Source: Chondrosia reniformis
Taxonomy: Eukaryota; Porifera; Demospongiae; Chondrillida; Chondrillidae
Direction: 5' to 3'
Assembly: GCA_947172415.1 (NCBI GenBank)
Contig: OX359191.1
Span: 2,046,001 to 2,110,000 of the forward strand
DNA length: 64,000 bases
The position numbers were made by a program, and so were the translations under genes. The notes under the pieces were generated by a model that saw only the letters and a program-made list of their open reading frames with translations, was not told the origin of the DNA and did no database searches. Shown here in pieces: positions 1 through 64,000 of this stretch. The first letter of the stretch is position 1. The number at the start of each line of letters is the position of its first letter.

Positions 1-367
1 CTTTGCTGGCTGGTTAGTGTTCAATGTACATAACATCAAGTTATTTTAAATTTCCCAACACAATACATACAGTTAAAGGATTTGTCCATATAGCTTCATT
101 TCTAGGAACACCACCAAATGTCCTTGAATGGACAATTTCTTTGGTGCTGGTCCCAATAGTGAACCACATATGGAACAGCATGGATGTACAGACAAATACA
201 ATTAAATGATACTAATTTACACACAAGACAATAACAATAAAGTGAAAACAAGGTAACAATACGTTGATAATAGGGTCATATCTTCACCTGCTAGAGCAAG
301 GTTAAGGTGGTGAGAAAGTGAGTAAGCAGCCTATAATGGGCGTGATGACACACCCTCCAACCAACAG
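1..367. other. Upstream flank of the CCCH-like gene
   Basis: No supported gene was seen here. Only short open frames without splice context or recognisable protein are present. The last part is the promoter side of the small gene that starts at 417. Confidence 0.4.
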
Positions 368-375
368 TATAAATA
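368..375 (+). promoter_or_regulatory. TATA box of the CCCH-like gene
   Basis: The sequence reads TATAAATA, 42 bases before the ATG at 417. A start site about 25-30 bases downstream would leave a very short leader. The match is exact and correctly placed. Assignment as the working promoter is inference. Confidence 0.6.
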
Positions 376-416
376 GACTCCACCCAGCATAGCTACAACA
401 GCTGATACAGCAAAAA

Positions 417-734
417 ATGGCAACCTTCAACTTCGGAAATTTCGACAACTACCAGATAACTATAATAAACTCAAAAGAGAACGGAGGAAAAGGAGAAAAG
501 AGAAAGGCTACCAAGAAGCCAGGGAACCTACCAAAGCTGTGGAGGTTCCAAAACAAATGTAAAAAAGGTCCTGGAGAGTGCAAATACAGGCATGTGGAAC
601 CTCACCTGCTTGAAGGCTGCAAGAGGCCATTTATGTTGTGTTGGGGGAGGCCCTGTACAAACCCGAAGTGCAGGTTTGTACATTTGGAGGAGGAAAAGGA
701 ACCAGCTGCAAAAAAGAGAAAAGAAGAAAAATAA
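417..734 (+). CDS. Small basic CCCH-like zinc-binding protein, single exon
   Basis: This is an intronless frame of 105 residues with an ATG at 417 and TAA at 732-734. The N-terminal third is Asn- and Lys-rich. Residues about 40-90 hold two Cys/His clusters. The first is C-x6-C-x3-H (ends CKYRH). The second is C-x4-C-x4-C-x3-H (CWGRPCTNPKCRFVH), close to CCCH fingers of the Nab2/ZC3H14 spacing. The C-terminus is Lys/Glu rich and could act as a nuclear signal. CCCH fingers usually bind RNA, so an RNA-binding role is inferred from the motif alone. A TATA box lies 42 bases upstream. The lack of introns is unlike its neighbours and could mean a retrocopy, a transferred gene or a fast-evolving lineage gene. 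I do not recognise a specific orthologue. Confidence 0.6.
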   Translation: MATFNFGNFDNYQITIINSKENGGKGEKRKATKKPGNLPKLWRFQNKCKKGPGECKYRHVEPHLLEGCKRPFMLCWGRPCTNPKCRFVHLEEEKEPAAKKRKEEK

Positions 735-1244
735 GAACCAACAAACGGCTTTTTTCAAAGCCACCACATGTCAAAAGATTCCAACAATCTAAACAAACTA
801 AAATGAATTACTACATTACACAAATCATCTGAACAGTCATATTAAAACACAAATCAACTAGAAAGTCTAAAATGATACGTTACACAAAAGTCTGAAATGC
901 TACATTACACAAAAGTCTAAAATGATACGTTACACAAAAGTCTGAAATGCTACATTACACAAAAGTCTAAAATGATACATTACACAAAAGTCTATGCACA
1001 GTCCCAGGCCATGCAGACACCCATCTTCTGCACCTTGGAAAATGGCGGCCGGAAGTTAGGGATGGGTACGAGACTAACTTCCTCATTGTATATGATGTTC
1101 ATAAGCATTCCGCCCTTGGGTGCTTTGTACTTATAAATATCGTACAACTTGTAAGCTTAACTAATAAGCATCTATATCACTAGCATTTCACAATTAATTA
1201 AATAATGAAACAATCATTTTTATACATATAACAGAAAAAAGTGG
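735..1244. other. Intergenic stretch with the tandem repeat
   Basis: This lies between the stop of the CCCH-like gene and the next minus-strand reading frame. Apart from the 25-bp array at 862-995, I see nothing recognisable. Confidence 0.5.
862..995 (+). repeat. Tandem repeat, about 25-bp unit
   Basis: Five to six alternating copies of a unit such as AAAAGTCTAAAATGATACGT followed by TACAC are present. Variants read CTGAAATGCTACATTACAC. The array lies downstream of the CCCH-like gene. Confidence 0.8.
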
Positions 1245-1954
1245 TTAGGTCAGAGTTACAAAAAGGGCTGCAAAAGCAGACTGCTTTATAGCATTTACTC
1301 GTACTTCGTTAACACAAGGACTTCTTCTTTCTTCATTAAAGTAAGTATATTTCTGCATTTTCCCACTGTGTTTACAATGATCGGTATCTCCTTTGCACAT
1401 AAAAACAGGAATATTAATTGGTCTAGAGGTGAAAATTGAACGAAACTCCATTTCAACACCATCAACATCTCCTCTTCTCCTTGGATCATTGTCTGGTACA
1501 TTTTTCAGAAATTCATTATCCCACTGAAATTTGCATAATCTAAGGGATATGGGGCCACTGCTTTAAAGGTTTGGAAAAAATGATCTCTTTGCTGGAGAAG
1601 TTCAACAGTACTGTCTTCTATCACAACATCCTTTGCCACAAGTGTAGTACCAAGTAATGTGCTGGTCTTTAGTGTACCACATGCACCTACAAGAAATATT
1701 CCTTTTATCTGCCATACATACTTTTTCTTAAATTTAAGTATTTCCTTTAGGGCTTCATTTTTGGGAGCTCCACGTACTGCACATTCAGCCAAAAGGATGA
1801 AGAGTTCTTTTCTCTCGGCATTCTCTTCTATATCTGTATATGTGACAATTAACTTTGTCCAATTTCTACAATCCTCAAAAACCTTTAGCTTTATGGAAAC
1901 ATCTTTAGCTCTAGGTGGTAGCATGGCGATATGATCTCTATACTCTTGGTCAAA
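1245..1954 (-). CDS. Unrecognised coding exon(s) with an apparent one-base frameshift
   Basis: On the minus strand, protein-like sequence runs from about 1954 (an acceptor-like CCAAG after a T-rich tract lies at 1945-1955) to a TGA at 1505-1507. It then continues in another frame from about 1570 to a TAA at 1245-1247. The first part contains LFILLAECAVRG and IKGIFLVGACGT. The second contains NVPDNDPRRRGDVDG and FMCKGDTDHCKH. The two frames overlap between about 1505 and 1570, so the break is a single-base shift, a tiny unseen intron, or an assembly error in a T-run. A splice from the death-domain exon upstream (donor at 3388) is possible because that exon is phase 1. I do not recognise the family; a resemblance of IFLVGACGT to a caspase active-site strand is too weak to use. 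Confidence 0.4.
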
Positions 1955-3383
1955 ATAATGAAAAAATTGCTGTGGTCTCTTGTTGTGTCCCAGTTAGGAC
2001 ACATAATCGGCTGTGTGGAAATAAGTAAACAAGTGTTACTTACTGACAAGATGAATAGAGATCTACGTATTAAATAGTGTAACTTAAAAAGTCACTGAAA
2101 TGCTGTTTAACTGTAAGTTAACCTTCCTACCCTATTTTGTTCCAAAAATGTAATAAATTTTATTAGATCAAGAGGTTGCACAAACCTACATGGGCATTCT
2201 TTTAACGAAGAAAAGGCTAAAAGAGTAAAACCTAAATATTTTGGTTTATATGTATATAGAATCTTACTACTATTATTCATCTGTAAATCTGGAAAATCTC
2301 AAATATGCTTTACAACATGTACAGAAGATTATTCTGTAAATGAAATGGACATACTTTGGAGGAAACATTTAGTTGTTAAATTGGAGTTGTTTACTATAAA
2401 CACACTGGCATTGATGAAAATGTGAGTTACATGAAACAGTACAAAGGAGGAAGGCCTAAAAGCAAAGAAGAAGAAAAAGAGAGTTGTAAATGAACTCTTT
2501 TTGTTTCGCAATTAAATTGACACTAGCCTTTTCTAAGGTATATCCACACTTGTAAACTTCCTTTGAACATATTATATCTCTTTGATTCTTGTTTTATCGC
2601 AAGGATAAGATTGAAAGATACCAACATGCATAATATAGCAAAATGAAGAAAGAGATAATCTAAAACATTCTGTATTGTGGAATTTGTTTTTTGAATGATT
2701 TCACAATTGTTGCCGTTGGAAACGAGGTTACAAATTTAAATTCTCAAACATTTCGTGAATGCTTGGCTAGGAGGCCAAATTGCAAGTCAATTGCTTTTAT
2801 AGGCATCACTTTATAGCTTTTTCAAAGAAATAAAGAAATAAAGATGGTCTCTCTTTTTAGCTACTTTTGACATGACATTTCAGACAACTAATTAAATGTT
2901 AAGAACTCTATGAACAATGAGAAAAAGATCCTGCTGTTTTAAAAATGTAAGGCAACTATGTATCTAGGACCATTAAATAATACTGTATAACATTAATACA
3001 TAAATAGCTGCTAGAAAGGCAGTCCTAAATAATGCCTTCCATCACCATGTGCGTATACTTATAGCTAAGCTATTCCTTAAGGAGAGGAATGGAAAGGGAA
3101 GGGAATTTATTTAATAATATTTCTTACTCAATGTTGTAATTTTTAAATATGTGAATATTTAATATATACAGTTAGCCAATGGGGCCACCAACCCCCTTGA
3201 TCTGAGTACCATTACACTACTCAACACAAGAAACTGAAATCTTAAACAAAAATGTCAGATTAATATTGAAGGAAGGATGTCCCCATATAAGAATTTAGAG
3301 ACAGGCACATTTATAAAAATACCTGAAAGTACAGTGACTGATAATCTTAAAGGCTGTTTAAAAGCACTGGAATTAATTTTTCA
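1955..3383. other. Intron or intergenic sequence, AT-rich
   Basis: There is no supported exon on either strand. If the death-domain exon at 3389-3685 splices to the frame ending at 1245, this is an intron. Otherwise it is intergenic. Confidence 0.4.
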
Positions 3384-4910
3384 CTAACCTTTATTTATAG
3401 TAAAGTTTTTCTTTACCACATCTACATCACGTAGTAATACCAAGGCTATTACTACAACTTTAAATGTGCACTCAGAGCTATTTGAAGAACTGCATTTCTT
3501 TCTCCAACTTTTCAAAACCCCCACAACACCTTCACTCGGTTTATAAGGTGTCAATTTATTCTTCCCAATGGCAAGTGAAATACTTTCCCTTTCCTCTTTG
3601 CTTAAACCAAGCAATCTTCCAAGCATTGAGAAAGTTGTTGGAAAGGTATCAGCTATCTCTTGGATTAAACTGTCACTCAGAGGACCTTAGATCGAAGAGT
3701 ATATAGCCGTAAATGAATAGCAAACACAATAAACACATAACAGTATATCGATTTTAGGCTGTACAGTGAATTTAAAAGATGGATAAAAGCATTTTTTTCA
3801 AATGTATCCTTACTATAATTAAAAATGAAACTGACTAATTTGACTACGGTTTAATTCGAACACCGTGCTAAATCAAACAAAGTTCGAAGTCCCTGGACAA
3901 GCACTATATAACTTGTGCCACTCTTGCATTTAGAAATTGTAAATTATCAGTCAAAAGAGTGCTTAAAATTATACAGTCATCAAGTGATTGAAATTGTACA
4001 AAACTATTGAAAAAATGAATGTTCCAGATCTGTCACCGCCAACAGACCAGGATACAAGTGGCTTACAGGATTACCACATAATTGCATCAACAATTGTCTT
4101 TCTGAATTCCAAAATTGTCTCAGACTTCAAGTTTTGGACCTAAGACTTACTTATGTACTAAAATTTTCAAAGTGTTTCATCCTGCTACATTATGCAAACA
4201 CAAGTGTGCATACTATACATACATACGTACTCTATACCGTAATTCAGGAAATTTTTGTTGTTAAAATGTTTTCGTGCTTGGCCCAAACCACAAAAATTTC
4301 TCACAGGAAATATTTTTAACAACAAAATAATAACGCGTTGTACGATCTATGTATATACGATCCTCCATTTTCTCAATGCATTTCGTGGTAATATATTTTT
4401 GTGGTTGCCCCCAGACCATGAAAATATTTTAACACGAAACACTTTTTCCTACAAACATTTCCTCCCGAACATACTCTATACACTGACAACCTCCACAATC
4501 CAACTTTTGTGGCCCACCACTGTTAAATTATCTAGGTTCTACTATACAAACATTATGTGTGGCCCTTAAAACTAACTAACTTTCCAAAGCAAGTTGAGAT
4601 TCAACAAAATGTGTGACCTCTTCTGCTGCCCTAGAGATTGCTTTGTTTACTTCTGAAGATTCAAATTTCTTCAAGATGCGATTCTTTTCTGGAACATTTT
4701 TCAGCTTACTCTTCAATTCAGGAATAAATGGTATATCATGCTTATAACATTGATCATAAATATATTCCAACATTAAAAACTTCCGATCTTCCGTAGTGTC
4801 CTCTTGTTTAAGTTGGTCATCAATTACGGAGAGATTCAGGTAATTTTTAACTGTTTCCTCACAGAAAGGTACTTTACAAGCCCAATACAGCTGCAGTGCA
4901 ACTGTAGAAA
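3384..4910 (-). CDS. Death-domain protein, 3' part (minus-strand paralogue)
   Basis: Two minus-strand exons are seen. Exon 4910-4581 is 330 nt, phase 1 at both ends, with acceptor TTCTTTGTAG and donor A|GTTAGT. It encodes about 110 helix-rich residues of no known family. Exon 3685-3389 encodes about 99 residues with the six-helix pattern of a death domain, including LIQEIADTFP, LGRLLGLSKEERESI, the helix-5 Trp in LKSWRKKC, and VVVIALVLLRDVDVV. The exon either ends at the TAG at 3384-3386 or splices at G|GTTAGT. The plus-strand gene at 8709-24074 ends with the same exon pair at almost the same lengths (324 nt and 296 nt), so the two are paralogues. Death domains mediate homotypic assembly in apoptosis or innate signalling; that role is inferred. 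The 5' end was not found, so the model is partial. Confidence 0.6.
4236..4400. mobile_element. Decayed MITE-like end (CCGTAATT family)
   Basis: ACCGTAATTCAGGAAATTTT at 4236 matches the terminal repeat of the element at 36303-36465. The far end is too eroded to place. The element is non-coding. Confidence 0.35.
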
Positions 4911-5373
4911 CTACAAAGAAAGAATAAGGCACTAAACAGATTTGCCCCAAAAATTATTAATTGTGCATACAGGTTATCTCAAGCTTAACAGTATGTTGTG
5001 AACCTAATAAAAAGATTAATAAGGATATATCTTAATACCTTGCAAGAGGCAAGTGATGCTTCATCATAGTATACGTATTTCACCAGCAGTTAACAAATTG
5101 TAAAAACATTGAGAATATCTAAGACATTACACATCTCTTGCTTTAATAAAACATCTTTCACTAGCAGTTGCCTCTGACAATTTAATGGAGAACAAATGGC
5201 TGAGTTCATGGAAAAACAGTCTTTTCTCTGAACAGTGTGCCAAGGATAGCAACCCTCTAGACAGTGGTACACTCATTCAATCTTGAATTGATCACCAACT
5301 CACAAGACAAAGTTCTGTCGTAGGGTTCTGGAGGGACAGATGGCTAGTGGCATATTTAGTACCATCAGTCCCC

Positions 5374-5464
5374 TTTCAAGACCAAGATCAGAGTGTTCAA
5401 GACAACAGTGGAGAGTGCATGTACTCCTTTTACGAAGCAGAAACCTGGACCCTAACTAGCGCTA
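5374..5464 (+). mobile_element. Short LINE reverse-transcriptase fragment
   Basis: Translation gives KIRVFKTTVES and then, after a frame change, YEAETWTLT. This matches the conserved thumb region of non-LTR reverse transcriptases, usually an FxxTVxSxLLYGxExWTL pattern. It is about 90 bp long, broken and non-functional. Confidence 0.4.
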
Positions 5465-5936
5465 ACATGCGAACTTACGCAGGTACATACAAGCACTAAA
5501 TCGTCATGAATGTTTCCGAACTAGGGAATAGGCAACCCTAGATTTCAACGCGCTCTATCCGAAGCGTGTTCCTTTTTAAGGTACCAAATTTAGGGCCTCT
5601 TCGAACGCCATTTTTTAATTAAGTTTCAAATTCTCCGTATATAAATAAGTAACTCGAGTTAGAAATATTTGTGGTACTGCCGCCCCCCGTGATCGAATTA
5701 CTTAGTCGCTTTGCAGGGCCTATATATAGTCGTATTCTTAACGATTACGGACCCTTTAATATCCTAAACTGAATGTTAAAGAACGGTAGAAGATTTATTT
5801 GACAAATTTGGGATCTTTTCGGACGCCATTTTTTTTAATTTAGAGCTCTCTATTATATCGTCTATTCTGCTACTTTATTTCGAGTTTTCGCCAAGAAACT
5901 TTCAAAACAAATATTAACAAGAAAAAAGGGGCAATA

Positions 5937-6182
5937 CAAGTTAAATAAAAACATTTTAAAAATGAAGTTAAAAGTAGGGATGGCACTATAACAGTGATTG
6001 GCACATCTAGAAAAAGTAACGAAACAAGAAAGTGATCATATGGTAAGGCTAACATTGCAGAAGTGGCATACTGAAACTTAACTATACACATCACTTCTAT
6101 GTTTGGGCGCATCGATCCCTACTTTTAGTATATCCATGATGCGCCCAAACATAGATGTTTAGAATGTTTTTATTTAACTTTA
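5937..6182. mobile_element. MITE with AAGTTAAATAAAAACATT ends
   Basis: AGTTAAATAAAAACATT at the left end is repeated inverted at the right end. Inside lie TAGGGATGGCA and GCTAACATTGCAGAAGTGGC, which recur at 30135-30345. A second inverted pair, GTTTGGGCGCATC and GATGCGCCCAAAC, lies near the right end. There is no coding capacity. Confidence 0.7.
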
Positions 6183-6761
6183 CTCTATAGGACCAATAAG
6201 GACGGCAATATTTACATTCCAATTACCAAATATGGAAGGTGTTTGACCACAGAATGGTCGGCGTTAATTGCAACAGCAAGCCGGCCGTTAGTTGTCAGAC
6301 CCTTAACGGAGCAAGTATTGCGTAAGTTTTGGGTTTGATTGCATCAGACTAACATGCAGGGCGATCAAATAAAAAATGGCGGATGGGTCTGGGACCGAGA
6401 CTATGTACATGCACATAAATGCTGTCATGATGAAGGGGTGAAATCGACACGAGCGCTTGACCATTTCGAGCTTCTGTTCGAACGTTAATTCTACAGAACC
6501 TCTTCATCAATTTAAAGACTCAAAAGTTTATCTAATTCATGACGTCTATAATGATATTCATTCATAAATATGGTCACGTTCTACGCATCCCCCTAGCTGG
6601 TAAAATTCTTTCCAAGCCCAAATCTAAGGTTGGATCTTCCCTAACTTCGAGAAAGAAATTCGGTAAGCTAAACAACATGCCTAATTAGGAAGTTAAAAAC
6701 ACATTACGCACTTCTGTTGTTTAATAATAAATGCATTTGAGTGGTTCAGTTAGCTTTTAGG

Positions 6762-6803
6762 AGTAGGGATGGCAGATCGCTGATTTGACCTGCCATCCCT
6801 ACT
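6762..6803. repeat. Short palindrome of the TAGGGATGGCA family
   Basis: AGTAGGGATGGCAG and its exact reverse complement are separated by 14 bases. It looks like the two ends of a MITE joined after internal loss. Confidence 0.7.
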
Positions 6804-7374
6804 TCTAACTTTCTTAAGTTCGTACTATGGCTCAGTGTCGAGCGCGTTCAATGTTAAGGCGGTCCTATATAATCCCTAGTTAGATTGGAATGAATTTTTT
6901 GTTGAATTACTCCTTCGCTTCACTAATTCTTATTGAGTACTCCCCAATTAATCTGGCACAATTGGTTTTAGTAAATTGTGGTGGATTTAGCAGTTTAGCG
7001 TACTAAACGGGGGAGATTTATTCATTATCTGGGATGTACTGTCCGTAGGCAAGACTCTGTAAGGGGTTATTCTGTCTTATAGTCAGTTATATAGTCTTTC
7101 TGTCTGTCTGTCTGTCAGTCATCAGCAAAATTGTTAAACGAGCGATCTAGAGGTAATAGGTTAGGTATTCTTATTTAGATTGGGAAGGCCACTAGCCTAC
7201 TAGGCTACTATTAAGAAAATAATAGAAAGTAAATGAGGTCAGTCAGGTTCAGCCTTAACCACTTCTGGTGGGACTCAAATCGAAAATCTGCAATGTTAAC
7301 ATTGTAATATGTGACCTGGCTTTCCGTCCACTCTAACATAGTCCACATACTTGCATAACTCACTATCAGTCTCA

Positions 7375-7440
7375 TCATCATCGTCATCGTCATCATCATC
7401 ATCATCATCGTCATCATCATCATCATCATCATCATCATAG
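7375..7440. repeat. (ATC)n microsatellite
   Basis: A run of CATCATCAT units with occasional CGTCAT. It creates a false poly-Met reading frame on the minus strand. Confidence 0.9.
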
Positions 7441-8708
7441 TCCATGCAGGTGTGCGTGGCATTTTAATAGTTGTCATGCACAGCTGCCCTACCATAAGGA
7501 GAGTGTGCAAATGGTCCATCCATCCATGATGAAGTGAAATCAGCTATATATAGTTCAATGCCAATTCTGTCAACAGCCAATATTTTTACCAACATAGAAC
7601 ACAGGACCTGATCTTCATATGCATGAAAGTGTTGATGTTAACTTGAAAACCTGAGTGTATAATACTCTCTCTTGACTGTCTTCTCTATGAGATAGGGAGA
7701 ATCTATATAGCCCATGCTTCTTTAACACCTTAAACAATTTGAAAGTTTAATTCATGCTGTGTATGTCATTTTATATGCATTGATTATCTTTATTAGTTTA
7801 GTTATTTGTTGCCAGCAAAATTTATGAAGATTGTGTCTTAAGGTTATTAATTTTAATGAGTACTACTGTTAGCGGTTTGAATAGTCTTCATGGTATTTGG
7901 TGGGTACTATACGTATATATAATTTGTATACGTTCCCGTTAAGTTTGAGGTAGAATTTGTTCCTATATTGATGCAAAAGAAATTCGTTTAGGCGACCGTA
8001 TTAAAACTTGATATCACAAGAGATATTTGTGTCGATCTGTTTGCGGATGGATGTGCAGCGGTTAACTTTTCTCTCAAGAGGTGAAATGCTTTTGAAATGT
8101 CATCATACAGACTTACAAAAACAACTCATGTAGCTACTTATGTATAATTCCTCTTAGCCATCTTTTACCACCAACCACTGTAAGCAATGGAATAGTACAG
8201 TTATATTTTGAAATTCGTTTTTTTATCTATACATATATATACATAATTACAATCAAGTATACTACACAGTGCAAGTTACATTGCTAGTGACTCATAGGAT
8301 AATCACAATCAGGACAATACAAGACTTCAGTTACACTAATACTGCTGCAGGCTTTGAAATCCTCAACTTCTGCATAGAAAGTAGTAGGTTATACAAGGTA
8401 GAACACATGACCTACCAATTACCTTTCACAACTTAGTATAGACTGAAGATGATGCATCTGCATGCCATGCATATACATCAATGAAACTTCCAGTCTTATA
8501 AGGGTCTCATTTGATTTTTGCACAAAAGGGACATTATATGACATATATAAAGGCCTTGCAATTGGTCTTTCATGTCCTTGTGTGCTAACACTAGTACTCG
8601 TTAAAATTAGTAGCCTTAAGGTATGTCTTTTTTGTTATAATATATAGTGAATGGAGGTACAGTACATCTGATTCAAACCTTAAAAGTGTTTAAGAAGATT
8701 CCTTTATA

Positions 8709-11700
8709 ATGTCTGCAGAAATTGAAGGCCCAGGTTAGTTTTTAAAGAATTTCAAAAAGTTATAAGCAGTGATTATATTTGTTGTATTGTTGTTACATAC
8801 CTTTTTAAAATGAAGTAATGATTTGTTAAATATACAAGTTATGTGAGAACAGTTAAATATCAAACATACATGGCAGTGACTATATAGCTATAGCACTTCT
8901 GGAAAAAGTAACAAGACAATGGTATATGATAGTATACTAGTCACTGTTGCAAGCACTGCCATCCCAACTTCTATTACTTCTACTTGTATAAGTTCACATA
9001 TTAATGCTAGCTCATTTGAAAAAAAGAAAGTGAATTTAAATTGCACCTAAAACGGCAATTATGATCCATTATTGACTATTTATAGTACGATGATGGTTGG
9101 GAGACAACGAGAAGAGTGTAATGGTGTGGACGAACATAGGATCAAAACACTATAGGTAGAATTGGGTCACAAATATGTTGAGGAGATGTGTTGAATGAAG
9201 AGTTGGGGCAGCAGCCACAATAATTGGAGCATTGAAGAGAGAGGTTCTGGAGAGGGAGTTGTTGAAGAAATTCATAAAGATTCCTTAGTTAACCCTTAAA
9301 CATGCAAATCCCCCAGTGTTTTCTAATAGCAGGAAATAGATATAACTTATACATATTGTGGTATTGCTTGTGATATCATATGGAGGTTTATACAGTGCTC
9401 TTGATAGGATCAAAGCCTACCTCTGCTCAACAATGAATCAGCTAGGACTATCCAAACAGAATACTGTTACATAAAGCGTAGTTTCCACCTATACATGCAA
9501 TTCAGTCAGAGTTTCTAAAGAAAACTACGGAAAGGACTATCATGATTAAACTCCATACTGTAATGTTATATCTGCCAAATGAACTTCCCTTTGAAAATCC
9601 CTGGCTGTGCCCCTAATCTTTCAAATTGTTGAGCACCGAGAAACTAGTTTTGTAAGTCTTTTATGGTAAAATGTTTCAGGCTGGATATGGGGTCTTCTTC
9701 AGTAACTGAAATTGGTAAGAAGCTGCCTTCTTTTATATACACTTATTACTACCATTTATAGTGATATCATTTATAGTAGTTGAGAACGAGGAATAAAATT
9801 TCAACTGTTCCTAGATCAAGATTCATTCTCAATGTTGGATCTTTATGGCTTCCTTGATCCTTCTTCTTCCCACTGCTATGGCTTGATACCAATCAATGTG
9901 ATGGCTGTTTTCTTAGAAGTGAAGGACTAGGCCATTGTACACATATTGACAGCATGTTTGTGCTCTACCATCCCAACCTTGAACTTCTGTCAGGATTGAA
10001 CTATTTTACCGGAAAACATTTTAGGTATTTTATACTTAGTATCTCGTTTATGTTTTATATAGGAAACACATCACTTTCTAAAAATGAAAAAGGAGTTATA
10101 TCAAAATCAGTAACAGAGATCAAGGCTGATAGAAGCAGTGATCGCTACAGTGATTATTCTACTGAATCTAATGAAAGCTGCGTTTTAATTACAAAGAAGA
10201 AAACAGATCGTTAGTTATACTGATATCCTACAATTACTAGCTCATCGAAGAATATTGTTTTTGAACATCCTTTTTTTACTGTTACTGTGTAGCTGTGTAT
10301 AATGGTCCTTCAACCCCAGAAGTTAGCAAAAGCCTTAGACATGCAGGTCAGTCAGATAAAATGATGTGAGTGCTAATTTTAAGATACAATGACAAGCAAA
10401 CTATCAATTTCTCATCTCTGCATGATGATAATGCATTTTTATGTACATAAAGAGGTTCGTATGTATATATATATATATACAGTGAATATTTGTTAATCCG
10501 CAGCAATTGGTTTGGGCCGAATTTTGGCAGATTAACGATATGGTTGAATATATTTTACGGTGATTGCAGCTATATCACATAGCCAAAGGACACCTCAGCG
10601 TTCGGTGAACTCTTTCCCTTTTCCCATGTCTGTCACAATAGCCTTCTTAGGCCAAGCGCTTGCGACAGCCGAAATTCGAAATTCGGCGTAGTGGAAGAAG
10701 CCCTGTCTCTCTGGTTTTCGAGCGTGCAGGCCTTGAGAATGCGGATTATCTGTCATCAAATTCCATACTAATCAAGTTCAAATTAGTTCAGGAAAAAATG
10801 GCGGATGGTGGAATTGCGCGTGCAATAGCGGATTACTTGTATACTACTGCCATACGTTTGAATTCGTTTCAAGGCGGTTTAAGCGGTTTGGCAGATTAAC
10901 AGGGGGCAGATATTCACTGTACTCTGATAACTACTATATACTGGTTCTAACTGTTTATGCTGCTATTTATATACACATAGTGCGAGACAGAAGTGATTCA
11001 CAAAATTCTACGGAATCAAAGACTGGAAGTAAGAAATGGTCACTTTGTCTGATTCTTAACTTTTGTAAAGTGGAATTTACATCACAAATGTACGTACGTA
11101 TGTACATCAAGGATAAATTTATATACCACATAGTTTCTTTTTTGCAACAGCGTAAAAATAAATATCTAGTAATAAATAGCACATAGGACAAAAACAGTTC
11201 ATGTTCAATTTAGTTACTTTTCAGCATATGGTATGGTACAGAGCTTCTTCGTATTAGCTGAATCCATGATGGGCTATTTATATAACTAATATATAGCCAT
11301 GAAGAAGATCCCTTCTCTTTAGCTAAATCAAGACGATACGTCTGGGAATGGCTTAGAGTTTGGTAATTATCTTTAGCCCTTTATTCCAGCTTTCGTGCTT
11401 TCAACATCAATATTTCAGCTTTGGTAGAACTTGTGACTTCTAAACTTACACTTTTCGTCCACCTTGGATAACAGTGCTGTCTACAAGGGGCTTTGTTATA
11501 GCTGCTGAATTGGAATTGAATCATCCATCTGATCTAGACAAACCTCACTCTAACACTTACTTGACTTCGTAAACTCTTATTCTCTTGCCCAACCAATTGC
11601 TCTTCCTATTCACTACTCTGAGATCTCTTTCTTGCTTCTCCTGTTGTTCCTTAGTTTCGTACTCTTGTATCTCTGACCATCTTCCTATCCGCCTTGATCT

Positions 11701-14700
11701 AAACTATGAAGTACCCAAACCTCCTCTATCCTTAGTCACTCTTTGCTGGAGATTTTCACTGATGGAAGGCAGAGGGTTCTTTCTTGTTCTTCAGTTTCTT
11801 CTTCATTATCCTTTTTACTTCCCTTCTTGTACAGTGTCCTTCTCACGAGTCCCATGGGTAGTCATTAGCCACAAATGTGTCCTCAATGTGTTGTAACTCC
11901 TTCTTCAGTGCTTCTCCCTGACAGATACCTTCTGCTCTCCTCTTTAAGCATAGGATGGTTCCAATCTTGGTGGCGGGTGGTGGCTGAATTTGTAATTGAT
12001 GTAGTTATCTGTATGGGTGGGTTTCCTGAAGACACTAGTGTGGAACTGCTGGGTATCTCTACTAACTAGGACATCTAGGAATGGCAGTTGTCCCTCTTCC
12101 TCCTCCTCCATGGTGAATTGTATGCTGCTCCTGATCGAATTGAGATGGTGGAAAAAGCCCATTAGGTTGTTGCGGTCCTGTCTCCAGATGACAAAAGTGT
12201 CATCAAGTGTCATTGACATATCGGAGCCATAGAGCTGGTTTGATCTTAATTGGCAGTCTTGATGGCTAGATCATCAAAGAACTCCATAAAAATGTTGGCA
12301 ATGACATATTTATGCTTGAGTATCTAGGCTATGTAAAATAACAATCTTTATTTTTATCTAACAACATTTAATACTGTATTCCTTAGGTTTGGAGGAAAGT
12401 ATAAGGTCAATAAATCAATCTCCACTGCTGAAAAGTATTGCAGAAAGTGATCGTAAGTTAATGTACATACTGTATAGTTGAACTTGCTTATGAAGAACTC
12501 ACTTAAATGAAATTTCTTGTTAAAATGAAATTTCCTCGCAGTCCTGATTTTGAAAGGCAGTGCTTGCCCTTTAAGAAAAGAATTATATTATTAAGGCTTT
12601 GAATAAGGGTGTTGGTTAATGGAAAACATGGCAACAGCAATACAGTTAGGAATAAAACTCAGGTGTGCTAGAAAACAAAATATCTGGTTGTATTTTACAA
12701 GTAAAACCAATCAAAGGACTTTAGTTGACTTTTTATCACTACCATCAACCAGTGTTTAAACAAATCTCACACTAACATGTTAAACAGCTACAGCTTCTTA
12801 TACATGAAATTTATTTTAGTGTATAAATCAGAGAATGGCGCTGCCGGATCTATTTCAGGGACTATACAAACAAATATGACTTCAATTTGTCACTTTAAAA
12901 GTTTACAATGAATGAATGATTTGTTTACTTTAGCTCATAAAATAGTTTTGAACAATTTTAACTAGAAGTTGAGAATAACAGATTAAGTAGGTATACCAGC
13001 TGATTTGGTTTTCCTTATTTTCTTCTTTTTATTTCACACCCAATGCACACACTCACATATAAATAAATTTAAGTTATTTAACCAAACATGCCACGTCTAT
13101 AATATGTTTGGGTGCAGTATGCCTACTTCAGTTTTGCATGATGCTCCTATAGAATTAATGTGTGTTAATTTTTAAAGTCTCATGCACATCATGCATTTAG
13201 TTGGCCATTTACTTGAGGGCATAAGCTACGTAAATGGAAAGAACTTACATATTGTTTGTATTATATTTGTAAAATCTTACATGTGAAATAGGTATAAAGT
13301 ACTCTGCTGTATGTGCGGATACTTCCAGCATGGAATGGATTTGAATGTGGCTGTTCCTGGGAGACCTCTTCATCTCTTACTTTAATTTCTTCCTGGTCGT
13401 TACCAATTTACCTTTCTTGACTATTAATGGATGATGGATGACTCTATTTTGGCAGAGTTATATGCTTCTTGTACTTTTTTCATGTACAGAGCACCCTAAT
13501 GTTGAAAATGAAGTGAAGGGCATTAAACATCAGCTTCAAAAATCTGTAAATATTCCACCAGCTCAGTATTCTAGGATAGATGAAGTTCCCTCAGAAATGA
13601 CTACTGAAGGACAAGCTGACATTGAAAACAGTGGTGAGTATGCAGCAATACAGGTCACAAGAAATTCTGTAATTTTTGTCATAATTCTGTAATTGTGACA
13701 AAAATAGGTTATCAAGCAATTTTGCCTCAATGTTGAAAATTTATAAAACGTTATTTGAAAACAACTATTATAGATTTTACCCAAAGTCTGAGGAATTTTG
13801 TGTAAAAAAGATAAGCCATATATGATGTAAAACTTACAATTTTAAATTAATCTGTTTTCCTTGATGTATATACGTATGCATTGGTAATATTTTATTCAGA
13901 TACAATGTGATTTGCCAGCAGTTTTTTCATTGTACCCACTAATTTTATGTATATATACTCTCATGTCTCTAAAGGCTATATACTGAGTATTATTTATGTA
14001 TGATACATACCTTTTGCATACTTCTAGATCTTTTATGTAGTTTATATTTCTGCAGATATATTGTCTTCAAAAAATGAAGATATTTTAGTGCAATCTGCTC
14101 CAGTTTGTATAAATCAAGGTATGTGTATAAACATCTGCAAAAAACTTTATTGTGTGTAGTTATTAACCCTTCCTAATCATACCTGCCATACCACTGTGTA
14201 TAACACGGATAATTGGTATGTAAGAACAAATATTTATAACAGTGACAAGTGACAAATAAAAGTCTACAAGTTATCCATACACTAAAGCTCCAGGTCATCA
14301 AAGGTAACTTTACCTATATCACTAGATTAATACATATATGGTACTTCAATTCCAAGACCAACACTTCTTGATCCTATCACTTTACATGTACTATCTTGCC
14401 TTTGAAGAAAATAGGAGACATCCTACAAATAGACTTTTGGTAAATATCCGATTACAGTTCTGACATCATCATTGCCCATATAGGCTATATAAGACTATGA
14501 TGGAATAACTGGCATTCAAGTAGCCATTGTATAGTGTGTTGGCTTTGAAGTAGCCATGGTACACGCACCAGTAGGCCTAGGAGGACCTGCCTAAAGGGCT
14601 GGTCCATCCGCTAGTATAGTATAACATTGTTAATCTGCCACAATTAGTTTATACACTTTTTAGCTGGTTATTGAATTTGGAAGATGACCATTTGTGTGTT

Positions 14701-17700
14701 ATTTAACATCAAAAATGTAATAGCATATTTGCAGCTGGCTACTTAAGGTAACAAGAGCATTATAGCCATGAATTTCATCTGGGCCATAAGTAAGTTCTAT
14801 AGAATATTTTGAGGCCATTTCTAAATCTGAACACTAAAGACTACATTTCATAATATTATGTGTATGCAAACTTCAATAGTGGAGTGGATTACTAGGGTGC
14901 TAACACCTATAGATGTGCTAATCAGGGTGCAGCAATAATTTATTAGTTAATGGTGTATGGCTGATTTGATGGTTGGTGGATTGTATAGATATGTCAGCTG
15001 TACAAACAAATTTGTTCTTAACAAATGTGGGTGGATTTTGTGGTTTGGTGTATTAAGTGGGTGTGGATTATCCGAGTTACACTGTAGGAGCAGGATTCAC
15101 TTGTGTAGATAATGTTGAAATATGCTGTTAACCTATATACGTACAATACCACAGCAAGAATTGTCACAAAAGAAGGGAGTGGAAGTGAATGTTTTAAGCA
15201 AGCCAATACTAAGCTGGAACTCTCCAGATTTCAGTCCATTGTAATTATGGCAGGACTTACTGTACATATAAGGCAATTTACAGCAAGTCTTGAAGGAGAT
15301 TTCAAGCAGAGGAACATCACAAAACAACTAATCATGTATATCATCAGTATTAATGTCAATAAGGCTAGCACTGTATACATGTGGTATTGTCTGGAGTGAA
15401 TAATAATTATATATTACAATATACATTAAGATAAAATGAAACTGAATATTGTAAATGATAGGTTCAGTTATTTTGAGGTTAAATCCATATGATGTCAACA
15501 CTATAAGCAAAGAGTAGCTAAGGTGTTACCCCATACTGTGTTACCCCACCTTCAATGAAATATTACTACTACTATATGACCTGAGGGTAGACCCGTATAA
15601 TATAATGTGTCCTACATGTGTCTTGTAATAAATGTGCATGCTGAGTCTGTTTTGCGATGTCAGATTACTAATTAAATTTGTCCTACATGTCCTGGGTTAG
15701 CCATCTGCCTTTCTGGCATCTGTGATATTCTGCTACGTCCTTGTACAGTGTTGCCCAATAAAACGGTGAAAGAAATTCTCCTGGCTTTTTTTATTTTCCC
15801 AAGTGTCCAGACAGCTAGGGTATAGCATGTAATGCTGGCCTATAAATGATGACAATGCTATAATTGCTCCACTGTCAACTTGGGTCTTCTCCAGGTGATT
15901 TCCATTTCTTGTGCAGTAATCCTACTCTAACAAAGAATTAACCCCCTGCCTGGCTGCTTACCTCCTAATGGCCATAGAGATGGATCTTTCTTTTAGTAAT
16001 CCCTTCAACTCCTCTGCAGAAAGATCAAGATTATGAACAAGCCCATTTGAGCCACTAATTAACCTTCCTCAATCCTTGAATCCAATGTCTCCTCCAGTCT
16101 TGCCAATTCTCCTTCTTATATCTGATCCATCCCTTCAAAAATGTTGTCATCCAGCTTCTGATACCACACTCCATCAGGCTCCTCTCCCATTTCCAACTGC
16201 TCCTGCAAGGTTGCTTTCACCCCAGCCTGCTGCTGCAGCTTCTGGACCACTCTCTGTTTGGCCTCTTGTTGCTACTTTCTGTCTCCTTAGCTATAAGTAC
16301 AACTATGGTCTGCTCTAGTCAATATATTAGTGTACCATCTCACCCCGGCAACCTGATAATGATGACCCTCAGGCCACAGCCACCCTCGAATTAATGTAAT
16401 TACCTTCAATCTCAATAGAGTCATTTGTCAATAGAATCCCATATGCATATCTTATCAAGGCTATTCCGGGGACACAGTTCTTCCTTGGTAGTAATTCCTC
16501 CTTAACCAATGTCCAATATATAGGATATCATCACTAGGATATTCCCTACTTACCCTGTCTACACTGTTTATCTGAACTCCTTCTCGCTTAGTGTTATCAA
16601 AAGTAAGGCTACTTTTAAATTTGTTAGGACACCTAGCAGCCTTCTCCCCACAGTTGTAGCAATGACACACAAACCCCTTGATAGGTCGCTCTAGGGCTGT
16701 GTGCCTATACTCTGAATTCCCTTGTTAGGTGATCCACCTGACCACATGCAATCACTTCCTTTGTCTACTAGCTGACTTCTCTAGTTCCTTCACTACCATC
16801 TCTTTATTCTGATTCTAGACTAGAAACCTGCACTATACTCATCAGCCAGCTTCTGCTGCTGTGACTGGTTTCCTTTCACTCATCAATATACTTAGTCAAT
16901 CTGGCATAGCATTCAATAACAACCTTCTCAATCGTGTACACCTCTGAATTCTTTTCTAGGCTCTCCTAAACTTTATACGTACGTACCTGTAAGTTACTTC
17001 ATTATTGTTGCACCTTCTCAAGATAGCTGCCTTCAGCCAGTCATATATCCAGCTTTTCCTGAGGCCATAACTGCACACATCACCTTGCATGCCTGTCATT
17101 TGTGGGGCTAGTTCAAATGTCCACAGCTCCTTGTCTACACAGTTGAGCTCCATTAACCTTTCAAAAGTAGTCAAATATACTGCAATGGGATCCACAGCCT
17201 CATTAAATTTTTGAAGCTTCACTCAATCTTGATTATGAGTCTTTGTATGACTGTCCCCAACTGCCACTCCATTCATGTGTTTCTGAGTCTCTCTATGTCT
17301 CTCTTCCATTTCTTTCTCCCACCAGTTACATTCCCTTGCAAATTTGTTTGACCTCTTCTGCTAATAGTCTAACAACAGCCTTACTTTGATAATTCCTGTA
17401 GCTGATTCCCACTCCATTGCATGCTATCCCTTTTGCTGCCATTTGCCATTTCTTTGAACAAGTTTTCATCCACTCTTGGAACCACTTTTGAATATTGACC
17501 CAATTAGTTTACTGTCTATATAACTATTTAGACAATTTTTGACACCAATTGTCAAAGATTCTATTACTGTGTACAACTAGCACTTACTAGCCCAGCACAA
17601 CATGCTTCCACATGCAAAAAAATTATAAATTTCGATGTTTTAAGTTGTTGTTTGTTCAATAGTTAATTGAATATATTATCTGTTTTAGTATATGTGTACT

Positions 17701-18329
17701 GTACATAATCCTCCCTGTAGTATATATAGGTGGTTGATAATTAACACTAATATACATTTATATATACCGTATATACAGAACACTGTAGGAAGGGGACCCT
17801 TTTTCCTGAACCTGATTTTTTTGAATTTCCACCTGAAAAGCTACAAGCTACACACAACTTTATTTTCAATACATTCACAAGTCACAAACGAATGGTGGGC
17901 TTCACTAAGGATGGACATATCTGTGTTTCTGACAAAGCCATGAAAAAGGTCGTTGCTGTAGTAGCAGCTGCAGAATTGAGGGAATCGTGTTATTTGATTG
18001 TTCAGAGAAAGTGGATTAATATTAGAATCCATCTCTTACCATCACAATATTTTAAAAAGTGGAAACAAGGAATACCAGATGGAGGTAACCTGACTAAATT
18101 GTGACTTATTACAACAAATTATGTACTATATATAGAAGTCTATACATTTATATCTATATATATATTTATTTATAAGTCCAGCAGATGAAGATGAAGAGTT
18201 GTATAGCAGCTGATTTATAATATTAGGGACTAAAGCATACACTTATTATATAGATAGATATACAGTGACTCATGGGCCCCAGTTTGGCCTTGTGTTTCTT
18301 TCTTTCGAAAGTACATACACATGTCACTC

Positions 18330-18412
<83 letters not shown>

Positions 18413-21400
18413 TATTATCTTTGTGTAGATATCCCTAAGTGGAACACCTTTTCAGGTATGTGTTCTGACTGTGCATTGTACATTTTCAACGTCTTATCAA
18501 ACTTACTAGCTATTGTTTGTTGTGCTGATTTATTCTGGCTGATTAGCTCTGCCTTTATATTACACTAACTTGGCCCTAATGTTCTCTTTAATTGGCCAAC
18601 TTTCAATCTTTTGAGCATCTAGTGACACAGCTTTCTTTTTATTTGGTGCTGAGTGTTTCAACCCTAGGTTCACTGATGTTGGTCTCTTTTATAGAAAATG
18701 TAGTAGATGTATCGTCATCCAAAGCTCTTTCCAGGTTTAGTTCCCTATAGGCTTTTTTACAAAGTAGGCATACGTATATAGCATGTAGGAGAATGGTGTA
18801 TCATGCATAGATATATATACGTACTAGGTTGCATAGAACCATTTTGTATATAAGTTATAATTACGTATGTACAAGAGGCAATTTTGTGGATAATTTAAGG
18901 AATTAGCCTTTAATTACACTGTTAAATATTTAGAATAGGATGTTTTCCTAGTATGGAAAACATATATAGCTTTGGATGAGGATTGAGTTTCATTTTTTTT
19001 TTCCTTTATACTGAACCTGACATCTGTTTCTGTGTCCCTGGGAGTTTTTGTATTTTTATCTACTGAATTCTTAATTTATTAGTCCCAGTCTGCTACCTCT
19101 GTTCCAAAAGCCTTATATATATAGGTTTTGGAACAGAGGTAGCAGAGGCAGCTACTTACACTGAAAAGTTGCAATTTTGAGACTTTTTAATATGCATGTT
19201 TCAACATACAAACATTTATACTATCAAACATTAAACAGAAGAAATAATAATGTTTGGTTAATTAAGACAATCTGAATATTTTATGTACATAGCTAGGGCA
19301 ATTTCAGCATTTGGTGTTTAATATTTACATCCTTGCCTTATATAGGTGGTATTTTATATTTCTAGTTTATTGGCCTAATTAAAAAATGGCTAAATTTCAG
19401 ATCTTATAAATTGGATTATCTGTATTTACAGTACAGTACCTTGTTATGACTTATTACAAAGTTAACTGTTTACATTATTCCTTGCTATAATTATTTTGTT
19501 CTTGTCTTTAGGTGTTTCAACCAAAGATCACACTAAGCAAGAAGGCTTATTCTGTGAAGGAAGCAAGTTATATGTTTATTGCCAGCTGTATGTATGTTTA
19601 TATACTAACAAAAGATTAAAATAGATCAGTAGTACCTTTCCAAAACAGGAGAAATGAATGAAATTAATACGCCTCAAACGATATATTATTCTCTTTGATG
19701 ATAAGGTAAATATTAGTCATACTGTATGGCGCTAAATTTTTGAGGAGCACAATTTTTGCGTTTTTCACAGATGAGTTTTCAACTGTGAAAAGTATGCCCT
19801 GCAATAATTTGACAGTTTTGCAGCTTGTGACTTCGTTCATGGCAGGCAGCATTCGTAAGGCAGCATGGCTCTCTTCCGCTTCCCAGACGTCTTCATACAC
19901 GTGATAGTCGTGCACCATTGCTTCAACACTGAAGCTTTCGCTTGTCACCTTCAACACGATTTGCTCCTTCAGGTTAATTGGAATAACACCTCAATATCTA
20001 CTGTTTATACACTTTGAAAGGTCAGGCAAAAGGTTACGAGGCTCTCCATCCATGAAATTGCGCTCCACAAAAACTTGGGAAGGCCAATTCACGAAATAGT
20101 GCTCCTCAAAAATTTAGCGCCATACGGTATATCACCCTAATGCTTCACAACTGTTGGTCTCCTGATACCAATACTACAACGCTTCTTGGGTCTGAGTGCC
20201 CAGGTAGGGTCATCCTCACCAAATATAGATATTGCTAACAGTTGACTTCAGAAGGCAATCATAGTCTGTAAGCCTATTGTGGAAAAATAGTAAGGATATA
20301 GGTAATAGTTCAGGTTGTAGAAAAAGAAAATATTCCATGACATCATCTTTTCACAACTGTCAACCAACTCCTATATAAACACCACTCCTTTCCTCTTGTA
20401 TCATATTACTGATAAAGACCTCCAAGTTGAAACTTTCTATTTAAAAGAATTCATGTTGCAGGCGCTCAATAATCTCAGTATTCTAAATAAAAATTGTAGG
20501 GGGAAAGGCATCACAAGATGATGTCTATCTCCCATAGTCTCCAAAACTGGACTTTCCTGGCTAAAGAGGTAGAAATGGAAAACATATATAATAATCGGTG
20601 ACCACAAAAGAGTGGGCCTTACTGCCTCGACATCTGAAATCAAGGTGGAACTAAATGGAACTCTAGTACAAAGTAGCTAAGACATCTTATAGCAGGCTCA
20701 GTTTAGCACTGTCTCACTTCATGGCATTTAGATTATGCAGAATGTCTTCCATACAGCCCCCAAGGGTGCCATCATCTAGAAAAGACTAACTTAGTTCTGA
20801 TTCAGACAACAAGAACAAATGCGATAAATGAAAGTCTCTGGCCATGCAGAGGATCCCCTGCCGCTCACACTCAGCAGTCTGGGGTGTCTTTGCCCCCTAA
20901 AAACAAGATGGATGGGGTTGATCATGAGCATACTGAGTGACTAAAATGATAAACTTATATAGCAATTAGTTTTTGAACAGGTCGATGCCAGGACCAAGCT
21001 TGTAGAGATACAACATTGCTACATGGAAGGTAACTGAACTGTGGACCTTACAACTAGAGCATGTCCCACCAACTACGAAGACGAGGCAGTGTCCTACCTG
21101 CTGATGCATCATCTGCGTTCCACGACTGTGTCACCCCTTCCTTAATCATGTGAATCATTTAAAGTGTACCTATTTCATACATTACCATGGTAAGGGGGTC
21201 TCCCTGGGTGATGCCTTCATGTGATAGAATGTGCTCCCCCCCCGATGAATAACTTGGCTTCACTATGGTATGCATAAATAAGGACTGGGTGGGCAGAGGA
21301 TGTTAACATTTCTCAAAGTTGCTTGGCGATTCAGGGAATTAAAAGTATTGTTCACGTCCACAAGTAGGATTGCTTCAGTGTCGAATTCCTCATTATATCC

Positions 21401-24074
21401 TTCTCATTGTGTGAATTCCTGTCTCACATGCCGCATCCTGGCCAGCATCCAGTGCAATGAGGCAACTTGCAACAAGGGAGGAAATTCCATGGGTATCCAC
21501 GTAAGTCAAACATAACCTTCTGGCCATCTTGGCAACAGCTTTACACACCTCTTCTGAGCCCCGTGGAAAGAGGAGCATATTCACTTTCACCCCTTTGCAT
21601 CTATACCTGATGGTCCAGCAGACCCAGATCATAGATTGTGGACCGTATCAAGGGGCCATTCATCTGCTCATATACAATTGGATGGGGTTGTTGGTGTGTA
21701 TTCTTTACATATATGGAGTATCCCAGGCATGCCATTGAAAGTAAGACAACCAAATGTCCTTACCATGCCTGAGCTGAAGAGGATGGCTGTCCTGCCATGT
21801 GGAACTGTTTGTGGTGTGAAAGCTGATCTTTTGAGGTGGTAGGCTTGGTCACATGTTGAGGCACATACATAGCTAGAGTAACTGGTGCTCTGTGAGGAAT
21901 GGGGTTTCCACACCGTGCACATTGCCTGCACTCAATAGAACAGCTTCTGACTTTTTCTCCAGGTTGCGCAGGAGTAGAACTGACGAGGGACATAATGAAA
22001 AGCTGCACCTTCATGTACAAAAGAGAAATTTCTTTCAAATTTTATTTGAACAGTACATTCAAGAAATGACACAGCGAAAGATTATGGAATGTTTATAGAT
22101 ACTAGGCATTGGTATACCATTGCATTCATTTACATGGTATATTTTAGAGATGCATGTTTCCAAGTACCTATAACTGGAAATAGGTGAAGATAAATTGTTT
22201 TGGGGTTTAGTAATTTAACAAATTAACTGCCAATTTGTTGAAGGCCTAATTGTATGGTAAAATATATATGACCTCAATGTATGCATGGTATACACAGTAT
22301 ATGGCCATGTTTTCCTGTTAAGATAATTTTAAATTTATAAATTAAATAAGAGTAATTGTATAATTTCCTTGTGTTGAATGGAAGATAAAATTTAATAATT
22401 AGCCTCCTGAAATTATATCACTATTTTATTATATATATAGGTTCGTACAACCAAAGATCTTGTACACCTTACAAGGTTGCATGTAAGTTAAGGCCAAAAT
22501 ATATACGTACGTATGTATATACATACTATATGTACGCTGCATTAATTACAGTGTTTCATTGCTGAAGATAATATATAGTCAATTAATTTATATGTAGGAA
22601 GGTCTATCTGCAGAACAACTTACATATGATATGTATCATGTTAAAACTGATGCCTATATGTTTTGTCAACCATCTACTACAGGGTGGTAGCCACTGGTGT
22701 GGTTGGACCGATTTCAACCAGACCACTTTTAACTGCTCAGTAAATGACTTTGCTAGATGCGCTATTTGAAACAACGGTAGCCATTGCTGCCCAACGTCAT
22801 ATGTCATCATACAATACGTCCCTACGCTCCCGTAACAGCATGGCAACAAGTCGTTTGTTAGCAGCTGTTCCGAGCCCCATCATCCCAAGGACTTTCAGTT
22901 CCCCAAGCGATCCTTTGGCAGCATGCCCCCAGACCTCCTATATATAGGTGTATTTCATTTAACACCACACCTACTTCTAACCTGACCACTTCACATCTGG
23001 TGGCTACGACCCTGTACTATATACTAAAGATGTATAGTATTGTTTATGGTGTTTTTCATTAAGTATTTTAAAGGGAACATATTTGAATACCTTTCTTATT
23101 GTAGTTGCAGAAAACACTTTGAGACTTATCTTTGCATCTCAGGAAATAAGAAACTCAGATGTACTTACTTTAGCCAATTATTTTGCTATAAAGGAGTTAG
23201 AGGATCAATCAGAAAGTCTTAAAAAATTTAAACTTCTTCAGATTTTTGAAAAGAAATACTCTAATTCATTGGAGAAAATCTCTACACATTTGGCAAGCAT
23301 TCAGAGTGTCTGTTCATGTGCTGTTGACCTGTACAAGTGGTACCAGTCTAACTCACAAGATACACTGGCCAAGAAATTACAACTTGCTCAAGCAAAGGCT
23401 GAACAAATTTCAGAGCAATTAAAGTTATCTAGCAGTTAGTTTATATAGAAGTACATACTGTATATCATATAATAATACCTCTTCCTAAATGACAAAGTGA
23501 ATCCTTGCAATTTTCAATGTATAGTTAAAATGGTTTTTGGATCATCTGAGAGCAATATATAGCTAAAGTTTTTAAGCTAACTGTTTAAGCGTTTCTAGCA
23601 ATTAACGCTTTCCTATTTAATTGAAATTTTTTGATGTCTTTCTATAATTCTATTCTTACAGTATAGGATCAAATTAAAACTCCTTTAATGCCCCTATACC
23701 TATATAGGTCTGAGATTGAAAATTACTTATTATCGGCACATAAAACAATGTATAATCTTTTGATGTTCTGAAATGCAGGTGCAGAACCTCAGCCACCATT
23801 TCTGCAACAAGTTGCAGATCAATTTTCATCCTCATGGCATATTTTGAATTATCTCCTTGGCGGAGATGATGAAATCCTATCAACAATATCTTTAAGTGTC
23901 CATGAGCAGAAACCTGGTTATAACCCAATTCTTGCTACTTTTAAAGTATTAGAAAAATGGATAGAAAGATGCAAGATTAACTCAGCAGAAGAAGAGCTTA
24001 CAATTAGGACTATTTTAACAGCATTGCTACTCTTGGGTAAAGAAGATAAAATTATTGTAGAGAAGCTAATGTGA
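8709..24074 (+). CDS. Multi-exon death-domain protein, all introns phase 1
   Basis: Proposed exons are 8709-8733, 10063-10209, 10293-10346, 10981-11028, 12387-12452, 13490-13633, 14056-14118, 17779-18084, 18429-18455, 22441-22482, 23111-23434 and 23779-24074. Together they give about 513 residues. Every exon starts with two bases completing a codon and ends one base into the next, so all are interchangeable. The N-terminal half is Ser/Glu-rich and likely disordered. Exon 17779-18084 encodes a roughly 100-residue domain of no known family (FPEPDFFEFPPEKLQ, MVGFTKDGHICVSD). Exon 23111-23434 is helical. The last exon is a death domain (VADQFSSSWHILNYLLG, VLEKWIERC, ILTALLLLGKED) with stop TGA. 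An extra exon at 19512 and an alternative start exon at 9687-9714 are possible. Adaptor or sensor function is inferred. Small exons are the least certain. Confidence 0.6.
8870..8980. mobile_element. MITE fragment, TAGGGATGGCA family, reverse orientation
   Basis: CACTGTTGCAAGCACTGCCA is the reverse complement of the start of the copy near 30168. CTTCTGGAAAAAGTAAC is also shared. It lies in intron 1 of the death-domain gene. Confidence 0.6.
10478..10921. mobile_element. Non-autonomous Tigger/pogo-like DNA element
   Basis: The ends TACAGTGAATATTTGTTAAT and, inverted, TTAACAGGGGGCAGATATTC...CACTGTA form terminal inverted repeats. They flank 440 bp next to a TA-rich target. The TTAATC inside the ends is typical of pogo/Tigger termini. 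An 80-residue open frame inside has no transposase motif. Degenerate relatives occur at about 6944-7040 and 14630-15090. Confidence 0.6.
11720..12300 (-). mobile_element. Penelope-like reverse-transcriptase relic
   Basis: The minus strand encodes ANIFMEFFDDLAIKTA, then a YVDD-type catalytic motif followed by TFVIW. Next come FHHLNSIRSSIQFTMEEE, LPFLDVLVSRD, FRKPTHTDNYINYKFSHHP and ICQGEALKKELQHIE. This order is diagnostic of Penelope-like elements. Stops, frameshifts and a short duplication at the catalytic motif make it inactive. It sits in an intron of the death-domain gene. Confidence 0.85.
15000..15092. mobile_element. Tigger-like right end, degenerate
   Basis: The text from GTGGGTGGATTTTGTGGTTT to GTTACACTGTA resembles the right end of the element at 10478-10921 and the copy at about 6980-7040. 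A possible partner lies near 14630. Confidence 0.4.
16330..17560 (-). mobile_element. LTR-retrotransposon gag relic (gypsy-like)
   Basis: The minus strand encodes KLQKFNEAVDPIAVYLTTFE, ELWTFELAPQMTG and YDWLKAAILRRCNNNE. This is the capsid pattern of gypsy-type Gag proteins. Further on, VCHCYNCGEKAARCPN is a zinc knuckle that has lost residues, including the metal-binding His. Frames are interrupted by stops, and no LTRs or polymerase were identified. It sits in the long intron before the exon at 17779. It is an old, inactive copy. Confidence 0.7.
18331..18412. repeat. (AAT)n microsatellite
   Basis: About 27 uninterrupted AAT units just upstream of the exon at 18429. Length variation here could affect the branch-point region. 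Confidence 0.95.
18700..18800. repeat. Dispersed repeat shared with 38935-39040
   Basis: CATCCAAAGCTCTTTCCAGG, AGGTTTAGTTCC and ATATAGCATGTAGGA are shared with 38950-39035. A third partial copy is at 40720-40755. It mimics an exon here, but the phase does not fit the gene around it. Confidence 0.75.
19090..19145. repeat. Perfect 20-bp-arm hairpin
   Basis: CTGCTACCTCTGTTCCAAAA is followed 16 bases later by its exact reverse complement. The loop is TA-rich. No coding is present. It is either a young MITE remnant or a transcribed hairpin within an intron. Confidence 0.85.
19720..20131. mobile_element. MITE with GGCGCTAAATTTTTGAGGAG ends
   Basis: GGCGCTAAATTTTTGAGGAG near 19728 is repeated inverted near 20100-20122. 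Outer ends are ACTGTATGG and CATACGGTAT. The element is about 410 bp and non-coding. Related ends occur at 41570-41793. Confidence 0.8.
20160..22040 (-). mobile_element. Non-LTR-type reverse-transcriptase relic
   Basis: Reading the minus strand, pieces appear in family order: GSAGPSGIDAKG, then VAKMARRLCLTYVDTHG and LVASCLIALD, then EAILLVDVNNTFNSLNRQAT, then ILSHEGITQGDPL, then FLDDGTLGGCMEDI. These match a reverse-transcriptase group common in invertebrates (pattern FNSLNRQ ... TQGDPL ... DDGTLGG). Stops and frameshifts separate all pieces, so it is dead. It lies in an intron of the death-domain gene. Confidence 0.8.
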
Positions 24075-25549
24075 GGGTGTATTTTTGTTTCACGTTACTG
24101 TTACTCCTTCAATGTATATACACAATTTTAATGTCTTTGCATGTCATTGAGTAATATATATAATGTAAATATACGTATATTTATATGGCCCCCTATGGGA
24201 GGTCATGGATACAAAATGTGGTGATTGTAGTAAATTTAGGGGAATTTTCATTTATGTAGATTTTTAATTATGTCTCCATTTCTTAGCAAACGAAGGTCAA
24301 ACTTCAAGTATGTAATTCCATAATGAAATATATTACACATTTATATTGTGAGTATGTAAAGACGAATAGAAAAAGAAATAGTCATAGAAATAGTAATACC
24401 ATGTTGTATGTAAAATAGACCTTCCTAAATTCAGTGGTACCATTTATGTTAATTTATCCTACTGTATAATTTATAATTAAGTTAGGTAAGTTTGTTGCTT
24501 GTCTAGATCGAGGGATACTTACAATAACTGGTTTGAAACCAGTTTTTTGTACCCTTCTATTTTGCATAAGAATTTAAAAGGGCCACCCTTAGATGTTATA
24601 CCATATATAACCCATACGCAGGGTTTTTAAAAGGGGGGGGTACATTCTGGGAAGAAGAGTCACTGGCAGGGAAATGTTTGGTGTTTTTATTGAATTAAGT
24701 AATTCTTTAGTCATAATAGCGAGCAAGAACAAACAATTTCACAGATAACATGAAATCTCATATATATACAGAAAACATATCCCCTCTCCAGAAAGTCCTC
24801 TACCTAATTGCAAGATGTCATCATTGCTTTGTTACCTGTTTTGACTCTTTGCACCAAAACAATGTGACCAATTGTAACTGTTATTATTTGTTTATATGCT
24901 TTGTATCCATCCATGCCACCCACGCACATACATGCTATTTAAAACAGTATGTAAATTATTGAACAATGAAGTTTGAGAGACATAATACAGTATATCCGCA
25001 TACATACATGTATTAATTAATATTGTGTACATATACATGTATCAGGGAGTACGGTAGTACTCCCTATGTAGGGATGACACGGTTTTTTTCGTTTTCCCCA
25101 TACATCGGTATAGGAGCAAAATCCCGAAATAGGCCGAAAATCGACAAAACAAGGCTATGTATGGCTAAATATACACTATACATACTCTAAATAGTCATTA
25201 AAGGCAAGCGAATATGTCCCGCTGGCGAAATAACAAACTTTAAAAATTCCCATTTTCGTCTTCTTCATATTCTTCTTATTCTTCGTCAGCCATAACTAAA
25301 AAACTATACAAGCTTTTGGACTAATTGTTAAACGAAACTATTGCAAATTTTCCGAGCTGTATTCTTTTGTAGAAGCGAGAGCGATAACGCTATTATTGAG
25401 TATGACGGTTTTCATGGCCCCAGAGTCAAGGCCTCGATAAATTCGCCATTTTAATGACGTCATATTCAGTCGAAGATTGCGACACCAAAATGGGTTTAAA
25501 TGATACAATCGAATTCCTAGCTTATGCTCCATAAAAAGTACAGAAACTA

Positions 25550-25793
25550 GAGAAAAATAAAAATTTTCTACAAAAATAGTGAAGATGTAGGGATGGCACA
25601 AAAAGCACAGAAACAAGAAAGGGATGTTACACAGTGAAGCATTAGCTATATACATGAATCCTACAAGCAAGGGTGTTGTATGATTCATGTTTATAGCTAA
25701 TGCTTCACTGTGTAACATCCCTTTCTTGTTTCTGTGCTTTTTGTGCCATCCCTACATCTTCACTATTTTTGTAGAAAATTTTTATTTTTCTCT
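25550..25793. mobile_element. Palindromic MITE with about 110-bp arms
   Basis: The left arm 25550-25659 and right arm 25681-25793 are near-perfect inverted repeats around a loop of about 20 bases. Both arms contain GTAGGGATGGCAC, tying it to the family at 5937, 6762 and 30135. The arms' high identity suggests a recent origin. It creates a false 126-residue minus-strand frame. Confidence 0.9.
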
Positions 25794-26757
25794 CTATATA
25801 TAAAAGTACAGCTTATACAAGTTAAAATAATGATAAATGTGATGCATTCAGTTAAAAGGTAACAAGTATACTTTACTAGAGCTCCATTTACAAATCAAAA
25901 ACTTAGAGGTAAAAGGCGTGCGGTCTGTTTCTCAGGCCAGCACATATATCCATATCTTGGGTGTTTCACCAGATGGGATTGCTATATATATATATATATA
26001 TAAATATGATTGTCGAAGTAGTATTGTAGAGGTAAAGTGCCCATTTTAATGAGAATTGTACTTGTGCGTCTTATTTTTGTCCACATGCTCCAGTGAAGTG
26101 CATGCATGGCCACTACATGCAAGTGAAGGAAATCATTTACACAGAACAGCAACGTATACTTGCCTCCTCCATCAAATTGGCCCACCTTTTGGACTCTATA
26201 TATATCCTGAATCTATAATAGTCCAATTAGCAATATTGCAACTGTCTATGATCATGAGAAGAGGCAAATAAGACTCGGGCTCTGTCTGGCCTATACACAC
26301 TACAATATGCTACAGGATGCTACACCTAGTATATAAATTTATATATATAAACATAATATTTGTTGGACGGATCAGGTGTGTATATACAGGAAAAATACAG
26401 ACACTAAACATATGATGTTAAGGAACCAGCTAAAAGGATGGGGAACAATGTACAATTGATGTATATATTAATTAAGTGGTTGAAGGGCCACAACCACCGT
26501 TTTATATATTCCAACTCTAATTATAAGAGATTGTACAGTTATCAGAAAAGGTCATCAATTCTGAATCCCATATAGACTGACTGAACAGTAACAATTTACC
26601 TGATGCATGGCCTTCTTATATATATAGAAGCTCAAGGTGAGATTGAGGATGAAACAGGTACTGATATATATATATATATAACCTCAAAGATATGACAGAT
26701 ATGTATACCTAAACCAAAGCTGTTTCCTCATCTATACACCCATATATATACATATAT

Positions 26758-27006
26758 ATGGCCTGGGTGGGTGGTACTTTACAGTTTACAGACCATGCAA
26801 AGATAAGGGTTTATAAGTGGAGAGGAGATGCTGAAATGAGGCTGGAATGCCAAAAATACCTTTTCCCTTCTCTTTACTTTGATTTGACAACAAAGCTCTC
26901 TTTATGTCAATATCATGTACATGTATGCGAATTCATGAAGTTGTCCAATCTGGTGGATGATGACCTGAATCAAGAAGTTGAAGAGGCCTATATGAAGATT
27001 TCATAA
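26758..27006 (+). CDS. Orphan 82-residue frame, doubtful
   Basis: The frame starts with ATG and stops with TAA. The composition is protein-like (VYKWRGDAEMRLECQKY, NLVDDDLNQEVEEAY), but there is no known motif, promoter or splice context. It may be an exon of an unseen gene or chance. Confidence 0.2.
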   Translation: MAWVGGTLQFTDHAKIRVYKWRGDAEMRLECQKYLFPSLYFDLTTKLSLCQYHVHVCEFMKLSNLVDDDLNQEVEEAYMKIS

Positions 27007-27215
27007 CATTTAAACATTGTCATATATATATATAGTCAATCAGATCCTCGATCACGTGTAGTCGACACTGCTCACTGCTTTATATGTTTCTGTAATGTAT
27101 CATAGTATATACGTATGTATACTTGCATGGCAATTCATCATTATATCATATAGCCTATGGCCAGTTATAATATTATGCAGATGCATACGTATATACGTTA
27201 TACTTAAAATATAAG

Positions 27216-27244
27216 GATTGCATGTGTACTGTACACATGCAATC
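27216..27244. repeat. Perfect 14-bp palindrome
   Basis: GATTGCATGTGTAC and its exact reverse complement flank a single T. Confidence 0.8.
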
Positions 27245-27351
27245 TTTACACATCACGTACTGTATATAAATATGAAAATGCTATAAAACAATACAAGCTG
27301 TTATGCATCATATACTGCATGTATATGACCCATATATATAATTTAGAGAGG

Positions 27352-28347
27352 TTGCATGAAGAATACTATATAATGCTAAATATACTAAACAATGCTTAAT
27401 ACTGAGCATTACCAGTTTGTAATTTTGGAAAATACGTACTAATATGATAAAACAACAGAGTATCCTGTAGTGTATATAAGTACGTATACTAATATATCTT
27501 TAGTCATATATTAGTATAATATTGGTTACTTCTTCAGTTAGATACTTTTACTGCCCATTCATGGTCCTTCTTATCATACGTACTATTCATGAGAAAATAA
27601 ACTGACCTCAAACATAAACTGAATTTTTATATCAGGTATTGGGATTGCTAGAAAAAATGGCTGTCATATAATGTTTGTTATAAGTAGTTTTTGTAAAGCG
27701 ATAATTTGTCATGTCTGTGTTAGCCAGTTTCCACTGTATTATATGTATCTTTCCACATTAGTACAATAATGCTAAGAGGACCTTTTTGATGGCTGTAAAA
27801 CTATCTCCATCTGCATTTACATGGAGAGGAGTGGGCATTGCATGCTACAAGGTATGTAATTATTAAATTTATTAATTTTTAAAGATTGAAAATTACTGTA
27901 TTCAGTTCCCATGTCCATGCAGAAAAGTTACTTGCATGAAGAATACTATATATTGCTAAATAACACTAAGTCTTAATTCTCAGCATAAACCAATAGTTTG
28001 CAATTATAATTGTACAAAACACGTACAAATATTATGATGAAACTACAGAATATGTGTTAAAGTTTCTATAAAGAAATCCTGAAGTGTATATAAGTATATA
28101 CGTATAATAATAAAACTATCCTATGAAGTAATCTTTAGTCACATATTAATATTTTGAAAATCCATTATTTCTTCAGTTAGATACTTTTACTGCCCATTCA
28201 TGGTTCTTCTTACCGTACTATTTATGAGAAAAAAATATAAAATTGACCTTAAACATACACTGAATTATTATTATATCAGAGAGCACTGTCAAGTATAGGG
28301 ATTGCTAGAAAAAATGGCTGCCATATTCAATGTGTTATAGGTAGTTA
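27352..28347 (+). repeat. Diverged direct duplication of about 350-400 bp
   Basis: Copy one spans about 27352-27690 and copy two about 27932-28347. Shared blocks include TTGCATGAAGAATACTATAT, TCAGTTAGATACTTTTACTG and ATTGCTAGAAAAAATGGCTG. The 240 bp between copies is not repeated. Nothing coding is seen. Confidence 0.8.
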
Positions 28348-28511
28348 CAACTAAAAGTGTGATAAACAAGGCATAATGCATTAGCTAAAAGTATGAAAAA
28401 CACTTAAGCGAATGCTTACAAGTTATTACCTATTGAAATCAACCAGTCAAGTAAATGAGTTATTTTAGTTGCAGCTATATAGCATGTTCTAGCAGAATGT
28501 CAAAGAAATGT

Positions 28512-31500
28512 TCATCTTACTTGTATTGAAGTGAGTTCATTGTAAGCTCGCTGGGCAACAGATTTGGTGTCTTCTATTTCAGGAATAACAAGCTCCTACA
28601 GGAAGCAATCAAAATAACAGATCTCTACATTTGGCCTACCTAATCTGGTCACGTATGGGACCAAACGTTTCTACCTACATTATACAGTAGGTTGGTTGCT
28701 AGACGATCGATCAGGTTTTATTAATGTTGAACAATATTAAGACTAGAATAAAGTAAGCCTGCACTCTGAGCAAGTGACTGTCAAAGAGAGAGGATCATTT
28801 ATACAGGCTCCATTGTACATAGTTCAATATCACAATAACTTTATTCTATATTTGCGATGGTTTATCTTTTAGTCTCTAACGACTTCATTTTAACAAAATC
28901 ATTTAAACTACCTCATACATACATTTATAAATGGTAATAGGGCTTAGTTGAACATCAGCAACACAAATTATTATCAGATTGAACATTTCGACCCAAAGGT
29001 CTTCTTCAGCAATCTGATTATAATTTGTATTGCTGATGCTTAACTCAGCCTTATTACTAATATGAATGCAACAAATACTCCCTATCATTTATAAATAGAT
29101 ACGTAAGTACGTACATATGTATGTAGGTACATATACTGCTACACTTACATCATCCAAGTAGCATATACTCTTCACTGGACATACAACACAGGCAGTGCCA
29201 GCACCAAATATTTCCTTCAACTTAAAAGGCAAACAAAAAAGCAATGTGTAAGAGGTAATGTAGCGGAAATTCAATTATTATACATGCAACACGTCCAGTA
29301 TAGTCGTACGTAGATATAGGGCAATCCGCACCTAATTCACTCACATATAAACCTATACGTATATAATGTATGTGAATTACTTTGTCTTTGTATGGTGTAT
29401 TTCCCCTATGCAGTGTGTGTGTGTGTGTGATGACATAATATTGCTTGGTATATTGTACTCTATCAAACCTACTCTTCCCTCCTTCAGACTGCTGATTATT
29501 TGACTCATGGTAATCTCCCTTTCAACTACTCTGTGTGTACTCTAAGGAAAAGGAAATTGCTTACAGGTAATCTTCATTCAGAGAGGGAGGTCTAGCACAA
29601 ACCCATTCTCTCATCAACTGGATTAAAGACTTTCTCACAACTCCAGGAAGAATCAACCCATTCAGAGGTGGGGTAGCTATCTCTGGTTCTACAGAATGAA
29701 GAGGAGTCATGTGATTTATCTGCAATACAGTGAGTTGCATGAATAAAGATGTCATGTTGAAAGTGGATAATCGCTGAAAAGTATTACACCAAACCAGCCA
29801 TATCAAAGCTGGGGACCAAATTCCTATTTTAATTGGCAGCCATATTTATAAGGACCTTGGGCACAGGTACTGTATTTGTGCAATTAACTCCCTTTTATTA
29901 ATAATGATGTATGGAAGAAATACCCTTAGTCACTTCTATCAAAGAAAGACAATTACCTTACTAAAGACAGTTCTTTAAGTATAGGGGCTTATACAAAACA
30001 ATAATTTAACATTAGGGAGTTAGACACAACAATCTCATAAGTATATATAATTAAGTCAGCAAAGTTAGCATGGATCACTTTTATATTACCATCTCAAGGG
30101 ACATGGACTTGTAGCACCAACTGATTATTAGTTGTAAAGTTAAATAAAAATGAAGATATAGATAGGGATGGCAGTGCTTGCAACAGTAACTAGCACATCT
30201 GGAAAAAGTAGCGAAACAAGACAGTGATCATATGGTAAGGCTAACATTGCAGAAGTGGCTTACTAAAACATAGCCATAGAAATCACTTCTATGTTTGGTT
30301 TCATCAATTTAACTGAAGTAGGGATGACGCACCCAAACAAAGAAGTGATGTGATGTATGATGATGTGATCAGTTTCACCAAAAGATCTTTCAGAATAATA
30401 TTGTTGTTCCACCCATCATTAGAATGCAAGACTCCATTCCATACATTGCATGCACAAAACTCTGAACAATGAAAGTATTTATGCAGAAGCCAGACAATGC
30501 AGACTCTGATGGACAAAGTAGTATTGATACAGCCAATCAATGCCTCATTGGCACCGCTGCAATGTACGGAATACATGACCACAGATGGTTAATGTAACTA
30601 TAACTCATACATATTCATCTTGACATTACTATATACACTGTATTAGATTACAAATACTATACATACGTACATACCTCCAACTTCATTAATCCAGTGAACA
30701 AATATATTCATAGTTCCAACTTCAGTCAACTAGTAAAGTTGTAAGAAATTACAGTGACACTTACTCAAATATAAAGGCTCAAAACTGACTTGGTGATTTG
30801 GTCCGTAGAGCCATAACACTTGAGTACAATTTAGTTTTTCTGCCTTCTCTGCAATCCTTATAGTAGGACCATAGTTTCTAATAAACAAACAGAAGCAATC
30901 TTATATTAAAAGGCCATGTACGTATTTGAGGTCATGTATTTGAGAGGCTACATCAAACATATAATGAAATGTAATAACAGGCAAAGCCATTAGACATTCA
31001 TACTTGTGTGAGTTAAAAGTATTTCTTATCAAAATATTAAGAAAGTAAAATTTAAGAATTTGATTCCAGAACAATGAGCTTAGAGAACATCAGTAACATT
31101 ACTACTTGGTAAAAGAACATTATTAGAATAGTTTACATATTCTCTAGCATGGATCCGGAGTAAGAGAAACAGTCCTTATTTCCCTTATTCCTCTTATATA
31201 AGACAGCAAGTGCAGTAAAGATGTAATACATGTATATGCACATATGGAATTTACACATCGACACTGGTGTATGCATCCATCCAGGCAAGGCACCTCAGTC
31301 TGGCCAAACTCACCCTCCAATCTTGGCATCACCTGTTCCTCCAATCCATGCACGCACGTATCTCGGGTTAGCATACAAACTGATTGGTGTGAAGAGCCCG
31401 CTACTGAAGTAGGGGCCAACAGGACATGTGATAGTGTACAGCAAGGCCTTGCCAGCCTTCTTCACTCCAAGTGACTCCTGCATGTACACATGAGGGGACA

Positions 31501-34500
31501 CACATGAAGTAGGACTGAAGCCCCAGTTAGGCGGACAATCAGCAAGATACCTCATTAATGTTAAAACTCTGTGAGTACCATATATATGTAGGTGCATTTA
31601 TCTCATCATTTGACTCTGGATTTTACCCCACCCACTCATGTCTCCTTAAGGAGTGCAATGAACAAAGGGTGGAACTGATGTTCTCTTGAGTATGGCATAC
31701 AATGGAAGTTTCGAGTAGCTATCTGCTGGTAAGTATTCCAAAAGCTAAAAAGCTCTTGTGGTTTCCTTATCAGCAGATAAGGGATACAGCCAAAGTGGCT
31801 GATCACTAAATATAAAAATAGGGTTTAAGATCTGATGGATGGCTTTGATATCCTCATAATTTGATTCCAGGATTTTACCCCACCCACTCATGTCTTCTGA
31901 GGAAGTCAATGATCTAATGGGTGAAACCAAAGTCTACTACTTAATGGGAACTAGTATCCCCTTAGCCACTCAAAAGGACGATTGGACTATTTTATCCTTA
32001 TTTAGGACTCATCAGTAATAGTATACGATGGAAGTGTGTCTACACTGCTCATAAGTACTCCCAAATGCTAAAAACTTGTGGTTTCCTTATAAGAATGATA
32101 AGGGTAAAGGCTAATAGTAGACACTATAACTGTAAGTATACAAAAAACATGAGAACTATAAAATACAATAAAATATCACTGGAAATACAGTAGTCAAAAT
32201 CACTGGAAATATATAGTGGCTGGACACGGTCAGTATGACCTTTATTCTGCCATCTGTAGTTGCACCATATCAATCACATTTAACATTTGCATACATAGTG
32301 CTCCATTAAATGAGATTGCTTTAGAAAACATTGACAGTGGAGCACAATTAAACAAAAAGGTGGACATAATCATTCATCAGCCCTTCTGTACCTCTGTTGC
32401 AATGTATGTTGGTCGCACATACAGTGAGCACCCCTCCTTATCTGGTATCCACTGCTGATCCACTTTTATGAGCTCTTGGATACACGACAAAAACTCTTGC
32501 TTGTCAAATGCCTGCAGAGAGAGTGCAATATCAAGTTCAGAGTTCAGATGAGCCAGCAGAACCAGACACTTTGGACAAGGGACTAACGGGAAGACTGAGA
32601 GCAACTGCAGAATCACTCAACCTTTTCATGTTCTCCATTGGACGAAACATTCGGATGACACCATCTTTACCTCTAAACGCCTTCATTCCCTCAAATGCCT
32701 ACCACATTCAAACACACTCAAATATAACAATTCAATAAGGAGCCAGTGTGTACTATATTCAGTAGTGCCACAGCGTGGGTCTCTTGTATACGTACTTAGG
32801 GTGAGTGAGACACTTTAGTTTACATATACGTACAGTGTTAGTATTTAGCAAGGGGGGGGCAAATTGCCCCCTCTGCTCCCCCTTGAAAGAAACCCTGCAT
32901 GTATATTTTGTATAACATTCAGATCTTCAGACTCTGTACAAGTAAGAGTTTAATTCTTTTACAAGGGAGGTGATACAATACAGTAAATATTATAGGGGCA
33001 GCCAAGTTCAGTGTTTGTTTTCTAATTTTACCTTCTTGTGGAAAATTTTTTAAGACAAATACCCATCCCCCTGCCCCCTGAAAGAAAATAATTGCAAAGT
33101 AGAAAAACAAAATCAGAATAAAAAATACTTTATATAGTGTAACATTCCACAGTACAGATGAGACAGTCTTTGGCTATCTTTGCACTTAAAACTTGACAAA
33201 CGATTAATAAAAATGACAATAACCTAGTAACATGGATGATTGAAAAACATTTGAACTCTAAATACACTAACTTGTATCCCATAGTGCAGTGCACTAACTC
33301 CTGGATGTAGAGATAGGTTTTGCAATGGCTTAACCTCTGGTGATCCCCATCCACTTTCTCTGTTCCACTCAACAGCCAGCATGTGATCAGAGAAGGTGCT
33401 GCCAAAGACCAGCTTATCGGGAGGTGGGACTGCCTTGGGCTCTGCAATACGAGTTACCTTTAACTCAGATACCTACAGTGAATTTCACAGGTACCATACA
33501 TACGTAGATAAATATTATCACTACATACTGTTGTTCATTCTACAGGCTTTATCCATACCTTGAAAATATCTCTGTAGCCTGAGGTAGAGTAGAACATCTT
33601 CCAAATCTGGAGGGAACACATCAATCTAAAGTCACAACTTAAATGGATCAGATGGGTTGGTAGAACAAAACTACAATTTCAGCTATAGGTAATTGATAAA
33701 TAATTTTTATCTAAAGTAAGGAGAGTAGCAATTTACATTATGTATGACACTGTAATTACATATATACATATCTTCAGAACTTCACACTAATTTGACATTT
33801 CAGTACTATGCTAGCAGCGAACCGTTTCAAACACTTCAGAAAATTATTAAATGCTTCGCAGTGTCATTAAATATGACAAATGCAATATTCCTAGAACGAC
33901 TTTGATTTTACAATTGTTACTACTGAACACACTGATGGACTGTAGAATAATACCTCTTGGTTTGAAAAGCCGTCTAGCAATGTTAATATTATAGATTGCA
34001 ATGCTACTGCTTGTGCATGTGAGAGCCTTCAATACAAGGCTTGCGAGAGCCCTCAATACAAGGCTTGCGAGAGCCTTCAATACAAGGCTTGCGAGAGCCT
34101 TAAATACATGGCTTGCGAGAGCCTTCAATACAAGGCTTGCGAGAGCCTTCAATACATGGCTTGCGAGAGCCTTCAATACATGGCTTGCGAGAGCCTTCAA
34201 TACAAGGCTTGCGAGAGCCTTCAATACAAGGCTTGCGAGAGCCTTCAATACAAGGCTTGCGAGAGCCTTCAATACAAGGCTTGCGAGAGCCTTCAATACA
34301 AGGCTTGCGAGAGCCCAAAGCTGTTAGGGACAGATATGCGTAAATCGCTTGTACGATTACGCTTATCCATTACAAATTACTATAGAAATGTGCATTAAGC
34401 TCATAAGATTTGCTCATACAACAGGCCTCCAATTAGAGTTCTAGGACTGACTTTTTGACTGCGAAAACGGATTCCCAACTGCTTGCTTATATAACGTACT

Positions 34501-34571
34501 TGGATACTTACATTAATGGAAGCAAAATGTTTGCCACAGTAGCGACGCGAGAGATTCGTTAACGCTGCCAT
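28512..34571 (-). CDS. BCAT: Branched-chain amino acid aminotransferase
   Basis: This is a PLP enzyme transaminating Leu, Ile and Val with 2-oxoglutarate. Exons, reading down the minus strand: 34571-34512, 33606-33559, 33472-33272, 32698-32588, 32511-32392, 31477-31314, 30877-30790, 30729-30675, 29688-29603, 29541-29473, 29220-29149 and 28595-28512. They give 385 residues, close to the usual 385-390. Motifs in order are [50 protein letters not shown] (the PLP Lys), [23 protein letters not shown] and [12 protein letters not shown] (redox CxxC). The Arg-containing N-terminus ([16 protein letters not shown]) suggests mitochondrial import. The last exon ends QVR-stop, but CAA|GTAAGA is a good donor, so a short final exon may be missing. 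The exon 9 donor (GTTTGT) is weak. It is divergent with UBE2M. Confidence 0.93.
28935..29056. mobile_element. Short inverted-repeat element with GAAGACCT-type core
   Basis: Imperfect 46-bp terminal inverted repeats (CATCAGCAACACAAATTATT and its counterpart) flank a core that reads, on the minus strand, GAAGACCTTTGGGTCGAAAT. It lies just beyond BCAT exon 11. Relatives lie at 37925, 42225 and 48473. Confidence 0.75.
30135..30345. mobile_element. MITE, TAGGGATGGCA family
   Basis: AGTTAAATAAAAATGAAG, TAGGGATGGCAG and GGTAAGGCTAACATTGCAGA match the copy at 5937-6182. The right end is altered (TAGGGATGACGCACCC). It lies in a BCAT intron. Confidence 0.7.
31611..32108 (+). repeat. Two-copy direct repeat in a BCAT intron
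   Basis: Copies at about 31611-31795 and 31861-32108 share GGATTTTACCCCACCCACTC, ATGTCT and TTGTGGTTTCCTTAT. The second copy has an insert of about 60 bp. It is non-coding. Confidence 0.75.
34021..34314 (+). repeat. 24-bp minisatellite in BCAT intron 1
   Basis: About 12 copies of a 24-bp unit beginning GAGAGCCTTCAATACAAGGC. The period is a multiple of three and no unit has a stop in several frames, so long false frames appear on both strands. A CATGGC variant marks three units. Confidence 0.95.
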
Positions 34572-34700
34572 CACATGCAAGTCTTCTTGATTTCTTCCAG
34601 GGGATAGAGAAAAGAAATGACGCAATCAGCTAATACGAATCGTGTCACCTACGTTCAGTTGCGTTTGTTTATTGTCGCCATCGCCGTCGTCGTTTTGAAG
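34572..34700. promoter_or_regulatory. Shared BCAT/UBE2M divergent promoter
   Basis: Only 129 bp separate the two start codons on opposite strands. No TATA box is visible, and the sequence is GC-richer than its surroundings (CGCCATCGCCGTCGTCGTTT). A bidirectional promoter is inferred from spacing. Confidence 0.6.
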
Positions 34701-37700
34701 ATGATCAAGTTGTACTCATTAAAGCCTCAAAAAGGTGGTTCATCAAGTACTGGAGGCGGGAAAAAGTCTACGGCAGCCCAGTTAAGAGTGACGAAAGGTA
34801 TGACTTGGCTATCTTCTCTCCAACAGGTATTTTTCGTTATTCACCGCGTTTTCCAAGTTCTAAATGTTCATTTATTATACATTTAGCCTAAGTGGTACGT
34901 TACTTTAGTACAACTATACAAATAGTTTCAGTAAACAATTTTGACAGTAGATCTAGAACTTTACATTTGAAAGCTCCAACATCAAATATATAATTTGAGC
35001 ATTTGAGTAATTGAACCCATATATGCGGGCTTTAATTATACATTACAACTATGTACACTGTAGCAATTGCCCGAACTAGTTCTACTGCGGTCCAGCAAGG
35101 TACCATTCGGTAGCCATGTTTCAGTGTAAGCCATAACAATTAAATGGGCAGTCAGGGGGGCGGATGTAATAGTTTGTTAAATGAGGTACTAGGTTATATA
35201 GGAGTGAGACAGAAGGGTTAAGATTAGGGATAAGAAGAATATGGGTCAAACTCTGAAGGAGCACTTCAGTACCCAACCCTCCCCCTTAAATCCACCCCTG
35301 GACCTTCAAAGCATCACTGATGGAACCTGTTAGCTGTCTTTTTTTAATTCTTTTTGAAATGATCCTTTCCATTCAATAAGTAACAAATTTCTCTTTTACT
35401 TATGAGAGACATTTATACTTTGAACCCTTTGTCAGATCCTGCATCCTTACCCACATGTGTTACAGAAGTGAGGTCTGGCTCACCAGACTAAACATAGATA
35501 ACTTTTTAAGGCACACATTTCACATCTTCACTCACCAATAGGATCAAAAGGATGAATGTACACACTCTATCTCTCTATAATGTATGTAACTCCTGAAAGT
35601 TTTCATTAATAAATATAAATATAAATGTTGTCATAGTTATACCAATTGGTTCTATTATGCAACTGAATGATAGCAGTGATATAATATTTGGTGTAACTCT
35701 TATTATTGTAATTGTTATCTAAAGTATACGTAGTTTGCACTATTTATATACGTATATTCAGTATGTATACAATGATTAGTACACAGTATAAATTATCACA
35801 TCTTTACCTACATTTTATATACGTACATAGCTATTGACACTTGTGTGTAATCTTTCCATATGCATGCCTTTTAAATTGTAATGTGATGTTGAAGCATCAA
35901 TATTAATTAATGCATGAGTGGTTTACATATACATGTACATTTCCTTTTCATTTGGCAGATTTGGCAGAATTGAATCTACCAAAGACTTGTGAAATTCGCT
36001 TTTCAGACAAGGATGACCTATTAAATTTCAAACTAATTATAACACCAGATGAGGTAAGTTTGTACCTAAAAAAGGTTTCTATAAGGACTACTCACAACAT
36101 TATCAAGTTATGTGCTAAATGTGTAATAATTAATAATGTAAACAGTTTTAACCATTGGGTTGTTGATACTCCTGAGATTAACTGTTGACAATGGCAGACT
36201 GGATTGCTATAATTAGTTACAAGCACTGTACAATGGTGATACAGTATATTCTTAGAACTATGAATATGCCAGCTTGTTTTTGCCCCTTTCTCTAAAAAAT
36301 AATGCTGTAATTTGAGAAATTTTCCTTGTTAAAATATTTTCATGGTTGGCTCAAACTACAAATATTTCTCGTACAAATGAACTATATTTGGTCTTTATTG
36401 TGTCCTGCACTTTCATTTAGCACACAAAAAGTTGTACACAAAATTTCCCAAATTACGGTAATAATAGCCATAATTTTAATGCTTATTCATTGCTGCTAAT
36501 TCAAACACATTACTCCCATATGTAGGGATTTTACAGAAATGGAAAATTTGTGTTTGACTTCAAGGTACTGTTCAACCAATCTGCTTTGTTTATATACATG
36601 TGTATGACATATGACATACAGTGGAACTTTGAACTACATAATTGGGGAATCACATTCGTCATAAAATGAAAATGTCCATATAATCAGACAATATTTTGTA
36701 TCAGACTGTACAATCTGTGTTCCTATAACTGTTAATATTTTGTATCCATACTACCAGCTATGTTAGTATAGATAGATAAAATATGTTATTTTGACTTGAT
36801 AGTTGCTGTTTAATAAATTCTTAAACTGAAACAGGTGTGTTGAACTGCTTTCTGGCAAATTTGATCTTGGGAAAGAACTATTATTTTCTTTTGTAGTAGT
36901 CATTTTTGAATGTACAACAAATAGGCCTCTCAGATAATTAACGTTTCGTATAAATTGACGTTTGGGCAATCAACATTACACTGTATGTAAATACCCTACG
37001 TATATTTAGCCTACTGCTATTAGTGATCAAATGTGTATTTCTCCTTTGGTTAGATAAGCCAGGGATATCCTCACGAAGCACCTAAAGTAAAGTGTGAGAC
37101 AAAGGTCAGTTGGTTTTCACAGGTGTAATATTGTGGTTGACTGTAAAGAAACGTACATGTACAGTGCACTTACTTAATGACCATCACAATGAATGGACCT
37201 CCATAAAGTGACTGGTAAATTTCAGTTACAAATTACATGCTGCACTTTAAAATATTTAAGTTGCTTGTAAATATGACCACCTCAATATTCTAAATGGTGC
37301 CCAGTATCTCCAGTGTGAAAATGTTTTATTGTACATGCATACAGTATTCTGTGTGCTTGTAAATTTTAGATACAGTATATTGTGTTTGTCTTAAGTAACA
37401 GTGTTAACTTGATTTAATGTTAAGCCTGCCAGCCTTGTGTTGTATTTATGAGTCTTAAGCCAGTAGAAAATGGTCATAATTACTTATTGAGAAAATGGCC
37501 GTCATATTTCATATGGTTAAATTTACATACACAGTGAATTACTCATATTACCACTATATAAGAAACTATGTACGTATATACATATTCTCTAAGGGCCATA
37601 TTTGAGTTTAGCAGAAAGAAGTCAACTTACATACAATGGGTTGAAGTGTGATTTCTACTGGCATTTCTCATATATAATTTCTTTCTTATACTCATTCTTG

Positions 37701-39230
37701 CACTAGCTTCTTACAAGGATTTATCATTACTTATTTGTGTTGTATACACTAAGTACCAGTTGGTGACTGTTCAACTGCCATTCCTTTTAATGTAGGTGTA
37801 TCACCCAAATATAGACTTGGAGGGGAATATTTGCTTGAACATTTTGAGGTATGTAACATTGATATGTTCTCCACACATGCATGCATACACAAAATGTATG
37901 AAACAGTAGGGGGTATTTGTTGCATTCACAATGATGCTGAAGAAACCTACGGGTTGAAATGTTAAAATCTCTGTTTATATAAGTGTTGCTGATGCTTAAA
38001 TCCATATATACCTACCTTTTCACACAAATGTATGCATGGAAGTGTATCTGGTGTTTCAATCCGCAGTAGTGCATACACACATTCATGACCCAGTCAGTGG
38101 AGACAGGATGAAAAGAAATTGAACCTCTTCTTAAGCTGTAAAGACTTACCCTATGTCAGGACTAGAGGAAATTTTAATCTATTTTATGAATCCATTTTCT
38201 TGTCCTTATATTTATGTATATATGCATATTAACCACACATACGTATGTAGGTCTATGGAGACGATGTTTTACCTTATTCATATAAAACTCATGGTATACC
38301 CATGTTTGTCACTGGCTATGCGTTGTTTTACTTTTCCTTTAGAGAAGACTGGAAGCCAGTTTTGACTATAAATTCCATTATATATGGATTGCAGTTCCTA
38401 TTTTTGGTGGGTCTTCATATGTGTATATACATAGAAGAAATTCAATTGGAGATTAGTTTTGTTATCTTTATATATGGTATTAAGCAGTTAATTATTCTAT
38501 TCACAGATATACACATTCTTACATGTCGTGTATATTTCTCGTGACCACAGTAACCTCATACATATGCTATACACAATGCCAATTTCACTAGTTATTCTCT
38601 ATCTCCTGCTCTGTACAGGAACCCAACGCAGAAGATCCACTTAACAAAGGTAAACATAATATATAACTGTCTCCTTGTTTACATCCATACCATCCTTTAC
38701 AGCTAAAGATGCAATATTTGCTTACTGTATATAATGTAATCTGTCTTAATGGCTTCATGTGTTAGCTGAAGGAATTAACTGATACATGTACACTAAATAG
38801 AACATATAGTACATATGTCAAGCCAAGGATTCACAGAAGATCAAGATAAAGAAAAAGACAAAGACTCCCAGGATCACTGATGAAGGGTGGAATTCCCAGA
38901 AACGGCTGTCTGACCCAGTGGAGAAGAAGATGAAAGAAGGAAGAAAAGACTCCTGTATCTTCATCCAAAGCTCTCTTCAGGTTTAGTTCCACAATAGGCT
39001 CTTTTTACAGAATAGGCATATAGCATGTAGGAAAATGGTATCTTAGATTTTTCATATGTATCAGTTTGTTCAGAACAGTGTCATAGTTACATGAATGTCT
39101 GTTGCCATTCCCTGCAGAGGCAGCTGAAGTCCTCAGCCAGAATCGGAGACTTTTTGAACAGAATGTTGCTCGAGCTATGAGAGGAGGATATGTTGGCTCT
39201 ACGTACTTTGATCGCTGTCTCAATCATTAG
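34701..39230 (+). CDS. UBE2M: NEDD8-conjugating enzyme UBC12
   Basis: This E2 enzyme accepts NEDD8 from the NAE1-UBA3 E1 and passes it to cullins with RBX1. Exons are 34701-34797, 35959-36053, 36526-36564, 37054-37104, 37796-37848, 38343-38406, 38619-38649 and 39118-39230. They give 180 residues, close to the human 183. The N-terminus [11 protein letters not shown] is the family-specific tail that binds the E1 and, when acetylated, DCN1. The HPN motif ([10 protein letters not shown]) is followed by the catalytic Cys at about residue 107 (NICLNIL). [13 protein letters not shown] and GSTYFDRCL are also conserved. All phases join cleanly. An in-frame ATG at 34617 exists, but 34701 is chosen because MIKL is conserved. 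A poly(A) signal lies at 39346. Confidence 0.96.
36303..36465. mobile_element. MITE with TAATTTGGGAAATTTT ends
   Basis: TGTAATTTGAGAAATTTT at the left matches, inverted, AAAATTTCCCAAATTACGGT at the right. It is about 160 bp, non-coding, and lies in a UBE2M intron. Confidence 0.7.
37925..37998 (+). mobile_element. GAAGACCT-core element, partial
   Basis: The core CCTACGGGTTGAAATGTTAA is followed by TGTTGCTGATGCTTAAATCC, as in the copies at 28935 and 48473. The left inverted repeat is eroded. Confidence 0.6.
38935..39040 (+). repeat. Dispersed repeat, second copy
   Basis: GAAAAGACTCCTGTATCTTC, TCTTCAGGTTTAGTTCC and CATATAGCATGTAGGAAAAT match 18700-18800. The first part also matches 40720-40755. 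It sits in the last UBE2M intron. Confidence 0.75.
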
Positions 39231-39345
39231 TACAACAGTCTAGTCATTCTTCCACCACCCAGTGCATTTCACATGCAAGACTAGCTTATTTAACTTCCTA
39301 TTTGCCTGCTCTACATTTTACACTGACTTGTATCATAAATGTGTT

Positions 39346-39351
39346 AATAAA
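39346..39351 (+). terminator. UBE2M poly(A) signal
   Basis: Exact AATAAA, 116 bases after the UBE2M stop codon. Confidence 0.7.
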
Positions 39352-39516
39352 ATTCATTCTCGTATCTATTGTCTTGTCTTGTTACAATACTGTATGCAGT
39401 ACTTATGTACTGTGTGTACGTACTTCAGATATTAAATATCATATTTGTCATAGAATTATTGAGTCATAGAGTGGATACAAAATTGTCTGTATGTCTCTGT
39501 AATCACAAATTGTTGA

Positions 39517-42500
39517 TCATAACTTATTTCTAAGCTCCGTGTGCCGCTCTTCTTCAAGAGGAAACATGGCGTAGTAGAGTTCCAAGCTTCCCGAGAGAGA
39601 ATACACCAGCCCCTTATAATGCTCATCTGATAAAATCTCATGTGGAAACTGTGGCAGCTCACCCTGACCTTGACTTAAGCTTCTAGCATACACTAATTTC
39701 AGTAGTGTGTTCATATTGGAGTAGAACAACGGCATTAGATCAGATGTTTTAGTTCCTGGATGAGCCATAGTTCTGTCATAAAAGTTGTGTGGTACATTAA
39801 TGTAGTCTAGAATACTAAATGCTTCCTCGGGGAGAAACTTGAAGTTGCCATACCAGTCATATCTGATAAAACAGGGATAACACAAGTGACTGAAGGGCTT
39901 AAAATGTTCATTGAGCTCGTTGTGGTCCATTGCAGTGAAATATTTCACAAATTCCTAAGAAGGAAATGTGAGGATACAATGTACAAATCTCAAAGTATGT
40001 AAGTGGGGATATATACAATACAAATACAGTGCATGTACCTAGATACGTACATACATATAATACATACTATTATATACACTATTACTTGTATATAAAAGTG
40101 ACCTTCAACCTATGAGATTCAATTCAGGGCACTGGCACCATTATTGACTATAAAGGTCACATGTTTGTTCTAAATCTTTCTTAAATCTGTTCTAAATCTT
40201 CTTTGTGAGGATGGCACTCCCTCATACAGAATTTGACATGTTTAATGCTGTACTTTGCTACTCTTACCGATGTTTGAAATGCTGAATCAACTAGGAAAGG
40301 TGTGTATTATTAGTATGAGTATTAACCTTAAATTATGTAACTTTCTCTGAAGAATCCATTGGCTAGAGGTCATATGATCAGCATTTGGTTAAATCTTAGG
40401 TTAAATAAAAAAGCTTTACTTCATGATAACAGTGCAATTACCTACTTCAAATGTAGGGAACACTTCAATTGTCCTTTTAGAGTCTTCAAAAGCCTGCAAT
40501 TTCCCTGGTGCATTCATCTTTAATATGCTAACTTTAACATTATCAGGAAACTGACTCAAGTTTTGCCCCAATGGATAGGCAATTTTATTAAGGTAGGCTG
40601 ATACAAGTCGCTCTAGAGGATCACGCAACATTGTAAACTTTAAGTAATTCTACATACAAAGAAAGATATAGGATTAGATTAACAAATACAGTAGTAATGA
40701 CATTTATACATGAAAAGAAAGGAAAAGACTCCTGCATCTTTATCCAAATTTTCTAAGACGGACCTTTAGTCTCCACTCTCTCTCTGCTGGTGGAAGTGTC
40801 AATAGTTTCTTGGCTGAAGATAAAAGTGTTTCACTTGGTCGTGCTTTAGTATCTGCAGACAATCTGCCATCCAGTATCAAAAACATCCTCTTCCAATTTG
40901 AGCAACTAACTAGGTATTCAGTACAGATAAAAAGGCAGCAGTAAAAGTTCAGTGGTAAATGTTAAGTACAAAAAACGTAATCTATGTAGTTTTTTGTACA
41001 TACGTACATATGCAGATGGTTACGTACATGCCTATCAATATACGTACAACAGGCAGTAGACATCTTGATTGTTTAAGTAGTTTTATAATACCTTTAGGTA
41101 CATAGCAAAAGATAATCTTCTTTTCATCATTGTATAGTAGGTGTTTGTACATATCCTTGCGTAGCCACTCTCTGGAAGGAGGACCCAGCTTCTCAAGGTG
41201 ATTGGCACAATATGCTTTTGTGACTTGCTCTTGAAACTTGAAAATGAGAGAATACTTATGTATGTGTAGTAAACATGTAGTATGAACTGATAGGCCTTAT
41301 ATATTGAAGTGTAGGGTAAATGAAAGTTTTGACTACATATGTAAGCTATTGAGATTAATAGCACCAAATTTCAAATAAACAACTTTATCAACAAGAAGCT
41401 TAAGGAGTGCTCAAAGAACACACACCACCTGTAATGGTTGTGAAAGTGTATACACGTAAGATAGACAACTATTTGACTGTTCCACAGGTTACTGATTTAC
41501 TTTCCTCATCTTCACCAACATTTGCAAGTGCAATGATTAAAGTTATCATAGCAAATTAAGACCTTATCATATAGCGGGAAATTTTTGCGAGGACTAAAAC
41601 TTCGAATCTTTTGCAAGCTAACCCCAAATCATGAAAATGTCTTCCATCATTTTTCTTGAGTTTTACTTGTTTTTAACTACATACGTATATCTCACTCTCT
41701 GCAACGGTGAAAGTAAGAATCACAAACATTTATTCTGGGGACATTTTCAAGGATTCGTGAAAATTTCTATCCTCAAAATATCCTACTATACGGAATATAC
41801 CTAAAACAGTAATTAAACTACTAAATGAGAATATAGGATTACTGTATAATAATGCTGTCCATTAGAGTAGCTATGTATGTTCCAATATTAATCAGGGTGT
41901 TCAATAGTCCTGTGTATCCCAGACAACTATCTCACCTCCATATTTACTTGATTACATCACATGTATCTATCCAACCATGTGATATCATCAAATAATATGG
42001 AGATATGTAAGATAGTAGTCTCAACCAAATTAAGACTAGGTATTTAACACAGCCATCAAACTCATTCCCATGTGGGGTAGTAAAAGAGTCAAGGGTAGAT
42101 ACTTCAAAGACAAGTGATGGGAGTGACAGGATTAGGACTGAGTTAGGGCAAGAGACAGTGCCAGAAGGAATTAAAAGTAGACAGAGAGATATCTGAGAAT
42201 ATTACAAAGCGAAAATGAAAGAAATTATAGAAAGAAATGATGAAGACCTCCGGGTTGAAATGTCCAGAATTAGTAAACTCATGTTGTTGATGCTCAATAA
42301 GACTTTATTCTCACAAAGAAAAGCAAGAACAGAAGAACATATGGAAGATCACAGAAAATGTGTTCAGAAGAATTTTCAGCTTCTAAAATTTTACTGTACA
42401 GCATACGTACATAGTATGACAACTGTTTCTATTTTGAGCCCTTTGCTCTTCACATTAAAATGCTAATGATTCATCAGGAATTATAACCCTCTAGGGAGAC

Positions 42501-43272
42501 TATTATCTTTGGGATGGTACATCCTTCGACTTTGAGCGTTTAAAAGATAAGTTCGACGCAGTTATAAGGAATCCTTATTCTATTAGGGAGACTATTATTG
42601 AGCACAAAGTTGAGATGACCCAGAATCTGCTCCAAATATGTTCACTTGTTCTTCAGTGAGGCACATACGCATTCTGTGCAGGAACCTCAAATTAACAACA
42701 GTGTCATGCAGCACTGACATCAGTATATCATAGCCTTATACATATACATACATTCCCAATTAACACCTTGACATATTAAGTACACAAATCTGCAAGTTTG
42801 ACATACATACGTACCTTCATTCGCCTTTTCACATCCTTTGTACAACTGTCATTATAATCCTCAATCCTATATACAACCTGCCAAAAAGTAAAGGAAAAGT
42901 GATGTACCCAAGGTACTCTTGGTAAAGTAGAATGATTTGGATATTCTGTATGTGCCCTGGGCATGTGCTAAACACTGCTCAGAATCAGCTAGACGTCAAG
43001 GTACACACGTAAGGGTTTAAGGAGAGCACACAAAACGGATGTGTAGGCAGCCAACCAACCTCGGCTTCATCCAAACCAATCGGGGTGTCTCCGTATGAGT
43101 CTCTACTGAGAGGACTGTCGCCTTTTAACTGGGACTCTGGCAACACGAAATCCACTTTCGATACGTGGTAATATCGAAAGGAATAAATAAATACGACAAC
43201 AATGGACAACAGAAGTATTACGTTTAAAGAATTGAAAGATCTAAAGCATAAACAGTGTCTGATGAATGCCAT
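39517..43272 (-). CDS. Golgi carbohydrate sulfotransferase (CHST/HNK-1ST family)
   Basis: This is a type II Golgi enzyme that transfers sulfate from PAPS to glycans, related to chondroitin/dermatan 4-O-sulfotransferases and HNK-1ST. Exons are 43272-43060, 42877-42815, 41236-41092, 40909-40764, 40649-40446 and 39954-39517. They give 402 residues. Residues about 16-32 are a membrane anchor (LNVILLLSIVVVFIYSF). The 5'-phosphosulfate loop spans an exon junction (YVPK then VSCSNWKR). The 3'-phosphate site is LRDPLERLVSAYLNK. The C-terminal part has the family CYPC pair and YDWYGNFKFL. The acceptor sugar cannot be told from sequence. The gene is divergent with the one at 43633 and convergent with UBE2M (286 bp apart). 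Confidence 0.9.
41570..41793. mobile_element. MITE with TATAGCGG / CCGTATAG ends
   Basis: The left end TATAGCGGGAAATTTTTGCG and the inverted right end, which reads GAAAATTTCTATCC then ACTATACGG, form imperfect terminal repeats of about 40 bp. It is related to 19720-20131 and lies in a sulfotransferase intron. Confidence 0.65.
42225..42310 (+). mobile_element. GAAGACCT-core element, partial
   Basis: GATGAAGACCTCCGGGTTGA and TGTTGATGCTCAATAAGACT match the element at 48473-48575. Confidence 0.6.
42493..42660 (+). other. Orphan open stretch, exon-like
   Basis: After CCCTCTAG, a frame of about 50 codons (YLWDGTSFDFERLKDKFDA, PYSIRETIIEHKVEM) runs to a TGA at about 42658. TAGGGAGACTATTAT occurs twice, near 42493 and 42588. 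It is protein-like but has no family and lies inside a sulfotransferase intron on the opposite strand. A gene fragment or transposon piece is possible. Confidence 0.25.
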
Positions 43273-43632
43273 CCCTCTTCTTCTTCAAGCTCGTTCAAAC
43301 TAGATTATGAAACAAAAATTCAGATATTGTTGCACGATTATGTACGTACTAATATCGTGTGGAATATTAATACTGCATATCAATTGTATTATCATAGTCT
43401 TAGATGCATGGCAGAGGTTAATAAAACCTTACCTGAAATCTCATTTGTCTTGCTAGAGGAGAAATAAAGACGAAATCACAGCATTCAGTAGTCCTAGTCG
43501 TACGCAGGCAAAAGAAGACGGCACACAAAACGTGCCTCCATATTTAGATGACGTTTCGCAATGTGTTCAAACTGGTGGCAATCAGCAGGGCGTGGTGCAA
43601 ATTTCTAGATAGGCGTAACGTGCAAACAAAAT
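43273..43632. promoter_or_regulatory. Divergent promoter region, sulfotransferase / 43633 gene
   Basis: The start codons of the two opposite genes are 360 bp apart. No TATA box was recognised. Confidence 0.5.
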
Positions 43633-46600
43633 ATGGCATCGCCAGCTTTTAGGCAAGAAAGCGAAGTTGCACCATTCGTTAGATCTCGGTCCGTGTCAGT
43701 AGCATTCCCTCAGTACTTCTGTGATGTCCCAGTTAGAAAGACTATTTGTGAAGAAAATTACCGTAGGAGGACAAAGCATGAAAAGAGCTGTGGTTTATTT
43801 TCGTCTCGAACACGTCCCTACGTTGAGCTAGGGAAGACCGAACTTGATTACAATAAACTCGTTTTGTCAACATTAAAAGATCGCCAGATAGATTCAAATG
43901 CTAAACTTGTACAAGTGAGTAAATGCTTCATGAACATTATTCAATCCTTATTCAATTCAATTCAATTGTCTTAAATTGGTGAGATTTGTACCCTTACACT
44001 CTTTTGGTGAAACTGTATCATATTCATATTATCTTTATGTATATGCTCTAGGTATTAGAAGACTACTCTCTTCAACCCAAAAGTGTGAATACTAAAGTAT
44101 GTGTGTATGTAAATACGTACATCATGCATGCTATTACATCTAGTTCATTCATGAGTGCCTTTGTACAGATAATGTGCAATCAGTTCCCATTTTCATCATG
44201 CATAGAGCGACTGTATGTCTGTGTATATGCATGCATGCACTGATAAATCCCCTTTCATATTTCATGTTCATATTTCATATACGTACGTATGTGAGTTGTA
44301 GAAGTGTAATGTTGAGTGTATCTACATATTGGTGATCTAGGAAGCTGAAGGTCCTACTATTAATATCACTCAGGCTACACTGAATAAGGTACCAAAGTGC
44401 ACAGACATATAGGCATATACAAACTATATATATGTATGTATATACATGTATATGTATGTATATACGTACATACGTAAAATATTTCTACTACATGCATGCA
44501 TATGTACATATATATGTCATAACATTGGTTGTTGCCCTAATTTTAGGTTGAGTTGCAAGAGCATCAAAATATGGATGATGTGTTAGACGTAACTAGGTAA
44601 GCACTCACATACGTATGTATCTATTGCTGCATATATAGCATACAGTACAGGGCTGCATGTGAAATCTGGGGGTTGGGTCAGGGGGCAAAAGTAATTTTTT
44701 TGACATTTATGGGCCGGGGGAGGGGGCAACAGTGTTGAAGCAGTATAGTGGGTTCTCTAAAGGAAGTTGTTTAGGGGGGGGGGGGGGGGAAATTAATCCT
44801 AGGGGGGTCATCCCTCCCTCTATGTGCGTAGCCCTGGTATATGTAGCATTATTATTTCAGTTGAAGTCTTTATCTAGTCATATACGTACTACTACGTATA
44901 TTGCTCCTTGCATGTTATACAAGTTGACAGGCTAAGTAGTAAATGTATTATATAAGAGGATACTAAGCATATTTGGACTGTTTGAGTATTTTGAACGAGT
45001 TGCATGAGATTGCTCCACTGGGCCATGCTGACATGTGTATCTTTCATGCACGTATACGTATGTGAGTCACACTGTAACATTTCTTATTTATATGCTATGC
45101 TGTGGCTTATTTTTTGTATACAGTCAGAGAATGAAGTGTGTGAAAAAAGGCCAAAGTCTGTTTAAAGTGTTGTCAGATGCAGACAAAGTGGAAGAGATTA
45201 AAAAGGAGCAACAGCAAATGGAAACTGAAAGAGAGAAATCAGCTTGGATAGATCCTGAAACTAGGTACAGGACTAGAGTAACGTATGGTGCTATAGTGTA
45301 TCCTCGGTGGATCATACATATAGTTGTGTAGTTGAGAATTTACAATTATAGTCCCAGCTAGGCTGCACTTGGGCATGTATAAGCCATCACCACTTGCAAG
45401 TCTACCAGGCCGTCCACCCAGGTGCACAGCCCAGCTGACTGGGAGCAGCCCTGTACCTCATAACCTTAACTTGTTGGCACCTTTTACTTTGTGCTATGGG
45501 CTTATTAATAATTATAACAGAATTACAAGAGGCTACTGTTTTAGTTGCATCTAACAGAAGTTTCAAGAAGTAATTATAAATTGTAGCTTAAATTTCTGAA
45601 CTTCTGTCAAAATGAATGAAATTGAAGTTACATACGTACGTACGTACATAGATTATGGATTTCTTTTTAAATGTTTAATAAGCCTATCTTCAACTTAATG
45701 AATACAATTATTACTGCCTACCATTTCATACATACATACATAAGTACATATGTACGTATGTACAGCATATGTTATTCTCCTCTCTTTTGGAAGTGTTCAT
45801 CATCCTGAAAGCTTAGTAGTAGATGAGCAGTTGCTTTTTGGAGTAATTGATGATGGCATTCAAGATAATCAGATGAAGGATGAAAGTTCTGAAAGGTTTG
45901 TGCAAACTGGTATGTACGTACGTATGTGGCTGTACATTTAATATGGTGTCAACCATGTACATACGTACGTATATATAGTAGTGTGCACGTGTGTATGATG
46001 TATGTACGTATATGTGTACATATTATAATCACACACTGTTATAGTGACTTATTGGCCCAGCCTGGCCTAGTACTTCCTTTTTAGTGTATAGCATGTGTCA
46101 CTTAATAAATAATTATTATTATCATTATTATTATTATAATGTAGTTATGGTGCTAATCTATTGTGTGATAGTTAACCTTCATTTGGTACATGTTTTTGTG
46201 CTTTTTTTCACTCTTAAGTTCCCTTATCATTCTAAGGCTTTGCAACTGTTTTTATTAGGATTACCTTTTGGACTAGGAAGTTGTGCTTCCTTTGGTGGAT
46301 TTTAGAAGGCACTCGACAATATCCCAACAACTTCATTCCTCTCAGAGAATGTCTTAAGTTATGGTCAGTCATTTAAATAATACGTACGTACATATGTGTA
46401 TACATACAGTACATACGTACTAGGAGTAGTGTAGTAGTAGTAGTAGCAGTAGTAGTATATAGTACGTAGATACGTATGTAGTACGTAAGATCATCTTTAC
46501 AATGTATTACGTATACAATGTATTATATGTACGTACGTACGTATGTAGCTTTAGAAACCAACAAGTTGGCATCAAGCAACCTCCATTATTGCCTAATAGA

Positions 46601-48909
46601 GACAAGTCATTTAATTGGATATATACTCAGGAGTCTGTAAGTTAGAGATCTACGTATGTGTACGTACGTATGTATACGTATGTACATACGTAGGTGTGTT
46701 TACATGTGTATGTGCAAATGGGAAAACCTACATACATACGTATGTACGTATATACAGTGGAACCTCTCTTAGCAACCACCGCAGTAAGGTGACCATCTTA
46801 AAAAAGACCTGGTCTCAAATGAAATCCTATACTTTATAATACGTACGTAATTCATTTGAAAATGTGATTATCTTGCTATACATTCCAAATTACGACCGTT
46901 ATCTCTCTTTGCTACAAAATCATTTAATATATATCCCCACAAATTCTATATTTACTCAATTTATTAGCTACGTATAAGCAGTGCTCCATTCCATGCTCTC
47001 CTTGTTTGAATTAATGTATTCAAAGTACAGAGTTATTCTGATATTGCATGACTGTATGGCTATTGGTAGTTTCATTTGGGAATAAACTACACACATACAT
47101 ATGTATGTGTACGTACATACATACATTGTAGTTTTTTATGCAATATTAGGATAAAAAGGACAGTATTACTTTTGGAAGAAGTCAACAACATGGTGGAGCA
47201 ATTGTGCACACAGAGACTATACCAGCTGCTAGATCATCAGCAAAGCTACAGAAAGTTGTAGATGCTTCCAGGGCAAAATTTAACCAAGTAGATATGGAAC
47301 AGCAGCTCATTTTACATGAGCAGTTGTCTCTCCATCAAAATCAGTATACCAGCAAGATACAAAGACGCTTTTCCAAATTTAAGTGTACTGGAAATGTCTG
47401 GACAGATACTGCAGGAGTCAGGACTGTGGCTCCCATTGAGTCTGCTGCTGCTGCCTTCAAGCGACTACACTTGAATTCATCCTGGTATGTACATACATAT
47501 GTATCTCCCGGTATATATCCCTTTGTACGTACGTATATATGTATATATAACACACTTTTCATTGTGTAGCAGCTAAGCTACCATACATACGTATACATTT
47601 ATAAATTTAAATGAATTGATAAATGAACGGGATTATGTTTTTATTGAACACATGTAAGTATGTACGTATGTACATTCCAATGAATAGGATGGATGACTTG
47701 CTTTCTGAATTACCTCAAAGTGTAAAGACTCATTATGGCTGTCAGATTGTTTTACGAAGATTGGAAGATATATCTAGGTTCACCAAAAGGGTAAGTCACC
47801 TACGAATGTATGATCAGCTTCATGTTATTCACACTAAAGCATATCTGCATACGTATATACATACGTACGTACGTACATGTACTGTACCTATGTACAAATA
47901 TAGGTATTTTAATATGCTATAAATATATTTTGCTGTACGTATTTGTTACTTTCAGAGATTGGCAAATGTACATACGTAAATATGTACATACATACTGTAT
48001 GTGTATATTAATATAGGCTACACCTCAGCAAATGTCAAGTGAAAGCTTGTTTAAGGTCCTTGGCAGATTAAGACAATGGGAATTACTTACACCAGAGGTT
48101 GAAGAAGCTGTAAAGGTATGTACGTATATTCACGTGTGTTTACATGTGTATGTACGTATACCTAACCTGTGTTTTTCAGTAGATATACATACATTTCTTA
48201 ATTAGATTTATGTACTGTGAGATGTCCTTTAGGAGGGAAAGGGTTTTGCATCTTTGAAAGTAGCTGGAAATTGAGAATTATTATTTAACAGTTATTAGTA
48301 CATGCAATATGTATGTACATACGTGTAGTAAGAATAAGTATACGTATATAAAATTTAACAATGGAGCACTTGAACATAACCCACACATACTGTATACATA
48401 CATACTAACATAACTACGCACATACGTACATATATACGAAGTGATAGGGTTTATTTGTCGCGATCATGATGATATATGAAGTTTATTGAGCAACAATATT
48501 GCTGATGAAGACCTACGGGTTGAAACGTTCTATTCCAAAGATTTAATGTTGCTGTTGCTCAATAAACTTCATATATTGTACATATATACGTATGTACATA
48601 TGTACGTACATATATGTATGGTACAAAGATGGTAAAATGAAGCCTTGTACATGTTCTATAAAGTGAATTTCAAGGAATGTATATTTGAATGAAACTGTTG
48701 ACTATACATCACACTCTACCCACAGACATACACATACATACTTACGTATATGTACCTGTTGTTAAAATGTATTAATGTTGTTTGTTACATGCTTCTGTCT
48801 GTATACGCAGTTTGTAATAGAGAAGGTCATATATGTTAAGGAACAAGAGTTTCGCAAGTGGCTGGTAATCCACAAAACCAATGACAAATCAAAACTGGAC
48901 CTACTCTAG
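43633..48909 (+). CDS. Unrecognised 458-residue protein, 11 exons
   Basis: Exons are 43633-43914, 44052-44096, 44341-44388, 44547-44596, 45124-45264, 45794-45895, 46259-46363, 47182-47484, 47688-47790, 48017-48115 and 48811-48909. Every junction keeps frame and the total is divisible by three. There is no signal peptide or clear membrane segment, although the exon at 46259 has a hydrophobic patch (KLCFLWWIL) and is the least certain. The middle is charged and helical (VEEIKKEQQQMETEREK). The C-terminal 150 residues look like a helical bundle (MDDLLSELPQSVK, LEDISRFTKR, SESLFKVLGRLRQWELL). I cannot name the family; a ciliary or coiled-coil protein is a guess. A poly(A) signal is at 49046. The gene is convergent with ERLEC1 (162 bp). 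Confidence 0.75.
44774..44789 (+). repeat. Run of 16 G
   Basis: An unbroken G16 tract lies in an intron of the 43633 gene. It may form a quadruplex or reflect assembly uncertainty. Confidence 0.9.
46376..46760. repeat. TACG-rich low-complexity stretch
   Basis: Repeated TACGTACGTACGTATGTA-type runs with a short (TAG)n tract near 46430. Similar runs recur in most introns between 44,100 and 48,600. Confidence 0.7.
48473..48575. mobile_element. 103-bp element with perfect 23-bp terminal repeats
   Basis: TTTATTGAGCAACA lies within perfect inverted ends at 48473-48495 and 48553-48575. The core is GATGAAGACCTACGGGTTGA followed by AACGTT. It is the most intact copy of its family here and is flanked by TATA-rich sequence. 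Confidence 0.85.
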
Positions 48910-49045
48910 TCTCATTGATTCACATACTAAATTATTTTGAATGTACATATAGTTGCATATACGTACATTGTCACATATATGTAGTACTTCATGTACTGTA
49001 ATACTAAATCATGATCAGTTTGTGATAATAGAATTATATAAATTT

Positions 49046-49051
49046 AATAAA
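49046..49051 (+). terminator. Poly(A) signal of the 43633 gene
   Basis: Exact AATAAA, 137 bases after the stop. Transcripts ending downstream would run close to or into the 3' end of ERLEC1 on the other strand. Confidence 0.55.
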
Positions 49052-49071
49052 TATTTTTATATAAAAACTTG

Positions 49072-52000
49072 TTACGGAGGTACTACAAAGAGTCCATGTT
49101 CATCTGCATCATCCATTAGCTTACAAAAAGCACCTGATTCAACCTAAATATGTATACATATAATATCTTATTACACATATGTACGTATATATTATTACTA
49201 ATTTTAGCAGTTTGAATAATCCCGTATATTTGGAGGGTACTAATTATTGGAGACAGATGTTTTGATTATAGTGGGACACAGAAATAAATAACATGCTACA
49301 GAGTACATTTTTATTAGTGAGGACAATGTTTAGCAAATGTGTTACTGTACTAAATTCAATTAGTAAGGACCATATTTAGTGATTACAGCATTGCTCGCTA
49401 GATTCATTAAAATTAGTAATCTAGAGGTACAAACATAATTGTTAAGTATATATAGAGTGGAACCTATCTATACCCTAGAGATCTTCTAAGCAACTGAAGA
49501 AGATCTCCAGGGTCAACATGACTTCTCAAGAAACTAAACTGCATCTCTAGACACTCAAAAGACTAAAGGTGAACCTCTCAAAGATAGGTTTGGAGCCGTT
49601 AGAAGAAATCCACCACGTCACATTAAACTTACAGTTAAAATGTACTTGCAAGTACTGGGTTCTTGAAGATACACTGAAATAGCAGAGCTAGAAACACACC
49701 TATATACAGTACATATACATACAAGTATACAAATGTACATCATACACACAATGCACATTGTTACAGTGTACAAAAGTATACGTACATAATAGAATCTAGA
49801 TGCAGAGTATACATTAAATTATGTGGACATACAAATGAAGCTAATCCATAGAGTATAGTATGAGAGTGTATAGTGAGTGTATCCCAGCTAGCTACGTACA
49901 TTGGTGCACTTACCGGATTTTAAGTTGGACATCCCTCTTCTTCCCAGTTTCATCACAAAAGTCCCCATTGGAATAATAGTGTGAAACATAACTATAATTA
50001 AAACATAAAATACTTATGACATTAGCTTTAAAATCTTTATGATATTTTTAAGGTTTCAGTAATCTACAGTATATATAGTGCAAAAGGGTATGCTATGCAA
50101 ACTAATATAAAAGCCAAAGTTTTTCTTGTTTTAGGATATGCTGAGTCCAGTAACTGCTTTAAGGTGTTACTAAGGATAAAGATTGCAACTAGTACTTTTG
50201 AAGAATGTCTTTAGCTGGCTATCTAACAAAGACAACAATGTTAGAAGGGGGAATGAGTCAATTTTGGGTTTAATTACAGTAGATTATTATGCATCATGTT
50301 TACTAGTTAACTAGTTACCCTTTGCCCTTTGTTTTTTCAAGTTTGGATTTATTCTTGTTGTACCACAGCAGATGCAACTTCATATCAAATGTACCAAGTA
50401 AAATATCAGTTCTGACTGAATTTTGAATATGGAATTGCTTGATGAACCTTCCATAGCATATTTCAAATTTCCACCAACCCTGACCCTGTTTGTAAAAACA
50501 AGCAAGGCACAGAGACACCAGTTTTAGATAACTTAAACAGTTCAAAAACACTTGGCATTTACAAACTAGAAACACACGTACATAAAGCTTCTCCATTGTT
50601 TACAAATAATCAGGGGTGGGTCAAGACTTTAGTAGAGGGAGGTGCCTAGGTACGCAGGAGTGCAACAGAGAAAGGGTATGAGGTGGTTTGGCTAGGACAG
50701 AAGAGCTAGTGAGAGAGCAAGATTGCGACAAGAAAGAAAGAAGCTCAGGGAAGAGGAGAAAGTAGTAAGTTAGTATTTTTCAAAAGATTGAAATATTATA
50801 AAATACAAAACTCATTCTCAGAGAGTGACTGACTGACTCTAGTGTGCATCACATATGGTACACTCAAACACAACAGCGACTATTACAGATTTAATGTTTC
50901 CATAAAGATACGATTGGCAGAGATAGAAGGCCAATCGGATGGTTCATTAATAAAGAAAATATATTTACAAATGTTTCACACAATATGTATTTACATATGT
51001 AGTTCAAGAATAGCAGGCGATTGTTCAAATAGACATAGTGTACATGTTGACAAGTGTAAGATTTACCCCAGTTATGCAAGAACTCCCAGTGAGAAAGGAT
51101 CTAATGAAATTGGCATCTACTTGTGGTTGTGGTAGCTGCTTGGACTTCACTGTTACCTATTGTAAAAACATTTTACTAAAAACCTCATACTCAAATATCA
51201 GCATGAATAGGATTTGATAATCTTTGTTGCTATTGCTTGAAATATCGTGATAACCCAACAGTTACCAATGAATGCAAACTAATTAGGATAAAAATGGCTC
51301 CTCTTAACATCAGTACACAATGTGATTTCTTGCTATTGAGCAACTGACATAACGGAACACCACTCCAAGTAACCATGTACATACTGTACATACTACCCTA
51401 GTCTAAGGAAGCCTGTACGTATAAACACCATACAATTATAACACATATTGCAGTGAATTTACTTTGGAAGGAAGTTTCTGCTCGGGGGACTGCTTAAATT
51501 GTGAAATTTCTTGCTCTATTACATTCATTTTCAATGGTTTACTAAAGCAAGCAGAAAGTACAAGAGTCAAGCAATGGACAATCAACAGCACTAGACTGTA
51601 CTTGCTGACCTAGGACTGTCCTTTCTCGAGTAACACTGTATTGGATTCTCTGGCTTAATGTCAACTCTAAAACAATACACATAAAAACAAAATAAGAACC
51701 AATTGTTGTAGTCCTGATAATACCTACAACACATACTACTATACGAATGTATTTAGATTGAGATACCAAGTTTTATTGATATCTAAGCATTGACAACAAT
51801 GTTAAGTAACAGCTTTCTTGAATATTTAGTCTGAAAATCTACGAATTGATCATCAGAAAATCAATTGTTGATTTACTAAAACAGTGTCTCTATGTTCAAG
51901 AACTTTCTGATGGTTGCTATCCAATAAAAATTGTTATATCTATAGTCCTCTTATGGATGCAAATCAATTCAAGATAGAAAATATCTCAAAAACTCTAAAC

Positions 52001-55000
52001 TTTTATTGGTCGTCCTGCAAGGTTATTCAAAACCCATTTGGAACTTCATCATACCAGCTAACCACTCTAACTTGCCCATAGAGTGGACTCGCCCATAGAG
52101 CGGACTCACCCATAGAGCGGACTCACCTATAGAGCGGACTCGCCCATAGAGCGGACTCGCCCATAGAATGGACTCAACTATAGAGCGGACTCACCCATAG
52201 AGCGGACTCACCTATAGAGCGGACTCGCCCATAGAGCGGACTCGCCCATAGAGCGGACTCGCCCATAGAATGGACTCAACTATAGAGCGGACTCGCCCAT
52301 AGAGCGGACTCGCCCATAGAGCGGACTCGCCCATAGAGCGGACTCGCCCATAGAGCGGACTCGCCCATAGAGCGGACTCGCCCATAGAGCGGACTCGCCC
52401 ATAGAGCGGACTCGCCCATAGAGCGGACTCACCCATAGAGCGGACTCACCTATAGAGTGGATTCTTGCAAAGATTGCTGGTAGCAATTACAGCCATATAC
52501 TCACAAGTGGTCATTTCTGAAATATAAACCATCTTAACAGGGACAGGAGTAACACATAAAATAATTAGATAATTGTGGGAGATTGTTAGTTGCATTATTG
52601 CTAACTTCAAAAGGGGCACTTTCATAGCAAATGAAGCGAACTTTAGTTAGTCGTGTTAGTGATGTTAAATCGCACCGGGTGCCTGCAGTCAGAGTGATCT
52701 CATAGTAGGGGTAGTTTACACCGTTGTAGTACCACGTCCTGATTTTCTAAAAGAGGTTTCAAAAGTAATAAAATGTAAAAGAAAGCCAATCTGTTTTTAA
52801 AAGTTAGTGTTGCTTACTGAGTCGGTCTTGTCACTGGCCTGGTCCCTATTCTTTACATGATACCCAAGAATATATTCTGTCACTCTTTTAAACTAATAAA
52901 AAGTTTACAAATTGTACAGTGAAGGCTATACTCAACAATCACTTGACACATACATATGCCCATATTAAAAGTGGTCGCTAGGGAAGACTCCTAAATACAA
53001 ATAAATATTACATACAGAGGTGATCTAAGCAATGCCTGATCTATTATCAAACATGACTGACTGAGTTCATGGATTATGCATTCCATTCCAAACAGTGCAA
53101 GTACTGAGATGACTAAGTAAGCAACGAGCAAAGAACACCTCATGGGCCGGGGAATATCGGTGTACTCAGGTATGGCTATGCGGTTATGTGCGCAAACAGG
53201 TTCAAAAAGTAAGAAATGAAAAAGGAAATTCTCATCAAAGCCACATCTTCAAAACCTTCTAAATTCCAAAGGATGATGTCGATAAAAGAACTTCATGTTT
53301 GAGTTGCATTAAGACAAACCCACATTCTTTTTTAAAACTTCATTAACAGACATTACTAGGAGAATGTACATATTCTGAGGTGAGCCTTGCAATCTCACAG
53401 CATTAAACACATTAGTAGACACACTTTGAGTGTATAGTAATCATCTGGGCAAGTGGCAGCCATATTGTTGATTGCATTAGGCACCGTAAGACCAGCCTTT
53501 CCAAGACAAAGGAAGCCATTGTGTGGCCCTCCGTGGCCCTCCATGGCCTAAAAGGTCGTATATATAAACACAAAACTGCAGCCTACGAACCATTAAGGGT
53601 GGGCTTGCTTCTGACTTGATACTCAACATGTCACACTGAATGGAGCATGTGATCACATTACCCCTCTAGTATATGGTTGCTAGGATACGCCTGAAGAAGA
53701 AGTAGTTGATTTGTTGTGGTGGTAAAAATGCCAGTAAATGGTGCAAGACATGCTGATTTGCAAGATAACAATGTTTTCTTCAGGTGTATCCTAGCAACCA
53801 TATACCAGAGGGGTAATGTCATCACATGTGCCATTGGAGATGCTTGAGACACCCACGCAAAGGCGCAGAGAGAGTTTTACAGGAAGCCTAGCTGTAAGGG
53901 AGGAGGGAGAGTCGGCTAAACATCTGTACAAAAAGGATGTTATCAACTATATTTGCGGGAAGAATATAGAGTCAGCAGCAAAGGAAAAGAGAGACTAAGT
54001 CTGTTACGAGGGTTGCACGTGCTGGTGCATCCTTCTTGCTACCGAAAAGGTGGTTGTTGCAAAGGATGACATGCACTTCCTTTGCTTCTTCTGCTCAACC
54101 AACCTTTGATGCGGTGGCAAGCCCTTTTAGAGAGGTCAGCTGTAAAGTGACTACAGAAGTGCAGGAAAGTCTAAGCTCTTTACAGGAGGAAAAGGCAGTT
54201 ATAATCGATGAATTGACACAAAGGACTGAAGAAAGATGTGTGGAAATTAGAACTCCAATCGACAAATTGGAGAGCACAAGCATTGAGATAAAGAAGCAAG
54301 GAAGGTTTGTTGGTAAAGATGCTGAAGTGGAAATGATACTGACTTCTGGCACTTTGAATTCAGCAGAGGCCAAGAAGAAAGAAGGGAATTAGAAAGTTGT
54401 GGGGGACAGGCAGGCTAAGAAATGTAAATCAGATCCAAAAAGAAATTGGTGCCTGCATTGGTACTGACAAAGCAAGGAGGGTAAAAGTAGAAATAATTTT
54501 CAAGAGACAGAATGGTAAATATATATGGACTATTGAAGATTGGAAAGGTTAAAGAGCTGGTTTGGGGCTACATAAAGGACTAAAAGGAAGATGTATGTAT
54601 GCATTAAGCGGTGTGTATGTTGTATGGGAGTGATAATCAAAACTGTTACTGTATAGAACTGGTGTCAGTGTTTATTGTAGTCCTGCATGGGGCAAAATTT
54701 ATCCGTAGTGTGCAACTGCACACAATGCACTTACATAAATCATTAATAACAATAATGTATATCCATCATAAGTATGTAATTGAAGTGATAGTCAAATCAA
54801 ATCACAAGTAATCATTTCAAGACATCATGAAGAGGGAAAAACATGAAAGAAGCAACTGCTGGGAATCAAACTCAGGACAGCTGGTTATGACTATCAGTGC
54901 TCTGTCACTGAGATACAATTGCCACAGCAATGCCTCCCTCATGTTTCCTCTCTTATACTAAGTAAGACTATGTAATTAGTCTCTAATAGTGGCAGCACAG

Positions 55001-56240
55001 TCTTCAGAACACGAGCTGATAAGCAACTGTAATGTAAGTAGCTACGTACCTGTGTTCCAGGCTGATCTTCATGAAACTGCCGAACATACTTTCCATGGCA
55101 AAATTCATAGCTCCAGTACATTTCATTCTTTGTTGTGCAAATGTTTTCAAAGGGTGACAGCAGTTTCTGGGGACTGACATCCTAAAGCAACATTTAACAG
55201 GCAGATATACAAATGAAATGATTAATGGATATATTAAGGAGTACTGTCACGAAAAACGGTCCGAGGCCAAACGTGATCTGGGCGGACCATTTATGGTTGG
55301 CAAAAATTGGTCCCCCTGGCAATAACTAGTCTGAAGTGATATCTGCACTCCTGCAGCACTCAATACCATAAATCTACCTTGGTACTAATACTACAGACTG
55401 TAATTAAGGAATATCCTTACTATGTTTGTATTATTGTAACTTCCCATGAGTTGTATATCATGTTTCACTGTAGCTACTAGTCTTCTGCATGCATATATTG
55501 TCATGATATAGCTATATAGCTATTCAGACATCAAAACTGGTTCACTCAGGACTGCATTTGGCTGCCAAAATTTGCCCCCAGACCACTTTTGGCGAGGTAG
55601 GACAACTTTTGGCAGCAAAACGTGGTCCGGGGTGGACCAGTTTTGGCTGCCAAAACTTGTCCAGGCGGTCCAAACGGACCACTTCTGGCCAGGACCACTT
55701 TAATATCGCATGACAGTTCATGTGTGGGTGTCTTGACTGTAGCCTCATCAGCTAACCTCCTTCGGCTCTTCACTGTCCTTGCTGGGAACTGGCATGTTCG
55801 GCACTTGCCTAGAGTATCTACACGTGTATTGCTCCTGCTGGGAAGTTACTACAAACATTTCTTCCATGCCATCAGCATCTTCAGCTTCCTGCACATGTAA
55901 GATAAAGAAAGAATGTCACCTTCTGCACGTGCAAACTCTTAAGAAGGTTACAATGTATAGCTTAACACGCAACAGAAATCTGATCATGACGATGACACTT
56001 TATACCATCTATAAAACTAAAAGGACAATTCATAACAGTCCAAAGTAACAGTCCAAATAAGATGTAGTACATTACTATACACATGCAAACCTCTTCCTGT
56101 AAGACTTTGTCATAGGATCCCGGCCACTCCATGATGTAAGGTATGGAATCTTCGAACGGATTGGGAATGCCATCAGAAACAGTTGACTGACTAGGAAACA
56201 CTGAAACACAAAATAGTACAAGACACAATAAAACGGCCAT
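49072..56240 (-). CDS. ERLEC1: ER lectin with two MRH domains
   Basis: ERLEC1 (XTP3-B) recognises mannose-trimmed glycans in ER-associated degradation with SEL1L-HRD1. Exons are 56240-56091, 55888-55757, 55181-55050, 52892-52818, 52746-52606, 52532-52450, 51666-51610, 51541-51463, 51156-51067, 50485-50319, 49991-49914, 49699-49633 and 49143-49072. They give 440 residues. A signal peptide (MAVLLCLVLFCVSVF) opens the protein. MRH 1 has YEFCHGKYVRQFHE, GTRCDL and VRFICYE. MRH 2 has WWKFEICYGRFIKQFH, HYYSNGDFCDETGKKRDV and a Cys restored by the chosen acceptor at 49699. The C-terminus (VESGAFCKLMDDADEHGL) matches the family end. The acceptor of exon 12 was chosen to keep the conserved Cys. Exon 6 abuts a minisatellite. 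Confidence 0.93.
49144..49632. other. Last ERLEC1 intron
   Basis: Near 49455-49600, AGTGGAACCTATCTAT and an inverted GATAGGTTTGGAGCC suggest an old DNA-transposon remnant. AGTGGAACCTCTC also occurs at 46755. Nothing else is recognisable. Confidence 0.35.
52074..52459 (-). repeat. 17-bp minisatellite copying a splice donor
   Basis: About 22 copies of a 17-bp unit, on the minus strand GAGTCCGCTCTATGGGC or variants CTCTATAGGTGAGTCCG. The copy nearest ERLEC1 exon 6 includes the last 8 exon bases (CTCTATAG) and the donor GTGAGT. Other units carry GTGAGT or GCGAGT. Confidence 0.95.
53646..53828. mobile_element. MITE with about 53-bp terminal inverted repeats
   Basis: CATGTGATCACATTACCCCT at the left recurs inverted at the right end, and the match continues through TATGGTTGCTAGGATACGCC and CTGAAGAA. 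Only a few mismatches occur. It is 183 bp, non-coding, in an ERLEC1 intron. Confidence 0.9.
53830..54560 (+). pseudogene. Broken open frames, possible transposon ORF1
   Basis: Frames around 53830-53998 (RRRESFTGSLAVREEGES) and 54036-54392 (ASPFREVSCKVTTEVQESL, LTQRTEERCVEIRTPIDKLE) are charged, coiled-coil-like and separated by stops. They lie in an ERLEC1 intron on the opposite strand. No known motif is visible. A decayed retroelement first ORF is the best guess. Confidence 0.35.
54852..54922 (-). tRNA. tRNA-like pseudogene or tRNA-derived SINE head
   Basis: The minus strand folds as a 71-nt cloverleaf. A 7-bp acceptor stem pairs GCAATTG with CAGTTGC. The D-arm/A box is TATCTCAGTGACAGAGC. 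The anticodon loop is AGTCATA, and the T-arm/B box is CTGAGTTTGATTCCCAG. Mismatches occur in the D, anticodon and T stems, and U33 is replaced by G, so it is unlikely to work as a tRNA. There is no CCA or clear T-run terminator. Confidence 0.5.
55232..55710. repeat. TGGTCC/GGACCA-rich inverted-repeat region
   Basis: AACGGTCCGAGGCCAAACGT and GGCGGACCATTT at the left resemble inverted text at 55600-55710 (TTTTGGCTGCCAAAA, GGCGGTCCAAACGGACC). It is probably a MITE with internal repeats, in an ERLEC1 intron. Confidence 0.5.
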
Positions 56241-56448
56241 TTTACTGCGATACCACAAATGTTCTCGGGGGCTAAACGCATACAGGAACAGCAAAGCGAA
56301 GTCATACCAGTCAAATTAATGAATTCCATTTTAGATTCCATTTAGAAATGAGTTACTGCTATCGTTAATACAAAGGAAAATGAAGTAAATATTAAGGATA
56401 AACAACAATTAAAAGTCACCAATCCATCAACTTAATAAAACTACAAAT

Positions 56449-58958
56449 TCAAAATACTAAAATGTCATCAATAACAGTGACATATATCAGTCCATGTTTG
56501 TCAACAGCCAGATCGTAAGCACTTGAGGATGTATCAACTGTCCTGTCTGGCTTGAAGCTGCGAACCAGCTCTCCATCTGCAGTATGGATAGTGATATTTG
56601 ATCTATTCCAGTAAGAGAGCACTACATAGTTGTCTGGAGTGACTGCAATCACGGCTGGCTGGCCGTTAACTTGAAATTTCCTGACACGTTTCCCATTCAA
56701 CCTAAACACTTGAACACACTCGTTGCTTGAGTCACTCACATACAACAGCCCATGAGGGCTCACAGTAATGTCTGCAGGTTTTCGGAAATCACCAAAAATA
56801 CTTTCAAAGTGGCCACTTGTGCTGAATACAAACACACAGCCATCACGGTTATCCACAATATAGACCTTATCTCCGGCTACAGTCAGACCATAGGGAGATG
56901 CCATTTTGTCAATGTCATCACTATTACTGCAAATGATCTTTCTGTAAGTGCCAGTGGAACTGAAAACGATAATTCGTCCATTTAGTGCATCAGAAGCAAA
57001 AATGTCTCCTTGTTCACTGATGGCTACTCCATTCATCAACCCACCAAATCTTCCATAACCAAAGTTTTGCTGGACTGCCCCACTCTTGGAGTCTATGGAC
57101 ACCAATCGATGGTTCAAAACATCAGCCGCCACAATATTCCCACTCGGTGACACAGCTAAAGCACTCAACTTTTTCCCTGGAACACGAATGATCCTTTGAT
57201 GACTCCCGATCTCCGACCACTTCCTTAGCTACAAAATAAAACATACATACTTTTGAGATCATAAAAACAGCCAATCACAATATAAACAAAAATGACATTT
57301 CCTTTCCATTGAGTGAAATATTCCCATAAGACATAGAGTTCATTATCATTTCACTGTACACGTATGTACCTATACCATTTTCCTTCTCTGTTAAATGCTT
57401 AGTAGTTTCAAATCTCTACACTGACATACATAGTACATAATAAGCAATATACATATGTATAAACACCACTAACCTGATTGCTGCTAAGTGATCTATCAGG
57501 TGAGGTTGCAACTGGACTTGGAGTTGTTACTAGACTGCCATCTAAGGAGTCATGATGAAGGATGGCACCAACTTCCTGAAGACTTGCATTTTCTTCTTTT
57601 AAAACTGCAAATTCATTTTTCAGTTTGTTAATGTCCCTTGAAAACATTGATGCTTCTTCTTTTGACTCAAAGAGCTCGTCTTCTAACTGAGTACATCTTC
57701 CTTTAAAGTAAGTACAATCGCCTTCTAACTGAGTACATCTTCCTTTAAAGTAAGCACAATCGCCTTCCAACTGAGTACATCTTCCTTTAAAGTGAGCACA
57801 ATCATCTTCTAAAAGAGTACACTTTCTTTCAAAACATGTACACCTTTCATTTACATTGGATAACTCCTGTTCCTTGGATGCCAGAGTAGCTACTTTCTCA
57901 CTGAATAATTTCTTGGCATGCCTTAAATCTTCCTGCAAAGAAATATTTTGCTCTTGAATATTGGCTTTCTCTCTTTGCAGATCCCAAATGCTATCCTTAA
58001 GTATATCTATACGTTCCAGGTACTTCTCTTTAATTGAAGTGACTACAGTTTCAGTTTCTCCTGATTTCTGGCTTTTCATTATCACAGACTCTGCCTGCTT
58101 AAGGTGAACTAGCAATTCATTACTAGTAGGTCGAATAGCTGGATCATTTTCCAAACAATCTTGTATAATTTTTAAATAGAGTGCCTCATCTTGTCTGCTG
58201 ATCATTGCAATTTGACACTGACGGCGTTTGTACTCGGAAAGAGCTTCCAGCTTCCCTCCAACAAACTTTGTTGGTGCATCAAGCTGAGGCCATTGGTGTG
58301 TCAGAATCATCAATAGACAGTTCCCAAAGGAGAAGACGTCCAGCTTTTCGTTGTACACGGGAGGATCCTTGAGTGCTTCTGGTGACATGAAGGCCATAGT
58401 ACCCTTGACTGATGAGCGGCGTGTGAGAGCTTGGCTGTCAATCATACGTGCCATTCCAAAATCTGTTACTTTAGTTTGCATTGTATCTATGTCTATGAGT
58501 ATGTTATTTGGAGACAGGTCGTGATGCACCAGTGGAGGAACACGACTGTGCAGGTAGCACAGGGCCTGCGTCACCTGAACCATTACACGAACTTTCGAAC
58601 GGGCAGAGAATTCCGCAGGACTGTTAGCTTCCAAATACATACGCAAAGAGGTGTCCATTTTCTCCAGAATACAGGTTGGGGCAATGGAACCACTCTCGTA
58701 ATACAATCCAAGCAGTAGGACAATGTTGGGATGGCGTAAAGCGGCCCAAATTTGGCACTCTTTTTCAAAATCCCGTATCAACTTGTCTCTTTGCCGACAG
58801 GGGACATCTTGAAGAAATATGTCGTGAAGTTGCTTTGCAGCGCACACGGTACCAAACCATTCAGCTTCTAAAACCTTTCCATATGCACCTCTCCCAAGCG
58901 GTTTGCCTGTAAATTGGATTCCCTCAACTCTGAGACCACGATCTGCATTCGACTCCAT
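56449..58958 (-). CDS. Protein kinase - coiled coil - NHL propeller fusion
   Basis: Two exons, 58958-57474 and 57228-56449, join in phase 0 to give about 754 residues. Residues about 14-290 are a protein kinase of tyrosine-kinase-like type. The Gly loop is GRGAYG (22-27), the Lys is in CAAKQL (42), the alpha-C Glu is at 67, HHDLSPNN (145-152) replaces HRDxxxxN, and DFG (166-168) and SPE (192-194) follow. All residues needed for catalysis are present. Residues about 300-470 form a coiled coil with about 3.5 copies of a 14-residue repeat (CTQLEGDCAYFKGR). The second exon encodes NHL-type beta-propeller repeats (VSPSGNIVAADVLNHRL, GVAISEQGDIFASDALN, ITVSPHGLLYVSDSSN). There is no membrane segment. 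A scaffolded signalling kinase is inferred. It starts 68 bp from IF1 on the other strand. Confidence 0.88.
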
Positions 58959-59026
58959 TTCCTAACTGTAGGGTAAAACCCTATCTAAAGAAGGAGGCGT
59001 GTTTTCGAAATTACTTTGACCTCATC
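58959..59026. promoter_or_regulatory. 68-bp divergent promoter, kinase-NHL / IF1
   Basis: Only 68 bp separate the two start codons, so leaders and core promoters must overlap or be extremely short. No TATA box is seen. Confidence 0.6.
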
Positions 59027-62000
59027 ATGAGCAGATTCTACAGAATTTCGCTGCTAGCAAGACCTGGATTGCGCTGGCTTTCTGATGCTCCTGGAAAGGT
59101 ATGTTTAAGGGAACTTTTCAATCTATCAATGCTCTTTTGATTCTGGTCTTTGGCAATACCGTTTTCATCCCTCACTTGGCTGAATAGCTAGTCCTCACCG
59201 GTCCCAAATAGTAATTATTTTTAGCATGAAATGTTTGTTTCTAAGTTAAGGTTTATGTGATAGTGTTATTATATACCTAAAATGGATCATTCTCAACGAA
59301 GCGACAGTAATTTTACTGTGCCATTCTGCATGGTATTAAGTCATCCATTTTATTGAAAGAATGTCTTTGGTAGAACATGCACGACCCATCTCTGCTATTG
59401 TGTACTTTATATTCAAATTTTATTTTGCTACCCTCCTTTTTAGTTAACTGAGGTTTATCAATCTTTAACTGAATCTGTATGTGTGCAGCTGTACTGCAAG
59501 TACCTACATTAATGTATGTTAACATGATGTCTGTTTTATTTATGCAGGGAGGAGGTGGAAGTGGGTCTGTCAGGTGAGCAACCTTAAATGTTCAAGTTGC
59601 ATGTGCTGCATTGTTACCCTTTTTTTCACTAAACATGTCAAAATATATACTTATTTGGTGTGGGTGAATGTTAAGGTATTGGTGGACGTGTGGTAATATA
59701 TACTTATTTGGTGTGGGTGAATGTTAAGGTATTGGTGGACGTGTGGTAATATATACTTATTTGGTGTGGGTGAATGTTAAGGTATTGGTGGACGTGTGGT
59801 AATATATACTTATTTGGTGTGGGTGAATGTTAAGGTATTGGTGGACATGTGGTAATATATACTTATTTGGTGGGTGAATGTTAAGGTATTGGTGGACGTG
59901 TGGTAATATATACTTATTTGGTGTGGGTGAATGTTAAGGTATTGGTGGACGTGTGGTAATATATACTTATTTGGTGGGTGAATGTTAAGGTATTGGTGGA
60001 CGTGTGGTAATATATACTTATTTGGTGTGGGTGAATGTTAAGGTATTGGTGGACGTGTGGTAATGTATACTTATTTGGTGGGTGAATGTTAAGGTATTGG
60101 TGGAGCTGTGGTAATATATACTTATTTGGTGTGGGTGAATGTTAAGGTATTGGTGGACGTGTGGTAATATATACTTATTTGGTGTGGGTGAATGTTAAGG
60201 TATTGGTGGATATGTGGTAATGTATACTTATTTGGTGTGGGTGAATGTTAAGGTATTGGTGGACGTGTGGTAATGTATACTTATTTGGTGTGGGTGAATG
60301 TTAAGGTATTGGTGGACGTGTGGTAATGTATACTTATTTGGTGGGTGAATGTTAAGGTATTGGTGGAGCTGTGGTAATATATACTTATTTGGTGTGGGTG
60401 AATGTTAAGGTATTGGTGGACGTGTGGTAATATATACTTATTTGGTGGGTGAATGTTAAGGTATTGGTGGACGTGTGGTAATATATACTTATTTGGTGTG
60501 GGTGAATGTTAAGGTATTGGTGGACGTGTGGTAATATATACTTATTTGGTGTGGGTGAATGTTAAGGTATTGGTGGATATGTGGTAATGTATACTTATTT
60601 GGTGTGGGTGAATGTTAAGGTATTGGTGGACGTGTGGTAATGTATACTTATTTGGTGTGGGTGAATGTTAAGGTATTGGTGGACGTGTGGTAATGTATAC
60701 TTATTTGGTGGGTGAATGTTAAGGTATTGGTGGAGCTGTGGTAATATATACTTATTTGGTGTGGGTGAATGTTAAGGTATTGGTGGACGTGTGGTAATAT
60801 ATACTTATTTGGTGGGTGAATGTTAAGGTATTGGTGGATATGTGGTAATGTATACTTATTTGGTGTGGGTGAATGTTAAGGTATTGGTGGACGTGTGGTA
60901 ATGTATACTTATTTGGTGTGGGTGAATGTTAAGGTATTGGTGGACGTGTGGTAATATATACTTATTTGGTGTGGGTGAATGTTAAGGTATTGGTGGACAT
61001 GTGGTAATATATACTTATTTGGTGGGTGAATGTTAAGGTATTGGTGGACGTGTGGTAATAGATACTTATTTGGTGTGGGTGAATGTTAAGGTATTGGTGG
61101 ACATGTGGTAATATATACTTATTTGGTGTGGGTGAATGTTAAGGTATTGGTGGACATGTGGTAATATATACTTATTTGGTGTGGGTGAATGTTAAGGTAT
61201 TGGTGGACATGTGGTAATATATACTTATTTGGTGGGTGAATGTTAAGGTATTGGTGGACGTGTGATAATATATACTTATTTGGTGTGGGTGAATGTTAAG
61301 GTATTGGTGGACGTGTGGTAATATATACTTATTTGGTGTGGGTGAATGTTAAGGTATTGGTGGACATGTGGTAATATATACTTATTTGGTGTGGGTGAAT
61401 GTTAAGGTATTGGTGGACATGTGGTAATATATACTTATTTGGTGGGTGAATGTTAAGGTATTGGTGGACGTGTGGTAATATATACTTATTTGGTGGGTGA
61501 ATGTTAAGGTATTGGTGGATGTCCATAGGGCTGCAGGTGGCAAGTTCAGTGAGAGGGAACAAGCACTGGAAGACCAGTACTTCAAGCGCAAAGCAAGTCT
61601 CTGTGTATACTGTTGGTAACTGGCTAGATTGTACATACGTATATGCAGGATTATTAACATAAATGGATAATTGTATGGAATGTTGTATAGGCTAATTCTA
61701 AAGTGAAGATTTGCTATATACTTATATAGTAGTTCTGATAGGATGCCAGTCTGACCCATCTATGGAACTGTACCCTCCTGTTTTGTTAGTATGTACCTCA
61801 CTTGAATTTGCACTACATTCTCACATTAAGCTTGTCCTTCTGTGGGCATTCAGAGTATGGTTGCCCTGTTTCATAGTCTCTGTAGTACCTCCATTTTGGA
61901 GGTCCATGACACAGAGTATGGCTGCCCTATTTCATAGGCTCTGTAGTACCTCCATTTTAAATCTTATAACAACTTTCCGCATATGTTTCAACAGTGACCT

Positions 62001-62207
62001 AATCTTTGCTTACAGGAGAGGGAGCAGCTGGAGAGACTGAAGGATCATTTGGAAGAGGCAGCTGAACATCACGAAGAAGAAATAGTTCACCACAAAGATG
62101 TCATCAAAAATCTAAAGGACCAGATCAAGAGGCACGAAGAAAAGATTGAGAGACACAAAGGCAAACTTCATTCCCACAAAAAGGCTCTCGAGGAGGATGA
62201 TGATTGA
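59027..62207 (+). CDS. ATP5IF1: Mitochondrial ATP synthase inhibitor IF1
   Basis: IF1 blocks ATP hydrolysis by F1-ATPase when the matrix becomes acidic. Exons are 59027-59098, 59548-59573, 61529-61592 and 62016-62207, giving 117 residues. The N-terminus (MSRFYRISLLARPGLRW) is a mitochondrial targeting sequence. A Gly-rich linker precedes the inhibitory segment (FSEREQALEDQYFKRKEREQ). The His-rich helix (EHHEEEIVHHKDVIKNLKDQ) matches the dimerising, pH-sensing part of animal IF1. The C-terminus is acidic. Exon 3 ends AAA|GCAAGT, so intron 3 appears to be a GC-AG intron. Intron 2 is almost entirely minisatellite. A poly(A) signal is at 62418. Confidence 0.93.
59643..61520 (+). repeat. 1.9-kb minisatellite filling IF1 intron 2
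   Basis: About 36 units of 53 bp (TACTTATTTGGTGTGGGTGA then ATGTTAAGGTATTGGTGGAC) alternate with 49-bp units lacking GTGT. Variants GGAGCTGTGG and GGATATGTGG recur in the same order, showing higher-order duplication of blocks of roughly 300-360 bp. The last unit runs into the acceptor CCATAG of exon 3. Confidence 0.95.
61849..61966 (+). repeat. Tandem duplicate of about 60 bp
   Basis: Two copies share CAGAGTATGG, TGCCCT, TTTCATAG and CTCTGTAGTACCTCCATTTT, in IF1 intron 3. Confidence 0.85.
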
Positions 62208-62417
62208 ACACCTGACTAACTATCTAAATACTGTCTGATCCTTTAGGTCATCAGACTTTTGACATGTACTAGCACTATATGTACGTACATATATGAATAT
62301 ATCTCTGACTGTTGAAATAATTGATAATACTATCAGACAGTGGAAAAGTGTTTTGTATTAACTCTGGTTCTGAGGCATGTATATATACATATACACTCTG
62401 ACAATATATATATATTC

Positions 62418-62423
62418 AATAAA
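62418..62423 (+). terminator. IF1 poly(A) signal
   Basis: Exact AATAAA, about 210 bases after the stop. Confidence 0.65.
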
Positions 62424-63279
62424 GATTTACATAATATGTACTACATACACATTTAAGTGACCATTCTGGACTGGAACATGCAGCAGGTTTGATACTTAAA
62501 ACGTGTGCACACTTGTACCAATTGGAAAAGTGTACAATGTGAATCAAACTATTAATGTTTCATGTATATAAATATATACGTATTACAGTACATGGCTGTG
62601 TCAATGCCCAGTGTATGTATAAATAATATTATACGTACAGTATATACATACATGAAGCTTATGTTTAAGTGGACTGATGCTATAATGAATTTGGAATATA
62701 ATTCATAGAACTCTGAAACAGACTGTGGATATATACATGTGTACAAATACAGAATATATGTATGTTTGATATTAAATTACATTAATGTTAGAGATATTCA
62801 GATATGCTATAACTTAATTGAAATAGACCATTCCAGCAAATACGTAAATTAGAGGCTACGTTCACCATTGAGATTAAAGCAATTCCATGATTAAAAGCTT
62901 TACAAATTTATTCATAAAACTATAAAATTACAATGCATACAATTCTAGTTCACATAATGTAGGTATAGGCTATCTATCTGAAAGGATCCTGCTCTGATCC
63001 AATGCAGTATTACTTTTACAAAGGCCTACTAGAATAGGGAGAGAAAAGAGAAAAAATTGAAGGTTTATGGACTTGAACTTCAAATCTGCCTAAATTAACC
63101 CTTTTAGCTAAACATTACATCTTACACTTATAACCCAAGACTACGTCACACACACCAGACTAACTGAATGGCGTCACCACACATCATGAAGGGGATATAC
63201 TACCGGTTGACTAATGAAATTCATCACCTTACAGGGGGAGAGGTCACCGTGGACTAATTGAATTAATGGCCACCTATAT

Positions 63280-63850
63280 GGCTGGTACACAATCCTTGCG
63301 GTAGGGGGGCAGGATTCACAAGGACCAGGGAAAGTTGATAATTTAAATAACCTCAGACTAAATGGCTGGTACACAATCCTTGCGGTAGGGGGGGCAGGAT
63401 TCCCAAGGACCGGGGAATTAAATCACTTCACACTATATGGCTGGTACACAATCCTTGCGGTGGAGGAAGTCATTCACAATAGTCGGAGGATTCTTAACGA
63501 CTAATTGAACTCATTAGCATTCTGAAGGGCAAACAATCTCATGAGTTCCAATGGGCTTCTTTAGGTCCAGGAAAAGTTGATAATTACATCCCCTCTGACA
63601 AATATGGCTGATACTTAATCTTTGCGGTGAAGCAAGTCATTCACAATAGTGGAGGATTCTTAACCGATTAATTGAACTCTTTAACATTCTGACTGGCACA
63701 CAATTTTTTGAGTTCCAATAAGTTAAGGTTGAGGAAAATGTTTGAAATCACCACTTACCACAAGACTGGTACATAATCTCTTGCGATACAGTGGGAGAAT
63801 CCAGCTAATTGGATTCATTACCAGTCTGACTGGTAAACAATCTCTTGCGT
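63280..63850. repeat. Irregular repeat of GCTGGTACACAATCCTTGCG
   Basis: Near-identical copies begin at 63280, 63364 and 63439. Weaker ones (GACTGGTACATAATCTCTTG type) lie near 63523, 63606, 63686, 63764 and 63821. Spacing is about 75-165 bp, and the linkers also share AGTTGATAAT and TTCACAATAGT. The array may continue past the window. Confidence 0.75.
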
Positions 63851-64000
63851 TCCAATGGGTCATGAATACACTAACCTGCCGATTCCTAATGACATCGAAT
63901 TGCCAAATAAGGTTATTTTAATACTATGAGCTATAATACCATGCAAACTATATAAAATTATAATACAAATTTCCTAGAATAGGCAATATAAAATACTGCA

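Follow-up and report, generated by a model that had tools for sequence, protein, structure and literature searches.

The locus described here raises the question of what a complete protein kinase domain is doing ahead of an NHL beta-propeller in an animal genome: whether the kinase is a working enzyme, whether the two domains belong to one protein, and where such a protein came from. The window (the whole stretch of 64,000 nucleotides that was analyzed) is C3:2046001-2110000 on chromosome 3 of the sponge Chondrosia reniformis. The genome searched has 117,379,552 bases in 15 sequences, and it has been described as 14 chromosomes and the mitochondrion, 117.37 Mb (PMC12181767). It gives 43 cathepsin-type matches; among these, the catalytic exons of 6 were inspected for silicatein, the mark of a siliceous sponge, and every one carries the catalytic Cys. 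C. reniformis has no siliceous spicules. We consider it probable that the locus is a two-exon gene for a cytosolic TKL-type kinase on the TRIM-NHL plan, in a large kinase-coiled coil family with varied tails.

Layout of the gene

The predicted gene lies on the minus strand, and its two exons encode a 754-residue product with a kinase domain, a long coiled coil, and a six-bladed NHL propeller. Exon 1 (57474..58958; 495 codons) holds the start codon, the kinase domain, the coiled coil, and a linker, and begins with an ATG at 58958 that has G at -3 and G at +4. The 245-base intron (57229..57473) is of the GT-AG type and in phase 0, with the donor CAG/GTTAGT after 57474 and the acceptor TTTTGTAG/CTA before 57228. 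Exon 2 (56449..57228; 259 codons plus the stop codon at 56449-56451) carries the propeller, as recognized by Pfam, PDB matches, AF2, and Foldseek. Among the four listed GT-AG combinations, 57474 to 57228 alone keeps the frame open. The original prediction had the coordinates, strand, and phase of this join right; its GT-AG sites are in phase, and the same domain order recurs at 17 other loci.

The domain search that had been proposed for the joined protein found both expected families in Pfam, PK_Tyr_Ser-Thr (4.7e-35, residues 18-285) and NHL (1.1e-16), along with Pkinase (1.8e-35). RING and B-box were absent among the 20 Pfam families listed at E values up to 0.1 for the 754-residue product, which is therefore not a TRIM protein, and Pfam found no Filamin domain in it. 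A hydropathy scan of the product revealed no transmembrane segment, the highest 19-residue mean being 1.39, and so agrees with the earlier description of a kinase lacking a membrane receptor part. An Rfam scan of the whole window gave no match at the gathering score.

Kinase domain

The protein kinase domain (58104..58907, minus strand; residues 18-285 by Pfam) is full, with the catalytic residues K42, D147, and D166-G168 in place; E67, HHD at 145-147, N152, DFG at 166-168, and SPE at 192-194 are also recognizable. AF2 on exon 1 alone gave no usable model of the kinase (pLDDT 26-54). A profile search of the PDB is led by CTR1 (1.4e-36), with TNNI3K, IRAK4, TAK1, and BRAF among the best, and the best relatives of known structure are eukaryotic. 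Chains of EGFR, a Janus-type kinase, and FGFR also stand high in this listing, interspersed with the TKL kinases, and for this reason the TKL type, taken from profile ranks rather than from a rooted reference tree, is a reading and not a proof.

A protein search of the genome turned up many relatives of the kinase, and the 20 regions read contain 21 kinase copies. NHL sequence lies downstream on the same strand in 17 of the 21, and there is none in L043, L048, L049, or L050. Together with the window gene there are thus 18 kinase-NHL copies, a count that excludes a probable broken 19th on the plus strand, where a kinase match with a stop (C11:2425734) is accompanied by an NHL fragment (C11:2427367). 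Compared with the window gene, the kinase domains of the other kinase-NHL copies are 38-56% identical and their NHL parts 19-31%.

In the alignment, K42, E67, N152, and D166-F167-G168 are invariant in all 18 copies, and the catalytic Asp147 is present in every copy but one, L058. The catalytic loop reads HHD in 16 copies, HRD in L052, and YRS in L058. It had been pointed out that the HHDLSPNN loop of the window keeps its Asp and Asn, and these are indeed present as Asp147 and Asn152; it had also been treated as a deviation, and it does differ from HRD, but within this family the catalytic loop normally reads HHD. The idea that HHD marks a dead enzyme was rejected.

The copy with YRS (L058:3357-4265) is likely a pseudokinase and, since it has lost the catalytic Asp, a noncatalytic role is possible for some copies. 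That loss also lends something to the idea that the kinase is mainly a scaffold, binding nucleotide or partners while signaling runs through the coiled coil and the propeller, which are binding modules. The idea is nonetheless an unlikely one, as the Lys, the catalytic Asp, and DFG are retained together in 17 of the 18 copies, and the silent-site pattern described next shows that copies on chromosome 11 share their catalytic core.

Probable sequence exchange on chromosome 11

The chromosome 11 group comprises L042, L044, L045, L046, L047, L053a, and L053b, with the pair L053a-L053b left out of the mean. Within this group the bins as far as residue 225 have mean silent divergences of 0.08-0.37, and those beyond it 0.64-0.78; the jump comes past the THEWPNP motif, still within exon 1. 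Against the group, six further members (the window copy among them) diverge by 0.61-0.79 at silent sites throughout, and the window copy has no visible part in the core exchange. The core (residues 101-223) was tested against the rest of the kinase domain (226-290), limits that were set after the divergence bins had been viewed. With L048 and L049 added, the core lies below the rest at p < 1e-3 in 27 of 36 pairs; seven of the other nine pairs have no difference, and L045-L048 and L046-L048 have a weaker one (p values of 1.1e-3 and 3.5e-3). The order is reversed in L053a-L053b, with an NHL dS of 0.09 against a kinase dS of 0.29.

The pattern indicates that gene conversion keeps the catalytic core of the chromosome 11 copies alike, with the rest near silent saturation. 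Low silent divergence could also come from synonymous-site constraint, imposed by an overlapping antisense gene or an RNA element, and antisense open frames do overlap part of the stretch in several copies. Constraint of that kind should show between chromosomes as well, and it does not: the same sites are equally divergent there, with median pS values of 0.75 for the core and 0.76 for the tail in 304 pairs. We therefore give constraint little credence and regard exchange between copies as the better reading. A core/rest difference is seen in 27 of the 304 different-chromosome pairs, the lowest cores being those with the Roc copies L032 and L034.

Exon join

The gene structure of these relatives bears on whether kinase and propeller form one protein, as had been claimed. 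In four of them (L039, L040, L041, and L044) the kinase, the coiled coil, and the NHL propeller lie in one uninterrupted frame of 628-729 amino acids from Met. In the remaining 13 of the 17 an acceptor AG opens the NHL reading, and its position and its phase (0) match those of the window gene. A good-scoring donor (donor score of at least 4) was found in six of these 13 two-frame paralogues, and the donors of L051, L052, L054, L055, L056, L057, and L058 were chosen by hand among in-phase GTs. An xRxW lead-in directly follows the junction in 11 of the 18 copies, including the intronless L044 and the window. The chance expectation of a same-strand NHL match within about 1.1 kb is roughly 0.001-0.003 per kinase, estimated from at least 200 NHL matches and 612 first-look candidates in 117 Mb.

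With the intron retained, the frame of the window gene stops after 21 further residues, giving a 516-amino-acid protein without NHL, a form that may also exist. Such a stop would fit two adjacent genes, a kinase-coiled coil gene ending in the intron and an NHL gene beside it. Against this, the TAG of the acceptor is an in-frame stop immediately before the NHL exon, and the first in-frame Met of that exon is residue 65, already within the propeller, so that a start of its own, which the original prediction had named as the case against the join, is unlikely. On this evidence, the single-frame paralogues, and the shared acceptor place we rejected two separate genes as very improbable; the join of the window exons, giving one gene, is supported by the predicted structures of its relatives.

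As to the intronless copies L039, L040, L041, and L044, the DNA upstream of L044 resembles that of L046 (75% identity over 122 bases, and shorter pieces). Since this upstream DNA is still common to both, precise intron loss is likelier for L044 than a retrocopy.

NHL propeller and its origin

AF2 on the NHL exon alone gave a model with a pLDDT of 81, a pTM of 0.83, and strands for six blades, and Foldseek matched this predicted propeller to the NHL domains of Drosophila Thin and human TRIM2, with TM scores by query length of 0.82-0.84. In a profile search of the PDB, TRIM2 (4.5e-76) leads, followed by Thin, TRIM3, TRIM71, and Brat, and PknD is reached at 3.8e-16. By profile and predicted fold the window propeller is thus six-bladed, of the TRIM type, and far from PknD.

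Descent or recent transfer from a bacterial PknD-type kinase-NHL receptor, for instance from a sponge symbiont, would agree with the N-to-C order of kinase then NHL described for PknD/Mbk (PMC1262709) and with the description of the sponge as a high-microbial-abundance type (PMC12181767), but it is the least probable of the readings weighed here and was rejected, as introns are present, the nearest kinases of solved structure are eukaryotic, the propeller profile is far nearer TRIM than PknD, there is no transmembrane segment, and the bacterial relatives are distant, the 80 listed of 96 relatives in contigs of other genomes all lying in bacterial-titled records and being at most 36% identical in the best segment. 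A search of viral contigs gave 45 pattern matches, none of which proved to be a relative.

The eukaryotic, TRIM-type propeller may itself have more than one source within the family. In the propeller tree, where eight rows are labeled TRIM (L001, L005, and L006 by Pfam, the others by eye, with L003 filling 27% of the columns), the propellers of the window and L057 fall with the TRIM propellers and apart from the other 16 kinase-NHL propellers, on a 100/100 branch. In 16% of 200 bootstrap trees the kinase-NHL propellers arise just once, and the window and L057 branches are long. When the L045 propeller was used as a genome query, the window propeller was not among the matches listed. Because the tree groups the window propeller with TRIM and L057 and away from the other 16, it may have been acquired separately from that of the main kinase-NHL group. 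Both copies share the intron place with the main group, and the window copy shares the xRxW lead-in as well; the shared intron place favors one NHL origin, and the tree mildly favors two.

In four young pairs the dN/dS of the NHL part is 0.40 (L039/L040), 0.81 (L039/L041), 0.45 (L040/L041), and 0.38 (L053a/L053b), pairs that are not independent, as three of them share sequences; these values indicate that the propellers are kept as proteins. According to the titles of the entries matched by Foldseek, the TRIM71 and Brat propellers bind RNA, and RNA is therefore a possible ligand of the window propeller. A protein would be no less likely a ligand, since the net charge of the window propeller is only +1 (-14 to +9 among its relatives).

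Wider kinase family and its tails

With the L042 kinase as query, 41 genomic places score at least 192 bits, at 41-100% identity, and three of them have internal stops. The window kinase, at 360.5 bits and 55% identity to L042, lies inside this family, the border of which is not sharp because the next rows (157 bits or less) run into other kinases. The window gene accordingly belongs to a set of about 41 related kinase loci, at least 18 of which are predicted to encode a kinase, a coiled coil, and NHL in that order; the sponge-lineage kinase-NHL combination of the original prediction stands, but not as a lone case. A further 26 kinase matches, which share 31-34% identity with L042, are densely arrayed at C14 595395-1137227.

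Flanks were read for 30 kinase copies (the window, the 21 region copies, and 8 further loci), and NHL, found in 18 of them, is the commonest tail among the readable family members as predicted from their sequences. For L028, L029, L032-L034, and L036-L038 these flanks cover about 1.5 kb only, so that a more distant NHL would escape. L033 has ankyrin repeats in frame with the kinase, and L032 a Roc/Ras domain by domain scan, the sequence of L034 being nearly identical to that of L032. Other domains occur in the frame that follows the kinase and are linked to it by position only: DUSP in L043 (above the cut-off) and L038 (below it), Cul7 in L049 (6e-21), Kelch in L036 (above the cut-off), IBR in L037 (just under it), and an A20-like finger in L028 (under it). 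No tail domain was seen in the flanks of L029, L048, and L050.

Placed on the kinase tree, the NHL label requires 9 changes, against a mean of 9.7 for shuffled labels, and 217 of 500 shuffles are as low; the starred branches force at least 3 changes. The tree fits repeated swapping of tails, with many of its forks open and its shape blurred by conversion.

TRIM-type frames exist separately in the same genome. The three that were scanned with Pfam all carry NHL, together with RING and a weak Filamin match in L001, with B-boxes and Filamin in L006, and with Filamin in the fragment L005. NHL matches occur in many further frames, about 740 residues long. At C2 181752-458501, where L005 sits, and at C9 7161192-7293483, single-frame NHL genes (about 740-780 residues) are grouped in large clusters.

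Coiled coil and Cys zipper

The predicted coiled coil (57555..58061, minus strand; residues ~300-468) is a long helix in the AF2 model of exon 1 alone (pLDDT 59-94), and the Pfam coiled-coil matches in the window protein are weak, all of them under the cut-off. That it is rich in Cys, as had been noted, is real: it has 9 Cys, eight of which (373, 380 ... 422) are spaced exactly seven residues apart and so fill eight consecutive heptad positions. Tandem-repeat and heptad analysis places this Cys zipper (residues 373-422) at 57675..57842 on the minus strand, and each heptad Cys is followed three residues later by L or F at the partner core position. The zipper is encoded by a 42-bp tandem repeat at 57676-57829. 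The same part of the 17 other kinase-NHL copies has 0-3 Cys each, and a Cys-rich coiled coil as a feature of the family was ruled out on this count. Speculatively, the zipper could give the window dimer a redox- or metal-dependent lock.

Proposed working

Most likely, we infer, the window protein is a cytosolic, dimerizing kinase that is aimed by its propeller. The predicted helix would form dimers or higher oligomers through the coiled coil, and the propeller, from its kinship with those of TRIM2, Thin, TRIM71, and Brat, would share the ability of TRIM-NHL propellers to bind a target, either protein or RNA. Crowding on the target might then let the kinases phosphorylate each other in trans and afterward a target-bound substrate, in analogy with IRAK4 and MLK. 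A shared kinase with varied tails is what the family displays, and the different tails would aim this one enzyme at different targets. On chromosome 11 the silent-site pattern would correspond to conversion that keeps the catalytic core alike while the tails diverge. The role of the window kinase as a "sensor" is an inference.

More tentatively, and with less than even confidence, we propose a sponge recognition system in which one kinase module with a conversion-homogenized core carries tails that can be swapped (NHL, Ank, Roc, DUSP, Cul7, Kelch, and IBR) and diversifying coiled coils and propellers, so that dozens of specificities would lead to one output, a kinase-based counterpart of a TRIM repertoire. 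In an animal so rich in bacteria, such a system may serve to recognize microbes; the idea of an immune role is a guess based on the number of copies, the diversity of tails, and conversion.

Relation to known systems

TRIM-NHL proteins have a coiled coil ahead of a C-terminal NHL. The window protein shares with the TRIM-NHL ligases (TRIM2, TRIM3, TRIM71, Thin, and Brat) the coiled coil before a C-terminal six-bladed NHL, and its propeller is nearest to theirs in sequence and fold; it differs in that a kinase stands where those ligases have RING and B-box, and Pfam finds no Filamin domain in it.

Bacterial kinases with NHL are known, and PknD/Mbk of Mycobacterium tuberculosis is described as having the kinase first and the NHL second, with a transmembrane segment and an outer propeller (PMC1262709). 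The window protein, in contrast, has a coiled coil, a eukaryotic-type kinase, a TRIM-like propeller, and an intron, and no transmembrane segment. The likeness that the original prediction drew to TRIM-NHL proteins and to PknD alike is borne out, in the type of propeller for the former and in the order of kinase then NHL for the latter.

IRAK, TNNI3K, MLK, LRRK, RIPK, and ANKK are animal TKL kinases with interaction tails. The window protein likewise joins a TKL-type kinase to interaction domains, and the sponge copies with ankyrin repeats or Roc/Ras in the kinase frame do the same. We know of no NHL tail on any of these animal TKL kinases, and of no animal example that combines TRIM-NHL and TKL-type parts. 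The predicted kinase-NHL gene is thus, to our knowledge, a new animal combination of parts that are known.

In sponges, NHL repeats are described as very abundant, and 705 kinases are given for Amphimedon (PMC3538665), although the parts of that source available to us do not place both in one protein. In the accessible portions of the open-license literature, including PMC8242945, PMC3503706, PMC3538665, PMC8662651, and PMC12716839, no kinase-NHL protein of a sponge or other animal is described; the portions of PMC8242945 mention NHL only in a figure legend.

An animal genome would in this case have built the kinase-plus-NHL plan of bacterial PknD from eukaryotic parts, following the TRIM design and placing a kinase at the catalytic end. 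The family amounts to a natural swap set, the same enzyme with different aiming domains, and its silent sites carry a clear mark of exchange limited to the catalytic core. Should the tails determine what the kinase phosphorylates, the family would be a ready system for studying how kinase specificity is rewired, and would make it possible to test what the large kinase and NHL expansions of sponges mean.

Surroundings in the window

A probable first exon of a divergent neighbor gene, seen by eye, lies at 59027..59098 on the plus strand, its ATG 69 bases from that of the window gene, which suggests that the two genes share a promoter region. Beside or inside this neighbor, a 53-bp unit is repeated about 36 times in tandem (59642-61519). 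Elsewhere in the window there are 12 copies of a 24-bp repeat at 34021-34315, open on both strands, and 23 copies of a 17-bp tandem repeat at 52070-52461. Directly downstream of the kinase-NHL gene, at ~55740-56315 on the minus strand, a possible small gene with a signal-peptide-like start (MAVLLCLVLFCVSVFPSQS...) was seen by eye.
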